DNA of 64,000 nucleotides from Oscillospiraceae bacterium. GTDB taxonomy: Bacteria > Bacillota > Clostridia > Oscillospirales > CAG-272. Numbering within the stretch: position 1 is the first letter of the stretch; each line of letters starts with the position of its first letter. Below, piece by piece: positions 1 to 64,000 of the stretch. The position numbers and the translations under genes are program-made. The notes below the pieces were generated by a model, which saw only the letters and a program-made list of their open reading frames with translations, was not told the DNA's origin and searched no databases. Where the stretch lies: NCBI GenBank assembly GCA_015064555.1, contig SVRZ01000010.1, positions 1-64,000 of the forward strand, read 5' to 3'.

Positions 1-36
1 AGTGCGGAACGAAGGTATTCCCACGCAGTACGCTCG

Positions 37-229
37 ATACCGCCCTTATGGCGGTATGCACGATGTCGTGCAGTATACAGACGCAAGTGAGTACAGATTC
101 CGGGGAGCCATAAAAAGTCGCGTAAGCGGCTTTTTTATTTCCTCGAACGTGAGGTGGGTTCGAATCAAAGTGACATCAGAGTAACAGTCATAGTTTACTT
201 CGTAAACCGACTGTTAATTTGCCGCGCGG
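37..229. repeat. Structured non-coding repeat, copy 1
   Basis: First of two tandem copies about 190 bases long. It contains four hairpins in the same order as copy 2: ATACCGCC/GGCGGTAT (37-57), GCACGA/TCGTGC (58-71), a U-tailed hairpin AAAAAGTCGC/GCGGCTTTTT (112-135), and AACAGTC..GTTTAC/GTAAAC..GACTGTT (183-215). The stretch between stems is nearly invariant between copies. A short open frame across it is interrupted and does not resemble a protein, so I read the element as structured RNA or DNA. Function and strand are unknown. Confidence 0.7.
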
Positions 230-293
230 GATCAAAGTTTGATGAAATTGATTTGTCTTACGAAGTCTAGGCTAATATCTCCGCGCTGGCAAT

Positions 294-482
294 ATACCGC
301 TCCGCGGTATGCACGATGTCGTGCAGTATACAGACGTAAGTGAGTACAGATTCCGGGGAGCCATAAAAAGTCGCGTAAGCGGCTTTTTTATTTCCCTGAA
401 CGTAAGGTGGGCTCGAATCAAAGTGACATCAGAGTAACAGTCACTGTTTGCTGCGCAAACGGACTGTTAATTTGCCGCGCGG
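294..482. repeat. Structured non-coding repeat, copy 2
   Basis: Second copy of the element at 37-229. The first stem has become ATACCGC/GCGGTAT (294-310), and the last stem has become GTTTGC/GCAAAC (446-460) where copy 1 has GTTTAC/GTAAAC. The changes keep the pairing. The terminator-like hairpin lies at 365-388. The 64 bases between the copies and the stretch from 483 to 533 hold no gene that I can see. Confidence 0.7.
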
Positions 483-533
483 AGGATATAAGCATAGTGT
501 ATTTGACAATAATTATTTGTAAATTTGCAAAAA

Positions 534-585
534 AACAGAGCATCCAGACGAAGCGTTATACCAAGCTTCGTCTGAATGCTCTGTT
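534..585 (-). terminator. Bidirectional intrinsic terminator after trpB
   Basis: A long, almost perfect hairpin: the arm from 534 to about 554 pairs with the arm from about 565 to 585. It is flanked by a T-run on either side, so it could stop transcription from both strands. It begins 7 bases beyond the trpB stop codon. Confidence 0.85.
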
Positions 586-591
586 TTTTTA

Positions 592-1809
592 TTATCTTAT
601 TCCATATTTGTTGATTATATAATCCATATCCTTGTCACCTCTGCCGGAGAGGTTAATGAGGATAGATCCGCGCTTCATTTCTTTTGCCAGTTTCATAGCA
701 TATGCGACAGCGTGAGCACTCTCAATGGCGGGTATTATGCCCTCCAGGCGCGAGAGCTTGAAGAATGCGTCAATTGTTTCATCATCGGAAATGGCATCAT
801 ATTTGATTCTTCCGATGTCGTGCAGGAATGCGTGCTCGGGTCCGGAGGAAGGATAATCAAGTCCGCTTGCTACAGAATATACAGGCGCCGGATTTCCGTT
901 TTCGTCCTTGAGCATAATGCTGTTAAATCCGTGCATAACTCCTTCGGTGCCATAGGTGAGGCTTGCGGCGTGATCTCCGAGACTAGGACCTTTGCCAAGA
1001 GGCTCAACACCGTAGATATCTACAGGATCGTTGAGAAAACCTGAGAAGATTCCCATAGAGTTAGAGCCACCGCCAACACATGCAACGAGCGCATCGGGAA
1101 GCTCACCCGTCATACTGATAAACTGCTCTCTTGCTTCAACACCGATAACACTTTGGAAATCACGAACCATCATAGGGAAGGGATGCGGACCAACGACCGA
1201 TCCTATGCAATAAATACAGTTTTCGTAGTCCTCGGCATAGGCGGCGAATGCCGCGTCGACCGCCTCCTTGAGGGTTGCGAGTCCCTCCTTCACCTCGATT
1301 ACATTAGCACCGAGTATCTTCATTCTGGCAACATTTGGTGCCTGTTTCTCTATATCAACTGTGCCCATGTATATATCGCATTCGAGTCCGAAATAAGCGG
1401 CTGCGGTAGCAAGGGCAACGCCATGCTGACCGGCACCGGTCTCGGCAATGACCTTTTTCTTTCCCATGTATTTTGCGAGCAGAGCTTCACCCATACAGTG
1501 ATTTATCTTGTGTGCGCCGCTGTGGTTAAGATCCTCTCGCTTTGCATAAAGCTGAACGTTTCCGATTGAAGAAGAAAGTCGCTCAAGGTGAGATATTGGT
1601 GTTGGTCTGCCCTGAAATTCGCGTCTGATGCGGCGAAGCTCGCCTATGAATTTAGTAGATTTGCATATTGTGAAATATGCATCGGTGATCTCATCCATCG
1701 CCGCTTTAAGCTCAGGCGAGATATACGAGCCTCCGTATTTTCCGAAATATCCGTCCGCACTTGGATACCTCTTGAAATATGTGTCGAAATCAATACCTGA
1801 AAAATTCAT
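592..1809 (-). CDS. trpB: Tryptophan synthase beta chain
   Basis: PLP enzyme that condenses indole with L-serine to make tryptophan. The 405-residue length is normal for TrpB. The PLP lysine lies in HSGAHKINH (about residues 96-104). The [11 protein letters not shown] loop, the [10 protein letters not shown] motif and the glycine-rich phosphate-binding CVGGGSN are all present, so this is the classical TrpB1 type. It is the only trp gene in view: no trpA or other pathway gene adjoins it, and it has its own promoter, T-box and terminator. A stand-alone trpB fits salvage of indole, with a TrpA encoded elsewhere as the alternative. The start codon follows an AGGAGG-like site. Confidence 0.95.
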
Positions 1810-1832
1810 ACTTTTTCCTCCTTGAATGTATT

Positions 1833-2104
1833 AAAAAGCCCTTGGCATAACTCTGTCTGAGTTATGCCAAGGGCGAATAAACAAGTGATCCGCGGTGCCA
1901 CCTTGGTTCGCGGCAAACGCCGCGCTCTTACAGGATACCAGCATATCCCTGCCGATTTACGCACGGCAAGCGTCGCAACATACTCCGAAAATACGTTTGG
2001 TTGCGCCCTCAGCGGCCCATTTGACAGTATGTACTTGCGCGGATCTCAGCTGCCCGCACTCTCTGTGAAGCCACTCTCTGTCTTTACTCCCGCCTCAACG
2101 GTTT
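1833..2104 (-). promoter_or_regulatory. T-box leader, tryptophan specific, of trpB
   Basis: The leader carries the T-box sequence AAGGTGGCACCGCGG (minus strand, 1890-1904), which is the antiterminator side that pairs with the tRNA acceptor end. A terminator stem (GCCCTTGGCATAACTC and its complement, 1838-1874) is followed by TTTTT. In stem I, AGTAAA and AAATGGG lie across from each other beside GACAG/CTGTC, which makes UGG (2017-2019) the specifier codon. UGG codes for tryptophan, matching the gene behind it. Uncharged tRNA-Trp should favour readthrough into trpB. Confidence 0.92.
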
Positions 2105-2119
2105 GTTAATTATGGGATA

Positions 2120-2148
2120 AGTATATCACTATTTTTTTCGTTTGTCAA
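2120..2148 (-). promoter_or_regulatory. Sigma-A promoter of the trpB T-box transcript
   Basis: TTGACA (2143-2148), a 17-base spacer, and TATACT (2120-2125) on the minus strand. Confidence 0.85.
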
Positions 2149-2179
2149 GAATTTTATTCAAAACCTTTGTGTTTTTATT

Positions 2180-3325
2180 TTAAAATCCTTTTGCATTGTC
2201 GAGAATAAAGCGCACGAATATTTTAACGCCGATCTCCATAGCATTTTCGTCTATGTTAAAGCGCGAGCTGTGAAGCCCCTCGGTTATTCCGGCTTCTACG
2301 TTTCTTATACCAAGTCGGAACATAGCACCGGGCTTTCTTTGCGTGTAGTATGAGAAATCCTCACCTATCATATCGACGGATTTCGATAATATATTTCCGT
2401 TTCCAATAACCTTTTTTGCCGCAATGCCTATAAGCTCGGTGATCTTTTCGTCGTTTTCGAGCAAGGGGTAGTGCTTTGTTCTTGTAAGCTTGAATTTTCC
2501 GCCGGATATCTTTGCTTCGGAGGCACATATCGACTTTATCTTGGATAATAGATGCTCGGCGGTTTCCTCCTTTACCGTCCTGAGGGTGCAGAACAGCTCA
2601 GCTTTGTCACAAATGATGTTATTTGTTGTGCCGCCGTGGAAAGCACCTGCATTAAATATCACAGGCTCGGTAGAAGGAATCTCGCGTGATAGCATAAGCT
2701 GAATATCGGTATAAGCCTTTACCGCCATCATTATAGCATCTACGCCGGTTTCTTTTTTTGCGACGTGGGCGCTTTTGCCGAGGAATTCAAGCTTGAATCC
2801 ATCGCTTATAGCGCATTGGACGCCGCTCGAAAGTCCTATAGTTCCGCAGTCGTATGACGGATCGCAGTGCAGCGCCAGAATACAGTCAAGCGAATCGGTG
2901 ACACCGTCCTTGACTAAAAGTGAAGCACCTGAGGTGGTGTATTCCTCGGCACTCTGGAATATGAATTTAACACAGCAGGGAATACGAGAGCGCATCTCGT
3001 GTATCCTTTTGACTGTACCGAGCAGGATCGCGGTATGTGCATCGTGACCACAGGCATGCATAGCTCCGACGTTCTGCGATCTGTACGGCAGATCGTTTTC
3101 TTCTTCTATAGGTAACGCATCCATATCCGCGCGAATACCGATGGTGAGTCCCTTTTTTTCTCCGTTTACGGTGGCTACTATACTGCTTTTTCCGTATTCG
3201 GTCGTATATTCTACGCCGATCTCATCAAGCTCACTCTTCACTATTTCGAGTGTTTTATCAAGGTCAAAGCCTATCTCGGGATACATATGCAACTGTCGCC
3301 TTAAGTGTACAAGATAATTTTTCAT
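2180..3325 (-). CDS. M20D-family amidohydrolase (N-acyl-amino-acid deacylase-like)
   Basis: A zinc-dependent, cytoplasmic amidohydrolase of about 381 residues. Family hallmarks are visible: RADMDALP (about residues 65-72 from the chosen start), the metal ligand motif HACGHDAH, SAEEYTTSGA, and the late GEDFSYY. Such enzymes remove acyl groups from amino acids; hippurate hydrolase, aminoacylase and N-acetyldiaminopimelate deacetylase share these motifs, so the substrate is not decided. The frame could start at a TTG five codons earlier, but the ATG at 3325 sits behind a GAAGGCGG site and is preferred. It stands alone, transcribed toward the trpB T-box promoter. Confidence 0.88.
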   Translation of the reverse strand: MKNYLVHLRRQLHMYPEIGFDLDKTLEIVKSELDEIGVEYTTEYGKSSIVATVNGEKKGLTIGIRADMDALPIEEENDLPYRSQNVGAMHACGHDAHTAILLGTVKRIHEMRSRIPCCVKFIFQSAEEYTTSGASLLVKDGVTDSLDCILALHCDPSYDCGTIGLSSGVQCAISDGFKLEFLGKSAHVAKKETGVDAIMMAVKAYTDIQLMLSREIPSTEPVIFNAGAFHGGTTNNIICDKAELFCTLRTVKEETAEHLLSKIKSICASEAKISGGKFKLTRTKHYPLLENDEKITELIGIAAKKVIGNGNILSKSVDMIGEDFSYYTQRKPGAMFRLGIRNVEAGITEGLHSSRFNIDENAMEIGVKIFVRFILDNAKGF

Positions 3326-3462
3326 ATCAACCGCCTTCAAAATATTTTATACAATTATATCACATTTTTTGGGATTAATCAAGGCAATATGCGAGCGAAA
3401 ATATTGTAAAAAATCACCAAAAATAAGTTAATATTTTTTAATCACTTTTTTTTCAATAACTA

Positions 3463-3491
3463 GTGACAAATGAACAAAAGTATGATATAAT
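3463..3491 (+). promoter_or_regulatory. Promoter of the lipoprotein pair
   Basis: GTGACA (3463-3468), 17 bases, TATAAT (3486-3491). Just downstream, the palindrome ATCACC-AATA-GGTGAT (about 3502-3517) lies in the 5' leader and could be an operator; no regulator is encoded beside it. Confidence 0.8.
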
Positions 3492-3540
3492 AATGGCAAA
3501 TGATCACCAATAGGTGATAAAACAGAAAGGAGATTTCAAA

Positions 3541-3918
3541 ATGAAAAAGATTTTATCGACAGTTATGGTATGCGCTCTCCTTGTTGGATGCGTATTCACA
3601 TTCGCAGGCTGCGTGCTTTCCGTAGGTCCTATGACCTTCATTTACGGTGAGTATGAAGCAGATCTTGCCATTGCGGAGTATGACTTTGAGTTTTCTCCTC
3701 TTGGCGGTGTAACTGTTACCGTTGATCCCATTATAGGAGATAACTCCGTTCATGAGGGTAAGTACAAGGTAAACAGTGAGACTAAGGAGATCACCCTTAC
3801 ATGGGAAGGCGATGCTCCCGCGCTCTTCGATAACGGAACTATCGACTTCAGCTCCGGCGAAGAGGATGGCGTTGAGTACATTAAGCTTGGCGCTGTTAAG
3901 CTTACTGCTACCGACTAA
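3541..3918 (+). CDS. Small lipoprotein, family unknown (paralogue 1)
   Basis: A 125-residue protein with a signal peptide (positive MKK start, hydrophobic core) and a lipobox ending FAGC near residue 23, so it is probably lipid-anchored on the outer face of the membrane. After the Cys it is beta-rich and acidic, with GKYKV in the middle and EYIKLGAVKL near the end. The same elements recur in the next gene, so the two are paralogues. The start is the ATG 8 bases after AAAGGAG; an ATG nine codons upstream has no ribosome site. I do not recognise the family; a structural or ligand-binding role would be a guess. Confidence 0.8.
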   Translation: MKKILSTVMVCALLVGCVFTFAGCVLSVGPMTFIYGEYEADLAIAEYDFEFSPLGGVTVTVDPIIGDNSVHEGKYKVNSETKEITLTWEGDAPALFDNGTIDFSSGEEDGVEYIKLGAVKLTATD

Positions 3919-3946
3919 TTAGATTTGATTTAGAAAGGGAATAAAA

Positions 3947-4315
3947 ATGAAAAGAATAATTTCTATACTTCTCGTTTCGGTTCTTCTTGTCGGATGCGCG
4001 TTCTCTCTTGCATCTTGTGGCAAAAAGCTCAATGGTAAGTACAAGGCAGATGTGCTTGTAGGAAGCACAACTTATGAGTTTAAGGGATCCAAGGTTTTCG
4101 TTACCTTCGAATTTCTCGGACAGGAAAAGACCGTTGAAGGCAAGTACAAGATTGCTGAAAACGATGATGGTGAGCTTGAGATCACCATAACCTTCCCTGA
4201 AGAGGAAAAGGATGCTGAAAAGTATTCCGGAACCTTCTCCTTCGCAGAAGGCAAGGAAGGCGATACCAAGTACATCAAGATCGGTGGCATTAAGCACGTC
4301 AAGGTTGAAAAGTAA
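3947..4315 (+). CDS. Small lipoprotein, family unknown (paralogue 2)
   Basis: A 122-residue lipoprotein with signal peptide and lipobox SLASC, followed by GKKLNGKYKAD. GKYK appears twice, and TKYIKIGGIKHV near the end aligns with EYIKLGAVKL of the preceding protein. It starts 29 bases after that gene's stop, behind GAAAGGGA, and shares its promoter; a terminator follows. The two probably arose by tandem duplication and are co-expressed. Function unknown. Confidence 0.8.
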   Translation: MKRIISILLVSVLLVGCAFSLASCGKKLNGKYKADVLVGSTTYEFKGSKVFVTFEFLGQEKTVEGKYKIAENDDGELEITITFPEEEKDAEKYSGTFSFAEGKEGDTKYIKIGGIKHVKVEK

Positions 4316-4335
4316 TCCTTAATAGCAAAACAGAG

Positions 4336-4369
4336 CGAGCCGCTCGGATTTTTCCGAGCGGCTCGTTTT
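4336..4369 (+). terminator. Terminator of the lipoprotein pair
   Basis: A 12-bp stem, CGAGCCGCTCGG paired with CCGAGCGGCTCG, followed by TTTTATTT. It lies between convergent transcripts and may also serve the ABC operon. Confidence 0.85.
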
Positions 4370-4386
4370 ATTTATCAGATAATATA

Positions 4387-5139
4387 TTAAAGCACTCTTG
4401 AGAGGAATTCCTTGGTTCTTTCCTGCTCGGGATTCGAGAATATCTTTTCGGGAGCACCTTCCTCGACAATGTATCCGCCGTCCATAAAGATCACGCGGTC
4501 CGATACCTCTCTTGCAAAGCCCATCTCGTGAGTAACGACTATCATAGTATAGCCGGAGCTTGCGAGATTTTTCATAACGTCAAGCACCTCGCCGACCATC
4601 TCGGGGTCAAGTGCGGAGGTAGGCTCGTCAAAGAGTATAACGTCGGGATTCATAGAAAGCGCACGCGCGATAGCGATACGCTGCTTCTGTCCGCCCGAAA
4701 GCTGTGCGGGCTTGGCATTTACGTATGCGCTCATACCAACCTTCTCGATAAATCCGCGTGCGATAGCCTCTGCTTCGTCACGCGGGCGACCAAGCACGAC
4801 CGTCTGAGGTCTTACACAGTTATCAAGAGCCGTCATGTTATTGAAAAGATTGAACTGTTGGAAAACCATTCCGACCTTGGTTCTGTAATCTGTAAGCTTA
4901 ACGTCCTTATCCTCGATGTCCTTGCCCTCAAAGTAGATCTTTCCGCCGGTGGGGATCTCAAGGAGGTTGATGCATCTGAGCATCGTGCTCTTTCCGGAGC
5001 CCGAGGATCCGATAACCGATATAACCTCTCCGCGCTTGACGGTTAGATTTATATCCTTCAGAACCTCGTTCTCACCGAACCTTTTCTCAAGGTGAGAAAG
5101 CTCGATAACTGTTTCTGTCTCAAATAAATTTTCTTCCAT
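4387..5139 (-). CDS. Polar amino-acid ABC transporter, ATP-binding protein (lysine likely)
   Basis: A 250-residue ATPase of the GlnQ/HisP type that drives amino-acid import from the inner face of the membrane. Walker [11 protein letters not shown]-loop, signature LSGGQKQR, Walker B VILFDEPT and the switch histidine in VVTHE are all present. It is the last gene of the binding protein-permease-ATPase operon; its ATG is 2 bases past the permease stop and follows GGAGG. The lysine riboswitch at the head of the operon points to lysine, or a related basic amino acid, as the cargo. Confidence 0.93.
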
Positions 5140-5140
5140 T

Positions 5141-5902
5141 TTACTTTACCTCCTGAACGGTGATCTCTGCATTGGGATCGGACTGCGAGCCGCAGATTCT
5201 GTAGGACGCGTTTCCGGAAAGCTTCTTCTCGCAGAAGCGAAGTATACGTGTGATCGAATAGGTCATGATGAAGTACATAACGCATATGATAAGATAGGTC
5301 TCAAAGATGTGATAGGTCATAACCTGTATCTTACCTGCCATATAATAAAGCTCCATAACGCCGATAACGTTCAGCACAGAGGTATCCTTTATATTAATGA
5401 CGAACTCGTTGCTGACAGAGGGAAGTATGTTTCTTAAAACCTGAGGAATGATAACGTGGATCATAGCCTGCCAATGAGTCATGCCTATCGAGTAAGCACC
5501 CTCGAACTGACCTTTATCTATAGAGATTATACCGCCCCTGACGATCTCTGCCATGTAGGCACCCGTGTTAATAGAAACGATAAAAATACCTGCAGGAATG
5601 AGGGGGAGTGTCTGACCGCCGTTCATAAATGCATAGCCCCAGAAGATAACCATAGCCTGAACCATCATAGGTGTTCCGCGGAATATCTCAACGTATACGG
5701 CTATCAGAGCATTGACGGTTTTCTGGAGGTAGTAGAGAGCCTTGTTCTTGGACAGGGGAACAGTCCTTACAATTCCGGTGAGAATACCGATAATAAGTCC
5801 GATAATAGTACCCGTAAGAGCTATGAGCATCGTATATCCAAGACCGCTCATAAGCATAGAGCCGTACTTGGAAATTATCTTTCCAACGTTTTCAAAAAAC
5901 AT
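5141..5902 (-). CDS. Polar amino-acid ABC transporter, permease (lysine likely)
   Basis: A His/Glu/Gln-type permease of about 253 residues with roughly five membrane helices. The EAA loop that docks the ATPase is visible as [20 protein letters not shown]. The frame opens at a TTG three codons earlier, but the ATG at 5902 behind GAAAGG is the likely start. Only one permease gene is present, so the channel is probably a homodimer. The C-terminal tail after the last helix is hydrophilic and longer than in many relatives. Confidence 0.92.
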
Positions 5903-6010
5903 TATTATCAACCTTTCTTAGATAAATGCAAACAATTGTTGTAAAATTTGTGATAAATCCATTCCTTAAAACGGAGGCTGCCGTACATCGGCAGCCCCCT
6001 TAGCATTAAG

Positions 6011-6886
6011 TTATGCCTTCTTATAAATAACAACGAGATTTGAGTTGTAGTAGCAATCGGTGAAGTCAACAACCTCTTCTCTATCATCCGTGGGGCTCAT
6101 ACCTGCGATGATAGCATCGTAGGTGCCTGCCTGAAGACCGGGGATAAGACTATCCCATTCTACTGCGTAGATCTCAAGTGCCATGCCGAGCTCAGCAGCT
6201 ATGTACTTAGCGATCTGAACGTCGTATCCGTTAGCATAGAGGTCGCTGCCGGAGATCTTGACTGCGCCGTTTGCATCGGTGGTCTGAGACCAGTTGAAGG
6301 GATCGTATGCACATTCCATAGCGATCTTGAGAGTGCCGTTTGCAACACTTGTGTTGGAGGAAGAAAGAACGATTGCCTCGCCGAGAGCCTTATCGGGATC
6401 TGCGCTCATCGTAACAGCCTGCTCCATAAGTTTGGATCTGGTTTCAAGAGAAACGCCTGTGAGTATGGTGTTGACCTGTGCTACCATAGCACTTCCGGTC
6501 TTGAATGCAACCGCTATACCGGTATCAGCCTCGGAAGCGGTGAAGCCGGTGGTGTTATTCACGAAGGGAAGGAAATCAAGTCCGTCATTCTGTGCGATTA
6601 TAGAGAATGCGGTGGGCTCTTCTGCAACGTAGCCGTCAATAGCACCCGAGTTAAGAGCAACGAGAAGCTTGGTGAAGTCCTCATATTCCTGAACGTTGAC
6701 CTTTTCTCCGAGCTGAGCATTCAGCGCGTCAAGGTGGAAGGTTCCTGTCTGAGCCGCGATGGTCGCGCCCTCAAGGTCTGCGATGGTCTTTGCACCGGAG
6801 ATGTCAACTGCATTTCTCTTGTTGCAGGAAACTAAGCATCCGGCAAGAAGTACTGTGGCGAGGATGATTGCGATAATTCTTTTCAT
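6011..6886 (-). CDS. ABC transporter substrate-binding lipoprotein, circularly permuted
   Basis: The binding protein of the lysine-riboswitch operon, 291 residues, secreted by a signal peptide with lipobox LAGC (Cys17; LVSC21 is an alternative). The order of the type II binding fold is reversed. Residues 30-165 (IADLEGATIAAQTG, YVAEEPTA, GIAVAFKTG, then the closing helix) correspond to the second half of ordinary amino-acid binding proteins. Residues 184-291 (LKIAMECAYDPFNW, GYDVQIAKYIAAELG, EWDSLIPGLQAGTYDAIIAG, VVDFTDCYY) correspond to the first half. The old C-terminus is joined to the old N-terminus by a Ser/Asn-rich linker. All parts of one domain are present once, so it may still fold and bind. 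A deletion within a tandem duplication is the simplest origin. Confidence 0.9.
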   Translation of the reverse strand: MKRIIAIILATVLLAGCLVSCNKRNAVDISGAKTIADLEGATIAAQTGTFHLDALNAQLGEKVNVQEYEDFTKLLVALNSGAIDGYVAEEPTAFSIIAQNDGLDFLPFVNNTTGFTASEADTGIAVAFKTGSAMVAQVNTILTGVSLETRSKLMEQAVTMSADPDKALGEAIVLSSSNTSVANGTLKIAMECAYDPFNWSQTTDANGAVKISGSDLYANGYDVQIAKYIAAELGMALEIYAVEWDSLIPGLQAGTYDAIIAGMSPTDDREEVVDFTDCYYNSNLVVIYKKA

Positions 6887-6930
6887 GGTTTTTCTCCTTT
6901 TGGCATTTTAGCCATACATAATATTTAAAA

Positions 6931-7185
6931 CAAAACGGTCGAAGCAAGTGCTTCGACCGATAAATGCAAAAAAGCAGATATTTCAATCGAATATAGCACT
7001 CCACAAGGAACCCTGTGACAGTTGCTGACATATTATCCCAGCACCCAACGAAAACACTCTCAAAAAGCATTTGCATTTCGGCGGCTACACCTTTCAACGG
7101 CGGTCATAGACGTTCTGAGCGTCTACCGCAGGCTACTAATTGCATCCGCGCCTCTAATTCTCTGATTCGACTATTAAGTTTTATG
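6931..7185 (-). promoter_or_regulatory. Lysine riboswitch (L-box) of the ABC operon
   Basis: On the minus strand, conserved L-box blocks appear in order: AGAGGCGC, then AGTAG, GAAAGGTGTAGCCGCCGAA, GCTGGG, and AACTGTCACA, as in the five-helix lysine aptamer. A terminator (CGGTCGAAGCA paired with TGCTTCGACCG, 6936-6959, then TTTTGTTTT) ends the leader about 45 bases before the binding-protein start. Bound lysine should favour termination, so import is repressed when lysine is plentiful. Confidence 0.92.
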
Positions 7186-7190
7186 TGGGT

Positions 7191-7219
7191 ATTATAGCAC
7201 GTGTATATTGCTTTGTCAA
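7191..7219 (-). promoter_or_regulatory. Consensus promoter of the lysine riboswitch transcript
   Basis: Perfect TTGACA (7214-7219), 17 bases, perfect TATAAT (7191-7196) on the minus strand. Constitutive strength fits control by the downstream riboswitch. Confidence 0.9.
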
Positions 7220-7273
7220 TAGCTTTTTCGAAAAAAATATATTTTCTTGCAAAAATCCGAAAAAGCAAGGTAT

Positions 7274-7846
7274 TCAGGCTGTGATCTTGTCGAGGATCAT
7301 CTTGATATCGTCAAGAAATTCCTCCTTGGTCTTGACCGGATTGGATATATGTGCGACGACGAGGGTAGCCAGACCGCCGTTTATGAAGTTGGCGGTCATT
7401 CTGGTATCCCGAGGCAGATCGCTTGCGGTTATAGACCGAACTATCGTCAGGTTGCCAATAAGCTCTTTGAGACTGTTTGTGGAAATTGATTCCATTATAA
7501 TGGAGAAGCATCCTTGCGAAAGAATATTCTTCAGCATTTGTGGCTTTGATTCAAAATATTCGATTATTCTTTGTATGTAGAGCGTAAGGTATTCCGAGGT
7601 AGTGAAATGTTTCTTTTCCTTCATCACCGTTTCGGCAAGGTCGGAAAGAGTTCTGCTTATAACAAAGGAGAGAAAGGCGTACTTATCCTCAAAGTGCTTA
7701 TAGAAAGTAGCTCGTCTTATGTCGGCTTTCTCGCAAAGATCAAAAACGGTAATGCTGTCAAATGGCATCTCATGCATCATTTCGCAGAGCGCGTGCATAA
7801 GCTTATCATATGTTTTTACGATTCTTAAATCAATTTTATCAGCCAT
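7274..7846 (-). CDS. TetR/AcrR-family transcriptional regulator
   Basis: A 190-residue repressor-type protein. Residues about 10-55 form the TetR helix-turn-helix, ending in the typical ADIRRATFYKHFEDKYAF; the rest is the helical ligand and dimer domain, with no recognisable ligand signature. It lies 51 bases after the YhaN-like gene on the same strand and ends just before the promoter of the lysine operon. The bases before its start contain a directly repeated AACATAT, a possible self-operator. Target genes are not evident. Confidence 0.88.
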   Translation of the reverse strand: MADKIDLRIVKTYDKLMHALCEMMHEMPFDSITVFDLCEKADIRRATFYKHFEDKYAFLSFVISRTLSDLAETVMKEKKHFTTSEYLTLYIQRIIEYFESKPQMLKNILSQGCFSIIMESISTNSLKELIGNLTIVRSITASDLPRDTRMTANFINGGLATLVVAHISNPVKTKEEFLDDIKMILDKITA

Positions 7847-7897
7847 ATTTTACCTCTATTATTATATGTTATGATATGTTATTGTTGAATTACCTGA

Positions 7898-10363
7898 TTA
7901 CTTAATGCGTCTTGCGCGCGAGCAAGTGAAGTAAAGTATCTGCCGCTTATTTCCAAGCTTTTTGAGAACCGATATTGCTTTTTCTGTATGAGTATCGTCA
8001 AATCCGATAAACGGATCATCAAGAATAAGCGGCGGAAGCTCGTCCTCGTAGAGAGCATCGATCAGCGAAAGCCTGATTGCGAGCGCGTGAAGATCACGGG
8101 TACCGCGGCTGTAAGCCTCCTCCGAGCGTGATTTTCCGAGGTCACGCTTGGTTACGGTGAATTGAGTATCCATCGTGAATTCGCCATTCGAATCGTCGAT
8201 GAGCGAAAGATACTTTTCAAAGCCTGCCCTCGTACCGTCAAGATACTTAGCGGTCATTTTTGTTTTTGCAACGCTGAGCAGCTCCTTGGCTTTTGTAATT
8301 ACAGAGAGGTTTCCGTTATATACGTCAAGCCTTTCGGTCAGCTCTCTCAGACGCTCCTCGAGCTCATCGATCTTTTCAACGTCGCGGACAAGAGTACCGT
8401 AATCGCTCTCAAGCTTTGACTTGTTTCTCTCCTCGGCGATAAGCTCCTCGTCTATAGCGCGGAGCTCTGAGGGAGGTTCTACGGCAACAAATCCGACAGG
8501 CTCGCCTACCTGCGGAGCACCGCTGATTCCGTGACTTGCGGCAAAGCCCGTAGCCTCGCCTCTGCGGCGACCGAGAGATGCGCGTAAGACGTCAAACTCG
8601 GCAAGCTTAGTGCGTATCTCGTTTATCGGATCGCGCGATTCGGTGGGGAAGCGCGTGAGGAATGCTTCGATATCTACCTTCAATTTATTATACCGCTCGG
8701 TATATGCCGCGCGCTGCGTGTCGCTCTCGGATATGCTCTCAAGCAGAGCATCGTATCTTCTGCGCTTTTTCAGAATATCCTCCGTCTTTTCCTCGGGGGT
8801 GATACCTTCGGCAAGCGGATATTTTTCTGTAAATTCGCGCACGTCCCTTTCGTTTCTTTCGGTAGCAAGGCGAAGCGACTCCAGGCGTCTGTTCTCGTTT
8901 TCCGCATCACGCGATGCGGCAGAGTATCGCTCGAGCTCAGCACGCATGGTGAGGAGCGCGGTGATCTCATCTCCGGGGGTGCAATCCTTGCCATAGACCT
9001 CAAATACATAATTGCGTATGTTTGAGATCGCGCTGCTTGATCGCCCTTCTTTTTTTCTCAACACGCCAAAAATGCCAATAATTGTTAGCAAAACACCGAG
9101 AATTGAAGCTGCATACAGGAATTTATCAACAGACATTCCCGCGAAAACTCCTATAGCTGTTAATGATATTCCTATGACTGTCAGAAGCAGTCCGCCGCCG
9201 GGCGCCTTAGATGCAGGTGCTGCCGCGGCGATAGATAATTCGTTGATTTTTTCTGCCGAGGGGATGCTTATAAATTCGCTCTTTGGTGCGGCACTCGCGC
9301 CGCTCCTGCCTATGAGCTCGGCATTGGCGCGCGACACCTCGTGGGCGAGCGAAGCTATTTTTTCACATTCGGCAACCGTCGTTTCCTTTGCGAAGAAGGT
9401 GCGAAGCGATCTTATCTCTTCCGATTCTTCCATATCCGAGAGTGCACGTCCGAGTCTTTCGGAATCCTCCATCATAGAAGATACGGCGGCAATTTCCGCA
9501 TTCGTCGGTACTCCGCGTGAGAAGAAGGTGATAAGTTGAGCCTCTCGTTCCTCATCCGGGCGCATCGCGTTTATCATCGCGGCATATTGCGCCTCGTAGC
9601 CCTGCTTCTCCTTTCTCAGTGCCTCGGCTCTTTCGTTTTCCAGAGCCTTATCCTTTCGTGCTTTGATCTCTCTTATTTTGTCAGCCGATGCCGAAATAGC
9701 ACGCTCCATCTCTGCCGCGCCTGCGCGCCTTGCCTTGAGCTCTGCAATTTCATCCTCGGTTCTGCTTATTTCCGACTGCAACTCGCGTATCTCGCCGCTT
9801 CCGCCCTTTTTTTGATAGAATCTGCGCCGCTCGTCAAGAAGCTTTATAGCCGCATCAAAGCCGCCTATATCTCCTTCGACTCCAACCAAGTTGGAAAGCT
9901 TTGCCGAAATTGTCTGATTTGTATTTTTTCCCGAAAGATTTTTCTCGGAGAGGAAAACCGTTCGCTCAAATCCGTCCTGATCTATACCGAGTATGGTTTC
10001 TCCGGGGATCGCGCCGAGCTCCTCTGTGACGGATCCGGTGTCCAGGCGGTAGACCTCGAGCGTGTCCTCGCTCGGCTTTGCGCCGAAGGTCCTCTCAATG
10101 CGGTAGGCGATACCCTTTACGAGGATAGTCATATAACCGCCGAATGCGCCGCCCTGCCACGGGGTGTATTTTTTTCTGTCATTTTCGTCAAGACTCAGCT
10201 TTCTGCTCTCGTCGAAGCCGTAAAGCATCGCCTTGATAAAGACGGAAAGCGTTGTTTTACCGAATCCGTTATCCTCGGTGAAGGCGTTTATGCCCGGGGT
10301 GAGCGTGCGCTTGAATTTAGAGAGCTTTCCGAAATTTTCAACGTAAAGTTCCTTGATCTCCAT
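7898..10363 (-). CDS. SbcC/YhaN-like coiled-coil ATPase
   Basis: An 821-residue SMC/Rad50-like ATPase. It opens with MEIKELYVENFGKL and Walker A NGFGKTTL (residues 32-39). Long charged coiled coils fill about 180-330 and 460-720, and the C-terminus carries the signature SRGTRDLHALAIRLSL and Walker B LILDDPFIGFDD. Between the coils, about residues 395-440, lie two hydrophobic, membrane-like helices; YhaN-type proteins have these, ordinary SbcC proteins do not. With the neighbouring nuclease it would form a complex that processes DNA ends or hairpins, perhaps at the membrane. It starts behind GGAGGG, 9 bases after the nuclease stop. Confidence 0.87.
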   Translation of the reverse strand: MEIKELYVENFGKLSKFKRTLTPGINAFTEDNGFGKTTLSVFIKAMLYGFDESRKLSLDENDRKKYTPWQGGAFGGYMTILVKGIAYRIERTFGAKPSEDTLEVYRLDTGSVTEELGAIPGETILGIDQDGFERTVFLSEKNLSGKNTNQTISAKLSNLVGVEGDIGGFDAAIKLLDERRRFYQKKGGSGEIRELQSEISRTEDEIAELKARRAGAAEMERAISASADKIREIKARKDKALENERAEALRKEKQGYEAQYAAMINAMRPDEEREAQLITFFSRGVPTNAEIAAVSSMMEDSERLGRALSDMEESEEIRSLRTFFAKETTVAECEKIASLAHEVSRANAELIGRSGASAAPKSEFISIPSAEKINELSIAAAAPASKAPGGGLLLTVIGISLTAIGVFAGMSVDKFLYAASILGVLLTIIGIFGVLRKKEGRSSSAISNIRNYVFEVYGKDCTPGDEITALLTMRAELERYSAASRDAENENRRLESLRLATERNERDVREFTEKYPLAEGITPEEKTEDILKKRRRYDALLESISESDTQRAAYTERYNKLKVDIEAFLTRFPTESRDPINEIRTKLAEFDVLRASLGRRRGEATGFAASHGISGAPQVGEPVGFVAVEPPSELRAIDEELIAEERNKSKLESDYGTLVRDVEKIDELEERLRELTERLDVYNGNLSVITKAKELLSVAKTKMTAKYLDGTRAGFEKYLSLIDDSNGEFTMDTQFTVTKRDLGKSRSEEAYSRGTRDLHALAIRLSLIDALYEDELPPLILDDPFIGFDDTHTEKAISVLKKLGNKRQILYFTCSRARRIK

Positions 10364-10372
10364 ATAGCCCTC

Positions 10373-11443
10373 CTATTCGTCAAATGCCTCGCCCGCCAAG
10401 GCGGACAGACCGCAATGTATGATCTTTTCCTTTTCCTCGTCATCGAGAGTCTCGTCGGCGAGGCAGAGCCGTATGAATTCTCCGCGAAGCGACTTATCGT
10501 ATCGGTAATCCTCTGCGCGTGTGAGGAGACGGCTGTTGTCCTTTATCTCAAAATAGTAGAATTTTTGTCTGAATTTTTCGGTGAGGAGTGCCTTATCGCA
10601 TCTGAGCTCAAGCTCGCGCTTCCCGGTGAAGCATACGCGCACAAGGCTTGTATCCGCGATATCAGATGTTGCCTCGGCAATACGAGCCTCGATCTCATGA
10701 GTACGGAGAGCAGAGCTTATATCCACCTCGCGTATTACAAGCTCTCTTGAGGCGAAGGGAATAAATCTGTGCGAAACACTGTCCGTGGTTACGTTGACGA
10801 GCGAGAAGCCGAGCTTTCCTACTTCGTCAAATCCGCGTCCCTCGGGAGCCCCCGAATAAACGGCGATGCCACGCTTATCTATTCTGTGAGCACTATATGT
10901 ATGATAGTGACCGAGCGCCATATAATCTATCCCTCGGCCTGCCGCATCTGTAAGACCGATTATCTCCTCGGGACGGCATCTTTCTCTGAGCTCGCCGTGG
11001 AGCACTACTATATTTCTGTCGTTTTCATTCAAACGGAGCTTATCGAACATATTTTCCTCGATACTGCTCCTTCCTGCGACGGTGATGTTCCCGAACTTGA
11101 AATAGGTCCAGTCGTTTCCGAATATCATAAGATTTTTCGGCAGGACCTCGCCCGATTCAAGGAGCACGTTTCTCTCGTGATTTCCCGGCAGGTAGAAGAA
11201 TGCCATATTTTCCGCGCGTGCTATGACCGAGAGGGCCGAGTCAAGCTCTTTTCTTGTTATTCTCTCGCTGTCAAAGAGATCGCCCGCAATTATCATAGCC
11301 GATGCGCCGAGCTTCATACCCTCGTTGCACATACGCATAAAATTGGCGGTAAGCTCGCGTCTTCTTGATGCGATCTTGGACGAAGGAAGTCTTGTACTCA
11401 GGGGAGAAGCCAGATGTATATCTGACGTGTGTAATATTTTCAT
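10373..11443 (-). CDS. SbcD/YhaO-like metallophosphoesterase nuclease
   Basis: A 356-residue Mre11/SbcD-type DNA exonuclease. The calcineurin-fold metal motifs occur in order: HTSDIHLASPL at the N-terminus, AGDLFDSE, PGNHE, VVLHG and LGHYHTYS. The C-terminal 130 residues are the capping and ATPase-binding part. It is the partner of the following YhaN-like ATPase, as in the yhaO-yhaN pair of Bacillus. Its ATG overlaps the stop of the AraC-type gene by four bases (ATGA), so the two are translationally coupled. Confidence 0.9.
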   Translation of the reverse strand: MKILHTSDIHLASPLSTRLPSSKIASRRRELTANFMRMCNEGMKLGASAMIIAGDLFDSERITRKELDSALSVIARAENMAFFYLPGNHERNVLLESGEVLPKNLMIFGNDWTYFKFGNITVAGRSSIEENMFDKLRLNENDRNIVVLHGELRERCRPEEIIGLTDAAGRGIDYMALGHYHTYSAHRIDKRGIAVYSGAPEGRGFDEVGKLGFSLVNVTTDSVSHRFIPFASRELVIREVDISSALRTHEIEARIAEATSDIADTSLVRVCFTGKRELELRCDKALLTEKFRQKFYYFEIKDNSRLLTRAEDYRYDKSLRGEFIRLCLADETLDDEEKEKIIHCGLSALAGEAFDE

Positions 11444-12261
11444 TTTCTGTTGTCCCTCCTGAAGTCTGTCGGCGATATGCCGTAATTTACCGAAAATACC
11501 TTTGAATAATAGGATTGATCCGAGAATCCGCAGGCGAGCGCAATTTCGTTTATGGTTATATTGTCATCCAAAAGCATCTTCTTCGATTTTTCAAGTCTTA
11601 CGTTTGTAAGGTAGGCATTAACGGTCGTACCGAATTCCTTCTTGAAGGCAACGAGAACGGTGGATTTCGAATATCCTATTGCGTTGCATACATCCCTGAT
11701 ACCGATCTTCTCGGTGAAGTGCTCGTTTATGTATTGCATGGCAAGGCGACCTACCGTCTGCTTTGCCGAGGTTATTGAATTTGAAAGTGTGAGATATCTT
11801 GCACAGATAGTCATTATATTGACGTAGGATTTTATCATATCCTCCTTGACGGAGGGAATTGCCGCGCATATCTCCCGCGCTTCAAAATCCTGCTTTCCTA
11901 TCTTTGCCAGCGCGAGAAGCATCGGATCTATTCCGTCACCCTCGATGCGCACCTGTCCCATCATAAGAAATCCGGTGAGTATGCCGAAATTATAAAGCGG
12001 ACTTATCGCCTCTATAAGACCATGGCGGCATTTATAAACGAGGGTTTCTCCGCTTTTGAGAACCTTTTCACAAGCCTCCTTGTCACAGCTTTTACACCTG
12101 TCAAGCTCTCCGAGCCCCATAGTCTGTATATAGCTGCAGAAGCCGAGCTTTTCTGTCGGATATGCCGCTATTTCTTCAAATGACGTGGTATGCAGAGAAA
12201 TGCGGAAGCCGGAAATTTTATAAAGCTCCTCGAGGACGGACAATATCGTTTTTTTATCCAT
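11440..12261 (-). CDS. AraC-family regulator with PocR sensory domain
   Basis: A 273-residue regulator. Residues about 5-150 match the PocR sensory domain: LHTTSFEEIAAYP, and the cysteine cluster CKSCDKEACEKV with YKCRHGL. About 170-268 is a double helix-turn-helix AraC domain ending SDQSYYSKVFSVNYGISPTDFR. PocR domains in other bacteria sense small molecules such as propanediol; the ligand here is unknown. It heads the operon with the nuclease/ATPase pair through a four-base overlap, so a metabolic sensor and DNA-processing genes share one transcript. Confidence 0.9.
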   Translation of the reverse strand: MDKKTILSVLEELYKISGFRISLHTTSFEEIAAYPTEKLGFCSYIQTMGLGELDRCKSCDKEACEKVLKSGETLVYKCRHGLIEAISPLYNFGILTGFLMMGQVRIEGDGIDPMLLALAKIGKQDFEAREICAAIPSVKEDMIKSYVNIMTICARYLTLSNSITSAKQTVGRLAMQYINEHFTEKIGIRDVCNAIGYSKSTVLVAFKKEFGTTVNAYLTNVRLEKSKKMLLDDNITINEIALACGFSDQSYYSKVFSVNYGISPTDFRRDNRK

Positions 12262-12317
12262 ATATCTATCACCTCGGATTTGTAAAAAAAGAAAAAAACC
12301 GTTCTATTCTACAAAAT

Positions 12318-12346
12318 ATTATACTATTTTACATTGCAATTGTCAA
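12318..12346 (-). promoter_or_regulatory. Consensus promoter of the AraC-yhaO-yhaN operon
   Basis: Perfect TTGACA (12341-12346), 17 bases, perfect TATAAT (12318-12323), minus strand. TTTTACA and TGTAAAA arms about 20 bases apart (about 12328-12361) flank the -35 region and may be a regulator site. On the plus strand, TTGTCA (12340-12345), 17 bases, AATATT could be a weaker promoter for the kinase gene. Confidence 0.85.
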
Positions 12347-12492
12347 CACAAAAGTGTAAAATAATATTGATAAAATATTTTGTGCACATTGACGGCGGCG
12401 CGTCCGGATGCAAGGGGAGTGCAAATGCTTGATTCCCGGTTTGGGGAGATAGTTAAAAAAGATAAGATGTATAGTCCCATATGAGGTGATAT

Positions 12493-14562
12493 ATGAGATA
12501 CAGTATAGGTATTGATCTTGGCGGCACCAATATGAAGGTTGGCGTTGTTGATCTTGAAGAAAAAAAGATACTTATAAGCATATCCGAGCCTACCTGTGCG
12601 CCGAGAGGCGCCGAGGAGATAGCGGCGGATATTGCATCTATGATAAGGCGTCTTCTTGCAGATGCGGATATGACGCTTGGTGATATCGCCTGGATAGGCG
12701 CGGCAACTCCGGGAATAGTGAAGAACGGGACTGTTGTTTCCGCGTCAAATCTTGGATGGGATAACGTGCCCTTTGCGATGCTCCTCGAGCGAATGACCGG
12801 AAAGAGGGTTTATCTCGCCAACGATGCCAATGCCGCCGCATATGCTGAGGCGTGCTGGGGAGTCGGAGCAGGCGAAAAAAATCTGATCGCTATAACGCTC
12901 GGAACCGGAGTCGGCGGCGGAATAGTGATGAACGGTGCTATTTTTGACGGCTTTAACGGCTTTGCCGCAGAGATAGGCCATATGATAATAGACCACGGCG
13001 GCAGAGAATGCTCCTGCGGAAAGCGCGGCTGCCTTGAGGCGTATTGCTCGGCTACGGCATTGATAAAGGAAAGCCGCAGAATGCTTGCTCTTTATCCGGA
13101 CAGTATGATGAAGGCGCTCCTTGACAAGCACGGAGAGATGAGCGGTATCATACCGTTTGAGGCGTGGTCCGGCGGAGATTATGCCGCGACGTCGGTGATA
13201 AACGACTATATTGACTATCTTGCGGTTGGTATATCCAACGTCATAAATATATTCCAGCCGGAGGTGCTTTGCATCGGTGGCGGTATCAGCGCGCAGGGCG
13301 AGGCGCTTATGAAGCCCCTGCGTGACAGGGCGGCAAGGCTCAGCTTCGGCTTCGCACAGGGAAAAACGCGTATTGAGGCGGCAAAATTCAAAAACGGTGC
13401 GGGAATAATAGGTGCAGCCCTTCTCGGCACAGAGAAAAAGGAGAATGCGATAATGCAGATAGCAGATACTGTCAGCCGCGGGTTTGACATTTTAGGAGAC
13501 GTGGTAAGTATTATGCCGTTCGGTAACGGTCATATAAACGATACCTACATAGTTGTTACAGAAAATAACGGCGGCGAGGAAAATAAATACATTCTTCAAA
13601 AGATAAATAAGAACGTATTCCCGAGGCCGGATCTTCTTATGAAGAACTTCGCATCTGTCACGGAATATCTATCCGAACTGCTTCTTGAAAATGGCGGCGA
13701 TCCGGAGAGGGAAACGCTTCGCCTTGTGAAGACAAAGGAGGGCGGTGATTACTTCGTCAGTACCGACGGTGATTATTGGCGTATGGTACATTATATCAGG
13801 GACAGCATATGCTATGATAAGGTAGAGGAGCCCCGTCAGTTTTATGAGAGCGCGGTCGCATTCGGTAATTTCCAGCGTATGCTGAAGGATTATCCTGCAG
13901 ACTCACTCTACGAGATAATAGAGAACTTCCATAACACGCCCGATAGGTATAAAAAGCTTATGGATGCGGCAGACCGTGACAAATTTGAGCGCAGAAAAGA
14001 GGTAGAGGCAGATCTGGAATTCGCACGTGCGAGAGAGGCATTCTGCCACACCCTTGAGGATGCTCACAGGGCGGGCAGACTCCCCTTAAGAGTTACGCAT
14101 AACGATACAAAGCTCAATAACATTTTATTTGACGGAAATACGGGTAAGCCCATATGCGTGATAGATCTTGACACTATTATGCCGGGCTATTCGGTCAACG
14201 ATTTCGGTGACTCGATCCGCTTCGGAGCAACTACTGCGGCAGAGGATGAGAGCGATCTTACAAAGGTGAATTTTGATATAGAGCTCTATGAGCTTTACGT
14301 AAAGGGCTTTATCGAGGGTGCCAAGGGCGGACTTACTGATGCAGAGCTTGAAATGCTGCCAATAGGTGCTATAATGATGACGCTTGAATGCGGAATGAGA
14401 TTCCTTACCGACTATCTGCAGGGAGATACTTATTTTAAAACCCACCGCCCCGGTCAGAATCTTGACAGAGCAAGAAATCAGTTCAAGCTCGTTTCTGATA
14501 TGGAGCATAAGCTTGATGAAATGCGAGAAATTGTAAACAAATATTCCCATATGGAGGTTTAA
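12493..14562 (+). CDS. Fused ROK sugar kinase and N-acetylhexosamine 1-kinase-like protein
   Basis: A 689-residue two-enzyme protein. Residues 1-318 are a ROK kinase (GIDLGGTNMKVG; catalytic Asp in LANDANAAA; zinc set H168 with CSCGKRGCLE), which usually phosphorylates glucose or amino sugars at O6. Residues 321-689 are an aminoglycoside-phosphotransferase fold of the NahK type (MPFGNGHINDTYIV, YILQKIN, catalytic VTHNDTKLNN about 533-542, metal site VIDLD), which phosphorylates N-acetylhexosamines at C1. Met321 (13453) sits 8 bases after AAGGAG (13439-13444), an internal ribosome site that could yield free NahK. The following nagB supports amino-sugar use. Confidence 0.9.
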   Translation: MRYSIGIDLGGTNMKVGVVDLEEKKILISISEPTCAPRGAEEIAADIASMIRRLLADADMTLGDIAWIGAATPGIVKNGTVVSASNLGWDNVPFAMLLERMTGKRVYLANDANAAAYAEACWGVGAGEKNLIAITLGTGVGGGIVMNGAIFDGFNGFAAEIGHMIIDHGGRECSCGKRGCLEAYCSATALIKESRRMLALYPDSMMKALLDKHGEMSGIIPFEAWSGGDYAATSVINDYIDYLAVGISNVINIFQPEVLCIGGGISAQGEALMKPLRDRAARLSFGFAQGKTRIEAAKFKNGAGIIGAALLGTEKKENAIMQIADTVSRGFDILGDVVSIMPFGNGHINDTYIVVTENNGGEENKYILQKINKNVFPRPDLLMKNFASVTEYLSELLLENGGDPERETLRLVKTKEGGDYFVSTDGDYWRMVHYIRDSICYDKVEEPRQFYESAVAFGNFQRMLKDYPADSLYEIIENFHNTPDRYKKLMDAADRDKFERRKEVEADLEFARAREAFCHTLEDAHRAGRLPLRVTHNDTKLNNILFDGNTGKPICVIDLDTIMPGYSVNDFGDSIRFGATTAAEDESDLTKVNFDIELYELYVKGFIEGAKGGLTDAELEMLPIGAIMMTLECGMRFLTDYLQGDTYFKTHRPGQNLDRARNQFKLVSDMEHKLDEMREIVNKYSHMEV

Positions 14563-14563
14563 T

Positions 14564-15321
14564 ATGATAAAAATCTATTCTTCTAAAACAAAAGAGGAGG
14601 CAGGACTCAAGGCAGCGAAAAGCTTTGCGGAAACGCTTGCAGGGAAGCCTGATGCCGTCCTCGGACTTGCAACAGGTTCATCGCCATCCCTATGTATGAC
14701 TCTCTTACCGATATGTATAATCGCGGAGAAATATCCTTCGCACGTGCGACCAGCGTAAACCTTGATGAGTATGTAGGTCTTGCGGGCGACCACGATCAAA
14801 GCTATAGATACTTTATGCAAAAATACCTCTTTGACCGTGTCGATATAAAATTCGAAAACACTAACGTGCCTCTCGGCACCGCATCCGATCTTGATGCCGA
14901 GTGCAAAAGATACGATGCTCTTATAGAGTCGCTCGGCGGTATCGATGTTCAGGTGCTCGGCATAGGACTTAACGGTCATATAGGTTTTAACGAGCCGAGC
15001 GATATTTTCCCTTACGGAACTGCGGCGGTAAAGCTTACCGAGTCTACGGTTAAGGCAAATTCCCGCTTCTTTGCAAGCGAGTCGGAGGTGCCCACGATGG
15101 CAATATCAATGGGTATCGGTCAGATAATGAGCGCAAAGAAGATAATCCTCCTGGCAAACGGTACTGCTAAGGCAGAGATCCTTGAGCGCGCACTCTTCGG
15201 TGACGTAACGCCCACCGTCCCCGCATCAATCCTTCGTTTTGCAGGAAACGTTGAGGTATATGCCGACGAGGAGGCACTTGCAATTATAGCAAAGGAGCAC
15301 CCCGAGGCACTTATATATTAA
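14564..15321 (+). pseudogene. nagB: Glucosamine-6-phosphate deaminase, frameshifted
   Basis: NagB converts glucosamine-6-phosphate to fructose-6-phosphate and ammonia. The first frame reads MIKIYSSKTKEEAG to LGLATGSSP, then loses homology; the rest, MYDSLTDMYNRGEI, VNLDEYVGL, LGIGLNGHIGFNEP, continues in another frame from 14689. One missing base near 14685-14688 explains this: adding an A would give GSSPIPMYDS and an intact protein of about 252 residues, the normal length. Substrate-loop and catalytic motifs downstream are undamaged, so the break is either very recent or a sequencing error. It begins 1 base after the kinase stop, clearly in the same operon. Confidence 0.88.
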
Positions 15322-15361
15322 ATGAGATGGGGCTGCGTCATTTAGGCGTAACCGATAAAAA

Positions 15362-15403
15362 ACGGCAAAAGTACTGTAATAACACAGTGCCTTTGCCGTA
15401 CTT
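15362..15403 (+). terminator. Terminator after nagB
   Basis: ACGGCAAAAGTACTGT pairs with ACAGTGCCTTTGCCGT with two mismatched or wobble positions, followed by ACTTTTAT. Confidence 0.75.
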
Positions 15404-15418
15404 TTATAATATTTTAAA

Positions 15419-15545
15419 GGTTGAAAAACTCCGTTTTTCCTCATCTTTATTAAAGTTTTTTATTCTATCCTCGTTTCCTCACTCAGCGTACCCTTGTACG
15501 CTTATCGTTCGTCAGCCGAGGATTTCCGCTCAAAATCCCTTTGCC
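15419..15545 (-). repeat. Dispersed structured repeat, copy A
   Basis: A 127-bp non-coding element that aligns over its full length with 57836-57959 on the other strand at roughly three-quarters identity. On the minus strand it has an inner hairpin AGCGTAC-AAGG-GTACGCT and an outer pairing ATCCTCG with CGAGGAT; copy B keeps both helices with different bases. It ends TTTTTCAACC; copy B ends ATTTCAACC. It encodes no convincing protein. Confidence 0.75.
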
Positions 15546-15550
15546 CCGAT

Positions 15551-15597
15551 AAACAAAGCCGGCTCAAACGCAGAACGCATCTGAGCCGGCTTTGTTT
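15551..15597 (-). terminator. Terminator after the TIR-domain gene
   Basis: A 16-bp perfect stem, AAACAAAGCCGGCTCA paired with TGAGCCGGCTTTGTTT, with short T-runs on both sides. It lies beyond the stop of the minus-strand TIR gene and beside repeat copy A. Nothing else is visible between 15598 and 15715. Confidence 0.7.
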
Positions 15598-15715
15598 ATT
15601 TTGTGTTATGAGGTTTCCACCGATAGTATTTTTGATTGCCCCGGCTATTATTCGTGTCATAAATTTTCTCCGCTCTTTTCGTTCGGGCTTGCTTGGAATG
15701 ACGCGGAGCCTTGAA

Positions 15716-17431
15716 TTATTTCTTACCCCTGTTTTCCTTATAAAGCTTGACCGCAAGCGGAACAAGAAGCGCAACGGGGAAGGTAAAGAGTACAATAAGC
15801 GCGATAACGGTTTTTATGCCGTCGCTCATTCCAGAAAAGGCATTGTCATATACCTCGCAGAATTTATCCATAAAGCTTTTTGTCTTGGTGCCGGTGGTAT
15901 TGATTGCGGAGGAGGATGCAGTGCTGCTTCTTGAGTCGGCGCTCTCATTCTTCCCGGCGGATTCGGCGCGGCTTGCGCTTTCGGATGCTTTATATGCCTC
16001 CTTTGCGGCCCTTCCGTCCTCAGGGCTGGAGTATGTTATAGGATCTGCTGCAGCACTTTGATATGCTTCGCGGTGCTCGGGTGCCTTTTCCTGTGCGACC
16101 GATTCGTTTTTGAAAGACGCCATAGTCTCCTGCACGCGTTTTGCCGCCTTTGCGGTCTCGTTTTTAAGTGCGCGACCGGCGTTCTGTATCCTGTTTGCCG
16201 CCTCGGCAACCATCTGCTGGGTGTAGGCATCCCTGCTCTCGGCATAAGCCTTACGCGCCTTCTCAGCCTCCTCCATCTCGTGGAGTTTTTTCTCGGCGGC
16301 GATAGCCCTTTCCTCAGCCTCGTTTGCTCGCTTGCTTTCGCTTTCAAGGCGCGCGTGATCGTCAATACCGACATCATTCAGCGCATCCATACAGTCGCCG
16401 AGCCGCTCGATCAGCTGATCGAAATTCTCGGCATAGGTAAGACCGTGGAAGAAGTCCTTGAGAGTTCTGTCTGCAAGAGGTGTGGGCTTGTTGTCAAGGC
16501 GGTACTCTATTTTAAGCATCTTATATTTATCCGGCAGCTGAGAATAGGTCCTTGCCTCGGGGAATTTCATCATATCCCTCTGGCGCACGTATGCGATCTC
16601 GGTGGTGAGAGCATCGCAGGCGTGGCTTCTCGAATTTTCTGACGAAACAAATACAAAAATAGACGAATTGTCTATAGCCGTTTTGAGAGCCTTCTCATAA
16701 TTAGCAACCGCATCTCTGCCGTGCTGAAGATTTCTGAATGCCGCGAAGCAGCTCAGACCGTTGGACTCTATAAAGTTGAGAATCTCGACAACGCTCTTCA
16801 TATCCTTGCTCGAGTAGGCTAAGAATACGTCTCTCGGCATATTTATCTCATACATACCTGACTGTACCTTTACCGCCTCTGCCTCAAATGCGGTAAGCAG
16901 TCTTTGCTTATCCTCGGGTGAGAGCACACCGCCCGCCCTGTCAAGCAGTGCGGCAACAGGCGTTATCAGCTCTTCGCTCAACATAAAGGTAAGGAAGCTC
17001 AGAACAACATCTAAGAACAGAGCATTTTCGTGTACGTCGATATCGGATATGTAATCGACGAGCTCCTCATTATTTCCGCTATTTGCTATCTCGAAGAACT
17101 CGGCTAAAAAGTCATGCGGATCCAGTTTCTTTATTTCCCGGCATATCTCAATTATAGCGGGGCTATCGATATATTTGGCATTTATCTTTTCCCATAACAT
17201 GGAGCGCAGATTGTAGTAGCACTCGCGATTTCTTCGCATAAGCGCATCGTCAACAACTCCCGCCATTGAGGAGGAGATGACGCTCTCGATGCGCTCCTGC
17301 TCGCGCTCGATGCTGTTTTCTGTGAATCTGCTCTTACAATGCGCGCAGAGCCACATCTCGGCGTTGTCTGCCGCCTGCGAAAGACCGCCGCCCGCTCCGC
17401 ATATAGGGCATTCAATGAGTTTAAGTGCCAT
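15716..17431 (-). CDS. Zinc-ribbon, TIR-domain, C-terminally membrane-anchored protein
   Basis: 571 residues. Cys8, 11, 29 and 32 form an N-terminal zinc ribbon. About 40-195 is a helical region. Residues 199-320 are a TIR domain (DVFLAYSSKDMKSVVEILNF, CFAAFRNLQHGRD, SSIFVFVSSENSRSHACDALTTEI), in which Glu278 occupies the place of the catalytic glutamate of NAD-cleaving TIR proteins. A charged coiled coil (about 360-440) and a low-complexity Ala/Ser-rich stretch follow, and a hydrophobic helix (about 540-563) with a basic tail ends the protein. So the TIR should face the cytoplasm at the membrane. It has its own promoter. Whether it is an NADase, a scaffold or a defence effector is not shown by sequence. 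Confidence 0.82.
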   Translation of the reverse strand: MALKLIECPICGAGGGLSQAADNAEMWLCAHCKSRFTENSIEREQERIESVISSSMAGVVDDALMRRNRECYYNLRSMLWEKINAKYIDSPAIIEICREIKKLDPHDFLAEFFEIANSGNNEELVDYISDIDVHENALFLDVVLSFLTFMLSEELITPVAALLDRAGGVLSPEDKQRLLTAFEAEAVKVQSGMYEINMPRDVFLAYSSKDMKSVVEILNFIESNGLSCFAAFRNLQHGRDAVANYEKALKTAIDNSSIFVFVSSENSRSHACDALTTEIAYVRQRDMMKFPEARTYSQLPDKYKMLKIEYRLDNKPTPLADRTLKDFFHGLTYAENFDQLIERLGDCMDALNDVGIDDHARLESESKRANEAEERAIAAEKKLHEMEEAEKARKAYAESRDAYTQQMVAEAANRIQNAGRALKNETAKAAKRVQETMASFKNESVAQEKAPEHREAYQSAAADPITYSSPEDGRAAKEAYKASESASRAESAGKNESADSRSSTASSSAINTTGTKTKSFMDKFCEVYDNAFSGMSDGIKTVIALIVLFTFPVALLVPLAVKLYKENRGKK

Positions 17432-17471
17432 AGTAATGTCTTCCTTTATCCAGTAAAATAATCCAACTTAT

Positions 17472-17500
17472 ATTTTAGCACAATATGTCGGAAAATGCAA
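17472..17500 (-). promoter_or_regulatory. Promoter of the TIR-domain gene
   Basis: TTGCAT (17495-17500), 17 bases, TAAAAT (17472-17477), minus strand, about 40 bases before the start. Confidence 0.7.
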
Positions 17501-17528
17501 GAAAATTTTATATCCACCCCAAAAAAAC

Positions 17529-17559
17529 GTGCCGCCGCGGAATCTTACCGCAGCGGCAC
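17529..17559 (-). terminator. Terminator between the LRR and TIR genes
   Basis: A 12-bp stem, GTGCCGCTGCGG with CCGCGGCGGCAC on the minus strand, followed by GTTTTTTT. It separates the LRR transcript from the TIR promoter. Confidence 0.85.
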
Positions 17560-17565
17560 AAAATA

Positions 17566-18177
17566 TTATCCTTTATAATTCCAAACTATCTTGCCTTTGA
17601 AGTTAGCCTTCCAATCGGATGCCCAGCCTTCGGGATGTCTTTTGAATATACCGGGCTTCGGCTTACAGATATTCAGGGTACAGCCGCAATCTCCGAACGC
17701 GTTATAGCCAACCTTCGCAACGCTTGATGCGATGGTGACACTGTTCATCCATTTGCAGCCGTAGAATGCTGCAGCACCGATTTCGACAACGCCCTCTGGG
17801 ATAACGACGTTTTTGAGCTGTGCGCAGCCGTAGAATGCCGAGGCGCCTATCTTGGTAACACTGCTCGGAATAGAGACACTTGTTAGCTTTGAGCAAGCGG
17901 ATGAAAACGCTCCCTGTCCGATTTCGGTAACGCTATTCGGAATGGTGACACTCCTGAGATAGGGGCAGTACCAGAAGGCATGACCTGAAATGCTTGTAAC
18001 GTTATCGGGAATAACCAGGTGTTCGATCCTTCCGTCGGGATCCTTGAATTCCTTCAGAACTCCGTCCTCGATCACGCAGTATTTACGCGCCTGCTCAGCC
18101 GCGCGGCTCTCTGCGATTCCGTTATCAAGCTTTGCATCGGTAGGCGTGCCGCTTTGATTGATAGATTCGTTTTCCAT
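17566..18177 (-). CDS. Cytosolic leucine-rich repeat (BspA/LRR_5-type) protein
   Basis: 203 residues without a signal peptide or membrane helix. About four LRR_5 units of 23 residues lie between residues 50 and 165, each a variant of LxSVTIPNSVTEIGxxAFxxC. The N-terminal 45 residues are polar; the C-terminal 40 residues (KPKPGIFKRHPEGWASDW) are aromatic and basic and differ from the repeats. Most proteins of this repeat type are on the cell surface, so an intracellular one suggests protein binding inside. It follows the cyclophilin gene by 38 bases on the same strand and precedes the TIR gene. Confidence 0.85.
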   Translation of the reverse strand: MENESINQSGTPTDAKLDNGIAESRAAEQARKYCVIEDGVLKEFKDPDGRIEHLVIPDNVTSISGHAFWYCPYLRSVTIPNSVTEIGQGAFSSACSKLTSVSIPSSVTKIGASAFYGCAQLKNVVIPEGVVEIGAAAFYGCKWMNSVTIASSVAKVGYNAFGDCGCTLNICKPKPGIFKRHPEGWASDWKANFKGKIVWNYKG

Positions 18178-18215
18178 AATATCGTCATCCTTTGATGGAA
18201 AGCATTAAAAATCTT

Positions 18216-18689
18216 TTACTTAACGTAAGCCTTCTTTATTCTTATCGCGATCTTGGGCTTATCGTTAAAGCCTGTGGGGATAGAAGCGATCTCGTCAACC
18301 ACCTCAATGCCCGAAATGACCTCGCCGAATGCGGCATACTGACCGTCAAGATGGGGAGCATCTGCGTGCATAATGAAGAACTGCGAGGATGCCGAGTTGG
18401 GATCAAAGGCTCTTGCCATAGAGATAACGCCTCTCTTGTGCTTGAGGGTGTTCTGAGGGAAGCCGTTGGCTCTGAATTCGCCCTTGATATTCTTTTCGGA
18501 GCCGCCCATACCGTTTCCGAGGGGATCCCCGCCCTGGATCATAAAGCCGGGAATAACTCTGTGGAAGGTGAGTCCGTCATAAAATCCTGCCTTTACGAGG
18601 CTTTCAAAGTTACGAACAGTTTCGGGAGCGAACTCGGGATAAAGCTCGAGCTCCATAACGCCGCCGTTTTCCATTTCAATAATAACCAT
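18216..18689 (-). CDS. Peptidyl-prolyl cis-trans isomerase, cyclophilin type
   Basis: A 157-residue single-domain cyclophilin that speeds proline isomerisation during protein folding; no signal peptide, so cytoplasmic. The active-site stretch FHRVIPGFMIQGGDP and the second motif ASSQFFIMHADAPHLDGQYAAFGEV are both intact. It starts behind AAGGAAG and is followed 38 bases later by the LRR gene, possibly in one transcript. Confidence 0.93.
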   Translation of the reverse strand: MVIIEMENGGVMELELYPEFAPETVRNFESLVKAGFYDGLTFHRVIPGFMIQGGDPLGNGMGGSEKNIKGEFRANGFPQNTLKHKRGVISMARAFDPNSASSQFFIMHADAPHLDGQYAAFGEVISGIEVVDEIASIPTGFNDKPKIAIRIKKAYVK

Positions 18690-18763
18690 TTTTTCTTCCT
18701 TTCAGGATAAATATTTTGAATTTTGCATAAAATAATCAGTAAACTGTTAAGGGGGTAAGCAAT

Positions 18764-19846
18764 ATGAATGATAAGAGGGAAAAAACCGTCTACCGCGCCG
18801 CCGCATGCGTGCTTGCGCTGTGCATAGGAATATTCGCCCTTCTGGGAGTCAAATATCTTCTGCCTGCGGTTCTTCCTTTCCTTTTCGCTTGGGGAATAGC
18901 CTTTGCAACGCGTAAGCCTGCCGATTTTATATCGAATAAATGCGGCATCAGCCGAGCATTTGTAAGACCGATACTGTCGGTCCTTCTGATGCTTATAACC
19001 GTTGGAGGCGGCATCAGCGCGCTGATAAGGATATCCACCGAGGCGTGGCAGCTTTTTTCCGAGCTTGGTGAGAGCGGCGAGCTTGCCGCTATAGCCGAGC
19101 TGCTCTTAGATCCTCTCGGAGCGATCCTTGAGGACCTCGGTATACCGGATGGGCTGAAGGATGGACTCGCCGATGCAATGTCGGGCATATTCACGGGGAT
19201 AGTGGGGAAGGTGGCAGGTATAGTCACCTCTATAGTGTCGGCATTGCCTAAGATAATACTGTTTATCGTGATAACCGCGATATCTGCGGCATATTTCTCG
19301 ATAGATCTCGAGCGCATAAACAATGTTGTTCTCTCGGTCTTACCCGATAAGGCATCCGAGTTTGTAAAGCGGATGAAGAGCAGACTGTCACTCATAGCGG
19401 TAAAGTATGTACGCTCTTATTTTATATTAATGGTAATAACATTTTCCGTGATCCTCATCGGACTTATGCTGATGAGGGTGAGATATGCGCTTCTTATGGC
19501 GTTCATAATTGCCCTGCTCGATGCACTTCCCGTTATAGGGATAGGCATCGTCCTTGTGCCTTGGGGAATATGGAGTCTGATAGTAGGGAAGACCGGGCTT
19601 GGCATAGGACTTCTGGTCCTGTACGCAGCATCAGCGATAATCCGCCAGGTCGCCGAGCCAAGGATAGTTGGCAAGAGTCTTGGAATCCATCCCCTTCTCA
19701 CGCTTCTCTTTATGTACGTAGGATATACTCTGTTCGGAATAGCGGGACTTATATTCCTGCCTGCAGCCGCCGTTATCATCACCACGACCTTCGGTAAGGA
19801 TGATGCCGCCGAGATCAAGGAGGGGAGCACCGGGCTCTCCGAGTGA
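18764..19846 (+). CDS. ytvI: YtvI-type membrane protein (AI-2E exporter superfamily, sporulation)
   Basis: A 360-residue protein with two N-terminal membrane helices, a soluble segment (about 70-150), and a cluster of helices from 150 to 345. The order, the ALLDALPVIGIGIVLVPWGIW-like segment (split by short turns) and the ending GYTLFGIAGLIFLPA match the permease-like AI-2E superfamily and, within it, YtvI of endospore formers. YtvI is produced during sporulation; its transport role is unproven. The last 216 bases overlap the 3' end of the convergent DUF6873-like gene. Confidence 0.82.
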   Translation: MNDKREKTVYRAAACVLALCIGIFALLGVKYLLPAVLPFLFAWGIAFATRKPADFISNKCGISRAFVRPILSVLLMLITVGGGISALIRISTEAWQLFSELGESGELAAIAELLLDPLGAILEDLGIPDGLKDGLADAMSGIFTGIVGKVAGIVTSIVSALPKIILFIVITAISAAYFSIDLERINNVVLSVLPDKASEFVKRMKSRLSLIAVKYVRSYFILMVITFSVILIGLMLMRVRYALLMAFIIALLDALPVIGIGIVLVPWGIWSLIVGKTGLGIGLLVLYAASAIIRQVAEPRIVGKSLGIHPLLTLLFMYVGYTLFGIAGLIFLPAAAVIITTTFGKDDAAEIKEGSTGLSE

Positions 19847-20515
19847 GAGGGCGGTGAATCCGGCTCTCTGTAGGCATTCGCAAAGCATCTGTGAATAAGG
19901 AAGGGTACGGAAATCTCCCATAAAATAGATGGTGTTTCCAAATACGCCTGCGCATCCGCCTATAAATCCGTTTTTATAAGGTGGGAGCTTAATACTGTCG
20001 CTCTCCGGGACTAATAGGGCGGATATGCCGACCGATTCGAGCGCCGCCGCCATACCTCTGTCCGAGGTAAGCGCAAGCCCTTCTCCTATAGGAAGAGTTG
20101 TGCAGGCAGGGTAGCCCTGGTTTGTATCAACGGCGGTGAGCCCCGCCTCGCTCGCATATGCAAGCACCGCGCGCGAAACCGTTGCTTTGCGGCAGAATAT
20201 ATATTTACCTATCACGAGCGCATTGAACACGGCATCGTATGGGTATTCCTTTCCTATGATATCGTCCGTTAGCCGAAGCGTCAGCCCGGCGGCGCGTATT
20301 TTTGCGGCAAGGATGCTTTTATCGGAAAAATAATCGGCAGAGCCTATGACGGTATTTCCGTGCCTGAAAAGAACTATATCGGTATGCGATGAAATAGCCT
20401 CTGCCGCCCTCGAGGCGGGCAGACGTATGACCGAAAAGCCGAGCCGCGTAAGCTCGACGTTGTGCGAAAGAGGAAGCCTTTCGTCGCAAATAGCAAAAAG
20501 ACTCCCGCCGGTCAT
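19631..20515 (-). CDS. DUF6873-family protein (GME factor-like)
   Basis: About 294 residues, soluble, no signal peptide. The sequence pattern (FAICDERLP near the start, DIVLFRHGNTVIGS, YPYDAVFNALVIGKYIFCRK, DTNQGYPACTTLPIGEGLALTSD, GGCAGVFGNTIYFMGD) matches clostridial proteins annotated DUF6873; their function is not known. The frame stays open into the opposite strand of ytvI, giving a tail of about 70 residues beyond the usual family end. The start at 20515 has no clear ribosome site and lies in the loop of the rpmB terminator, so expression may come by readthrough from rpmB or the true start may be a little downstream. Confidence 0.72.
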   Translation of the reverse strand: MTGGSLFAICDERLPLSHNVELTRLGFSVIRLPASRAAEAISSHTDIVLFRHGNTVIGSADYFSDKSILAAKIRAAGLTLRLTDDIIGKEYPYDAVFNALVIGKYIFCRKATVSRAVLAYASEAGLTAVDTNQGYPACTTLPIGEGLALTSDRGMAAALESVGISALLVPESDSIKLPPYKNGFIGGCAGVFGNTIYFMGDFRTLPYSQMLCECLQRAGFTALSLGEPGAPLLDLGGIILTEGRGDDNGGCRQEYKSRYSEQSISYVHKEKREKGMDSKTLANYPWLGDLADYR

Positions 20516-20530
20516 AGCGGAAGTCTTTTT
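20495..20530 (-). terminator. Hairpin after rpmB, overlapping the next start codon
   Basis: On the minus strand AAAAAGACTTCCGC pairs with GGCGGGAGTCTTTTT across one mismatch, a typical intrinsic terminator five bases after rpmB. Its loop contains the ATG proposed for the DUF6873-like gene. Confidence 0.75.
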
Positions 20531-20534
20531 GTAA

Positions 20535-20720
20535 TTATGCACGCTCAACCTTACCGGAGCGAAGGCAACGAGCACAAACCGCAACGGTCTGATGAGATCC
20601 GTTAACCACAGCCTTAACCTTACGAATGTTAGGCTTCCAGGTTCTGTTTGTCTTACGGTTGGAGTGAGAAACGTTATGTCCGAAAACAACGCCCTTACCG
20701 CAAACACTACACTTAGCCAT
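20535..20720 (-). CDS. rpmB: Large-subunit ribosomal protein bL28
   Basis: 61 residues, the normal size for bL28, a component of the 50S subunit. It begins MAKCSVCGKGVVFGHNVSHS and holds the second cysteine pair in VCARCLRSGKV, so this is the zinc-binding (C+) form. It starts behind AGGAGG. Its own promoter and a terminator make it a single-gene unit, with possible readthrough to the gene behind. Confidence 0.97.
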   Translation of the reverse strand: MAKCSVCGKGVVFGHNVSHSNRKTNRTWKPNIRKVKAVVNGSHQTVAVCARCLRSGKVERA

Positions 20721-20799
20721 TTTGACACCTCCTGAAAACTACGCCGAAAACGGCGCGATTTATCATAATTTTTTATTTAAACACAAATCAACGTTCTTT

Positions 20800-20828
20800 A
20801 TTATAACATATACTTTTCCAAAAAGCAA
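20800..20828 (-). promoter_or_regulatory. Promoter of rpmB
   Basis: TTGCTT (20823-20828), 17 bases, TATAAT (20800-20805), minus strand. The 80-base leader contains a small hairpin, CGCCG-TTTT-CGGCG. Confidence 0.8.
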
Positions 20829-20912
20829 TAGTTTTTTTGCATTTTTTGAAAACTTTTTGTTTTTACAAACTACGCACGGCTTTTCTTGTTCTTTTTGGCA
20901 AAACTGAACAAA

Positions 20913-21629
20913 TCAATTCGATGCGTCGTCGGCATTAAATGCGGCAGTCACGCGATTCTTTATATAGCTGAGAGTAAAGTAGGCGATAAAGAAGAGCGAT
21001 ACATCGAAAAGATAAGAAATCGTCGCATATATTATCTCACCTGTGCGGAAGCTGCCGTAATTGACAACAAAGCTCACGGTATCGATGATCTCGGTGATTA
21101 CAAAATATAATGCCGAAATTGCAGAAACGGTCGCAATAGCACGGGATACAGGCTCATAGAAATCAAGCGCTGTAGGCGTAGAAAGCATCGTTCCGAGGTC
21201 GGTATCCTTGCTCCGACATATAACGCGTGACATGATAAATGAAAAAAGGAAGGAAAGTGAATAGAATGCCGCCGCCTCAAAGACAGAGAGAAGAGCACCG
21301 AATAGGATTCCGATACCCGTGCCCATACCGTCCGATATGAACTTAAGAGCGAAGTAGGGAATAGAATAGACGAGCCTCGTAAGCGATGGGAGTATCATAG
21401 CCCGAAGCGCGCGGCGTCTGCCGTCAAATGCGGAGCCGGTGAGCATAATCATCGCGATGACCAACGGTGCGAGAAGATAAACGGTTTTATTTACGAATAT
21501 ATAGGTGTATCCGAGGATGTCGCTGTCAGTGAACAAATAGAACGAAAAATAGTAGATAATAAAGGTAACAATATGTGCTAATAGTAGGAAAATTGTAGTT
21601 TTTCGATATATTCTGCCATTTCGGCTCAC
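20913..21629 (-). CDS. Integral membrane protein, family unknown
   Basis: 238 residues with about six hydrophobic segments (near residues 12-32, 45-62, 75-95, 103-130, 160-180, 200-220), separated by short charged loops (GRRRALRA, SRVICRSKDTDLG). The start is a GTG at 21629, seven bases after GGGAGG. No motif or domain is recognised. It stands alone between rpmB and rpsB on the minus strand, and its leader region backs onto the rpsB promoter. Confidence 0.75.
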   Translation of the reverse strand: MSRNGRIYRKTTIFLLLAHIVTFIIYYFSFYLFTDSDILGYTYIFVNKTVYLLAPLVIAMIMLTGSAFDGRRRALRAMILPSLTRLVYSIPYFALKFISDGMGTGIGILFGALLSVFEAAAFYSLSFLFSFIMSRVICRSKDTDLGTMLSTPTALDFYEPVSRAIATVSAISALYFVITEIIDTVSFVVNYGSFRTGEIIYATISYLFDVSLFFIAYFTLSYIKNRVTAAFNADDASN

Positions 21630-21779
21630 AATGCTGCCTCCCTTCTTGCATTATTCTTCGTGACTTTCTTTTGCTCGGTTATTTTATCACACTTTGCTCT
21701 CAAATTCAATAACAATCGGTTAAATTACCGAAATAAAATGTGAACATTTTGTAAATTCTCGCCTTTTTTCTCATTTCTA

Positions 21780-21808
21780 TTGAAATATAGCGCGCGTTGT
21801 GATATTAT
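21780..21808 (+). promoter_or_regulatory. Promoter of rpsB-tsf, with a long leader
   Basis: TTGAAA (21780-21785), 17 bases, TATTAT (21803-21808). The transcript would carry a leader of about 110 bases with at least one hairpin (CTGTG-caggtaaa-CACAG) and a larger G/C-rich fold at about 21841-21900, just before the ribosome site. In other bacteria S2 represses its own mRNA; this leader could serve the same end, but I do not recognise it as a known class. Confidence 0.7.
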
Positions 21809-21927
21809 ATTAAGGCTGTGCAGGTAAACACAGTAAAAAACGCACACAGCGGGTAGGTATGCTGCCGGTGCTCTCACGAGTCGCAGCGTTATGCCGTTGT
21901 GGAGGAAAAACCAAGGAGGAACATAAA

Positions 21928-22674
21928 ATGTTCGAGATTACCATCAAGCAGTTGCTTGAAGCAGGCGTTCACTTCGGTCATCCCACCAAGAAGTGGAACC
22001 CCAAGATGGCAGAGTACATCTTCACTCAGAGAAACGGTATTCATATCGTTGATCTCCAGAAGTCCCTCAAGAAGTTCGAGGAGGCTTACAACTACGTTTC
22101 CACTCTTGCTCAGGAGGGTGGCACAATTCTCTTCGTTGGTACGAAGAAGCAGGCAGCAGATACCATCAAGGAAGAGGCTGAGAGATGCGGTCTTTACTAT
22201 GTAAACGCACGTTGGCCCGGCGGTATGCTCACTAACTTCAACACTATCCGTAAGTCCATCAAGCGCCTTAAGGAGCTCGAGAAGATGCAGGCAGACGGTA
22301 CCTTCGATCTTCTTCCCAAGAAGGAAGTTGCAAAGAAGCTCAAGGAGATGGAGGATCTTGAGAGATCCTACGGCGGAATCAAGGAGATGGAGACTCTTCC
22401 CTCTGCAGTATTCATTGTAGACACCCGCAAGGAGAGAAATGCAGTTCTCGAGGCTAAGAAGCTCGGTATTCCGGTAATTGCTATCGTTGATACCAACTGC
22501 GATCCCGATGATGCTGATTACATCATCCCAGGTAATGATGATGCTATCCGTGCTATCAAGCTTATCGGCGCTGCTCTTGCAGATGCTGTTATAGAGGCAC
22601 GCGGCGGCGTTCAGGAGACTCTTCCCGAAGAGGAAGCTGTAGTTGAAGAGACCGCAGCAGAGGACGCTGAGTAA
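21928..22674 (+). CDS. rpsB: Small-subunit ribosomal protein uS2
   Basis: 248 residues, an essential 30S component. It begins [18 protein letters not shown] and contains [35 protein letters not shown] and [14 protein letters not shown], all conserved in S2. The acidic tail is typical of clostridia. The open frame extends 23 codons further upstream, but the ATG behind AAGGAGG is the start. It shares an operon with tsf, 30 bases downstream, the usual bacterial arrangement. Confidence 0.97.
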
Positions 22675-22704
22675 TTTTCACAACTAAATTAAAGGAGAAC
22701 AAAA

Positions 22705-23622
22705 ATGGCATTTACAGCTAAGGACGTAGCCGAGCTCAGAAAGCAGACCGGCTGCGGTATGATGGACTGCAAAAAGGCTCTCACCGATGCAAACGGTGAT
22801 TTTGAGGCAGCTATAAAGATCCTTCGTGAGAAGGGTATGGCAGCAGTTGCTAAGAAGGCAGACAGAATTGCTGCTGAGGGTATCGTTGATATCCTTACTA
22901 TCGGTGACACCACCGCTATGGTAGAGGTTAACTCCGAGACCGACTTCGTTGCAAAGAACGCAACCTTCCAGGAGTTCGTTAAGAACATCCTTAAGACTAT
23001 AATCGTTAACAAGCCCGCTGACGTTGCAGCTCTTATGGAGTGCAGCTGCGAGGGCGAGGAGGGCACGGTTACCGACGCTCTCGGCTCCAAGACCGGAACT
23101 ATCGGAGAGAAGCTTTCTATCCGTAGATTCGTTATCCTTGAGGGCGCTGTTGCGACCTACATTCATAACAAGGGCGAGACCGGTGTTGTTATCACCTTCG
23201 ATACCGACCTTGCAGACAAGGCTGAGTTCGCTGAGTGCGGAAAGAATGTTGCACTTCAGGTAGCAGCTATGCCCGTTAAGTACCTCAACAAGGAGAGTGT
23301 TCCCGCTTCCGTTCTTGAGGAGGAGAAGGCTATTCTTATCAGCCAGATGAAGAACGATCCTAAGATGGCTAACAAGCCCGAGCAGGTTCTTGCTAAGATC
23401 GTTGAAGGTAAGGTTGGCAAGTACTATGAGAACAACTGCCTTCTTGAGCAGGCTTACGTAAAGGATGATTCTCTTACCGTTGGTAAGTATGTAGCATCGG
23501 TTGCTAAGGAGCTTGGCGGCAATATCACCGTTACCGGATTCGTTCGCTTCGATAAGGGCGAGGGTATCGCTAAGAGAGAAGAGGACTTCGCGGCTGAGAT
23601 TGCTAAGATGGTAAACGGCTGA
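22705..23622 (+). CDS. tsf: Elongation factor Ts
   Basis: 305 residues; EF-Ts releases GDP from EF-Tu during translation. The N-terminal UBA-like part has ELRKQTGCGMMDCKKAL, and the TDFVAKN core motif that contacts EF-Tu is present, followed by the duplicated core domain. It starts behind AAAGGAG and is followed by a strong terminator. The codon choice is strongly biased, as in highly expressed genes, and this creates a long meaningless open frame on the other strand. Confidence 0.97.
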   Translation: MAFTAKDVAELRKQTGCGMMDCKKALTDANGDFEAAIKILREKGMAAVAKKADRIAAEGIVDILTIGDTTAMVEVNSETDFVAKNATFQEFVKNILKTIIVNKPADVAALMECSCEGEEGTVTDALGSKTGTIGEKLSIRRFVILEGAVATYIHNKGETGVVITFDTDLADKAEFAECGKNVALQVAAMPVKYLNKESVPASVLEEEKAILISQMKNDPKMANKPEQVLAKIVEGKVGKYYENNCLLEQAYVKDDSLTVGKYVASVAKELGGNITVTGFVRFDKGEGIAKREEDFAAEIAKMVNG

Positions 23623-23666
23623 TAATTCCAAATTGATTTTGGTTTAAATCTCAATAAAAGCGTGAT

Positions 23667-23700
23667 GGAGGCACTATCAACACGGTGCCTCCGTCTTTTT
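23667..23700 (+). terminator. Terminator of rpsB-tsf
   Basis: An 8-bp stem, GGAGGCAC paired with GTGCCTCC, followed by GTCTTTTTATTT. Confidence 0.85.
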
Positions 23701-23800
23701 ATTTGTCGCTTTGGAAAGTCGATGCTGAAAAATACGGGGTTCTCCGTTTTCTTACGAAGATTTTTATGCTGTCACACCTTTATTTTCCTCTCCAAAAATA

Positions 23801-23829
23801 TTGACAAAAATACACGTATGTGATAAAAT
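23801..23829 (+). promoter_or_regulatory. Promoter of the ydjI-like operon
   Basis: TTGACA (23801-23806), 17 bases, TAAAAT (23824-23829), about 40 bases before the first start. This looks like sigma-A, unlike the sigma-W type promoter that drives the related Bacillus operon. Confidence 0.82.
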
Positions 23830-23869
23830 TATGATGTATAATTATCTTTATAAATAAAGGAGAATTAAA

Positions 23870-25150
23870 ATGGGAATTATAAAGGCTACTCTCAATGCGA
23901 TAGGCGGTGGCTTTGCCGATCAGTGGCAGGAAGTGCTTGAGGCGAACAATATGAGTGATACCACCGTTTTCACCAAGGGTGTCAAGGTGCGTAAAAACGA
24001 TAAGCGCAATAACAACAAAAGAGGTACCGAGGACGTTATAACGAACGGTTCGATAATCCACGTGTATCCCGGTCAGTTTATGATACTTGTCGATGGCGGA
24101 AAGATAGTTGATTTCACCGCTGAGGAGGGATACTATAAGGTTGATAACGAGGCAGCCCCCTCTATGTTTGCAGGTCAGTTTGGAGATTCGATAAAGGATG
24201 CATTCAGAAGAGTTAAATTCGGAGGCGTTCCTTCCTACTCGCAGAAGGCTTATTTCATAAATCTTCAGGAAATAAAGGGTATAAGATTCGGTACGCGCAC
24301 TCCCGTCAACTATTTTGACAGCTTCTATAATGCCGAGCTTTTCCTTCGCGCTCACGGAACGTATTCGATAAAGATCACAGATCCTATCAAGTTCTACACC
24401 GAGGCTATTCCTAAAAATCAGGATATCGTTGATATATCTGTTATAAATGAGCAGTATCTCGCCGAATTTCTTGAGGCTCTCACCGCAGCGATAAACAGAA
24501 TGTCGGCGGACGGTATTCGTATTTCGCACGTTGCGGGCCGCTCGCGCGAGCTCTCGCAGTATATGGCAAACGAGCTTGACTCGGGCTGGCGCGATATGCG
24601 CGGTATAGAGGTTCAGTCGGTAGGTATAGCAAGCATCTCATATGACGATGAGTCCAAGGAGCTCATAAATATGAGAAACAAGGGTGCTATGCTCTCCGAT
24701 CCTACCGTTCGCGAGGGCTATGTTCAGGGCTCTGTTGCCAGAGGTATCGAGGCGGCAGGCTCGAATTCGGCAGGCGCGGCTAATGCCTTTATGGGTATCG
24801 GGCTTGGTATGAACGGATCCGGCGGATTTATGGGTGCGGCATCCGAAACAAACCGCCGCGGTATGGAGGCTCAGGCAGAGGAGCGCAGAGCTGCTGCCGA
24901 GGAGGCAAAGCGCGCTTCCGGATGGGTATGCTCCTGCGGACAGGAAAACAGCGGTCGCTTCTGCTCCGAGTGCGGTGCAAAGAAGCCCGAAAAGGATAAG
25001 TGGGTATGCTCGTGCGGTAATGAGAATACAGGACGCTTCTGCTCCGAGTGCGGATCTCCCAAGCCCGCAGCAGAGTGGACCTGCTCCTGCGGAGCAGTTA
25101 ATTCCGCATCGGCAAAGTTCTGCTCTGAGTGTGGAAACAAAAAGCAGTAA
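23870..25150 (+). CDS. YdjI-like SPFH/band-7 protein with three C-terminal zinc ribbons
   Basis: 426 residues. Residues 1-290 are the SPFH-like domain of the so-called virion core protein/YdjI family (MGIIKATLNAIGGGFADQW, IIHVYPGQFMILVDGGKI, FAGQFGDSIKDAFRRVKFGG). A Gly/Ala-rich stretch and an Ala/Glu-rich helix (about 300-350) lead to three tandem zinc ribbons of the form WVCSCGxENxGRFCSECG. In Bacillus, YdjI works with membrane proteins YdjG and YdjH and with PspA in envelope-stress defence. The next two genes fit YdjG and YdjH, but pspA is absent here. Confidence 0.87.
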   Translation: MGIIKATLNAIGGGFADQWQEVLEANNMSDTTVFTKGVKVRKNDKRNNNKRGTEDVITNGSIIHVYPGQFMILVDGGKIVDFTAEEGYYKVDNEAAPSMFAGQFGDSIKDAFRRVKFGGVPSYSQKAYFINLQEIKGIRFGTRTPVNYFDSFYNAELFLRAHGTYSIKITDPIKFYTEAIPKNQDIVDISVINEQYLAEFLEALTAAINRMSADGIRISHVAGRSRELSQYMANELDSGWRDMRGIEVQSVGIASISYDDESKELINMRNKGAMLSDPTVREGYVQGSVARGIEAAGSNSAGAANAFMGIGLGMNGSGGFMGAASETNRRGMEAQAEERRAAAEEAKRASGWVCSCGQENSGRFCSECGAKKPEKDKWVCSCGNENTGRFCSECGSPKPAAEWTCSCGAVNSASAKFCSECGNKKQ

Positions 25151-25191
25151 AGAAAACGACAGTTAAGTAATCAATGATAGGGGGACAATAC

Positions 25192-26238
25192 ATGTCAACC
25201 GTAACCTATAAATGTCCTAACTGCGATGCGGGATTGATATTTTCTCCCGATAAGCAGAGGTTTGTCTGCGAATTTTGCATTTCGGATTTTACCGAGGAGG
25301 AGCTGAAGGCAGGCGGTCAGGATAGCCGCGCCGAGGAGGCAGAGCGCGATAACGCCGAGTTCTCAGCCGAGATAAACGAATATAACTGCCCCTCCTGCGG
25401 TGCCGAGATCATAGCCGACGTCAATACGATAGCAGATACCTGCTGCTATTGCCATAATCCGATAGTTATCTCGGAAAAGGCATCGGGTATACTTCGCCCA
25501 TCAAAAATAATTCCGTTTAAATTCGACAAGGCAGAGGCTAAATCTCAGTTCCTCCGCTTTGCAAAAAAGAAGTGGTTTGCCCCCCGCGATTATGCATCGG
25601 AGGCGAATGCCGAGAATATAACCGGTATATATTACCCGTTCTGGGTCACCGATGCCGATACCGAGGCTAATATGGATGCCGATGCGACTAAGGTGCGGAG
25701 CTGGCGCGTAGGCGATTATGCCTACACGGAAACCTCGCGGTACAGTATTCTGCGCGGCGGAGATATCCATTTCGAGGATATAACCACCTCTGCGATAAGC
25801 ACCGAGGATAAGGCTATGCTTGAGGGAATACTTCCGTATCCATCCGATTGTCATATAGATTTTTCCATGCCGTATCTGCAGGGCTTTATTGCGAAGAAGC
25901 GCGACGTTGACCGTGAGTCGCTCACCGGCGAGGTGCGTGACAGAATGCATTCTTATGCCGAAACGCTTCTCAGAGATACCATAAACGGATATACGACCGT
26001 TTCTCCGCGCAATACAGGTATAAGAATAAACAAGAGCCATTGGGAATACACGCTTATGCCCGTATGGCTGCTATCCTATTCGCATAAGAATAAAAAATAC
26101 ACCTATGCGATGAATGGATATACAGGTAAGGTGTACGGTGAGATACCCGTGAGCTTTAAGCGTCTTTCGGCGTTATTCGGAATCGTTTTCGGTGTTGTAT
26201 TAGCTGTGGCAACACTGATCGGATACTTCCTTATGTGA
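25192..26238 (+). CDS. YdjG-like zinc-ribbon membrane protein
   Basis: About 348 residues. Two zinc ribbons lie at the N-terminus (CPNCDAGLIFSPDKQRFVCEFC; then CPSCGAEI with CCYCHNPI about residues 67-95). A central region with FPIxPFKFDKAEAKSQF-like and PFWVTDADTEANMDADATKVRSW-like stretches is typical of the TFIIB-zinc-ribbon/YdjG proteins, and one membrane helix ends the chain (LSALFGIVFGVVLAVATLIGYFLM split near its middle). The ATG at 25192 follows AGGGGGAC and is preferred to one six codons upstream. It lies between the YdjI-like and TPM-like genes and is co-transcribed with both. Confidence 0.83.
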   Translation: MSTVTYKCPNCDAGLIFSPDKQRFVCEFCISDFTEEELKAGGQDSRAEEAERDNAEFSAEINEYNCPSCGAEIIADVNTIADTCCYCHNPIVISEKASGILRPSKIIPFKFDKAEAKSQFLRFAKKKWFAPRDYASEANAENITGIYYPFWVTDADTEANMDADATKVRSWRVGDYAYTETSRYSILRGGDIHFEDITTSAISTEDKAMLEGILPYPSDCHIDFSMPYLQGFIAKKRDVDRESLTGEVRDRMHSYAETLLRDTINGYTTVSPRNTGIRINKSHWEYTLMPVWLLSYSHKNKKYTYAMNGYTGKVYGEIPVSFKRLSALFGIVFGVVLAVATLIGYFLM

Positions 26239-26248
26239 GAGGTGAAAT

Positions 26249-27001
26249 ATGAATAAAAAGATATTAGTACCTCTGTTAATGATAACTTTAGTTTACATAT
26301 TCACTATATTCAGCTTTGGTTATTATTCGTATAACACCATAGAAAATAAGATGATATACGATGAAGATGATCTTATTCCCGAATATTATGAGGCGGAGAT
26401 TTCATCCGCACTTCTTGCTGCCGAGGCTGAGTCCGGCGTCAGCTTCAGGGTATATGCCTACGAAGGATATGAATACTACGATATTCACGATTTTCGTGCA
26501 GAAGGCGGATATGCCATATCCGACCTTGTCCTTCTGGTGATACAGAAGGAGGGCGGTGCATATTATTACTTCCTCGATACGTATGGAACTGCCGATTCTG
26601 CAATTACCGATAACGAGGTGGACCGTATACTCGATACACCTGCGGTGTATGATAATATTAAATCGGGTAATCTTCCTGAGGGTATCATTGCGTTTGCCTC
26701 CGTTGCGAAAAAGGCGGTATCAGGTGCATTGCGCCCGCCATTTATGAGCGTTTTTCTGCCGTGTCTTTGCATTGCGTTTGTCGCGGCGGCAATATCGGCA
26801 TTGTGCGTTGTGCTTTTCTATCGCAGAAAGCTTCATTCGGAGAGCTATCCTTTGTCAAGATATGCATCGCTGAGTCTTAATCTCTCGCGTGATACCTTCT
26901 TGACGAAGAGTGTAACCCGTGTCCGTGTCAATTCCTCGTCCTCGTCCGGAGGCAGAAGCGGCGGAGGCGGCGGTGGCGGCGGCCGCAGGGGAGGCAGATG
27001 A
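26249..27001 (+). CDS. YdjH/TPM-like membrane protein with Gly-rich tail
   Basis: 250 residues: an N-terminal membrane helix (6-27), an outside domain (about 30-170) that resembles the TPM phosphatase-like fold (LLLVIQKEGGAYYYFLDTYG-like strand, DNEVDRILDTPAVYDNI), a second membrane helix (about 175-197), and a cytoplasmic tail ending in Ser- and Gly-runs (SSSSSGGRSGGG...RRGGR). The same ending is common in YgcG/YdjH-type TPM proteins. It starts 10 bases after the YdjG-like stop behind GAGGTGA, and its stop overlaps the next start. Confidence 0.8.
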   Translation: MNKKILVPLLMITLVYIFTIFSFGYYSYNTIENKMIYDEDDLIPEYYEAEISSALLAAEAESGVSFRVYAYEGYEYYDIHDFRAEGGYAISDLVLLVIQKEGGAYYYFLDTYGTADSAITDNEVDRILDTPAVYDNIKSGNLPEGIIAFASVAKKAVSGALRPPFMSVFLPCLCIAFVAAAISALCVVLFYRRKLHSESYPLSRYASLSLNLSRDTFLTKSVTRVRVNSSSSSGGRSGGGGGGGGRRGGR

Positions 27002-28032
27002 TGGAAATCATCAAATTTACTCTTTTTGCCGATTTCCACTACAAGAAGGGTATGTATATATCCCCCGTTTCGGATATGTCCGAGATAATATCATCGGCCG
27101 TTGCAAGCGGTTCGGATTTCGTTCTCCACGCAGGTGATATGTGTAATGATTACAAGGGTTCGCCGGAGCTTATATCGGCATATCTCGGCAACCCCGAGGG
27201 AATGGCTGTATATGGTGTATATGGCAATCACGAGCTGGAAAGCACTGATAACTCTATGAATAGAGTTACTCCGCTTCTTACCAACAGACCTGTTGTATTC
27301 GGTACTGCTGACGGTGAGACAGGAGACGGCTCGGTCGCCTATTATTACTTTGACAAGGGAAAATTCCGTTTCATATGTCTTGATACGAATTACTCTTACT
27401 CGGAAGAGAGAGGAGTATGGGAGCATAATACCGAAAGGAGCTATGGTGCACCAAAGGGAAATCTTTACCCCGATTCGCTCGGTCCCGAGCAGCTTGAATG
27501 GCTTCATTTGGTATTAGATGCCACCCGTGCCGAGAAAAAGCATGCGATATTGGTATCTCACGCGGCATTCGGCGGCGATGCGCCTAAGCTCTCGCCCGAT
27601 GCATCCTCTGTGCGCAGACTTATTGCTTTGGTAAATAAGGAAGCACCGCGCACGGTTATAATGGCTATTAACGGTCATTATCATACTAACCACTTGACCG
27701 TATCTGACGGAGTCGTTTATCTGGATACGAACACCACGCGCAACGGATATTGGAGCTCCAAGGCGGTTCCGCATTATAATGATGAGTGCTTTACATTCGT
27801 TGATTACGATGCCGAGGGCACCGAGCTTTCGAGGATCGAGCGCCCTGTGAATAAGCTTCGTATGAGCGCTAATACCTGGTATTTTGCCAGTCCGCTGTAC
27901 ACGGTTGTGACGATAAGCACGGATGGCGTGATAGCGGTAGATGGGATGGAGGTCGGATGGCTTTTCGGCGTGGATCCGAATCCCGATTTCTTTGCCGATC
28001 CGCGTATAACGGGCGGCGTGTTGAATTTCTGA
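26998..28032 (+). CDS. Calcineurin-like metallophosphoesterase
   Basis: 344 residues. Metal-binding motifs occur in order: [36 protein letters not shown] and INGHYHTNH, so two-metal phosphoesterase chemistry is expected. There is no signal peptide; the protein is probably cytoplasmic. The C-terminal 80 residues form an extra beta-rich part. The substrate is unknown; such proteins act on nucleotides, phospholipids or phosphoproteins. The start codon overlaps the stop of the TPM-like gene (ATGATG), which couples it to the ydj-like operon. Confidence 0.87.
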
Positions 28033-28067
28033 TACGAATTTTACATTTTCAAGAAGGAGGAGCGAAT

Positions 28068-30044
28068 ATGAGAGATCGTTCGAGAGCAGAGTTTAAGCTC
28101 GTCAGTGACTTCCTGCCCACAGGTGATCAGCCTGCGGCGATCGAAGCACTGGTACGCGGCATTGAGTGCGGCGAGAGAGCCCAGACGCTGGTAGGCGTAA
28201 CCGGTTCGGGAAAGACCTTTACCATGGCAAACGTGATACAGCAATGCGGCAGACCGACATTGGTTCTTGCTCATAATAAAACACTTGCGGCGCAGCTGTG
28301 CACCGAGTTTCGCGCCTTCTTCCCGGAAAATGCTGTCGAATATTTCGTGTCCTATTACGACTATTATCAGCCTGAGGCATACATTCCCGGCAAGGATATG
28401 TATATAGAAAAGGATGCTATGATAAACGAGGAGATAGATATGCTCCGCCATAGCGCGACCTCAGCACTCTTTGAGAGACGGGACGTTATAATTGTTGCAT
28501 CGGTTTCCTGTATATATTCACTCGGAGATCCTATGGAATACGAGGATCTCCTTGTTTCGGTTCGTCCCGGAATGGAGATGTCACGTGATGAGCTTCTTGC
28601 GAGGCTTGTCAGCATAAGCTATGAAAGAAACGACGTGAACTTTATGAGAAACAAGTTTCGCGTCAGGGGCGATGTTGTTGAAATATTCCCCGCAAATTCA
28701 AAGGAAGCCGCACTCCGTGTTGAGTTTTTCGGTGATGAGATTGACAGAGTGTCGAAGATAAACACGGTGACGGGAGAGGTTATAGAGCGCCTTTCTTATG
28801 CGGCGGTATTCCCTGCGACGCACTATGCCGTGTCGGATGACAAGAGAGAAGCCGCTCTTATGGAAATAGAGCGCGAGATGCATGCCCGTGTCGAGTTTTT
28901 CAAATCTCAGGGCAAGCTTATCGAGGCGCAGCGCATAGAAGAAAGAACCAAATACGATATAGAAATGCTCAGAGAGGTAGGATTCTGCTCGGGCGTTGAA
29001 AATTATTCGAGAATACTTTCGGGCAGACCCGAGGGCTCAACACCGTATACCCTCCTCGATTATCTTCCCGATGATTATATACTCTTTATAGATGAGTCGC
29101 ACGTCACCTTGCCCCAGGTCAGGGGAATGAGCGGCGGTGATTATGCAAGAAAGAAGAATCTTGTCGACTTCGGCTTCCGTCTGCCATCAGCGTTTGATAA
29201 CCGTCCGCTCTTCTTTGATGAATTTCTTGATAAGGTAGGTCAGGTCATCTTCGTCAGCGCAACGCCGGGGGATTATGAAAAGGGTGAAAGCTCAAGCATC
29301 GTTGAGCAGCTTATAAGACCTACGGGGCTTATAGATCCCGAGGTTACCGTCCGCCCGATAGAAGGGCAGATAGACGATCTGATAGGTGAGATCAGGAAGA
29401 CGGTCGCTCAGGGTGAAAAGGCACTCGTAACTACAATGACCACAAAGATGGCAGAGGATCTTACCGAATACCTCGCCACTCATAAGATAAAGGTAAAATA
29501 TATCCACCACCGTGTCGAAACTATTGAGCGTATGCAGATAATACGCGATCTCCGTCTTGGTGAATTTGACGTGCTTATCGGAATCAACCTCCTCAGGGAG
29601 GGCTTGGATATCCCCGAGGTATCGCTGGTGGCGATCCTTGATGCCGATAAGGAGGGCTTCCTCCGAAGCGAGACCTCGCTTATACAGACGATAGGCAGAT
29701 CTGCGCGTAACGTAAACGGTCACGTCATAATGTATGCGGACAGCATCACCCGCTCGATGAAGGGTGCAATAGATGAGACCAACCGCCGCCGTAAGATACA
29801 GATGGAGTATAACGAGGCGAACGGAATAACGCCCGAGAGCGTTAAGAAAAAGGTTATGGATATCATCGAGATCGGAAAGAAGCCCGAGGCTGATACCAAG
29901 ATCTCAAAGAAGCTTAGCTCCCGTGAAAGAGAAAAGCTTATCGAGAAGCTTACTGCGGAAATGCGCGAGGCATCCAGAATGCTCGAGTTTGAAAAGGCTG
30001 CATTTATCCGCGATAGGATCAAGGAACTTAAAATACTGAAATAA
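28068..30044 (+). CDS. uvrB: Excinuclease ABC subunit B
   Basis: 658 residues; the damage-verifying helicase-like subunit of nucleotide excision repair. Walker A GVTGSGKT, the beta-hairpin [10 protein letters not shown] that grips DNA, the DESH helicase motif ([10 protein letters not shown]), GRSARN of motif VI, and the C-terminal UVR motif ([17 protein letters not shown]) that binds UvrC are all present. The open frame begins earlier, inside the phosphoesterase gene, but the ATG after AAGGAGG at 28068 is the start. uvrA follows 17 bases later. Confidence 0.97.
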
Positions 30045-30061
30045 CAGGAAAAAACACGAAA

Positions 30062-32887
30062 ATGTCAAGAAATATTGTCATTAAAGGCGCAAAAGTTAAT
30101 AATTTGAAGAATATAGACGTTACCATACCGCGAGATAAGCTGGTGGTTCTTACCGGACTTTCCGGAAGCGGAAAATCCTCTCTTGCCTTTGATACTCTAT
30201 ATGCAGAGGGACATAGACGATTTGTAGAAAGTCTCTCGTCCTATGCAAGAATGTTCTTAGGTCAGATGGATAAGCCCGAGGTGGATCTCATTGAGGGGCT
30301 TTCACCGGCGATATCCATAGATCAGAAAACGACCTCGAAGAATCCGCGCTCTACCGTAGGTACTGTAACCGAGATATACGATTATCTCAGGCTTTTATAT
30401 GCAAGAGTCGGAAAGCCTCACTGTCCTGTCTGTCATAAGGAAATAACACAGCAGACGCAGGATCAGATAGTGGATAAGGTAATGGCGTTTCCCGAGGGTG
30501 AGCGCATAATGGTATTGGCTCCCGTAGTAAGAGCACAGAAGGGAATGCACGAAAAGGTGTTTGCCGATGCCCGCAAGAGCGGCTTTGCCAGAGTGCGTGT
30601 GGACGGTATAATGTACGACCTCGATGAGGAGCTTTCGCTTGAGAAGAACCGTAAGCATACCATTGATATCGTTGTTGACCGTCTTGTTGTAAAGCCGGAC
30701 GTTCGTTCGAGGCTCTCCGATTCGGTGGAGAGTGCCCTGAAGGCGACAGGAGGTCTTGTTACCGTAGCGACCGTACCGCGCGAGGGCGAGGGCAAGGAAT
30801 ATGAGTTCTCGCAGAAATACGTCTGTGAGGAGCACGGCATCAGCTTCCCCGAGCTTGAGCCGAGAATGTTCTCATTCAACAACCCGATAGGCGCCTGTCC
30901 TCAATGCTCCGGAATAGGAAATATGCAGTGCATATCGGTAAGAAAGCTTCTGCCTCATAAGCATCTCAGCCTTCGCGGCGGTGCCATCGCGGCGAACGGC
31001 TTCAAGACTATGACAGAGGATTCATGGACGGGACCTCTGGTGGCGGCGGTCGGACGCGATTTCGGCTTTGACCTCGATACACCCATCTCGGAATTTTCCG
31101 AGGAGGCGCTGAACGTGCTTATGTATGGAACGGGCGATGGTAGAAAGTATGACGTTGTCCGTTATTTCGGTGATTCCGCAAAGCGTCAGCTCGCATCCTT
31201 CGACGGCATAGTAAACATAATCGAGAAGCGTATGCGAATGGCGGGCGGCGACTATTATCAGGAATTCGTCGAGGAGATAGATTGTCCCAAGTGTAAGGGA
31301 AGAAGGCTCTCCGACCTTGTCCTTGCGGTCACCGTCGGCGGTCTTAACATAGACGAGCTTTGCCGCCTTTCGGTTGAAAAGGCTATAGAATTCATTTCCT
31401 CGCTTGAATTTACGGACTCCGAGTGGCAGATAGCGAAGGAGGTCATCAAGGAGATCCGCGCGCGCCTCGATTTCCTCAGGCGTGTCGGACTTGAATACCT
31501 CTCTCTTTCGCGCACCGCCGGAACTCTTTCGGGCGGCGAGGCACAGAGAATAAGACTTGCGACTCAGATCGGCTCAGCTCTTACGGGTGTTCTGTACATT
31601 CTGGACGAACCGAGCATCGGACTCCATCAGAGAGATAACGGAAAGCTGATATCTACTTTGAAGAACCTTCGCGACCTCGGAAACAGCGTTATAGTTGTAG
31701 AGCACGATGAGGAAACGATGCGCGATGCCGACTTTATAGTTGATATCGGCCCGGGTGCCGGCATCCACGGCGGCGAGGTCGTTGCCATAGGCACTCCCGA
31801 GGAGGTCGCGGCGTGCACCTCTTCTATAACGGGTGACTATCTTTCGGGAAGGCGCATTATACCTGTACCGAAGGAGCGCAGAGCAGGAAACGGAAAGGTT
31901 CTCCGAATTGTGGGAGCGAGAGAAAATAACCTGAAGAACGTAACCGTAGAGCTTCCGCTCGGCTGCTTCATAGCGGTGACGGGCGTTTCGGGAAGCGGAA
32001 AATCCTCGCTTATAAACGCGATCCTTTACAGGACTCTTGCAAGAGATTTAAATCGCGCCATAACCTATCCCGGTAAGGTAGACAGGATAGAGGGAATGGA
32101 GTCGCTCGATAAGGTAATTTCGATAGACCAGAGCCCGATAGGCAGAACTCCGAGATCAAATCCCGCGACCTATACAGGTCTTTTCACCGATATAAGAAAT
32201 CTATTTGCCAAGACTCGCGATGCAAAGGCACGCGGCTTTGATGCAGGCAGATTCTCCTTCAATATCAAGGGCGGAAGATGCGAGGCGTGCGAGGGTGACG
32301 GAGTCAAATGCATAGAAATGAACTTCCTTCCGGACGTCTACGTCAAGTGTGACGTCTGCCAAGGAAGACGCTATAACAGAGATACCCTTGATATAAAATA
32401 CAAGGGCAAGAGCATCTATGACGTGCTTGAGATGTCTGTAGAGGAGGGACTCACCTTCTTTGACGGTATTCCGCAGATACAAAGAAAGCTGCAGACGCTC
32501 TTTGACGTCGGACTCGGCTATATAAAGATAGGTCAGTCTTCCACCACCCTTTCGGGCGGTGAGGCACAGCGCGTAAAGCTTGCGACCGAGCTTGCAAAGC
32601 GATCAACCGGCAAGACTATCTATATCCTCGATGAGCCGACAACGGGACTCCATACGGATGACGTTGCAAAGCTTATAGGCATACTTCAGCGGCTTGCCGA
32701 TGCGGGCAACACGGTTATAACGATAGAGCACAATCTTGACCTTATCAAAACTGTCGACTATATAATTGACCTCGGTCCCGAGGGCGGCGACGGCGGCGGT
32801 ACAGTAATAGCCGCAGGAACACCCGAAAAGGTTGCGGCATGCGAAAGATCTTACACGGGTAGGTATCTTGTAGATAAACTTAAATAA
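30062..32887 (+). CDS. uvrA: Excinuclease ABC subunit A
   Basis: 941 residues; the DNA-damage sensor that loads UvrB. It has two ABC ATPase halves, each with Walker A ([18 protein letters not shown]) and signature (LSGGEAQR in both), and zinc modules CPVCHKE and [11 protein letters not shown]...CDVCQG. Length and order are normal. The ribosome site is weak (CAGGAAAAAAC), so coupling to uvrB may matter. Co-transcription of uvrB and uvrA is a common bacterial order; nrdG and dut follow. Confidence 0.97.
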
Positions 32888-32898
32888 AGGTGAATTTG

Positions 32899-33459
32899 AT
32901 GTATTACGGTGCAATAAAGAAAAACGATATAGCAAACGGAGAGGGAATACGAACCTCCCTCTTCGTTTCCGGCTGCCGAAACAGGTGCAAGAATTGCTTC
33001 AACCCCGAGACCTGGAGCTTCACCTACGGTGAGGAATTCACGCGCGGTGTGGCAGAGGAGATATTCGCGAGTGTCGATTATCCGTTTATAAACGGTATAA
33101 CCGTCCTCGGCGGTGAGCCTATGGAGCCGGAGAATCAGAAGGAGCTTTTGCCCTTCTTGCGCGAATTCAAGGAAAAATTCCCGAAAAAGACGGTATGGCT
33201 CTATACAGGTAATCTCTATGAGGAGCTTACTGCCGGAGTAGGCAAATTTCCTAAGTGTATTGAGGAAACAGAGGAGCTTCTTTCTCTTGTCGATATCCTT
33301 GTGGACGGAAGATTCGAGGAAGAAAAGAAGAGCCTCGGTATAATATTCCGCGGCTCGACCAATCAGCGAATTATAGATATGAATAAAACCAGAGAGCAGG
33401 GAAGTATCGTTATCTGGGACGGCTGTAAGAACGATAAACACTACGAAAAGAGAACTTAA
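32899..33459 (+). CDS. nrdG: Anaerobic ribonucleotide reductase activating protein (radical SAM)
   Basis: About 186 residues. The iron-sulfur cluster motif is CRNRCKNC (C-x3-C-x2-C), followed by the NrdG-like NPETWSFTYGEEF and the SAM-binding GGEPM. The enzyme makes the glycyl radical on NrdD for dNTP synthesis without oxygen. The ATG at 32899 follows AAAGGTGA and is preferred to a GTG three codons earlier. NrdD itself is not in the window. Placement after uvrBA and before dut groups it with nucleotide and repair functions. Confidence 0.92.
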   Translation: MYYGAIKKNDIANGEGIRTSLFVSGCRNRCKNCFNPETWSFTYGEEFTRGVAEEIFASVDYPFINGITVLGGEPMEPENQKELLPFLREFKEKFPKKTVWLYTGNLYEELTAGVGKFPKCIEETEELLSLVDILVDGRFEEEKKSLGIIFRGSTNQRIIDMNKTREQGSIVIWDGCKNDKHYEKRT

Positions 33460-33502
33460 GTTTACAAATATCCACTTAAACTCAAAAGGAGCGGACCATA
33501 AA

Positions 33503-33943
33503 ATGGCACTTATAAAAGTAAAGAAGCTTGATGAAAAAGCAATAATACCTACATACGGAACCGAATTTTCCGCAGGTGCAGATCTGTATGCACTTCCCGG
33601 AGAAAAGATAGTGATAGAGCCGCATCGGACGGTGATGGTACATACCGGTCTTTCGATGGAGATCCCCGAAGGCTATGCAGGGCTTATCTTCGCGCGCAGC
33701 GGACTTGCCTCGAAGCGAGGCCTCGCCCCTGCAAACAAGGTCGGCGTTGTCGATCCCGACTACCGCGGCGAATTTATGGTTGCTCTCCATAATCATACCG
33801 ACGAGGCAAAGGAGATCGAGGGCGGCGAGCGCATAGCTCAGCTTGTTATCGTACCCTTCCTCACCGCCGAGTTCACCGAGGCAGACGAGCTTGCCGATAC
33901 CACTCGCGGCGCAGGCGGCTTCGGCTCTACAGGCACAAAATAA
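33503..33943 (+). CDS. dut: dUTP diphosphatase
   Basis: 146 residues; cleaves dUTP to dUMP, keeping uracil out of DNA. The trimeric dUTPase motifs are visible: AGADLYAL, ARSGLASKRGL, NKVGVVDPDYRGEF, ERIAQLVI and the C-terminal RGAGGFGSTG that closes on the substrate. It starts behind AAAAGGAG, 43 bases after nrdG. Confidence 0.95.
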   Translation: MALIKVKKLDEKAIIPTYGTEFSAGADLYALPGEKIVIEPHRTVMVHTGLSMEIPEGYAGLIFARSGLASKRGLAPANKVGVVDPDYRGEFMVALHNHTDEAKEIEGGERIAQLVIVPFLTAEFTEADELADTTRGAGGFGSTGTK

Positions 33944-34064
33944 TCACACGGGTACCCCTTATTTTACCGAGCACAAGCCCGGCATTTACCAAAAGTACAT
34001 TGTCGCAAACCAACTTCTTATTGAGCATTTACCTCAACGTTTATTATAAAACCCATTAAGAAAA

Positions 34065-34112
34065 CAGCAGACCGCAAGGCTTGTAAAACTCGCCTTGTGT
34101 CTGCTGCTTTTG
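34065..34112 (+). terminator. Terminator after dut
   Basis: CAGCAGACCGCAAGGC pairs with GCCTTGTGTCTGCTG with one mismatch, followed by CTTTTGTTTTTT. It closes the uvrBA-nrdG-dut run. Confidence 0.85.
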
Positions 34113-34125
34113 TTTTTTACTCTGA

Positions 34126-34187
34126 CTATTGATAAAGAGCCTTTTTTGTTTTTTCCCCAACTATTGATAAAGAGCGTTTTTTAAATC
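34126..34187. repeat. Two-copy direct repeat downstream of the giant LRR gene
   Basis: The motif CTATTGATAAAGAGC followed by a T-run occurs twice, about 36 bases apart (near 34127 and 34163), with similar T-rich filler. It lies in the 373-base gap between dut and the giant gene. The rest of that gap, 34188-34316, holds no gene that I can see. Confidence 0.6.
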
Positions 34188-34316
34188 TTCTCTTCCGTTT
34201 TTTGAGATTTCTCAGCTCCCATCATCGTAGTCGCATAAAATACAAAAAATATCTCTTCCGCCGTAAGGCAAAGCTACCTCTGAAGAAGCAACTTCACCTT
34301 ACCTAAATAAAGTTTA

Positions 34317-37300
34317 TTAAGCGGAGTAATTGTAGGTTATAGTGTATGAACCTGTACCTCCGTTCCAATAAGAGCCTTTCGATATAGCATTCCATTCTGA
34401 TTCCCTACCGGTGTATTTGATGCTTTGAAGGCTTGTGCAACCCCAGAACGCATAATCGCCGATGCTTGTTACGCTATTAGGGATGGTTATGCTTGTAAGG
34501 CTTCTGCAATCCGTGAACGTATTACCGCCGATGCTAGTAACGTTATCCGGGATAGTTATGCTTGTAAGGCTTGAGCATCTATAGAACGCATAATTGCCTA
34601 TGCTAGTAACGCTATCCGGGATTGTTACGCTTGTAAGGCTTGTGCAACCATTAAACGCAGAATTGCCAATGCTAGTAACGCTATCCGGGATGGTTATGCT
34701 TATAAGACTTGTGCAACCCGAGAACGCAGAATTGCCAATGCTAGTAACGCTATCCGGGATGGTTATGCTTGTAAGACTTGTGCAACCCCTGAACGCAGCA
34801 TTGCTGATGCTTGTTACGCTATCCGGAATAGTTATGCTTGTAATATTATCCTTATTATAGAATGCAAATTTATAAATTTGATAATTTCTGCCGTTATAGC
34901 TTTCAGGAAGAGTCAACTCCGTATCCTCCCCCGTATAACCAAGCAGATAATTGCCTTCTTCGCAGGAATAGAAGAGATAACCGTTCTTATTTACTATCTT
35001 GCTTTCTCCGGTATGTACTTCTATTGCATAATATCCTATATAGCCGTTACTCGAAGATCCAACAGTTATGATGAGATTGGAATGGTTGATTACTTCTACA
35101 AGTTTGCAGCAACCGTAGAACGCATCATCGCCGATGCTTGTAACGCCATCGCCGATAGTTATGCTCGTAAGGCTTGTGCAATCTTGGAACGCATAATTGC
35201 CGATACTTGTAACGCTATCCGGGATTATTATGCTTGTAAGACTTGTGCAACCCGAGAACGCCAAATCTCCTATGCTTGTTACACTATCCGGGATAGTCAC
35301 GCTTGTAAGGCTTGTGCAACCGCGGAACGCATCATTGCCGATACTTGTAACGCTATCCGGGATGGTTATGCTTGTAAGACTTGTGCAACCCGAGAACGCA
35401 GAATTGCCGATGCTTGTTACGCTATCCGGGATAGTTATGCTTGTAAGCTTTTCGCAACCGTAGAACGCATCATCTCCGATGCTTGTTCCTCCGGTTATAA
35501 TTACCGTCTTAATAGACTCAGGAACGTAAGTTTTATTGTTTGAATAAGCGCCAGCTCCGAATATATATCCAAAGTGAGTATTGCTCGTTCCATATTTTGT
35601 ATTACCAACAAAGGGAAGTGTTATGCTTGTAAGCTTTTCGCAACCGTAGAACGCATTATCGCCGATGCTTGTAACGCTATTCGGGATAGTTATGCTTGTA
35701 AGGTTTCTGCAACCGTGGAACGCCTCATCGCCTATGCTTGTAACGCTATCCGGGATTATTATGCTCGTAAGACTTGTGCAACCCCAGAACGCAAAACCAC
35801 CGATGCTTGTTACGCTATTTCCGATAGTTACGCTCGTAAGGCTTGTGCAATCCTCGAACGCAGAACGGCCGATGCTTGTTACGCTATCCGGGATGGTTAT
35901 GCTTGTAAGGCTTGTGCAATCCTCGAACGCAGAACTGCTGATGCTAGTAACGCCATCCGGGATAGTTATGCTTGTAAGCTTTTCGCAACCCGAGAACGCA
36001 TGAGAACATATAAATTTAGTTTCCGGAAGAAAATCGAATGAGGTTATCGATTTATTAATTACTTTGATTAATGCAACATATAGATTAGATTGGTTACCCA
36101 AATATAATGCATCAGAATATTCGTTGAACTGCAGATTACTGCAACCGGAGAACGCCTCATCCCCGATGCTTGTAACGCTATCCGGGATAGTTATGCTCGT
36201 AAGGCTTGAGCAATTATAGAACGCATATTTGCCGATGCTAGTAACGCCATCCGGGATAGTCACGCTTGTAAGGCTTGTACAACCATAGAACGCAAAATTG
36301 CCGATACATGTCACATCTTCAGGGATAACAAGCTCGGTTACAAGCTCACCGTTAAGGTAGAGTTTATGTGCATAACAAAGCGGATTCGCGGCTCCGTAGT
36401 CAAATGATATATTATACCATTTTGCTATATCAGTTATATGTACACTTGTGAGGCTTGTGCAACCGTAGAACGCCTTAAGGCCGATGCTTATAACGCTCTC
36501 CGGGATGGTTATGCTTGTAAGGCTTGTGCAATCCTCGAACGCAGAACTGCCGATGCTAGTAACGCTCTCCGGAATAGTTATGCTTGTAAGGCTGGAGCAA
36601 CCAAAGAACGCCTTAAGGCCGATGCTTGTAACACTGGTACCAATAGTTACACTTGTTAAGCTTGTGAAATTCTCAAATGAGTTATCGGAAATTTCACTGC
36701 CGCCGTTTATTATAACGCTCGTCAGATTGTCTTTGGGGATATAGGAAATTGCCGTTGTGGGAATTGTAGCAATTTTTATGGGGCAACCCTTGAACGCAGA
36801 ACTGCCTATGCTAGTAACGCTCTCCGGAATGGTTATGCTTGTAAGACTTGTGCAACCCGAGAACGCAGAACTGCCGATGCTTGTAACACTAGTACCAATA
36901 GTTACACTTGTAAGGCTTGTGCAACCAAAGAACGCAGAACTGCCGATGCTTGTAACACTGGTACCAATAGTTACACTTGTAAGGCTTGTGCAATCCTCGA
37001 ACGCAGAACTGCCAATGCTAGTAACGCTATCCGGGATGGTTATGCTTGTAAGACTTGTGCAATCCTCGAACGCAGAACTGCCGATGCTTGTAACGCTATC
37101 GGGGATAATAAGCTCGGTTACAAGCTCACCGTTAAGATAGAGGTTATTTGCATAATAAAGCGGATTGGCAGGTGAGTCATGAAACCATATATTACACCAT
37201 TTTGCTATGTCTGTTATATGTACGCTTGTAAGCTTTTCGCAACCGTAGAACGCAGAACCACCGATGCGTGTAACGCTATCCGGGATGGTTATGCTTGTAA

Positions 37301-40300
37301 GGCTTGTGCAATCCTTGAACGCATAAGAGTCAATGCTTGTTACGCTAACCGGTATGGTTATGCTTGTAAGGCTTGTGCAATCCTCGAACGCAGAACTGCC
37401 GATGCTTGTTACGCCATCCAGGATAGTTATGCTTGTAAGGCTTGTGCAACCCCGGAACGCAGAACTGCCGATACTTGTTACGCTATCAGGGATAGTTATG
37501 CTTCTAAGTCTTGTACAACCAGAGAACGCAGAATCGCCGATGATCATAACACTATCCGAGATAGTTATGATTGTGAGCCTGTAGCAATTCTTAAATGCTT
37601 CATTAGTAATTTCGTTTCCGCTACTGATAACAACCGTTGTCAGGTCAGCCTTTGGAATATGGGAAATTGCTGATGTAGGAATCGTAGCAAGTTTTATTGG
37701 ACAACTCTCGAACGCAGAACTGCCGATGCTTGTAACGCTATCCGGGATGATTATGCTTGTAAGGCTTGTGCAACCCCGGAACGCATCATATTCAATGCTT
37801 GTTACGCCATTACCGATATTCACGCTTGTAAGGCTTGTGCAATTTTCGAATGCCCGATAGCCAATGCTTGTAACGCTATCGGGGATATTTATGCTTGTAA
37901 GGTTTGAGCAACCATAGAACGCATAAGAGCCAATGCTTGTAACGCTATCTGGGATATTTATGCTTGTAAGGCTTGAGCAACCATAGAACGCATAAGAGTC
38001 AATGCTTGTAACGCTATCCGGGATGGTTATGCTTGTAAGACTTGTGCAACCCGAGAACGCAGAATTGCCAATGCTAGTAACGCTATCCGGGATAGTTATG
38101 TTCGTAAGGCTTGTGCAACCACGGAACGCATATTTGCCGATGCTTGTAACGCTCTCCGGAATAGTTATGCTTGTAAGGCTTGAGCAACCTTCAAACGCAG
38201 ACTCGTCGATGCTTGTTACGCTATTCGGGATAGTTATGCTTGTAAGCTTTTTACAACCATAGAATGCCCGATAGCCAATGTTTGTTACGCTATCCGGAAT
38301 AGTTATGCTTGCAAGGCTTGTGCAATCCTCGAACGCAGAACTGCCGATGCTTGTTACGCTATTCGGGATAGTTATGCTTGTAAGCTTTTTACAACCATAG
38401 AATGCCCGATAGCCAATGTTTGTTACGCTATCCGGAATATTTATACTTGCAAGGCTTGTGCAATCCTCGAACGCAGAACTGTCGATGCTTGTTATGCTAT
38501 TCGGGATAGTTATACTTGTAAGCTTTTCACAACCATAGAATGCCCGATAGCCGATGCTTGTAACGCTACCCGGGATAGTTATGCTCGTTAAGCTTGTGCA
38601 ATTCTTAAATGCATTACCGGGAATATCATTTCCTCCGTTGATTACAACGGTCGTCAAATTTTCTTTGGGGATATAGGAAATTGCCGTTGTGGGAATTGTA
38701 GCAGTTTTTATTGGGCAACCTTCAAATGCCTGATCGCCTATTCTTGTAACACTTGCGGGGATAACCACGCCGGTTACGTTATTTTTATTAGCGAAGGCAC
38801 GATTATGAATCTCATAATTTTGTCCGTCATAACTTTCGGGCAATGTAAGCGTTGTATCATTGCCTACGTAAGTCAAGAGATAATTTACATTCTCACTTGT
38901 ATAGAATAAATAATCGTCTATATTTATTACGTTGATTTCTCCGGTATGTACTATCAAGGCATAATATGCTACATATCCGTAATCGGTGGTTCCCGCTATT
39001 ATGTCGAGAGAGGATTTGTTTATTACTTCAACTAGATTTAAGCAACCGTAGAACGCATCGCTACCGATGCTAGTAATGCTATTCGGAATGGTTATGCTTG
39101 TAAGGCTAGAACAATTCTTAAATGCATTATCGGGAATTTCATTTCCGCCGTTGATTACAATGGTCGTCAGTTTAGCTTTTGGGATATCAGAAATCGCCGT
39201 GGTGGGAATTGTAGCAATTTTTATGGGACAACCATCAAACGCATAATTGCCAATGCTTGTAACGCTATCCGGGATAGTTACGCTTGTAAGGCTTGTGCAA
39301 TTTTCAAATGCCCTAGAGCCTATGCTAATAACGCTATCCGGAATAGTTATGCTTGTAAGGCTTGTGCAATTTTCGAATGCCCGATAGCCAATGCTTGTAA
39401 CGCTATTCGGGATTAGCAATTCGGTTACAAGTTTACCATCAAGATAGAGGTTATGTGCATAATAAAGCGGATTGGCAAAGCTACCCCCAAATGAAATATT
39501 GCACCACTTTTCTATGTCGGTTATGTGTACGCTTGTAAGACCGGAGCAACCTTCAAATGCTTCATTGGTGATTTTTGTTATGCTATCCGGAATAGTTATG
39601 CTTGTAAGCTTTTCACAACCATAGAATGCCCGATAGCCAATGCTTGTAACGCTATCCGGGATGGTTATGCTCGTTAGCATTTCGCAACCACTAAATGTAT
39701 AATCGGGAATATTATTGCCTCCGTTTATTAAAACGGTTGTAAGGTTATCTTTTTCAATATAAGAAATTGTTGATGTGGGAATTGTAGCAATTTTTATGGG
39801 GCAACCCGAAAACGCACCTTCACCTATACTCGTTACACTATCTGTGATAGTTAAACTTGTAAGGCTTGTGCAACCGCGGAACGCATAATTGCCGATACTT
39901 GTAACGCTATGTGGAATAGTTATGCTTGTAAGCCCAGAGCAGCCTTCGAACGTAGAAACGCCTATGCTTGTAACGCTATCCGGGATGGTTACGCTTGTTA
40001 GCTTAACGCAATTTTTAAACACATAATCGCTGATACTTGTTATACTATTGGGGATAATTATGCTTGTAAGACTTGAACAACCGCCAAACGCACTACTTGC
40101 TATTGAAGTTACGTTATTGGATATAACTATTCCGGAAAGGGCAGAGCAACCGTAGAACGCACCACTGCCGATGCTAATAACGCTATCCGGGATGGTTATG
40201 CTTGTAAGGCTTGTGCAATCTCTGAACATGTTATCACTTATCGAGCTAATACCTGCAGGTAAAGATATATTTGCAAGACTTGAACAATAAGCAAATGCAT

Positions 40301-43300
40301 AATTGTCTATGCTTGTAACGCTATCCGGGATAGTTATGCCGGAAAGACTCGAACAATAGGCGAACGCAAACCTGGCTATGCTTGTAACGCTATTCGGGAT
40401 GGTTATGCTTGTAAGATTTGAGCAACCGGAGAACGCAGAACTGCCGATGCTTGTAACGCTATCGCCGATAGTTACGCTTGTAAGGCTTGTGCAACCTCGG
40501 AACGCATCATCGCCGATGCTTGTAACGCTATTCGGGATAGTTATGCTTGTAAGGCTAGCGCAACCTTCAAACGCATGATCGTCGATGCTTGTTACGCTAT
40601 CCGGGATAGTAATACTTGTGATGCCGGAGCAATTATTGAAAGCACCATAATGAATATTTCCTCCGGTGACGGTTACCGATTTAAGGCTTGACGGAATATA
40701 GCAAATAATATACTGATCGGATTGAGATCCATACCATTGTATAGTTTTAATGCCGCCTTCAAACTCAGTTGATCCAAATATAACTCCAAGAGGTCTTGGA
40801 TACGCGCCGTTTGTTACTATATTGTTACCTATAAATGGAAGTGTAATACTTTCAAGAGAAGAACAGCGAGAAAAAGCAGAACCGCCAATGTATGTAACAT
40901 TATCGGGAATAGTAATGCCGGTAAGGCTTGAGCAACCGGCGAATGCATAACGACCGATGCTTGTAACGCTGGTACCAATAGTTACACTTGTTAAGCTTGT
41001 GAAATTCTCAAATGAGTTATCGGAAATTTCACTGCCGCCGTTTATTATAACGGTCGTCAGATTGTCTTTGGGGATATAGGAAATTGCCGTTGTGGGAATT
41101 GTAGCAATTTTTATGGGGCAGCCGGTGAACGCATCATTGCCGATGCTAGTAACGCCGCTGGGAATGGTTATGCTTGTAAGGCTTGAGTAACCGTAAAACG
41201 CAGAACCGCCGATGCTCGTCACACCTTCGGGGATAACAAGCTCGGTTACAAGCTCACCGTTAACGTAAAGATTATCCGCATAATAAAGAGGATTAGAGTT
41301 ATAACCATTGAATGAAATAGCGCACCATTTTGCTATATCCGTTATGTATACATCGGTAAGGCTTGAGCAACCGTAAAACGCAGAACTGCCTATGCTTGTT
41401 ATACTATTCGGGATTGTTATGGTCTTAAGGCTCGCGCAATTTTTGAATGCATCATCGGGTATTTCGCTTCCGCAGCTTATTATTACAGTAATAAGCCTTT
41501 CATCCGGAATTGATGAAATTGCTGATGTAGGAATTGTAGCAATTTCTATTGGACAACTCGAGAATGCAAAGTCGCCAATAGCTGTAACACTATCACCGAT
41601 AGTCACATTCGTAAGACCGGAGCAACCTTTAAATGCATACGTGCCTATACTTGTAACACTATTCGGGATAGTTATGCTTGTAAGGCTTGTGCAACCATAG
41701 AATGCCTGATCGTCTATGCTTGTTATGCTATCTGGAATAGTTATGCTTGTAAGGTTATGGCAGTTGTAGAATGCCTGACTTTTGATGCTCGTTCCGCCGT
41801 TTATTACAACTGTTGTAAGGTTATCTTTTTTAATATAGGAAATTGCCAATGCGGGAATTGTAGCAATTTTTATGGGGCAACCAGTGAACGCACCACTGCC
41901 GATGCTTGTAACGCTAGCGGGAATAATTACGCTTGTAAGGCTTGAGCAACCAGAGAATGCCTCATCACCGATGCTTGTAACGCTAGCGGGAATAATTACG
42001 CTTGTAAGGCTTGTGCAACCGTAGAACGCATCATTGCCAATGCTTGTCACACCTTCGGGGATAACAAGCTCGGTTACAAGCTCACCGTTAACGTAAAGAT
42101 TATCCGCATAATAAAGAGGATTAGAGTTATAACCATTGAATGAAATAGCGCACCATTTTGCTATATCCGTTATGTATACATCGGTAAGGCTTGAGCAGCC
42201 AGAGAACGCCCCATAACCGATGCTTGTAACGCTAGCGGGAATAATTACGCTTGTAAGGCTTGAGCAACCAGAGAACGCCCCATCACCGATGCTTGTAACG
42301 CTATCCGGGATAGTTATGCTCGTTAGCATTTCGCAACGACTAAATGCATAATCGGGAATATTATTTCCTCCGTTTATTAAAACGGTTGTAAGGCTTGAGC
42401 AACCGTAGAACGCACCGCTGCCGATGCTAATAACGCTATCCGGGATGGTTATGCTTGTAAGGCTTGTGCAACCATCGAACGCAGACTCTCCGATGCTTGT
42501 TATGCTATTCGGAATGGTTATACTGGTTAGCTGATTGGCGACGGAAAATACATAATCTCGGATGCTCTTTACAGGAAGCTCTTTGTATACTGCGGGAATC
42601 TGCAAGTCGGTAGTTTCGGCATAATCAGGATGGTAGCCAACTACTATATAATAGGTCTCATCATCGCTTAAATCATACACCAAACCATCGGGTGATATAG
42701 TAGCATATATTGCATGGCACTCTTCGCAACGGCCATCGCCGTCTTTATCAAAATGCTCGCAATAAAGCCCGCATATTGTGCATTCATTTCCTACGAAGAC
42801 GTGCTCGCAGAGACCGTCATCGAATGACTCTCTGCACTTATCGCAAAGAAGGTCATCATCGGCATCGATATGTTCGCAAGTAGGCACGTAATTGGGATCG
42901 GACTCTCCGCACTTGGTGCATTCGCCGTTTACGAAGCTATGCTCACAAGGCAGTACGGGATCATCCTCGTTATCCCTTCCGTCATCAAAAGCCTCCCCAC
43001 ACTTATCACAGAGAAGGTCATCATCGGCGTCGATATGTTCGCAAGGAGGCACGTAATTGGGATCGACCTCTCCACACTTGGTGCATTCGCCGTTTACGAA
43101 GCTATGGTCACAAGGCAGTACGGGATCATCTTCGTTATCCCTTCCGTCATCGAATGACTCTCCGCACTTATCGCAGAGAAGGTCATCATCGGCGTCGATA
43201 TGTTCGCATGGAGGTACGTAATTTGGATCGACCTCTCCACACTTGGTGCATTCGCCGTTTACGAAGCTATGCTCACAAGGCAGTACGGGATCATCTTCGT

Positions 43301-43481
43301 TGTCCCTTCCGTCATCGAATGACTCCCCACACTTATCGCAGAGAAGGTCATCGTCGGCATCTCTGTGCTCACAGACGTCGTTCCCGCCGCCCAGCAGTCC
43401 CGCGATATCACATGCAGACAATGCACAAACGGAAATCGTAAGAGCCATTAATAATGCCAAAAAAGTAGTAATTCTTTTCAT
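34317..43481 (-). CDS. Giant BspA-type leucine-rich repeat lipoprotein (3054 residues)
   Basis: The signal peptide ends in lipobox LSAC (Cys24), so the protein is lipid-anchored and outside. Residues about 36-245 hold acidic, Cys-rich units (CEHxDADDDLLCDKCGE, CEHSFVNGECTKCGE), four or more in tandem and probably metal-binding. From about 290 to the end come roughly a hundred LRR_5 units of 23 residues (SITIPDSVTSIGxxAFxGCTSL). Three other modules interrupt them repeatedly: TTAISYIPKDNLTTVxINGG, ITDIAKWCxISF with LYYANNLYLNGELVTELxIP, and strand-rich spacers near residues 1415, 1480 and 2780. It ends SYTITYNYSA with no cell-wall anchor. The repeats are near-identical in DNA, so copy number may vary. 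Adhesion or host-protein binding is likely by family. Confidence 0.92.
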   Translation of the reverse strand: MKRITTFLALLMALTISVCALSACDIAGLLGGGNDVCEHRDADDDLLCDKCGESFDDGRDNEDDPVLPCEHSFVNGECTKCGEVDPNYVPPCEHIDADDDLLCDKCGESFDDGRDNEDDPVLPCDHSFVNGECTKCGEVDPNYVPPCEHIDADDDLLCDKCGEAFDDGRDNEDDPVLPCEHSFVNGECTKCGESDPNYVPTCEHIDADDDLLCDKCRESFDDGLCEHVFVGNECTICGLYCEHFDKDGDGRCEECHAIYATISPDGLVYDLSDDETYYIVVGYHPDYAETTDLQIPAVYKELPVKSIRDYVFSVANQLTSITIPNSITSIGESAFDGCTSLTSITIPDSVISIGSGAFYGCSSLTTVLINGGNNIPDYAFSRCEMLTSITIPDSVTSIGDGAFSGCSSLTSVIIPASVTSIGYGAFSGCSSLTDVYITDIAKWCAISFNGYNSNPLYYADNLYVNGELVTELVIPEGVTSIGNDAFYGCTSLTSVIIPASVTSIGDEAFSGCSSLTSVIIPASVTSIGSGAFTGCPIKIATIPALAISYIKKDNLTTVVINGGTSIKSQAFYNCHNLTSITIPDSITSIDDQAFYGCTSLTSITIPNSVTSIGTYAFKGCSGLTNVTIGDSVTAIGDFAFSSCPIEIATIPTSAISSIPDERLITVIISCGSEIPDDAFKNCASLKTITIPNSITSIGSSAFYGCSSLTDVYITDIAKWCAISFNGYNSNPLYYADNLYVNGELVTELVIPEGVTSIGGSAFYGYSSLTSITIPSGVTSIGNDAFTGCPIKIATIPTTAISYIPKDNLTTVIINGGSEISDNSFENFTSLTSVTIGTSVTSIGRYAFAGCSSLTGITIPDNVTYIGGSAFSRCSSLESITLPFIGNNIVTNGAYPRPLGVIFGSTEFEGGIKTIQWYGSQSDQYIICYIPSSLKSVTVTGGNIHYGAFNNCSGITSITIPDSVTSIDDHAFEGCASLTSITIPNSVTSIGDDAFRGCTSLTSVTIGDSVTSIGSSAFSGCSNLTSITIPNSVTSIARFAFAYCSSLSGITIPDSVTSIDNYAFAYCSSLANISLPAGISSISDNMFRDCTSLTSITIPDSVISIGSGAFYGCSALSGIVISNNVTSIASSAFGGCSSLTSIIIPNSITSISDYVFKNCVKLTSVTIPDSVTSIGVSTFEGCSGLTSITIPHSVTSIGNYAFRGCTSLTSLTITDSVTSIGEGAFSGCPIKIATIPTSTISYIEKDNLTTVLINGGNNIPDYTFSGCEMLTSITIPDSVTSIGYRAFYGCEKLTSITIPDSITKITNEAFEGCSGLTSVHITDIEKWCNISFGGSFANPLYYAHNLYLDGKLVTELLIPNSVTSIGYRAFENCTSLTSITIPDSVISIGSRAFENCTSLTSVTIPDSVTSIGNYAFDGCPIKIATIPTTAISDIPKAKLTTIVINGGNEIPDNAFKNCSSLTSITIPNSITSIGSDAFYGCLNLVEVINKSSLDIIAGTTDYGYVAYYALIVHTGEINVINIDDYLFYTSENVNYLLTYVGNDTTLTLPESYDGQNYEIHNRAFANKNNVTGVVIPASVTRIGDQAFEGCPIKTATIPTTAISYIPKENLTTVVINGGNDIPGNAFKNCTSLTSITIPGSVTSIGYRAFYGCEKLTSITIPNSITSIDSSAFEDCTSLASINIPDSVTNIGYRAFYGCKKLTSITIPNSVTSIGSSAFEDCTSLASITIPDSVTNIGYRAFYGCKKLTSITIPNSVTSIDESAFEGCSSLTSITIPESVTSIGKYAFRGCTSLTNITIPDSVTSIGNSAFSGCTSLTSITIPDSVTSIDSYAFYGCSSLTSINIPDSVTSIGSYAFYGCSNLTSINIPDSVTSIGYRAFENCTSLTSVNIGNGVTSIEYDAFRGCTSLTSIIIPDSVTSIGSSAFESCPIKLATIPTSAISHIPKADLTTVVISSGNEITNEAFKNCYRLTIITISDSVMIIGDSAFSGCTRLRSITIPDSVTSIGSSAFRGCTSLTSITILDGVTSIGSSAFEDCTSLTSITIPVSVTSIDSYAFKDCTSLTSITIPDSVTRIGGSAFYGCEKLTSVHITDIAKWCNIWFHDSPANPLYYANNLYLNGELVTELIIPDSVTSIGSSAFEDCTSLTSITIPDSVTSIGSSAFEDCTSLTSVTIGTSVTSIGSSAFFGCTSLTSVTIGTSVTSIGSSAFSGCTSLTSITIPESVTSIGSSAFKGCPIKIATIPTTAISYIPKDNLTSVIINGGSEISDNSFENFTSLTSVTIGTSVTSIGLKAFFGCSSLTSITIPESVTSIGSSAFEDCTSLTSITIPESVISIGLKAFYGCTSLTSVHITDIAKWYNISFDYGAANPLCYAHKLYLNGELVTELVIPEDVTCIGNFAFYGCTSLTSVTIPDGVTSIGKYAFYNCSSLTSITIPDSVTSIGDEAFSGCSNLQFNEYSDALYLGNQSNLYVALIKVINKSITSFDFLPETKFICSHAFSGCEKLTSITIPDGVTSISSSAFEDCTSLTSITIPDSVTSIGRSAFEDCTSLTSVTIGNSVTSIGGFAFWGCTSLTSIIIPDSVTSIGDEAFHGCRNLTSITIPNSVTSIGDNAFYGCEKLTSITLPFVGNTKYGTSNTHFGYIFGAGAYSNNKTYVPESIKTVIITGGTSIGDDAFYGCEKLTSITIPDSVTSIGNSAFSGCTSLTSITIPDSVTSIGNDAFRGCTSLTSVTIPDSVTSIGDLAFSGCTSLTSIIIPDSVTSIGNYAFQDCTSLTSITIGDGVTSIGDDAFYGCCKLVEVINHSNLIITVGSSSNGYIGYYAIEVHTGESKIVNKNGYLFYSCEEGNYLLGYTGEDTELTLPESYNGRNYQIYKFAFYNKDNITSITIPDSVTSISNAAFRGCTSLTSITIPDSVTSIGNSAFSGCTSLISITIPDSVTSIGNSAFNGCTSLTSVTIPDSVTSIGNYAFYRCSSLTSITIPDNVTSIGGNTFTDCRSLTSITIPNSVTSIGDYAFWGCTSLQSIKYTGRESEWNAISKGSYWNGGTGSYTITYNYSA

Positions 43482-43522
43482 AGCCTGTCTTTCCTTTCTT
43501 GATTAAAATGAAGATAAAATAA

Positions 43523-43672
43523 AAAATGCGCTCGCAAAGCGAGCGCACCTCCAATTAAAGCACTTCACTTTGCTGCGACACAAAACCTCTCACATAAGGA
43601 TATGAAAAGATAGGAAGTACTAAAAAATGGCATAGTACACCCTTACGTGAGAATATTTGGTTTTATGTCGCA
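43523..43672 (-). ncRNA. Structured leader with intrinsic terminator before the giant LRR gene
   Basis: On the minus strand the transcript would begin GCTGCGACATAAAACC and fold back on GGTTTTGTGTCGCAGC (43573-43588). The second stem CTCACGTAAGG/CCTTATGTGAG is separated from the first by a seven-base bulge, and a third, GTACTA/TAGTAC, lies in the apical part. About 25 bases later a perfect hairpin TGCGCTCGC/GCGAGCGCA (43527-43547) is followed by TTTTTTATTTT. The ribosome site AAAGGAAAG of the giant gene comes next and no second promoter is visible, so readthrough must be controlled or the RNA is a separate small RNA. I do not recognise the class. Confidence 0.7.
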
Positions 43673-43677
43673 GCCCC

Positions 43678-43706
43678 ATTATAGCACTTATTAATTCATT
43701 TGTCAA
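43678..43706 (-). promoter_or_regulatory. Consensus promoter of the leader and giant LRR gene
   Basis: Perfect TTGACA (43701-43706), 17 bases, perfect TATAAT (43678-43683), minus strand. Transcription should begin at the first base of the leader stem. Confidence 0.9.
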
Positions 43707-43747
43707 TGCATATTAATCTCTAAATGTAAATAAATATATAGACATTA

Positions 43748-43782
43748 AAAGGCGAAGCCCGTAACAGTGCGGCTTCGCCTTT
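43748..43782 (-). terminator. Terminator of the upp-rluA transcript
   Basis: AAAGGCGAAGCC pairs with GGCTTCGCCTTT (12 bp), then TTTTAA on the minus strand. It insulates the LRR promoter from the genes before it. Confidence 0.85.
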
Positions 43783-43805
43783 AATATGCTTTGTATCATA
43801 TCACC

Positions 43806-44792
43806 TCAGAAGAACTCTTTAGTGAAATATATCTCGTTTTTCGGTATTGAAAACTCCTTACCGTTCAGGTACTCAAGCACGGTGGGCTCGCCCTCAAAGG
43901 AGAAGCGGAGCTTATAGGAGCAGAGCGCCTGATGCTTATAGCCCCTCGCTCTGTCGTCCTTATTTTTGCCGTACTTTCCGTCACCGATAAGGGGATGACC
44001 GATATATGCCATATGAGCTCTTATCTGATGCGTTCTTCCGGTAAGAAGATCTACCTCGACAAGAGCACATCCCGCCTTTTGAGCAACAGTGCGGTAACGG
44101 GTTATTATCTCCTTTGCGCCTCTTGGCGGATTTTTCTCAAAGACGCGTACCGTGTTAGTCTTTTCGTCCTTTATAAGGTATCCGCGGAGCGTTGCCGTTC
44201 TTTCCTTGGGTATGCCGTGAACGGCGGCGAGATAGAATTTGTTTATCTCGCGGAGCTTGATCTTTTCGTTCATAACGCGGAGCGACTCGGCGTTCTTCGC
44301 CGCGATAACTATGCCCTGAGTATTCCTGTCGATACGGTTGCAAAGAGCAGGCGCAAAGCTCTGCTCGGCATCGGGATCGTATTCGCCCTTATCGTAAAGG
44401 TAGCTCTGGATATAGGTTATGAGCGTATTTGATTTCGTGCTTTCGTCCTCGTGGACGGATAGTCCTGGAGGCTTATTAACGAGGATGATATTCTCGTCCT
44501 CGTATATTATATCCAGCTCTGCGCGCACCCTCGCAAGACTGTCTGCCGAGAGGTCGCTGCCCTCCGAGAGAGGATTCTTTTTTCCTTTTTCAAAAAACTC
44601 GTCGGCAAGGAAGCACTGAACTGTATCTCCCTCGCACAGCTTCATGCTAGCCTCCGCGCGCTTGCGGTTGACCTTGATCTTCTTGAGTCTTATCGACTTG
44701 TAAAGCAGACTCATAGGAATATCAAGTGCCTTGGTTATGAATTTATCGAGTCTTTGACCTGCGTCGTTTTTTCCTATCTGCAGCTCGCGCAT
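43806..44792 (-). CDS. RluA-family pseudouridine synthase
   Basis: About 328 residues; isomerises uridine in rRNA or tRNA. An S4 RNA-binding domain (residues 1-75, GQRLDKFI... IRLKKIKVNRKRAE) is followed by the catalytic domain with NRIDRNTQGIVI, whose Asp is the nucleophile, and GRTHQIRAHMAYIGHPLIGD. The start MRELQIGKNDAG at 44792 lies 1 base after the upp stop; the frame is open 17 codons further but runs into upp. Which uridine it modifies cannot be told. Confidence 0.92.
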   Translation of the reverse strand: MRELQIGKNDAGQRLDKFITKALDIPMSLLYKSIRLKKIKVNRKRAEASMKLCEGDTVQCFLADEFFEKGKKNPLSEGSDLSADSLARVRAELDIIYEDENIILVNKPPGLSVHEDESTKSNTLITYIQSYLYDKGEYDPDAEQSFAPALCNRIDRNTQGIVIAAKNAESLRVMNEKIKLREINKFYLAAVHGIPKERTATLRGYLIKDEKTNTVRVFEKNPPRGAKEIITRYRTVAQKAGCALVEVDLLTGRTHQIRAHMAYIGHPLIGDGKYGKNKDDRARGYKHQALCSYKLRFSFEGEPTVLEYLNGKEFSIPKNEIYFTKEFF

Positions 44793-44793
44793 T

Positions 44794-45423
44794 TTATTTC
44801 GTACCGAATATCCTGTCGCCCGCATCTCCAAGACCGGGAACAATGTATGCGTGATCGTTCAGACGTTCATCGAGCGCGGCACAGAAAATATCAACGTCGG
44901 GATGATCCTCCATAACCTTCTTCACTCCTTCGGGAGCGGCAACGAGGCACATAAGGACCAGTCTCTCCGCACCGTATTTTTTGACCATACCGAGCGCATC
45001 GGATGCCGAGCCGCCCGTGGCGAGCATAGGATCGACAACTATAACGTATCTTTCGGAGATATCGGGGGGCATCTTGCAGTAATATTCAACAGGCTCGTGC
45101 GTTTCGGGATCTCTGTAAAGACCGATATGACCGACTCTTGCATTGGGCATAAGCTTCAACAGACCGTCAACCATACCGAGTCCGGCTCTGAGTATTGGAA
45201 CTATCGCAGGCTTCTTTCCCGAGAGCCTTTTCTGGATGCTCTTGCATATAGGCGTTTCGATCTCGTAATCCTCAAGCGGAAGATTTGCCGTAACCTCGTA
45301 GCCCATCAGCATCGAAATCTCGTCAAGCAGAGTGCGGAAGTCCTTAGAGGGGGTGTCCTTGGATCTCATTATCGAAAGCTTATGGCATATAAGCGGATGA
45401 TTTATAACGTGAAGCTCGCTCAT
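44794..45423 (-). CDS. upp: Uracil phosphoribosyltransferase
   Basis: 209 residues; makes UMP from uracil and PRPP in pyrimidine salvage. The start [20 protein letters not shown] follows GAGGACG. The PRPP loop is [12 protein letters not shown], and the uracil-binding end [11 protein letters not shown] is intact. It shares a transcript with the pseudouridine synthase, a plausible pyrimidine and RNA-uridine link, though perhaps chance. Confidence 0.96.
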
Positions 45424-45461
45424 TTTTACGTCCTCGCAATTCAAGTTTTATTTTCGTCTAT

Positions 45462-45490
45462 AGTATACCGCTTTTCTCTGCCTTTTTCAA
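45462..45490 (-). promoter_or_regulatory. Promoter of upp
   Basis: TTGAAA (45485-45490), 17 bases, TATACT (45462-45467), minus strand. Confidence 0.75.
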
Positions 45491-45603
45491 GAAGCTATCC
45501 CGAATTTTTTAAAATGATGTCAAATCTTCGGGATTTCTCATAAAATATAACGGCAGTTTTTGGATAATATAACATATAAATTTGCTATATTTTCATATTT
45601 CGC

Positions 45604-45632
45604 TTGCAAAAAATGCTTTTCCGGAGTATAAT
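45604..45632 (+). promoter_or_regulatory. Promoter of the nucleotidyltransferase operon
   Basis: TTGCAA (45604-45609), 17 bases, TATAAT (45627-45632), plus strand, about 55 bases before the start. Confidence 0.8.
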
Positions 45633-45688
45633 CTAATGTGGGCGCATCTTAAAGAAGTGCCGCAAAAAATATAATTGTGAGGTTTTTT

Positions 45689-46606
45689 ATGAGCAGCAAA
45701 AATCCCGAGCTTGTCATTCTCGCTGCAGGTATGGGCTCGCGCTATGGCGGTCTGAAGCAGATCGACAGCGTTGATGACGAGGGACACATAATAATAGATT
45801 ACTCGATATACGATGCTATAAAGGCAGGCTTCAAGGATATCACCTTTATAATCAAGCACGAGATCGAGGAAGATTTCAAGGAGATAATGGATAAGCACCT
45901 TGAGGGCAAGGACGTGAGGGTAAAGTACGTTTTCCAGCAGCTCGATATGCTGCCCGAAGGCTTCTCGGTCCCCGAGGGCAGAACAAAGCCCTGGGGCACG
46001 GCGCACGCGATAGCCTGCTGCGACGGAGTCGTTGACGCACCCTTTGCGGTAATAAACGCCGATGACTATTACGGCAGACACGCGTTCGAAAAGATATACG
46101 AATTTTTGAGCACCGAGCATCCGACAGATAAGGCGCATTATGCTATGGTAGGCTACAAGATAAAGAATACCGTCACCGATAACGGAGCGGTAGCAAGAGG
46201 CGTATGCTCTATAGGCGAAGACTCTATGCTCGTTGATATAACCGAGCGCACTAAGGTCGGCAAGGACGAGGACGGTATATACTATATCGACGGTGACGAG
46301 CGCTATCCTCTCGATCCCGAAACCACCGTTTCTATGAATCTTTGGGGCTTTTTCACCGATTATATCGGCTTTTGCAAGGACGGCTTTTCGGAATTCCTTC
46401 GCGAAAATCTTCCGAAAAATCCCGAGAAGTGCGAATACTATATGCCGTCGGTGATTTCCCGCCTTCTCGGAGAGGGAAGGGCAGACGTCAAGGTGCTCGA
46501 AAACACCGATAAATGGTACGGTGTTACCTACAAGGAGGATAAGCCGGCAGTAGTCGCGGCTCTCCGCAGACTCAAGGAAGACGGAATCTATCCCGAGGGA
46601 TTTTAA
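45689..46606 (+). CDS. Sugar-phosphate nucleotidyltransferase
   Basis: About 305 residues of the NTP-transferase fold. The nucleotide-binding start is LVILAAGMGSRYGGLKQID; the metal Asp lies in INADDYYG. Such enzymes join a sugar-1-phosphate to a nucleotide to give an NDP-sugar. The sub-type resembles those found beside N-acetylhexosamine 1-kinases in clostridia, so it could take GlcNAc- or GalNAc-1-phosphate from the fused kinase at 12493, but they lie 31 kb apart and this is inference. The ATG at 45689 follows GTGAGG; an in-frame GTG lies four codons earlier. Confidence 0.82.
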   Translation: MSSKNPELVILAAGMGSRYGGLKQIDSVDDEGHIIIDYSIYDAIKAGFKDITFIIKHEIEEDFKEIMDKHLEGKDVRVKYVFQQLDMLPEGFSVPEGRTKPWGTAHAIACCDGVVDAPFAVINADDYYGRHAFEKIYEFLSTEHPTDKAHYAMVGYKIKNTVTDNGAVARGVCSIGEDSMLVDITERTKVGKDEDGIYYIDGDERYPLDPETTVSMNLWGFFTDYIGFCKDGFSEFLRENLPKNPEKCEYYMPSVISRLLGEGRADVKVLENTDKWYGVTYKEDKPAVVAALRRLKEDGIYPEGF

Positions 46607-46625
46607 AAAGAAAGGATCTTTTACT

Positions 46626-47489
46626 ATGCTTTTCTCAACGCAGACTGAATTTTTAGCACCGAGATACGGATTGGAAGCGGCTGTAGATATGCTTATCGAA
46701 GCAGGCTATCCTGCTATTGATATATCTATGTTTAAGACGGATATGCCTCCGTTTACCGACGACTACCGCGAGGTTGCCGCCCGTCTTCTTGAAAAGGCGA
46801 ATGCGAAGGGTGTGAAATTCATCCAGGCTCATGCTCCCTTCGGCGGCGGATACAAGAGATATACCGAGGAGCTTATTCCGCTTCTGCCGAGAGCATTTGA
46901 GTTCTGCGGACTTCTCGGTATAGAAAACATCGTAGTCCACCCAATTCAGAACGGAAGATATTACGGCAGAGAAAAGGAGCTCTTCGATATGAACGTTGAG
47001 TTCTATCGCTCGCTTGCGCCGCTGGCTAAAAAGCACGGTGTGAAAATAGCTATCGAAAATATGTGGCAGTGGCATCCTGTGAACCGTACTCAGATCATAG
47101 ACGATATCTGCGCTCCGCCCGAGGAGCTTGCGGCTATGTATGACACTCTTGCCGATCCCGAGGCATTCACGGTATGCCTTGATATCGGTCACGTTGCGCT
47201 TTGCGGAAGAGAGCCCGAGGCGGCTATCAGAACTATAGGCTCGCGCATCGGCTGCCTCCACGTTCACGACGTGAATTACCGCGAAGATCTGCACACGCTC
47301 CCCGGTGTATCCAAGATAAACTGGGATAATGTATGTCGTGCACTCGCAGAAATAGGCTATAGCGGAAGTATTAATCTCGAGGCAGACGCCTTCTATTACG
47401 GCTTCCTTCCCGAGCAGCATAAGATAGTCACCAGATTCATGGCAGACACCACGAGGATCCTCGCCGAAAAGGTTGACTTCTATAGATAA
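46626..47489 (+). CDS. Sugar phosphate isomerase/epimerase, TIM-barrel (xylose isomerase-like)
   Basis: 287 residues of the AP-endonuclease-2/xylose-isomerase-like barrel. Metal ligands fit IAIENMW, CLDIGHVAL, HVHDVNY and INLEADAFYY at the usual spacing. Members isomerise or epimerise sugars and inositols; the exact substrate is unknown. It starts 20 bases after the nucleotidyltransferase, behind AAAGGA, in the same operon. Confidence 0.87.
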   Translation: MLFSTQTEFLAPRYGLEAAVDMLIEAGYPAIDISMFKTDMPPFTDDYREVAARLLEKANAKGVKFIQAHAPFGGGYKRYTEELIPLLPRAFEFCGLLGIENIVVHPIQNGRYYGREKELFDMNVEFYRSLAPLAKKHGVKIAIENMWQWHPVNRTQIIDDICAPPEELAAMYDTLADPEAFTVCLDIGHVALCGREPEAAIRTIGSRIGCLHVHDVNYREDLHTLPGVSKINWDNVCRALAEIGYSGSINLEADAFYYGFLPEQHKIVTRFMADTTRILAEKVDFYR

Positions 47490-47508
47490 CTGAAAAGCAA
47501 TACATAAA

Positions 47509-47564
47509 ACAAGGCATCGATGAGCTCACTCTGCCAAGAGTATCTCACCGGTGCCTTGCTTTTG
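47509..47564 (+). terminator. Terminator of the nucleotidyltransferase-isomerase operon
   Basis: CAAGGCA and TGCCTTG pair around an inner TGAG/CTCA helix, followed by CTTTTG. The end is moderately T-rich. Confidence 0.65.
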
Positions 47565-47654
47565 CAATAAAATGACAACTATTATTTACATATTTGCAAT
47601 TTTATAAGTCGATTTTCAAAAATATGGATTGTCAAAATCGGAATTTGCATAGTA

Positions 47655-49091
47655 TTATCTTGTTATAACTGCCGACCACCAAAGGAAGTTCTCCTTGATC
47701 ACGCAGGACTTGAATCCTTTTCCGATGGCTTTGCGATCTGCAATTCCAACCGAATCGTATTTTGTTATAACAACGTCATCCTCCGGGTGTATACGCAGTG
47801 TAGTCTGGTGAGAGGTGATGTTAACGTTGTACCATCCGTCGATCCTCGAATTGATACCGATGCTGAATGACTTGAAATTACGTGCCTGGCAAATGAAGAT
47901 AACGTCGCGGCACTCGCCGTTATACCGAGCTCTTCTTGCGCTGTCCTCCTTCTGCTTCTCAAAGTCCTCTTTTCCGAGGAAATGTGAGCTTACGAACTTG
48001 TCCTCACTAGCCTTCATAAACGGAGCAAGAATTGTCTCGTCGCCTTCCTCCCAGTATATCCCGGCTTGATTCTTTCCGTCTGCAACTGCCGTGACCTCAC
48101 TATAGGGAACACCGTCACGCTTCTCGAAATATACCGCGTGGCATTTGATCGAATTACAGCCTATCTCTTTGACGGATGAAGGAATGTAAAGCGTCAACCG
48201 GCTTGTGAGAAACTTCTCTTTGCAGTTTTCTATGTACTGAAGATTCTTGGAGAGATGGAGCTCGCCCGTCGCAGTAAAGTCTATGCTGAAGCATCTTGTT
48301 ACGGGCACGCCATCCACCTCGCTCGGCATAACAAGCCTACCCGTGTGCGGTCCGGTGTAGTCTATCACAAATGCTTCGTTTTTACCTATGGCTATCTGCC
48401 AGCCGTCTATATTCTTAGTTTCTACGTATTCGTAGAGGAACAGATGCCTTGAGCGGCGGGAGGTATGCTCTCCTGTCTTAAGCGAGAAATATTCGATAGT
48501 TGGATCGTCCTTATAAGCCTCTGTAAATTCCTCTTTTGTTGCCCTTGCGAGAAGAATAAGTCCGATTTTTCTTCCCGGATCGGTAAACCAATCCACGCAT
48601 CTTGTACAGCCCTGAACTCCGAGTGGGAAATTCTCAATGATCTCGGTTTTTCTGAAGGCGAAGTCCTCGATATGCGTAAGTCTGCTGTCAAGAGGGAAGG
48701 TGACCTTCTTTGGCATAGTGTCCTCTGCTACAGATTCGAGAGAGGAGGGGAGAGTCAGATGCTCTAAATCGCATCCGTCAAAGGCACCCTTGCCGATCTT
48801 CTTTATCCCCTCGGGGAGTGTCAGCTCGCGCTTGTTTCCCTTGTATTTTGTGAGCTCGCCGTCCTCAACCTGATACACGGCATCGAACGTCGGTGCATCG
48901 CTTTTTATTTCGGGAGCATCGCTTTCATCCTTACCCGCCTGACCTTTGCCAAAGGTCTCGAGCATATATTTCTCTATGGCCTTTGCGGTTATTATCGGTT
49001 GACCGCATTCAGGGCATATAACGGCATCCCTCTCGGGATCAACCGCAATCTGCTTTCCGCATGCGGTGCATATTGCTATGACGTTTGCCAT
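47655..49091 (-). CDS. Zinc-ribbon leucine-rich repeat protein
   Basis: 478 residues, no signal peptide. An N-terminal zinc ribbon (CTACGKQIAVDPERDAVICP, then ECG, residues 8-32) precedes an LRR_5-like segment (about 80-165: LTLPEGIKKIGKGAFDGCDLEHL) and a long divergent remainder with few recognisable repeats (LHLSKNLQYIENCKEKF, LYIPSSVKEIGCNSI). The start MANVIAIC at 49091 follows GGAG; the frame extends 12 codons more. It is the third LRR_5 protein of the window and, like the one at 17566, appears cytosolic. Function unknown; protein binding is likely. Confidence 0.82.
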   Translation of the reverse strand: MANVIAICTACGKQIAVDPERDAVICPECGQPIITAKAIEKYMLETFGKGQAGKDESDAPEIKSDAPTFDAVYQVEDGELTKYKGNKRELTLPEGIKKIGKGAFDGCDLEHLTLPSSLESVAEDTMPKKVTFPLDSRLTHIEDFAFRKTEIIENFPLGVQGCTRCVDWFTDPGRKIGLILLARATKEEFTEAYKDDPTIEYFSLKTGEHTSRRSRHLFLYEYVETKNIDGWQIAIGKNEAFVIDYTGPHTGRLVMPSEVDGVPVTRCFSIDFTATGELHLSKNLQYIENCKEKFLTSRLTLYIPSSVKEIGCNSIKCHAVYFEKRDGVPYSEVTAVADGKNQAGIYWEEGDETILAPFMKASEDKFVSSHFLGKEDFEKQKEDSARRARYNGECRDVIFICQARNFKSFSIGINSRIDGWYNVNITSHQTTLRIHPEDDVVITKYDSVGIADRKAIGKGFKSCVIKENFLWWSAVITR

Positions 49092-49211
49092 ATCTGTGAT
49101 CTCCTTTTGTTTTTTTGCTTCATGCATTCCAATCCCATTATATCAAAAAAATCATCCCGTGTCAATCCCCGATCAACATCATAGAAAAATACAAAAAAAC
49201 AGATCAACCTA

Positions 49212-49240
49212 TTGCAAAAGCAAAGCTTTTGTGATAGAAT
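49212..49240 (+). promoter_or_regulatory. Promoter of the PHP gene with a palindrome in the spacer
   Basis: TTGCAA (49212-49217), 17 bases, TAGAAT (49235-49240). The inverted repeat CAAAAGC-AAA-GCTTTTG overlaps the -35 and spacer, a good position for a repressor. Confidence 0.7.
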
Positions 49241-49272
49241 CAATATATCACATATCAACGGAGGACAAACCA

Positions 49273-50298
49273 ATGAGAAAATATCTTTTGCCCGAGGAGG
49301 GCAACTTCTATAAAGCAAATCTGCACTGTCACACCACCTTTTCGGACGGCAAAAAAACACCCGCAGAGGTCAAGGAGATATATCAGAATCTCGGCTATTC
49401 GATAGTAGCCTATACCGACCACGATATCCTTATTCCGCATGATGAGCTGACGGATGACGGCTTCCTCGCGCTCCATGGTTTTGAGATGGAGATAAACGAG
49501 CCAAAGACGGAGGGCAAGCTCTTCACAAAGACCTGTCATATCTGCTTTGTTGGTATTGATCCCGAAAATCTCACTCAGCCTATGTGGCACAGATCGAGAT
49601 ATCTTTTCGGAAACGCGGTAAATCACAGAGATGATGTCAGGTTCGACGAATCTCAGCCTGACTATGAGCGTGTATACAGCCCCGAGGGCATTACCGAGAT
49701 AATGAATAAAGGCAGAGAAGCCGGCTTCTTCGTAACCTATAATCACCCCCACTGGTCCAGAGAGGATTTCTCAAACTATAACGGATATTGGGGAATGCAT
49801 GCCTTTGAGATAATGAACGGTTCTTGTAATGCTGCAGGATTTGAGGATTATAATCCAAGAGTATACGATGATATGCTTAAAAACGGAAAGCGTCTTTACT
49901 GCGTGGGAGCAGACGATAATCACAATGTGCATTTCGGAACTCGCAGAAACGATTCGGGCTGGGGATTCACCGTCATCAAGGCAAAGGATCTTGAATACAA
50001 GACTATAACGAGTGCGCTTCTTGCAGGCGATTTCTATGCCTCTGAGGGCCCCGAGATCTATGAGCTCTGGTATGAGGACGGCTTTGTTCACGTAAAGACC
50101 TCGGATGCGGATCGCATCAACATCAATTTTATGATCCGCAAGGGTGGCACGGTTCTTGCTCCCGATGCCGAGTCGGTTGTAAATGAGGCTAAGTTTGCTA
50201 TTCCCGATGAGTGCGGCTATTTCAGAATAACCGTTGTTGATAAGACCGGTAAGCATGCATGTACCAACGCATATTTCATGGATGAGATATTGAAATAA
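49273..50298 (+). CDS. PHP-domain phosphoesterase
   Basis: About 342 residues. The PHP metal motifs are seen: NLHCHTTFSDGKKTP at the N-terminus, YTDHDI, NHPHWS and CVGADDNHN. PHP proteins hydrolyse phosphoesters, such as histidinol phosphate, nucleotides or DNA ends; the substrate here is open. The last 90 residues form a beta-rich tail. It starts behind GGAGGAC; earlier in-frame codons fall within the promoter region and are not used. Single-gene transcript. Confidence 0.86.
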   Translation: MRKYLLPEEGNFYKANLHCHTTFSDGKKTPAEVKEIYQNLGYSIVAYTDHDILIPHDELTDDGFLALHGFEMEINEPKTEGKLFTKTCHICFVGIDPENLTQPMWHRSRYLFGNAVNHRDDVRFDESQPDYERVYSPEGITEIMNKGREAGFFVTYNHPHWSREDFSNYNGYWGMHAFEIMNGSCNAAGFEDYNPRVYDDMLKNGKRLYCVGADDNHNVHFGTRRNDSGWGFTVIKAKDLEYKTITSALLAGDFYASEGPEIYELWYEDGFVHVKTSDADRININFMIRKGGTVLAPDAESVVNEAKFAIPDECGYFRITVVDKTGKHACTNAYFMDEILK

Positions 50299-50343
50299 TC
50301 AAAAGCGTCTGCTCGAGAGATTTATAAGCCGCGCGTATAAAAC

Positions 50344-50397
50344 AGCAATGGGACCGGCTCAAATACAGTAAAATGTGTTTGAGCCGGTCCCATTGCT
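50344..50397. terminator. Bidirectional terminator between the PHP gene and glyA
   Basis: A perfect 20-bp stem between 50344-50363 and 50378-50397 with a 14-base loop. On the minus strand a short TTTTAT run follows. It serves two convergent genes. Confidence 0.8.
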
Positions 50398-50414
50398 AAT
50401 GTCATGTTAAATTT

Positions 50415-51662
50415 TTATCTGTAGATCGGATATTTTTTGCAAAGCTCGGCAACCGTTTTTCTGACCTCGTCTGCCGTGCCCTCGTAATCCTTTGCCACCA
50501 TACCGAAGAGGCGCGCGATAGTCTTCATATCCTCGGTGTTAAGACCGCGTGAGGTGACGGCAGGTGTTCCGACGCGAACGCCGGAGGTAACGAATGGCTT
50601 CTCGGGATCGTTGAGGATAGCATTCTTGTTGACGGTTATGCCAACCGAGTCAAGCCTTGCCTCAAATTCCTTACCGGTTATCTTCATGGGGCGAAGGTCA
50701 ACGAGCATGAGATGGTTATCCGTTCCGCCGGAAACAAGGTCAAAGCCCTCCGCCAGCAGTCCCTCTGCAAGAACGCGCGCGTTCTCAACTATTCTTCTCT
50801 GGTACTCCTTGAATTCGTTAGTAAGTGCCTCACCGAAGCAGACAGCCTTTGCGGCGATAACGTGCATAAGAGGTCCGCCCTGAGTTCCGGGGAATATAGC
50901 CTTGTTTATCTTTTTCGCAAGCTCCTCGTTATTTGTGAGTATAAGACCGCCGCGAGGACCGCGGAGAGTCTTGTGAGTGGTGGTGGTAACGATATCCGCA
51001 TAGGGAACGGGCGATGGATGTTCGCCTGCGGCAACAAGGCCTGCGATATGAGCCATATCCACCATAAAGTATGCGCCTACCGAGTGAGCGATCTCTGCCA
51101 TAGTCTTGAAATCTATAACTCTCGGATATGCCGATGCACCCGCAACGATAAGCTTAGGACGGTGCTCCTCTGCGAGTCTGCGGAATTCGTCCATATCGAT
51201 GCGCTCGGTTTCTTCGTTGAGACCGTAGGGAACGAAGTTATAGTAAACACCCGAAATGTTCACAGGGCTTCCATGTGTGAGATGTCCGCCGTGAGCGAGA
51301 TTCATACCCATAACGGTATCGCCGGGCTGAAGCAGAGCAAAGTAAACAGCCGTATTCGCCTGTGCTCCGCTGTGCGGCTGAACGTTTGCGAATCCTGCTC
51401 CAAAGAGCTTCTTCGCGCGCTCTATGGCAATATTCTCGGCAACGTCGACCTCGGCACAACCGCCGTAATAGCGCTTGCCGGGATAACCCTCTGCATATTT
51501 GTTCGTCAGTACCGAGCCCATAGCGCAGAGCACCGCCTCGGAAACCACGTTCTCGGAGGCAATAAGCTCAAGTCCGTTTGCCTGTCTTTCAAATTCCGCA
51601 GTGATCGCCGCCGCGATCTCGGGATCGGTCTTTGCAACCGTGCTTATCATTTCGTTTATCAT
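50415..51662 (-). CDS. glyA: Serine hydroxymethyltransferase
   Basis: 415 residues; the PLP enzyme that turns serine and tetrahydrofolate into glycine and methylene-tetrahydrofolate. The PLP lysine is in [23 protein letters not shown] and [14 protein letters not shown] are typical. The start [16 protein letters not shown] at 51662 follows AAAGGAGC; the open frame extends 15 codons further without a ribosome site. Monocistronic by the flanking terminator. Confidence 0.97.
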
Positions 51663-51752
51663 TGGTGTAGCTCCTTTGTTAAGTTTTACGTATATATTAT
51701 ACAGCATTGATAAGCGAATTACAAGAGAAAACAGAATCTTATTTGCAAATAA

Positions 51753-52085
51753 TTATTTCAGAACGATTACCTCGCATAGCTTTCCGAGCTTTTCCGCATA
51801 GCGTATTACGGATAATGTACCACGGGACTTGCCATCCCAAAAGGCAAGAATTTTATCAGCATAGTCAACTATCAGTTTGTTTCTGACGATGGGGGCGGCA
51901 CGTCCGTAGCATGAGTATTCCGGAAGAAATTCTTTTAAGGTTATGTTGTTTTTCTTTGCGTATTCAGCGGCTAAAGCATCTATTCCGACAGCACCCCCAC
52001 TAACTATTTCGCAAACATCATCCAAAATGTATTCGGCAAGATTTATATCAGTAATACTTCTTGATCCGATAATAGCAAGTTTCAT
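51753..52085 (-). CDS. YAcAr/DUF2493-like small SLOG-superfamily protein
   Basis: 110 residues. A Rossmann-like start MKLAIIGSRSITD and the loop VSGGAVGIDALAAEYA match the SLOG superfamily (DprA/LOG/YAcAr), which binds nucleotide-derived ligands; later DKILAFWDGKSRGTLSVI also fits. The biochemical role of the small YAcAr members is unproven. It is divergent from a small ribbon-helix-helix gene, with a palindrome between the two starts. Confidence 0.8.
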   Translation of the reverse strand: MKLAIIGSRSITDINLAEYILDDVCEIVSGGAVGIDALAAEYAKKNNITLKEFLPEYSCYGRAAPIVRNKLIVDYADKILAFWDGKSRGTLSVIRYAEKLGKLCEVIVLK

Positions 52086-52112
52086 ATTTTTCCTCGTGAT
52101 ATAGATATATTT

Positions 52113-52131
52113 TGAACATATTATGTGTTCA
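52113..52131. promoter_or_regulatory. Palindrome between the SLOG and RHH genes
   Basis: TGAACA-7-TGTTCA centred at 52122, within the 111-base space shared by the divergent genes. A likely operator for the ribbon-helix-helix protein, by position. Confidence 0.5.
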
Positions 52132-52196
52132 CATCAAACAGTTTAGCATAAAATAGATGTAAAGTAAATACATAATAAATTCAAAACGAGGTTTTT

Positions 52197-52370
52197 ATGG
52201 CTACAAAAAGTTTATCTATCAGAATCGAAGAGGGGATGCTCGATAAATTGCACGTAATAGCAGATTACGAGGGAAGGAGCGCAAATAGTCAAATTATAGT
52301 ACTTATCCGCGATCTTATCGAAGCATACGAGGCAAAGCACGGAGAAATAAATACGGGAAAAAGACAATAA
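52197..52370 (+). CDS. Small ribbon-helix-helix (Arc/CopG-like) protein
   Basis: 57 residues: a short beta strand TKSLSIRIEEG, helix MLDKLHVIADYEG, the turn RSANSQ, and helix IIVLIRDLIEAYEAKHGE, the plan of Arc/MetJ-type DNA-binding dimers. It starts at an ATG five bases after GAGG. No toxin gene follows; the nearest partner is the divergent SLOG gene. It may autoregulate through the palindrome between them. Confidence 0.78.
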   Translation: MATKSLSIRIEEGMLDKLHVIADYEGRSANSQIIVLIRDLIEAYEAKHGEINTGKRQ

Positions 52371-52512
52371 ATAAAAAAGAGGAAACCACAGGCGTTTTGC
52401 CTTGACTTCCTCATTTTGCATTTAATATCGAAGGAGTCTGTGTTTTTTTCACAATACCCCGTTTTTATTATGGCTTTACCTGAATGGCTCAGAGCTTTTT
52501 ACGTTCGGATAT

Positions 52513-52890
52513 TTAATTATCCCCGACGAGTCTTATCTCTGCGGCAACTATCTGCGGCGGATAGCTCATCATAACCTGACCGCCGTAGCGGATATCGACG
52601 GTATCTCCTATCTTAAGCTCATCGAGTGTGATCTTGTTCCCGTCCTTATCAAGAAGTCTGGTTTCCGGCGGTGTATGCACAACGTGAGGCCCCGAGGTGT
52701 ATTCGCTTTCAAGCACGTTGACCATAAGTCTGTCGCCAAGCTCAACTATCTCCGCACGCATGGTAACGCTGTCACCGATCTTATCAGCCTCCGCCTTGTC
52801 TTCGTTACCGCTCTGATCATCAGAATTGGTGCAGGCAGAAAGCAGCGCGAAGGAAAGTATGATTAAAATGATTTTTTTAAGATTTCGCAT
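52513..52890 (-). CDS. Lipoprotein, DUF3221-like
   Basis: About 125 residues with signal peptide and lipobox LLSAC, then an acidic linker (DDQSGNEDKAEADK) and a small beta-rich domain: VTMRAEIVELGDRLMVNVL, LDELKIGDTVDIRYGG, IVAAEIRLV. That pattern resembles the OB-like DUF3221 domain of Bacillus YobA-type lipoproteins; the match is by eye. The start at 52890 is the second of two adjacent ATGs, six bases from GGAG. Function unknown; membrane-anchored outside. Confidence 0.75.
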   Translation of the reverse strand: MRNLKKIILIILSFALLSACTNSDDQSGNEDKAEADKIGDSVTMRAEIVELGDRLMVNVLESEYTSGPHVVHTPPETRLLDKDGNKITLDELKIGDTVDIRYGGQVMMSYPPQIVAAEIRLVGDN

Positions 52891-52943
52891 CATTATCTCC
52901 ATAAGCAGTATAGAATAAAGAATCTGACAATTTGTCCTTGCAT

Positions 52944-52972
52944 ATTGTATCATAGAATATACATGTTGTCAA
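52944..52972 (-). promoter_or_regulatory. Promoter of the DUF3221-like lipoprotein
   Basis: TTGACA (52967-52972), 17 bases, TACAAT (52944-52949), minus strand. Confidence 0.82.
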
Positions 52973-53023
52973 CCGCAAAAATATTCAAAAAATGACATGA
53001 TCTAAAAATTAACAAGTCATTCA

Positions 53024-53052
53024 TTGACAATACATATATTCTTTGATATAAT
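53024..53052 (+). promoter_or_regulatory. Promoter of the VTT-domain gene
   Basis: Perfect TTGACA (53024-53029), 17 bases, perfect TATAAT (53047-53052), plus strand. Confidence 0.88.
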
Positions 53053-53092
53053 ATACGCAAAAGAACGAAAAATATCGCACTAGAGGTGAAAA

Positions 53093-53986
53093 ATGAAGAA
53101 TTTTCTTGAAAAGGGAAAGCAGCTTCCGGAAAAGCTCAAGAGCTTTGTTATAAAAAACGCAAAGACGATCAAGAGCCTCGGTATCGCATTTCTGACGGTT
53201 GCCGCAGTTTCGGTAGTAACCTTCCTGCTTTTACTTGCTTTTGATATTATATACGTTGATGATGGTATGAAGTTCAACGTTGAGCTTTTCGCGGCGTTTA
53301 AGAGCACCTGGTACGGATGGGTGATATTCATCCTGCTCCAGACTGTGCTTTCTATGCTCCTTTGCGTTATACCCGGAGCATCTATGGCGTTTATTCTCCT
53401 CAGTAAAACGCTATATCCCGTGGCATGGCAGTCCTTTCTTTTGTCCTTCTCCAGTGTTATGATATGCAGTGCGGTTATGTATCTGGTCGGCAGATTCGGA
53501 GGATATGCTCTTTGCGTCAAGCTTCTTGGAGAGGAGGACTGCGAAAGGTCGCTCGGGCTTCTCAGAAACAGAGGAACGGTTTATTTTCCTCTTATGATGA
53601 TGTTTCCCATTTTCCCCGATGATGCGCTTGTTATGATCGCGGGAACGCTTAAAATGTCGCTTAAATGGTTTATCCCCGCCATAATTATCGGCAGAGGAAT
53701 AGGCATTTGTACGATAGTATTCGGTCTTTCGATCATTCCGTTTGACAAGTTCACGTCTGTTTTCCATTGGATAATCTTTATACTTCTGTGTGCGCTTCTT
53801 ATCTTCCTTGTATTCTTCACCGCGCATAAATTCAATGATATGATGGAAAGAAAGAGAAAGGAAGCTGAGGCGTCCGACGCCGAAGAAAAATCAGAGGGAT
53901 CCTCCGAACAGATCACCGATGATTCGGTTGCGCCTGTTGTCGAGCAGAGCTCCGATGAGGTAACGGAGAGCACCTCCGAGGAATAA
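53093..53986 (+). CDS. TVP38/TMEM64 (VTT/DedA-like) membrane protein
   Basis: 297 residues with about six membrane segments. The VTT-domain features are present: a re-entrant-like CVIPGASMAFILLSKTLYP and the conserved MMFPIFPDDALVMIAGTLKM before GRGIG. Relatives act as lipid scramblases or flippases, or affect envelope homeostasis; direct evidence is limited for TVP38 members. The C-terminal 45 residues are Ser/Glu-rich and cytoplasmic. It shares a transcript with the small coiled-coil gene 13 bases later. Confidence 0.87.
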   Translation: MKNFLEKGKQLPEKLKSFVIKNAKTIKSLGIAFLTVAAVSVVTFLLLLAFDIIYVDDGMKFNVELFAAFKSTWYGWVIFILLQTVLSMLLCVIPGASMAFILLSKTLYPVAWQSFLLSFSSVMICSAVMYLVGRFGGYALCVKLLGEEDCERSLGLLRNRGTVYFPLMMMFPIFPDDALVMIAGTLKMSLKWFIPAIIIGRGIGICTIVFGLSIIPFDKFTSVFHWIIFILLCALLIFLVFFTAHKFNDMMERKRKEAEASDAEEKSEGSSEQITDDSVAPVVEQSSDEVTESTSEE

Positions 53987-53999
53987 CAGGAGATTTTCG

Positions 54000-54371
54000 A
54001 TGTCGATAGAAGATGAAATAGAGCAAAAAAGAGAAGAGCAGAGAATCAAGCAGGAGCAGCTCGAAAATGAGCGCATCAGCCGCCTTGCCGAAGCCGAAAA
54101 AGAGCTTGCCGCAATAGCGGAAACGGTCAAAAACAAGGTTGTTGATGAAGTCACGGAGGGCAAGGTCGAAAGACGCCTGTTTACAAAAAGAAAGTTTGTC
54201 AGAGTCGGTACCTTCTTCGATGCAGACTGTGTTTTACGCAAATACCCCGAATTGCATGATACGCTTGTTTGCAAGTTGCGTGAAATGGGTATGTCCGCGA
54301 TCAGGATCACGGTCCCCTCAGATACAGGTCCTACCTCTGTTTACGTATACGTTGAGTATAATTTGAAATGA
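54000..54371 (+). CDS. Small coiled-coil protein, family unknown
   Basis: 123 residues. The first half (residues 3-60) is highly charged and helical (EDEIEQKREEQRIKQEQLEN), a likely coiled coil. The second half is compact, with FFDADCVLRKYPELHDTL and a beta-like end VYVYVEYNLK. No signal peptide or membrane segment. It follows the VTT gene by 13 bases behind AGGAGA, so a partner role at the membrane is possible but unproven. Confidence 0.75.
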   Translation: MSIEDEIEQKREEQRIKQEQLENERISRLAEAEKELAAIAETVKNKVVDEVTEGKVERRLFTKRKFVRVGTFFDADCVLRKYPELHDTLVCKLREMGMSAIRITVPSDTGPTSVYVYVEYNLK

Positions 54372-54389
54372 CTCTTAACATCAGATAAC

Positions 54390-54446
54390 AAAGAAGAGTG
54401 ATTATTTCGGTTTTTGTTGATCGATCTGGTCGCTCTTCTTTGTATT
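54390..54446 (+). terminator. Terminator after the VTT operon
   Basis: CAAAGAAGAG pairs with CTCTTCTTTG over a 33-base loop; TTTGTATTTG follows. The stem is sound but the U-tract is imperfect. Confidence 0.55.
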
Positions 54447-54509
54447 TGTTATTTAATTCTCGTCGATAATTTATAAGACTGTGAAATATGGAAAATATCT
54501 GAATGTGTA

Positions 54510-54538
54510 TTGACATAGTTGTACTTTAATGATAAAAT
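54510..54538 (+). promoter_or_regulatory. Promoter of the zinc-ribbon/InlB-repeat gene
   Basis: TTGACA (54510-54515), 17 bases, TAAAAT (54533-54538). It overlaps upstream in-frame ATG codons, which helps to fix the gene start at 54574. Confidence 0.82.
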
Positions 54539-54573
54539 ATGACTATATGAAAAAATGTAAAGGAGATTTTAAT

Positions 54574-57500
54574 ATGAGCAGGCAGCAACAACTTGAGCTC
54601 CTGGGCTTGCATTGTACAATTTGTGGCGGTTCGTTAAAATTTGAAAATTGCAATCAAGATTTTGAGCGATATACATGTCCTTCTTGCGGGAACAAATTTC
54701 GTTTGCCGCTTGATATAGATAGATTTAAAGTATATCGTGCAGAATTGATGAAGCGCTTTGGTTCGCTTTCCAGTCGAGGTGCTATGAATAAGCCAAAACA
54801 GGAAATGCTTTATGAACTGAAAAACTTTGCAATACAGTATTCCGATTTTGCCAATCAGGACTCTCAGTATCATTTGTTTTACATAGCGGCATTAACTGAA
54901 AATTTTCGCATTAAGTTCAATGTTGGTGATGCTACTTGTCAAGAAGCAGAGGATACGTATCGTATTATAAGTGATACGACAAATGGAAATGAAAGATATC
55001 CTATTGATGTTTACGGCAAGAAAATATCCGCAGCGTATAAAAGATGGACAACTCCGCGCCGTTTACCTCTTTGGTCAAAGCTGGCCATAGGAATAAGTGT
55101 GGCGGCAGTTCTTATAACCGCCCCATTGCTCACTTTATTTCTGGGGAGAAACCTTGAAGATGAAGCTACAGGCGTATACGTTCACGTGGATGGAACCGAT
55201 TACGGTATGTTTGACAAATGGAAGGTTAGACTTAACGTAAATAAGCTTGAGGAGGGAACCCCCGAATACATAGCTTCAACTACGCTTCTTAAGCACGAAA
55301 GCGATAAATATCTAGTCTACGATATGACTATGATATTAGGAAATCACATTGCACAACCCAAAAAACCGGTTACGGTCACAATTCCGATTCCTAACGATTT
55401 TGAAGCAAGAAATACTGTGGTATATTATATTTCCTCAGATGGAAAGTGCGAAATACTGGAAAACACGGAAGTGGTGGACGTAACCAGAACGGTAACATTC
55501 GAGGCGGATCACTTTAGTTTGTATGCGATAGCCGAGCGTCCGTTCCAGGCGTCATTTCTTCCCGAAAACGGATCGATTATTCCAAATGAAAAGGTTTTAT
55601 GGGGTAGCAGACTCTCAGAGCCCGAGCTTCAGGATCGCGTTGGTTATACTTTTGACGGATGGTATAACGGAAGCGATAAATGGAATTTCGAGGATAATAT
55701 AGTTACCGATAATATTACCCTCAAGGCACAGTGGATTCCTAAACAATATGATGTAAGCTTTGATTCTGATGGTGGAAACGAGCAGAGCGCGATCAAGGCC
55801 ACATTTGATGCAGAATGTACACTTCCCACGCCTTATAAGAAAGGCTATAAATTTGTTGGCTGGTATAGCGAGAATGGTACAAAATACGAGAGCGGTGCAT
55901 GGACTACAGCAGATAATCTCTCTCTTACAGCAAGATGGGAGCTCGCTGATGCAATCGTATCCTTTGGTAATCTCGACGATGTCGTTGAATATCCCCAACT
56001 TGAAAGAAAATACGGAGATATGTATGGTGAGTTGCCGATACCGCAGAGAATAGGCTATGATTTCATGGGGTGGTATACCGATTCCGTGGGCGGAACGGTA
56101 GTTACCTCAGAAACTGTTGTCACTGAAGATAAGGACCATACAATATATGCGCATTGGGATGCTATTGAATATAGCATAGTATTTAATGCAAATACGCCTG
56201 CAAAAGGTTCGTTGATCGGAGATGTATTAGAGCCTATAACCTGTAAATATGATGATAAGATCAGGCTTTCATCTCCTTCCTTTAGCGTAAACGGATGGAA
56301 GTTTGTAGGCTGGGCAACCGATGCTTCAGGCGAGGCTATCTGCGAAAACAACGGGGAAATAACCAATCTCACCGCTGTTGATGGAGAAACGGTTAATCTC
56401 TATGCGGTATGGCATGTAGATCCTTATACAGTTGCTAAGTACGTATCGAATGAATCGGTAGTATCTGATACGGATGGCAGATATTCTTACACGGTATATA
56501 ACAACATAAATAAAACACCGAAGATAACCTCCGGAACAAAGGCTATAGTCGACTGGTCCGGATGTTCGGATGGAAATCACGATTACATTTCGGCAGTAAA
56601 CTCCGGCGGATCGAGATACGGAGGCGGTAATGACAATCTGGACATTACAGCGGTCGATGAGGTTTATTTCATAGGTAATCCCAGAGCTACCTACTGGAGC
56701 GTCTACATATATACCATTTATTACTCTAGCGGTTTTTCCTTGAGGCTTAATTTTGATAATTTCCATATGATGGGATATATAAAGCCCTGGGAGCAACCCG
56801 AGAATTTCACACTTGAATTAAATTATACAAATTCTAATTCTATTCGTGCATATGGCAACGATTCAGCAATATCCGAGTTCAAGAATTTGCTTATTGAAGG
56901 AACAGGAAGCTTAACCGCTTACGGTAGTGACGGAGCAAATGGAAGCGATGCTTCCTCAAGAAATTATACGGATAATTCCAAAGGCTATCGCGGTGGTGAC
57001 GGTAAAGACGGACATCCTGCAATAAATTGTAAGCGCGTTGTTCTAAATTGCGATGGTAATATATCTCTCATTGGCGGAAACGGCGGAAATGGAGGTCGTG
57101 GCGGCGACATCAGCGGTTATTCCGACGAGTCGGATCAGTACAATAATCCCGATGGCGGAGATGGCGGCAACGGCGGAAATGGTGGTTGTCCTATAGATTT
57201 GGCATTGCTGAATATCGTTAAATGCGGTGGATTGCATCTCCAATATGGCAATGGCGGAAATGGCGGCAACGGCGGTAACGGCGGTAGTGCAAAGGAAGAA
57301 GATGAAGGTAAGCCCGATAATGGCGGTGATGGCGGCAACGGTGGTAATGGCGGTAGTGGATTTGCTGGCGGTAGCGGTGGCAACGGTGGCAATGGCGGTC
57401 ATTCATTTGGTCGTTCCGGTGGATTAATGAATTCTCAAACTTATCGTGGTAGGTCGGGTGATGCCGGTAATGGTGGAAACGGCGGTAATAGCATATCGGC

Positions 57501-57690
57501 CGTTACTTATCAAAACGGTAACGTGTCAGAAATAACCTCTACTTCAGGTGCTGCAGGATATGCGGGACAGGTAGGAACGATTGATAGTGATAAACACAGC
57601 GGAATTGCAGGCTCCGAAGGAGAAAGAGGAGATGGCGGTAAGAAGGATAGCAACTATTACAATTCCTTTAAATCCAAGGTCTCTGCTTGA
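54574..57690 (+). CDS. Zinc-ribbon, single-pass membrane protein with InlB repeats and GGN-rich tail
   Basis: 1038 residues from the ATG behind AAAGGAG. Residues 14-38 form a zinc ribbon (Cys14, 17, 35, 38); 45-160 is a helical cytoplasmic part; a membrane helix lies at about 167-190 (KLAIGISVAAVLITAPLL). There is no cleavable signal, so the long rest should be outside. About 200-340 is beta-rich; 345-640 holds four or so InlB/Listeria-Bacteroides repeats (GYTFDGWYNG, GYKFVGWYSENG, YDFMGWYTDSVGG, GWKFVGWATDASG); about 645-780 is unassigned. From about 785 to 1010 the chain is full of GGNGGNGG units with charged breaks, recalling PGRS-type tails. An adhesive or sensing role is possible; none is shown. 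Confidence 0.85.
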   Translation: MSRQQQLELLGLHCTICGGSLKFENCNQDFERYTCPSCGNKFRLPLDIDRFKVYRAELMKRFGSLSSRGAMNKPKQEMLYELKNFAIQYSDFANQDSQYHLFYIAALTENFRIKFNVGDATCQEAEDTYRIISDTTNGNERYPIDVYGKKISAAYKRWTTPRRLPLWSKLAIGISVAAVLITAPLLTLFLGRNLEDEATGVYVHVDGTDYGMFDKWKVRLNVNKLEEGTPEYIASTTLLKHESDKYLVYDMTMILGNHIAQPKKPVTVTIPIPNDFEARNTVVYYISSDGKCEILENTEVVDVTRTVTFEADHFSLYAIAERPFQASFLPENGSIIPNEKVLWGSRLSEPELQDRVGYTFDGWYNGSDKWNFEDNIVTDNITLKAQWIPKQYDVSFDSDGGNEQSAIKATFDAECTLPTPYKKGYKFVGWYSENGTKYESGAWTTADNLSLTARWELADAIVSFGNLDDVVEYPQLERKYGDMYGELPIPQRIGYDFMGWYTDSVGGTVVTSETVVTEDKDHTIYAHWDAIEYSIVFNANTPAKGSLIGDVLEPITCKYDDKIRLSSPSFSVNGWKFVGWATDASGEAICENNGEITNLTAVDGETVNLYAVWHVDPYTVAKYVSNESVVSDTDGRYSYTVYNNINKTPKITSGTKAIVDWSGCSDGNHDYISAVNSGGSRYGGGNDNLDITAVDEVYFIGNPRATYWSVYIYTIYYSSGFSLRLNFDNFHMMGYIKPWEQPENFTLELNYTNSNSIRAYGNDSAISEFKNLLIEGTGSLTAYGSDGANGSDASSRNYTDNSKGYRGGDGKDGHPAINCKRVVLNCDGNISLIGGNGGNGGRGGDISGYSDESDQYNNPDGGDGGNGGNGGCPIDLALLNIVKCGGLHLQYGNGGNGGNGGNGGSAKEEDEGKPDNGGDGGNGGNGGSGFAGGSGGNGGNGGHSFGRSGGLMNSQTYRGRSGDAGNGGNGGNSISAVTYQNGNVSEITSTSGAAGYAGQVGTIDSDKHSGIAGSEGERGDGGKKDSNYYNSFKSKVSA

Positions 57691-57741
57691 CCGTGAAGCG
57701 AAATAACTTTATATCAAAACTAAAGAACCCGCGCTCGGAGA

Positions 57742-57828
57742 CTGATTCATTAAGAATTGAGTAAAAATAAGGCTAAAATACAAAAATGTATTAAGAATTT
57801 AGTTCCATGCAAATTCTTAATGAATCAG
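57742..57828. repeat. 17-bp inverted repeat pair
   Basis: CTGATTCATTAAGAATT (57742-57758) recurs in reverse complement at 57812-57828, making an 87-base hairpin-forming stretch just before repeat copy B. The loop is A-rich. It may be a mini-element or the end of the preceding transcript; no coding function. Confidence 0.6.
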
Positions 57829-57835
57829 CCTATCA

Positions 57836-57959
57836 GGGCAAGGGATTTAGAGCGGAAATCGTCGGCTAACGAGCGAAGGTCATACAATAGTATGCCGAGT
57901 GAGGAGACGGCGATAGAATTAAAACACCATAAAACGAAGAAAACCGCAGAATTTCAACC
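57836..57959 (+). repeat. Dispersed structured repeat, copy B
   Basis: Full-length relative of 15419-15545 in the opposite orientation. The inner stem is CATAC-AATA-GTATG and the outer pair ATCGTCG/CGGCGAT, both altered but still paired relative to copy A. As in copy A, an A-rich stretch and a TTTCAACC end follow. A short open frame through it is shared only in part with copy A and is not protein-like. Confidence 0.75.
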
Positions 57960-57990
57960 ATAATGCTTATTAAATACAACGAAATTATGC

Positions 57991-58027
57991 ACCGAGGTAT
58001 TGTCTTGAACAACACCTCGGTCTTTTT
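57991..58027 (+). terminator. Intrinsic terminator before the TraX gene
   Basis: ACCGAGGTATTGT pairs with AACAACACCTCGGT around a short loop, followed by CTTTTT. It is the likely end of the transcript of the large membrane protein. Confidence 0.75.
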
Positions 58028-58096
58028 ACTCGGTTATGCCTAAATAACTCAGCGCCTGTTGTTACTATAAAGAACTATCAAATTTTCTCCATACCC

Positions 58097-58125
58097 TTGA
58101 ATTTTTATCGGACATCTGCTATACT
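58097..58125 (+). promoter_or_regulatory. Promoter of traX and the deacetylase
   Basis: TTGAAT (58097-58102), 17 bases, TATACT (58120-58125). Confidence 0.75.
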
Positions 58126-58156
58126 GTCTACATAAAGAAAGAGAAGGAGAGGGAAT

Positions 58157-59005
58157 ATGTCCGCTACTCAAAGCAAGGCATCGCCGATAGGCTTTATGTC
58201 GGGCTCGACGATAAAAATAATAGCATGCGTGCTGATGTTTATCGACCATATGGGGATTGTTCTGTTCCCGGGGCAGATGATATACCGCGTGATAGGCAGA
58301 TTGGCATTTCCGCTTTTCGCCTTCTTTATAGCCGAGGGTTCGAAGTATTCGCGCAATAATATGCGCCGCTTCATTCTGCTTTTCATATTCGGTCTTGCGT
58401 ATCTCGGAGTCTTTTACGTTGTGGCAGGCGAGATATATGCAAGCATATTCCTTACGTTTTCGATCTCTATCGCTGTAAACGGGCTTCTTGATATCCTGAA
58501 AAAATGGATGTTCACCGAAGCTAAGATATATAAATTCGTCATATCCGCATTTGCGCTCGGCGCTGCTGTATTCGGTGCCTGGTGCTTATGCGAGGCGATG
58601 CCTTTTGATTATGGCTTTATCGGCGCGATGATACCTGTGCTCATAAATATTTTCACCTTCAAGGACGAGTCCGCGCCCGAGTCGCTTCGCCGTCTTGATA
58701 CATATTCGGTCAGGCTCTTGTTGCTTCTTATCGGGCTTCTCGTCTTTGCGATAAAGAATATCGCTTTTGTGGTGGACATCTTCGGCATTTCGGTACCGAT
58801 GCAATTCTTCTCGCTGATTTCGGTGCTTTTGCTCCTGTTTTATAACGGCAAGGGAGGAAACAAGCGCCTGAAGTATTTCTTTTACGTATTCTATCCCGCG
58901 CATCTCGTTTTGCTTGAGGCAATAGCGATAGTAATATCGGTATTCTATGCATTTGCGCCATATGATGTATTCATTGTTCTTGAGGCAGGACTGTCCCTGC
59001 TTTGA
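58157..59005 (+). CDS. TraX-family membrane protein (acyltransferase-3-like)
   Basis: 282 residues with about eight membrane helices. The start region SGSTIKIIACVLMFIDHMG, then YRVIGRLAFPLFAFFIAEGSKYS and NNMRRFILLFIFGLAYLGVFY, is typical of TraX, a pilin N-acetylase of F plasmids. Chromosomal homologues in clostridia are common and their acceptor is unknown, so no conjugation role is implied. It begins behind AAGGAGAGGG, and the deacetylase gene follows 23 bases after it. Confidence 0.88.
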   Translation: MSATQSKASPIGFMSGSTIKIIACVLMFIDHMGIVLFPGQMIYRVIGRLAFPLFAFFIAEGSKYSRNNMRRFILLFIFGLAYLGVFYVVAGEIYASIFLTFSISIAVNGLLDILKKWMFTEAKIYKFVISAFALGAAVFGAWCLCEAMPFDYGFIGAMIPVLINIFTFKDESAPESLRRLDTYSVRLLLLLIGLLVFAIKNIAFVVDIFGISVPMQFFSLISVLLLLFYNGKGGNKRLKYFFYVFYPAHLVLLEAIAIVISVFYAFAPYDVFIVLEAGLSLL

Positions 59006-59028
59006 TATAAACAACAAAGGAGAATATT

Positions 59029-59889
59029 ATGCGTTACAAATTTTTGCGTTTCCCGGGAGGGAAATTAAAGGCTGTCACTCTCAGCTATGACGACGGTATA
59101 CAGGCAGACCTCAGACTCGTTGACGTGATCAACAGGTACGGTATGAAATGCACCTTCAATATCAATACCAACGGTTTTTCGGAGAACAAGCCCAATAAGC
59201 TAAAGCCCGACGTTATAAAGGAGCGAATCCTCGGCACGGGGCACGAGGTAGCCGTTCACGGCGAGCGGCATATAGCACCGGGAGTAGCAGAGCCTTCGGT
59301 GTTTATTGCAGATGTTCTCAATTGCCGTATGACGATGGAGAAGGAATTTGGCGGTATAATCCGCGGCATGGCATATCCGGATTCGGGTATCACACGTATG
59401 CATGGCAACAATAATTATAATGATACAAGAACATATCTCCGCGGACTCGGAATAGCATATTCGAGAACCCTCGGCGGTGACAACAATACCTTCCATCTTC
59501 CCACCGACTGGTATGCCTGGATGCCCACCGCACATCATGTGAATCCGAATCTTATGGATTGGGCGGAATCCTTCGTTTCGATAAAGGAGGAGGCGCTTTA
59601 CAGTGCAGCAAGATTCCCGCGCCTGTTCTACCTCTGGGGACATAGCTTCGAGTTCGACAGAAATGATAACTGGGAGTTGCTTGACGAATTCTGCGCGCTC
59701 ATATCCGGCAAGGAGGATACCTGGTACGCAACGAATATAGAGATATATGATTACGTCGAGGCATACAGATCGCTTATAACAAGCGCAGACGGCAACCGAA
59801 TCTATAACCCCACCTTGAAGGAGATATGGATGGATATCGATACCAGGCCTTATAGCATAAAGCCCGGAGAAACTCTTGAGCTTTCGTAA
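59029..59889 (+). CDS. Polysaccharide deacetylase (carbohydrate esterase 4-like)
   Basis: 286 residues with the NodB fold. LSYDDGI supplies the catalytic and metal Asp pair, and VAVHGERH the metal histidines; YPDSGITRM and LYLWGHSFEFD are the later active-site parts. No signal peptide is present, so it is probably intracellular, unlike wall-modifying members. It is co-transcribed with the TraX-like acetyl/acyl-transferase, which may set an acylation-deacylation pair; that is inference from position. Confidence 0.87.
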   Translation: MRYKFLRFPGGKLKAVTLSYDDGIQADLRLVDVINRYGMKCTFNINTNGFSENKPNKLKPDVIKERILGTGHEVAVHGERHIAPGVAEPSVFIADVLNCRMTMEKEFGGIIRGMAYPDSGITRMHGNNNYNDTRTYLRGLGIAYSRTLGGDNNTFHLPTDWYAWMPTAHHVNPNLMDWAESFVSIKEEALYSAARFPRLFYLWGHSFEFDRNDNWELLDEFCALISGKEDTWYATNIEIYDYVEAYRSLITSADGNRIYNPTLKEIWMDIDTRPYSIKPGETLELS

Positions 59890-59895
59890 AAATAA

Positions 59896-59950
59896 AAGCA
59901 TCCGCTTTCTTCTGCCGTGATACGGTAGGCGAGGCGGATGCTCTTATTTT
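59896..59950 (+). terminator. Terminator of the traX-deacetylase operon
   Basis: GCATCCGC pairs with GCGGATGC over a 28-base loop that itself can fold; CTTATTTTG follows. Confidence 0.65.
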
Positions 59951-60070
59951 GTTAAGATCAAGCTTTTTAATTATTCACATCTCCAATCAACTGGGCTTAA
60001 ACCTAAATGAAAATTCACGACCAGCGCCCAAACCGGCTAAGACATCGTCTATATTGCAATAGTATAAATA

Positions 60071-60328
60071 TCATTCCAAGTAATGCCACAATTCCGGAAA
60101 TCTAATGTTATCAATATGCATTTTATTCAACAATTCATCCCGAGTGCTGAAATTTTCTTCGTATATCAAAACATTATCTTTTACGACGTTATAAGAAAAA
60201 GTTCCTTGCGGTCCATAACAAAGATTAATTTCTTTGTCTTTATAATAAAATATAAATTCTTCGCAATTAACTAAATATCTTTCAAGGAATTCTTCATAAC
60301 TCATCACTTCTGATATTTTCACCCTCAT
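60071..60328 (-). CDS. Small hypothetical protein, possible immunity protein
   Basis: 85 residues: MRVKISEVMSYEEFLERYLV, FIFYYKDKEINLCYGPQ, and HIDNIRFPELWHYLE at the end. No known domain is recognised. The ATG at 60328 has a GAAAGG site eight bases upstream; the frame extends 19 codons further into RHS-related sequence. It lies on the same strand just after a truncated RHS remnant, the usual place of an orphan immunity gene, and it is A/T-rich like the rest of that locus. An immunity role is inferred from position only. Confidence 0.6.
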   Translation of the reverse strand: MRVKISEVMSYEEFLERYLVNCEEFIFYYKDKEINLCYGPQGTFSYNVVKDNVLIYEENFSTRDELLNKMHIDNIRFPELWHYLE

Positions 60329-60452
60329 TTTAAAAACCTTTCTTAAATCGTTGACGTTCCATATTCCGTTATGCGGTTTATTCAATTTGCTAGGGAGGCT
60401 TCTAGGTGTACTTATTGTGTTTATTTTGACATATGCACCACAGATTATAGAA

Positions 60453-60950
60453 CTAACCGGAGCAGTTGTATTCCTTATACGTAAAGCTCTGAGTAGTGCC
60501 GCTCTGAGTCATACCTGTGAGCTGTCTGCCCGTCCAGGTGAAGTTCTTACCAAATCCGACGCCATTATGGTAGTACAGTGGGTTGCCGAGCGCATCGTAG
60601 GTAGCCAACACCAACCTGAATCGAACACGTTTTAAGAGACGTATTTTCCGAGATAATGCGTCAAAAAGCCTTGCGATATCCGCATATCACTTCACCTTTT
60701 TGACTTTTCTCGCAAAAAATCCGTTCTCTTAAAACGCTCCGCACCTAAAGCTTATGAAAATCTGATGATGTTTTTTGAAAAAGAGCGAAGCTAAGTGTGG
60801 ACTTTGCGAGCGAATTTTCGAAAAACAGCGCGGATTTTCATTGCTTTAGGCGTATTTGATTCAGGTTGGTGTTGGCTGGTTCTTCCTCTGTAGGTAGTAA
60901 GCTGATCACCCCATGCTCCCGAGCTGTAGCCGTATGACTTGAACGCCTAT
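60453..60950 (-). pseudogene. RHS/YD-repeat gene remnant, split by a small element
   Basis: On the minus strand, the piece 60950-60878 reads FKSYGYSSGAWGDQLTTYRG, and the piece 60602-60453 reads TYDALGNPLYYHNGVGF, TWTGRQLTGMTQSGTTQS, FTYKEYNCSG and stop. Both are typical of one RHS/YD repeat, interrupted by the 275-base element between them. No start codon or complete domain remains. It is probably a leftover of an older RHS tail displaced by C-terminal exchange. Confidence 0.8.
60603..60877. mobile_element. MITE-like element with 20-bp terminal inverted repeats
   Basis: The perfect inverted ends, AGCCAACACCAACCTGAATC at 60603-60622 and its complement at 60858-60877, enclose about 235 bases with no protein gene. 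It interrupts an RHS repeat whose two halves lie on either side. Inside are further partial inverted matches (for example TTTTAAGAG and CTCTTAAAA). It looks like a non-autonomous transposon; no transposase is near. A clear target-site duplication could not be defined. Confidence 0.7.
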
Positions 60951-60956
60951 GGTAAA

Positions 60957-61736
60957 TTACTGTTTTTTCACTCCGGACAGTCCCTCATCGTTGTTTAATA
61001 ATACGGGATACTCGTCTCTGATTAATTCCCACATTTTCGCTTCCTTAGAGCTTACCATATCGTCAAAATAAGCAAAATCGCCGGAACGAAGGTGCTCAAG
61101 TGGCTCTGAGTATCTAGTCACCTCATCCAGAATCCCCTTTTTTTCCCAGTAATTTAATTGATAGCTTAAATATTCTTCCGCAAATGTAAAATTACGCGAT
61201 TTAAGTGCCATATAGTATAGGTTGTAGTTCCATAGCATGCGTTCGCGCCATGACTCGGTAGCCATATCTTGATAGCCCATTAATTTCAAATGTTGTTGGC
61301 GATTGCATTCAAATAATTCTTCAAGTTTAATCAACTCGGATAAAGCCGATTCGCAATCTACAGCTACTTCAAACAGAGGTAGCAGATATTTATCGATCGC
61401 ATTCGATATTACTTCGGCACAATTGATCAGATTTTCCGGAGAGCTATTGTCATATAACCAGTCACGCCTGTTATTTTGGATAAAAAACATCGATAATTCG
61501 TAATTTCCCATCAGCAAGCTATTCGTTCTTGGCCGTCCGACAGATAACGGAATCAATCCAAATTCAATCCTGCATTCTGTTCGCCCCGGTAGACAATCCA
61601 AGTAAAATACTTGTATGATGTCGTTTTTTAGTCTCATCCATCCCCTTTGACCGTACTCTTTTTTTGTTTTTTTAAAACCAAGCGGTTTATACTTTCGCTC
61701 ACATATTTCGTTAAAGTAGGAAGACAATCTTTTCAT
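60957..61736 (-). CDS. DUF4304-like protein, probable RHS-toxin immunity protein
   Basis: About 259 residues from the ATG at 61736. The N-terminal third, MKRLSSYFNEICERKYKPLG, FKKTKKEYGQRGWMRLKNDI, IQVFYLD, matches the plan of DUF4304 proteins, which often sit in polymorphic-toxin immunity loci. The rest is helical (FEVAVDCESALSELIKLEEL, FTFAEEYLSYQLNYWEKKG). An earlier start would add a hydrophobic helix, so the start is uncertain, and its ribosome site is distant. It follows the RHS toxin tail on the same strand, as immunity genes do. Confidence 0.68.
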   Translation of the reverse strand: MKRLSSYFNEICERKYKPLGFKKTKKEYGQRGWMRLKNDIIQVFYLDCLPGRTECRIEFGLIPLSVGRPRTNSLLMGNYELSMFFIQNNRRDWLYDNSSPENLINCAEVISNAIDKYLLPLFEVAVDCESALSELIKLEELFECNRQQHLKLMGYQDMATESWRERMLWNYNLYYMALKSRNFTFAEEYLSYQLNYWEKKGILDEVTRYSEPLEHLRSGDFAYFDDMVSSKEAKMWELIRDEYPVLLNNDEGLSGVKKQ

Positions 61737-61903
61737 AAAATTTCTATTATCCTTTCCGGCGAAAAAAGCCAATGTAATTATTAATGCAAAGATATACAAC
61801 AGTATACAAAGCTTCTCACAAGCATAGCTATTTCGAGCTTTTAAGAACTTCATTTGCAAAGATTTATTCTCATAGAATAAAATTAATTTATAAAATTACC
61901 CAA

Positions 61904-62632
61904 TTACATAGCAGCAGCAGCAGCAAAAGCACCCGCCATACCCAAGCTTCCCCTCAGTCCATACAAAAAGATACCAGCCGCAACTATAGCTGTGACTACA
62001 AGGGTAGCCATCGCATACTCTGCAGCGCTTTCTTCGTCGAAGTCTATTATTTCATAATCGTATGCTATAACTCCGTTTCCGGCATTTCTATATGTAACCT
62101 TGTACGTTGTTAGACCGCTTTGGTAATTAAATTCTCCTGAGGAAATTCTATTGTCACCAATTTGAAGTTTCCGCTCAGGGTAGTGTCGCCATGTGCCTTG
62201 GGTGTATTTTATCACCTGCGCTTGCCCGATTGCTATATGTTCTGGCTTGTCTCTTTTAACATCCCAAATATGACCGTCGGAACTAATAATATCAGCACGA
62301 CCCTTTCCACCATTTTTGTAGTCTATGGTTTGCTCCTTGCTGTATGATTTGTCTTCTACGATATGATATATTACTTGATTGTGAATTTCTCCGGGATACC
62401 GCAGTGTTCCGGTTGAATCGACATACATAACCGGATTATTACTGCAATAGGCATATAGATTATAGCTGTTCAGATCACCGTTTGCGCCGAGATATGAAGG
62501 TGCATCCGGAGATATAAACCTACCTGTATATGGATCATAATACCTTGAATTGAGATAATAAAGCTCAAGATCTTTATCGTAGTAATAGCCTCTGTATCTG
62601 AACGGATTATTATATCTCCCTGCAAATTCTTT
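61904..62632 (-). pseudogene. RHS C-terminal core and nuclease-like toxin tail, 5' end missing
   Basis: Minus strand. The RHS core end NNPFRYRGYYYDKDLELYYL, YDPYTGRFISPD, LNSYNLYAYCSNNPVMYVDS is intact. It is followed by a toxin-like region with GEIHNQVIYHIV, GRADIISSDG and HIWDVKR, a plausible PD-(D/E)xK nuclease core, and a hydrophobic end (ATLVVTAIVAAGIFLYG). No start is present: an in-frame stop lies at 62633-62635, and the preceding RHS strand (RYEKNLQGDI, to about 62612) is in another frame with about 40 residues lost between. So this is a broken or orphan tip module awaiting recombination with a full RHS gene. Confidence 0.78.
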
Positions 62633-62713
62633 TCATAGCGGGACTCATATCCACCGGGCAAGGTAAAAATACGCAAAAGAGCACAGAACCACCGTGTCCG
62701 ACGGTGATTCAAG

Positions 62714-62748
62714 GCAAGCGAACCTTATCCGAATAAGGCCTCGCTTGC
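62714..62748. other. Hairpin in the gap beside the RHS remnant
   Basis: GCAAGCGA and CCTTAT pair with ATAAGG and TCGCTTGC around a four-base loop (14 bp in two helices). No T-run of note. The remaining bases of the gap 62633-62884 are A/T-rich and hold no gene that I can see. Confidence 0.5.
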
Positions 62749-62884
62749 GTAAGAAAACGCGCGGATAGATCTCCTATGCTCTAAATTTATTATACATTAA
62801 ATGGAATTTTTTCGCAATAGTTTTTTTGCCGCCGGCGGTGTAAAAATATCCCCCATATTTTTGTACATATTGCCGAAAACTAAA

Positions 62885-62922
62885 AACAGGGTATCTCAAT
62901 TTCAAAAACGAGATACCCTGTT
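62885..62922 (-). terminator. Terminator of the FAD/Rieske oxidoreductase gene
   Basis: A perfect 13-bp stem, AACAGGGTATCTC with GAGATACCCTGTT, then TTTTAG on the minus strand, about 60 bases after the stop codon. Confidence 0.8.
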
Positions 62923-62978
62923 GGAGTATTGTTAGTAATATTAATTTTTATAGAGAAAGCACCTAAATCGAGCTTATT

Positions 62979-64000
62979 TTATCTCGCTTTTTGCTCAGGC
63001 GGATATTTTCTTTTTATCCGAGCAGCTCCCGTCGCGGGGTTATCTATAAGCTCGCCTTGCTCGTTGAAACGCGAGCCGTGGCAGGGGCAGTCCCAGGTAT
63101 GCTCGGCTCTGTTATATTTCAGTGCACATCCGAGATGCGGACATCTCGGTGCTGTCGGAGTCAGAAGTCCCACCGCCGATTCGAATAGATTCACCGCAAG
63201 GCGCGGACGGAGCATCCTGCGCAAGGGAGAGAACACGCGGGCATAAGGATTTTCCTTACCCCGAACAAGGTCGCATAGGATATCTGCGGCAGCCATAGCA
63301 TTCGTCATACCCCATTTATTAAATCCCGTGGCAACGAATACGTTTGGCGTAGATTCCGAATAGAGCCCGATATATGGTATGTCGTCAAGCGTGATGCAAT
63401 CCTGAGTTGCCCATCTTTCGGTTATCTCGCATCCCTTGTAGTGCTTTTTCGCAAATTCCTCAAGCTCCTGCCAGCAGCCGCCCGTCTTTCCTGTGCGGTG
63501 ACCGCCGCCACCGAGAAGAAGCATATCCTTATAGCTTCGGAATGATAGCCCGGTATCCGATTCATCAACGTACATTCCGCGTATTTCGGGCGCATTTTTC
63601 AGTGCAATAACGTAGGAGCGGTGCTGATAGAGCTTGAGAGGGTATAGCCCGTGCTTGTTCAGCATCGGAAAATGAGTGGCGATTATAAGCTTTTTGTATC
63701 TTATTTTCCCTCCGCTTGTTACAGCCTTCCCGGGCTTAAGCTTTATAACCCTTGTTCCCTCGTATATGGGAAGATCCTTTGCTATCGGGTATAGAAATTT
63801 CAAGGGGTTAAACTGAGCCTGATCGCGAACGCGCACCGCAAGGGTATTCCTGAACGGAAGCTCTCCGGCATCCGAGAGCTCGGCTTTGATCCCAAGGCGC
63901 GAAAGCGCCCTGACCTCGCGCTCGATTCTTTTTCGACTCCCGAGAGAGTAGACGTAGGAATCGCACAGCTCGTAGTCACAGTCTGTTTTGTGGCAGAGCA
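62979..64000 (-). CDS. FAD-dependent oxidoreductase with C-terminal Rieske domain (partial)
   Basis: The gene enters from beyond the window; its frame is open to base 64000, so the N-terminus, including the FAD-binding start, is not seen. Visible parts are a DAO/glycine-oxidase-like body (VTSGGKIRYKKLIIATHFPM, LLLGGGGHRTGK, then GLYSESTPNVFVATGFNKWG) and a final Rieske [2Fe-2S] domain with ligands CPHLGC and CPCHGS, followed by FNEQGELIDNPAT. Similar Bacillus and clostridial proteins (YhfW-like) carry this fusion; the substrate is unknown. The GTG at 63836 is internal, not the start. Confidence 0.88.
   Translation of the reverse strand, partial: LCHKTDCDYELCDSYVYSLGSRKRIEREVRALSRLGIKAELSDAGELPFRNTLAVRVRDQAQFNPLKFLYPIAKDLPIYEGTRVIKLKPGKAVTSGGKIRYKKLIIATHFPMLNKHGLYPLKLYQHRSYVIALKNAPEIRGMYVDESDTGLSFRSYKDMLLLGGGGHRTGKTGGCWQELEEFAKKHYKGCEITERWATQDCITLDDIPYIGLYSESTPNVFVATGFNKWGMTNAMAAADILCDLVRGKENPYARVFSPLRRMLRPRLAVNLFESAVGLLTPTAPRCPHLGCALKYNRAEHTWDCPCHGSRFNEQGELIDNPATGAARIKRKYPPEQKAR

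Follow-up and report, generated by a model that had tools for sequence, protein, structure and literature searches.

The window analyzed here is a stretch of 64,000 nucleotides from an Oscillospiraceae bacterium (contig SVRZ01000010.1) that carries, on its minus strand, the genes of a predicted lysine-type ABC importer. The operon is preceded by a sigma-70-type promoter, TTGACA - 17 - TATAAT (7191..7219), identified as a consensus match only (12/12), and by a lysine riboswitch aptamer (RF00168, 6986..7164) that scores 104.9 bits against a gathering threshold of 30 and covers the full model from 1 to 182. The interval between the aptamer and the start codon features an intrinsic-terminator-like hairpin (6936..6959) of 10 pairs, 7 of them G-C, with a U-rich tail, and the surrounding region, 6915-6985, has a fold z-score of -4.86. 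This hairpin is probably the expression platform of the riboswitch, and the arrangement would be a transcriptional lysine off-switch in which abundant lysine turns the operon off. A ribosome-binding site, AAAGGAG (6894..6900), read straight from the sequence, precedes the gene at 6011..6886, which encodes P0001, a circularly permuted substrate-binding lipoprotein (SBP) of 291 residues with lysine as its predicted ligand. It is followed by an amino-acid ABC permease (5141..5911), with BPD_transp_1 and HEQRo_perm_3TM over their cut-offs, and by an ABC ATPase of the polar amino-acid type (4387..5139), with ABC_tran over its cut-off; the best NCBIfam matches of the ATPase are TcyN and GlnQ, both under their cut-offs. 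A terminator-like hairpin 3' of the ATPase gene (4336..4365; 13 pairs, 10 G-C) is a pattern match only. The preliminary description had placed the SBP gene under a lysine riboswitch and linked it to a permease and an ATPase; both statements hold, and the same two genes come next in 31 of 31 permuted loci.

The signal peptide and lipobox extend to Cys21 (6824..6886; LPAM_1 at residues 1-17), which does not vary across the 15 aligned rows, P0001 among them. A scan with HMMs for the three segments of a family 3 SBP, N1 (first half of the N-lobe), C (the C-lobe) and N2 (the N-lobe tail), revealed the order C-N2-N1 in P0001 as opposed to the canonical N1-C-N2. Segment C, canonically in the middle, comprises residues 28-121 (6524..6805), and is followed by N2, canonically last, which comprises the N-lobe return strand and last helices at residues 122-163 (6398..6523). 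N1, canonically first, occupies residues 184-290 (6017..6337) and includes the SBP_bac_3 match at residues 217-290. The gap between N2 and N1, residues 164-183 (6338..6397), is the new linker from the old C-terminus to the old N-terminus. The C-terminus of P0001 is the former hinge strand, and 0-3 residues lie beyond N1 in 31 of 31 permuted rows. P0001 scores 83.2 bits against SBP_bac_3 (PF00497; cut-off 26.4) and covers just positions 20-92 of the 132 in the profile; profiles that assume a single segment order detect permuted genes only partially. Since its order is C-N2-N1, P0001 is a permuted descendant of family 3 and not an ordinary member of it. The motifs named in the preliminary description were all found, one copy each and in the order claimed. 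Chance motif order was ruled out by significant two-part alignments and by the single stretch obtained once the protein is rotated, and a longer frame restoring the canonical order was ruled out because the whole open frame is 298 codons.

Phmmer searches of the PDB with P0001 in its native order matched single-domain homologues as two swapped pieces. With AncQR (4zv1), query residues 183-290 align to chain residues 9-104 with 56.9 bits and residues 32-143 align to 109-215 with 17.9 bits. When P0001 was rotated in silico (residues 184-291 followed by 26-170), the same chain was matched in one stretch, 1-226 to 10-215, with 87.0 bits, so that the alignment with solved homologues proposed earlier is collinear. 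The rotation also turns two stretches (111.6 bits) into one (117.1 bits) against TIGR01096, neither score reaching the curated cut-off of 256. With the unpermuted sister L035, the PDB chains that P0001 splits are matched collinearly. A permuted profile made from P0001 and 14 orthologues was also searched against the PDB, and among the best 60 of 62 matched chains only 6h30 follows the native order along most of the profile. This is the GlnPQ tandem, in which the best stretch begins in the C-lobe of SBD1 and ends in the N-lobe of SBD2; GlnPQ has two complete canonical domains fused to a permease, whereas P0001 is one permuted domain.

An AlphaFold (AF2) model of P0001 in its native order, built on 15 sequences without templates, has a pLDDT of 88.5, and two alpha/beta lobes of the family 3 kind are predicted with confidence. 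Residues 28-116 of the model resemble domain 2 of TmArgBP (rmsd 1.9 over 83 residues) and residues 181-283 resemble domain 1 (rmsd 1.7 over 90 residues), so the structure prediction called for by the preliminary description agrees with its proposal. Residues 163-184 are assigned neither helix nor strand, with mean pLDDT values of 83 (161-170) and 94 (171-180). The weakest block inside the mature domain is residues 191-200, with a pLDDT of 73, and pocket residues lie within it.

The C-N2-N1 lysine-type order is common to 31 distinct sequences, that of the window included, from many assemblies. A tree of 86 rows was restricted to lysine-type proteins with N1 above 100 bits and C above 35 bits, with duplicates dropped and segments placed in a common order. 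The 31 permuted rows form one side of a branch with support of 100/99, and they group with canonical L035, L036, L099 and L137-L141, again with 100/99, amid other canonical rows; the chosen outgroup rows did not form one side of a branch. An earlier 57-row tree with more distant outgroups left the base of the permuted lysine rows, and so their status as a clade, without resolution. The permeases encoded at these loci bear no mark of the permutation and yield the same picture: the 31 permeases from permuted operons are one clade (96/91), to which canonical L065/L066/L099 are sister (99/84). The lysine-type permutation thus took place once, within a single operon lineage. After rotation, P0001 shares 54% identity with L035, L036 and L099, its nearest canonical relatives, and the closest permuted-canonical pair is 61% identical.

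The preliminary description had proposed a permuted yet complete type II domain, and this is borne out by sequence, trees, synteny and the confident model. We therefore read P0001 as the SBP of a lysine-riboswitch ABC importer whose canonical gene was permuted once at hinge strand 1, with the function and route proposed below, and we assign this reading as a whole a probability of roughly 0.87. A canonical N1-C-N2 family 3 gene would have become C-N2-N1, with a linker of about 20 residues joining the old termini and both new termini, including the lipid-anchored N-terminus, at the former hinge; the anchor would sit about ten residues from it. Each lobe would be one continuous stretch, with one inter-lobe crossing instead of the two of the canonical fold. 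The lobes would close around the ligand, which is most likely L-lysine, and pass it to the adjacent permease and ATPase. Lysine capture and delivery are expected to be ordinary, and the opening rate and tether geometry may be changed. Lysine capture in this gut bacterium appears to depend on a binding protein that was cut at a hinge and rejoined at its ends.

The gene was probably duplicated in tandem, in frame, and then shed its outer N1 and its outer C-N2; the origin first suggested, by loss of the outer parts of a tandem duplicate, is plausible. The search of relatives for tandem versions succeeded among other SBPs of the same taxonomic order, in both phases, but not in the lysine lineage, where neither a lysine-type tandem nor another intermediate was present among the fetched loci (leaving aside the long frames L038, L044, L047 and L055 and matches without a locus; the long frame of L007 is an SBP-permease fusion). 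Canonical N1-C-N2 tandems of two or three units were found at L129, L132, L133, L135 and L136, and C-N2-N1 tandems of two or three units, with N2 not always scored, at L175-L183. The two-phase arrays are the expected leftovers of duplication with outer loss, seen outside the lysine lineage. An unlikely but serious alternative route is fission of the gene and re-fusion of the pieces in the opposite order, or recombination between two genes: it accords with the lack of a tandem lysine-type SBP among the fetched loci, and against it stand the in-frame tandem arrays of both phases in related SBPs and the N2-to-N1 gap, which is 9-14 residues in the five canonical tandems and 13-34 residues, with a median of 18, in 65 permuted proteins.

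In the canonical tandems, complete SBP domains that closely resemble one another share one frame of 751-905 codons, and by eye the frames of L129 and L136 continue into a permease. By eye, too, L175 (283-3684, G320) is a permuted tandem followed by permease and ATPase in a 1134-codon frame, apparently a whole importer, and in L126 and L127 (G153, G314) the permuted SBP runs directly into a permease, in frames of 510 and 530 codons. L162 (G204) has a 628-codon frame, truncated by the contig end, with two consecutive permuted SBP units.

Permutation extends beyond the lysine operon in the taxonomic order of the window, with a second C-N2-N1 family, A2 (6 rows), and many relatives. The unique proteins at the fetched loci sort into 65 C-N2-N1, 64 N1-C-N2, 9 N2-N1-C, 5 canonical tandems and 6 partial or mixed forms, counts that express no frequency since the loci were drawn with permuted profiles. 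The N2-N1-C form is opened at the other hinge. It is found at L165-L173 and L076 (genomes G163, G277, G197, G096, G344, G078, G380, G398, G122 and G045), the C part of L173 having no score; L169 (G344) belongs to the window's own genus. The single-contig genome G277 contains both permuted forms together (L160, L166). In an 82-row tree that took in 14 chosen lysine rows, canonical rows separate the lysine permutants from other C-N2-N1 proteins; a branch supported at 100/100 contains 8 canonical rows together with 6 permuted ones. Because canonical rows lie between the C-N2-N1 groups, at least two origins of permutation are well supported, unless canonical order was restored, and more than two are likely. 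In this tree C-N2-N1 needs 8 changes, of which starred branches force 5, and N2-N1-C needs 4, of which 3 are forced; for the other permuted SBPs these event counts are uncertain, since permuted profiles were used to choose the loci and too few canonical forms were sampled. The related bacteria suggest that such rearrangement occurred more than once. On balance, we favor hinge permutation as a repeated and tolerated event in Clostridia SBPs, with C-N2-N1, N2-N1-C and permuted tandems or fusions all derived from trimmed tandem arrays and all hinge permutants sharing continuous lobes, one crossing and an anchor at the hinge.

The ligand of P0001 is likely to be L-lysine because of the lysine riboswitch and the invariant pocket. 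The riboswitch lies 5' of 30 of 31 permuted rows, the miss being L098, which is truncated by the contig end, and of all 8 canonical sister loci (L065, L066, L099, L137-L141). At canonical lysine-type loci outside the sister group it is common and not universal: it was found at L062-L064, L006, L007, L078, L103-L106, L144, L146 and L148 and not at L077, L081, L008, L100, L101, L102, L142, L145 and L147. No lysine riboswitch was found at 8 loci of other permuted SBPs, L069-L076. The pocket residues, which are invariant in 31 of 31 permuted rows, were assigned by comparison with the LAO and ArtJ structures. This dependence leaves some room for a real permutation with another ligand, such as arginine, ornithine or histidine, or with more than one basic amino acid, for which the lysine sensed by the riboswitch would be only a proxy; the nearest profile families include lysine/arginine/ornithine, arginine and glutamine binders, all under their cut-offs. 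The retention of the riboswitch in both permuted and sister operons makes this improbable.

The transport role itself is a sequence-based prediction, and P0001 could in principle be a degenerate SBP kept by drift after transport was lost. This is very improbable given the invariant pocket residues, the operon and riboswitch retained across the permuted loci, and the lack of a second match beside the permuted SBP in all 21 family genomes whose permuted match is near full length (E 1e-20, up to 8 candidates scored per genome). In the window's genome, which is 82% complete, no second SBP copy was found at E 0.001.

These family genomes belong to a set of 295 that were sampled from the window's family and searched with the same settings. 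Sixty genomes matched, of which 21 have the near-full-length permuted protein (G437 from position 36 only), 1 has a different fused protein (G320) and 38 have partial matches, with the canonical pattern or one part alone. The genera g1, g32, g46 and g209 contain permuted and canonical forms alike, which requires operon transfer or losses. In the order sample, 46 of 394 genomes matched and the lysine permutants are G000, G202 and G077. The class and phylum samples gave 50 matches in 391 genomes (E 1e-25) and 34 in 398 (E 1e-40), with the window's genome (G000) as the only lysine permutant, which rules out a wide distribution; G695, G907 and G972 were left unclassed and, together with the A2 members G085 and G117, are the 5 further near-full-length matches of the wider sampling. 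Elsewhere the lysine permutant is found in family f1 and in NCBI records that carry the label Clostridia, Oscillospiraceae or Erysipelotrichaceae. The last label is that of L030, a permuted lysine operon that reflects transfer or a mislabelled bin; L031 (labelled Clostridiales), with an N1 piece only at a contig end, was left out of the classes. That a canonical or tandem two-domain gene was misassembled into a permuted one is excluded for practical purposes, even though the window's genome is a fragmented draft of 44 contigs, by orthologues with the same order in independent assemblies, one of them (L027) on a 210-kb contig, and by protein ends within 3 residues of one common point in 31 of 31 cases.

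Natural circular permutation among type II SBPs has been described for the glycine-betaine proteins OpuAC and ProX; the section concerned of the CPSARST paper describes permuted relationships between betaine binders, molybdate binders and CysB at less than 24% identity and gives no derived state for the permuted betaine binders (PMC2395249). OpuAC is the top structural match of the P0001 model, at 11-13% identity; however, OpuAC/ProX is another family, with no OpuAC-type family among the Pfam/NCBIfam matches of P0001 at E up to 0.001, and P0001 has canonical sisters at 54%. TpMglB-2 (Tp0684) of Treponema pallidum, "Type Ic", is described as a naturally permuted and probably tethered ABC-importer SBP, with similar proteins found mainly in treponemes and among Gram-positive bacteria, many of gut origin, and with ligand binding kept (PMC4990184). 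P0001 is likewise naturally permuted and presumed lipid-anchored, but according to the same account TpMglB-2 has a type I fold, a glucose ligand and another cut (PMC4990184), whereas the sequence and predicted lobes of P0001 match family 3/type II proteins. In the engineered cpLAO, one of two inter-domain linkers was removed and a flexible linker joins the old termini; it is reported to bind lysine still, with 36-fold lower affinity as a fluorescent-protein fusion (PMC5087393). This makes a flytrap with one crossing plausible, and P0001 is the natural counterpart of this topology, cpLAO being man-made and fused to fluorescent proteins. The lysX-lysY system (COG0834) of Firmicutes has a lysine riboswitch 5' of a polar amino-acid ABC system and so shares its setting with P0001; segment order goes unmentioned in the relevant part of that paper (PMC5584792). 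Among the matches listed from the open-licence literature no description of natural permutation in family 3 amino-acid SBPs was found, and permutation terms are absent from PMC2861598. P0001 adds a new and independent case to a kind of event that is already known, in a protein family for which these matches gave no description of it. The natural SBP permutants in print, among the examples found, are far from unpermuted relatives, whereas the lysine permutants have canonical forms up to 61% identical with riboswitch, permease and ATPase in common. Close sisters with a common operon make the lost crossing and the hinge-moved anchor directly testable, and for biosensor design the permutants offer natural, evolved versions of the cpLAO topology.

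The operon is flanked in the window by further genes. A TetR-type regulator lies 5' of it (7274-7846, minus strand), whose match to DhaS stays below the cut-off (53.4 bits vs 129). Two adjacent small lipoprotein-like ORFs at 3514-3918 and 3947-4315 on the plus strand have no Pfam match and are possibly paralogous. A large ATPase-like ORF (7898-11443, minus strand) adjoins a phosphoesterase-like ORF, and we take the two to resemble an SbcC/SbcD pair.
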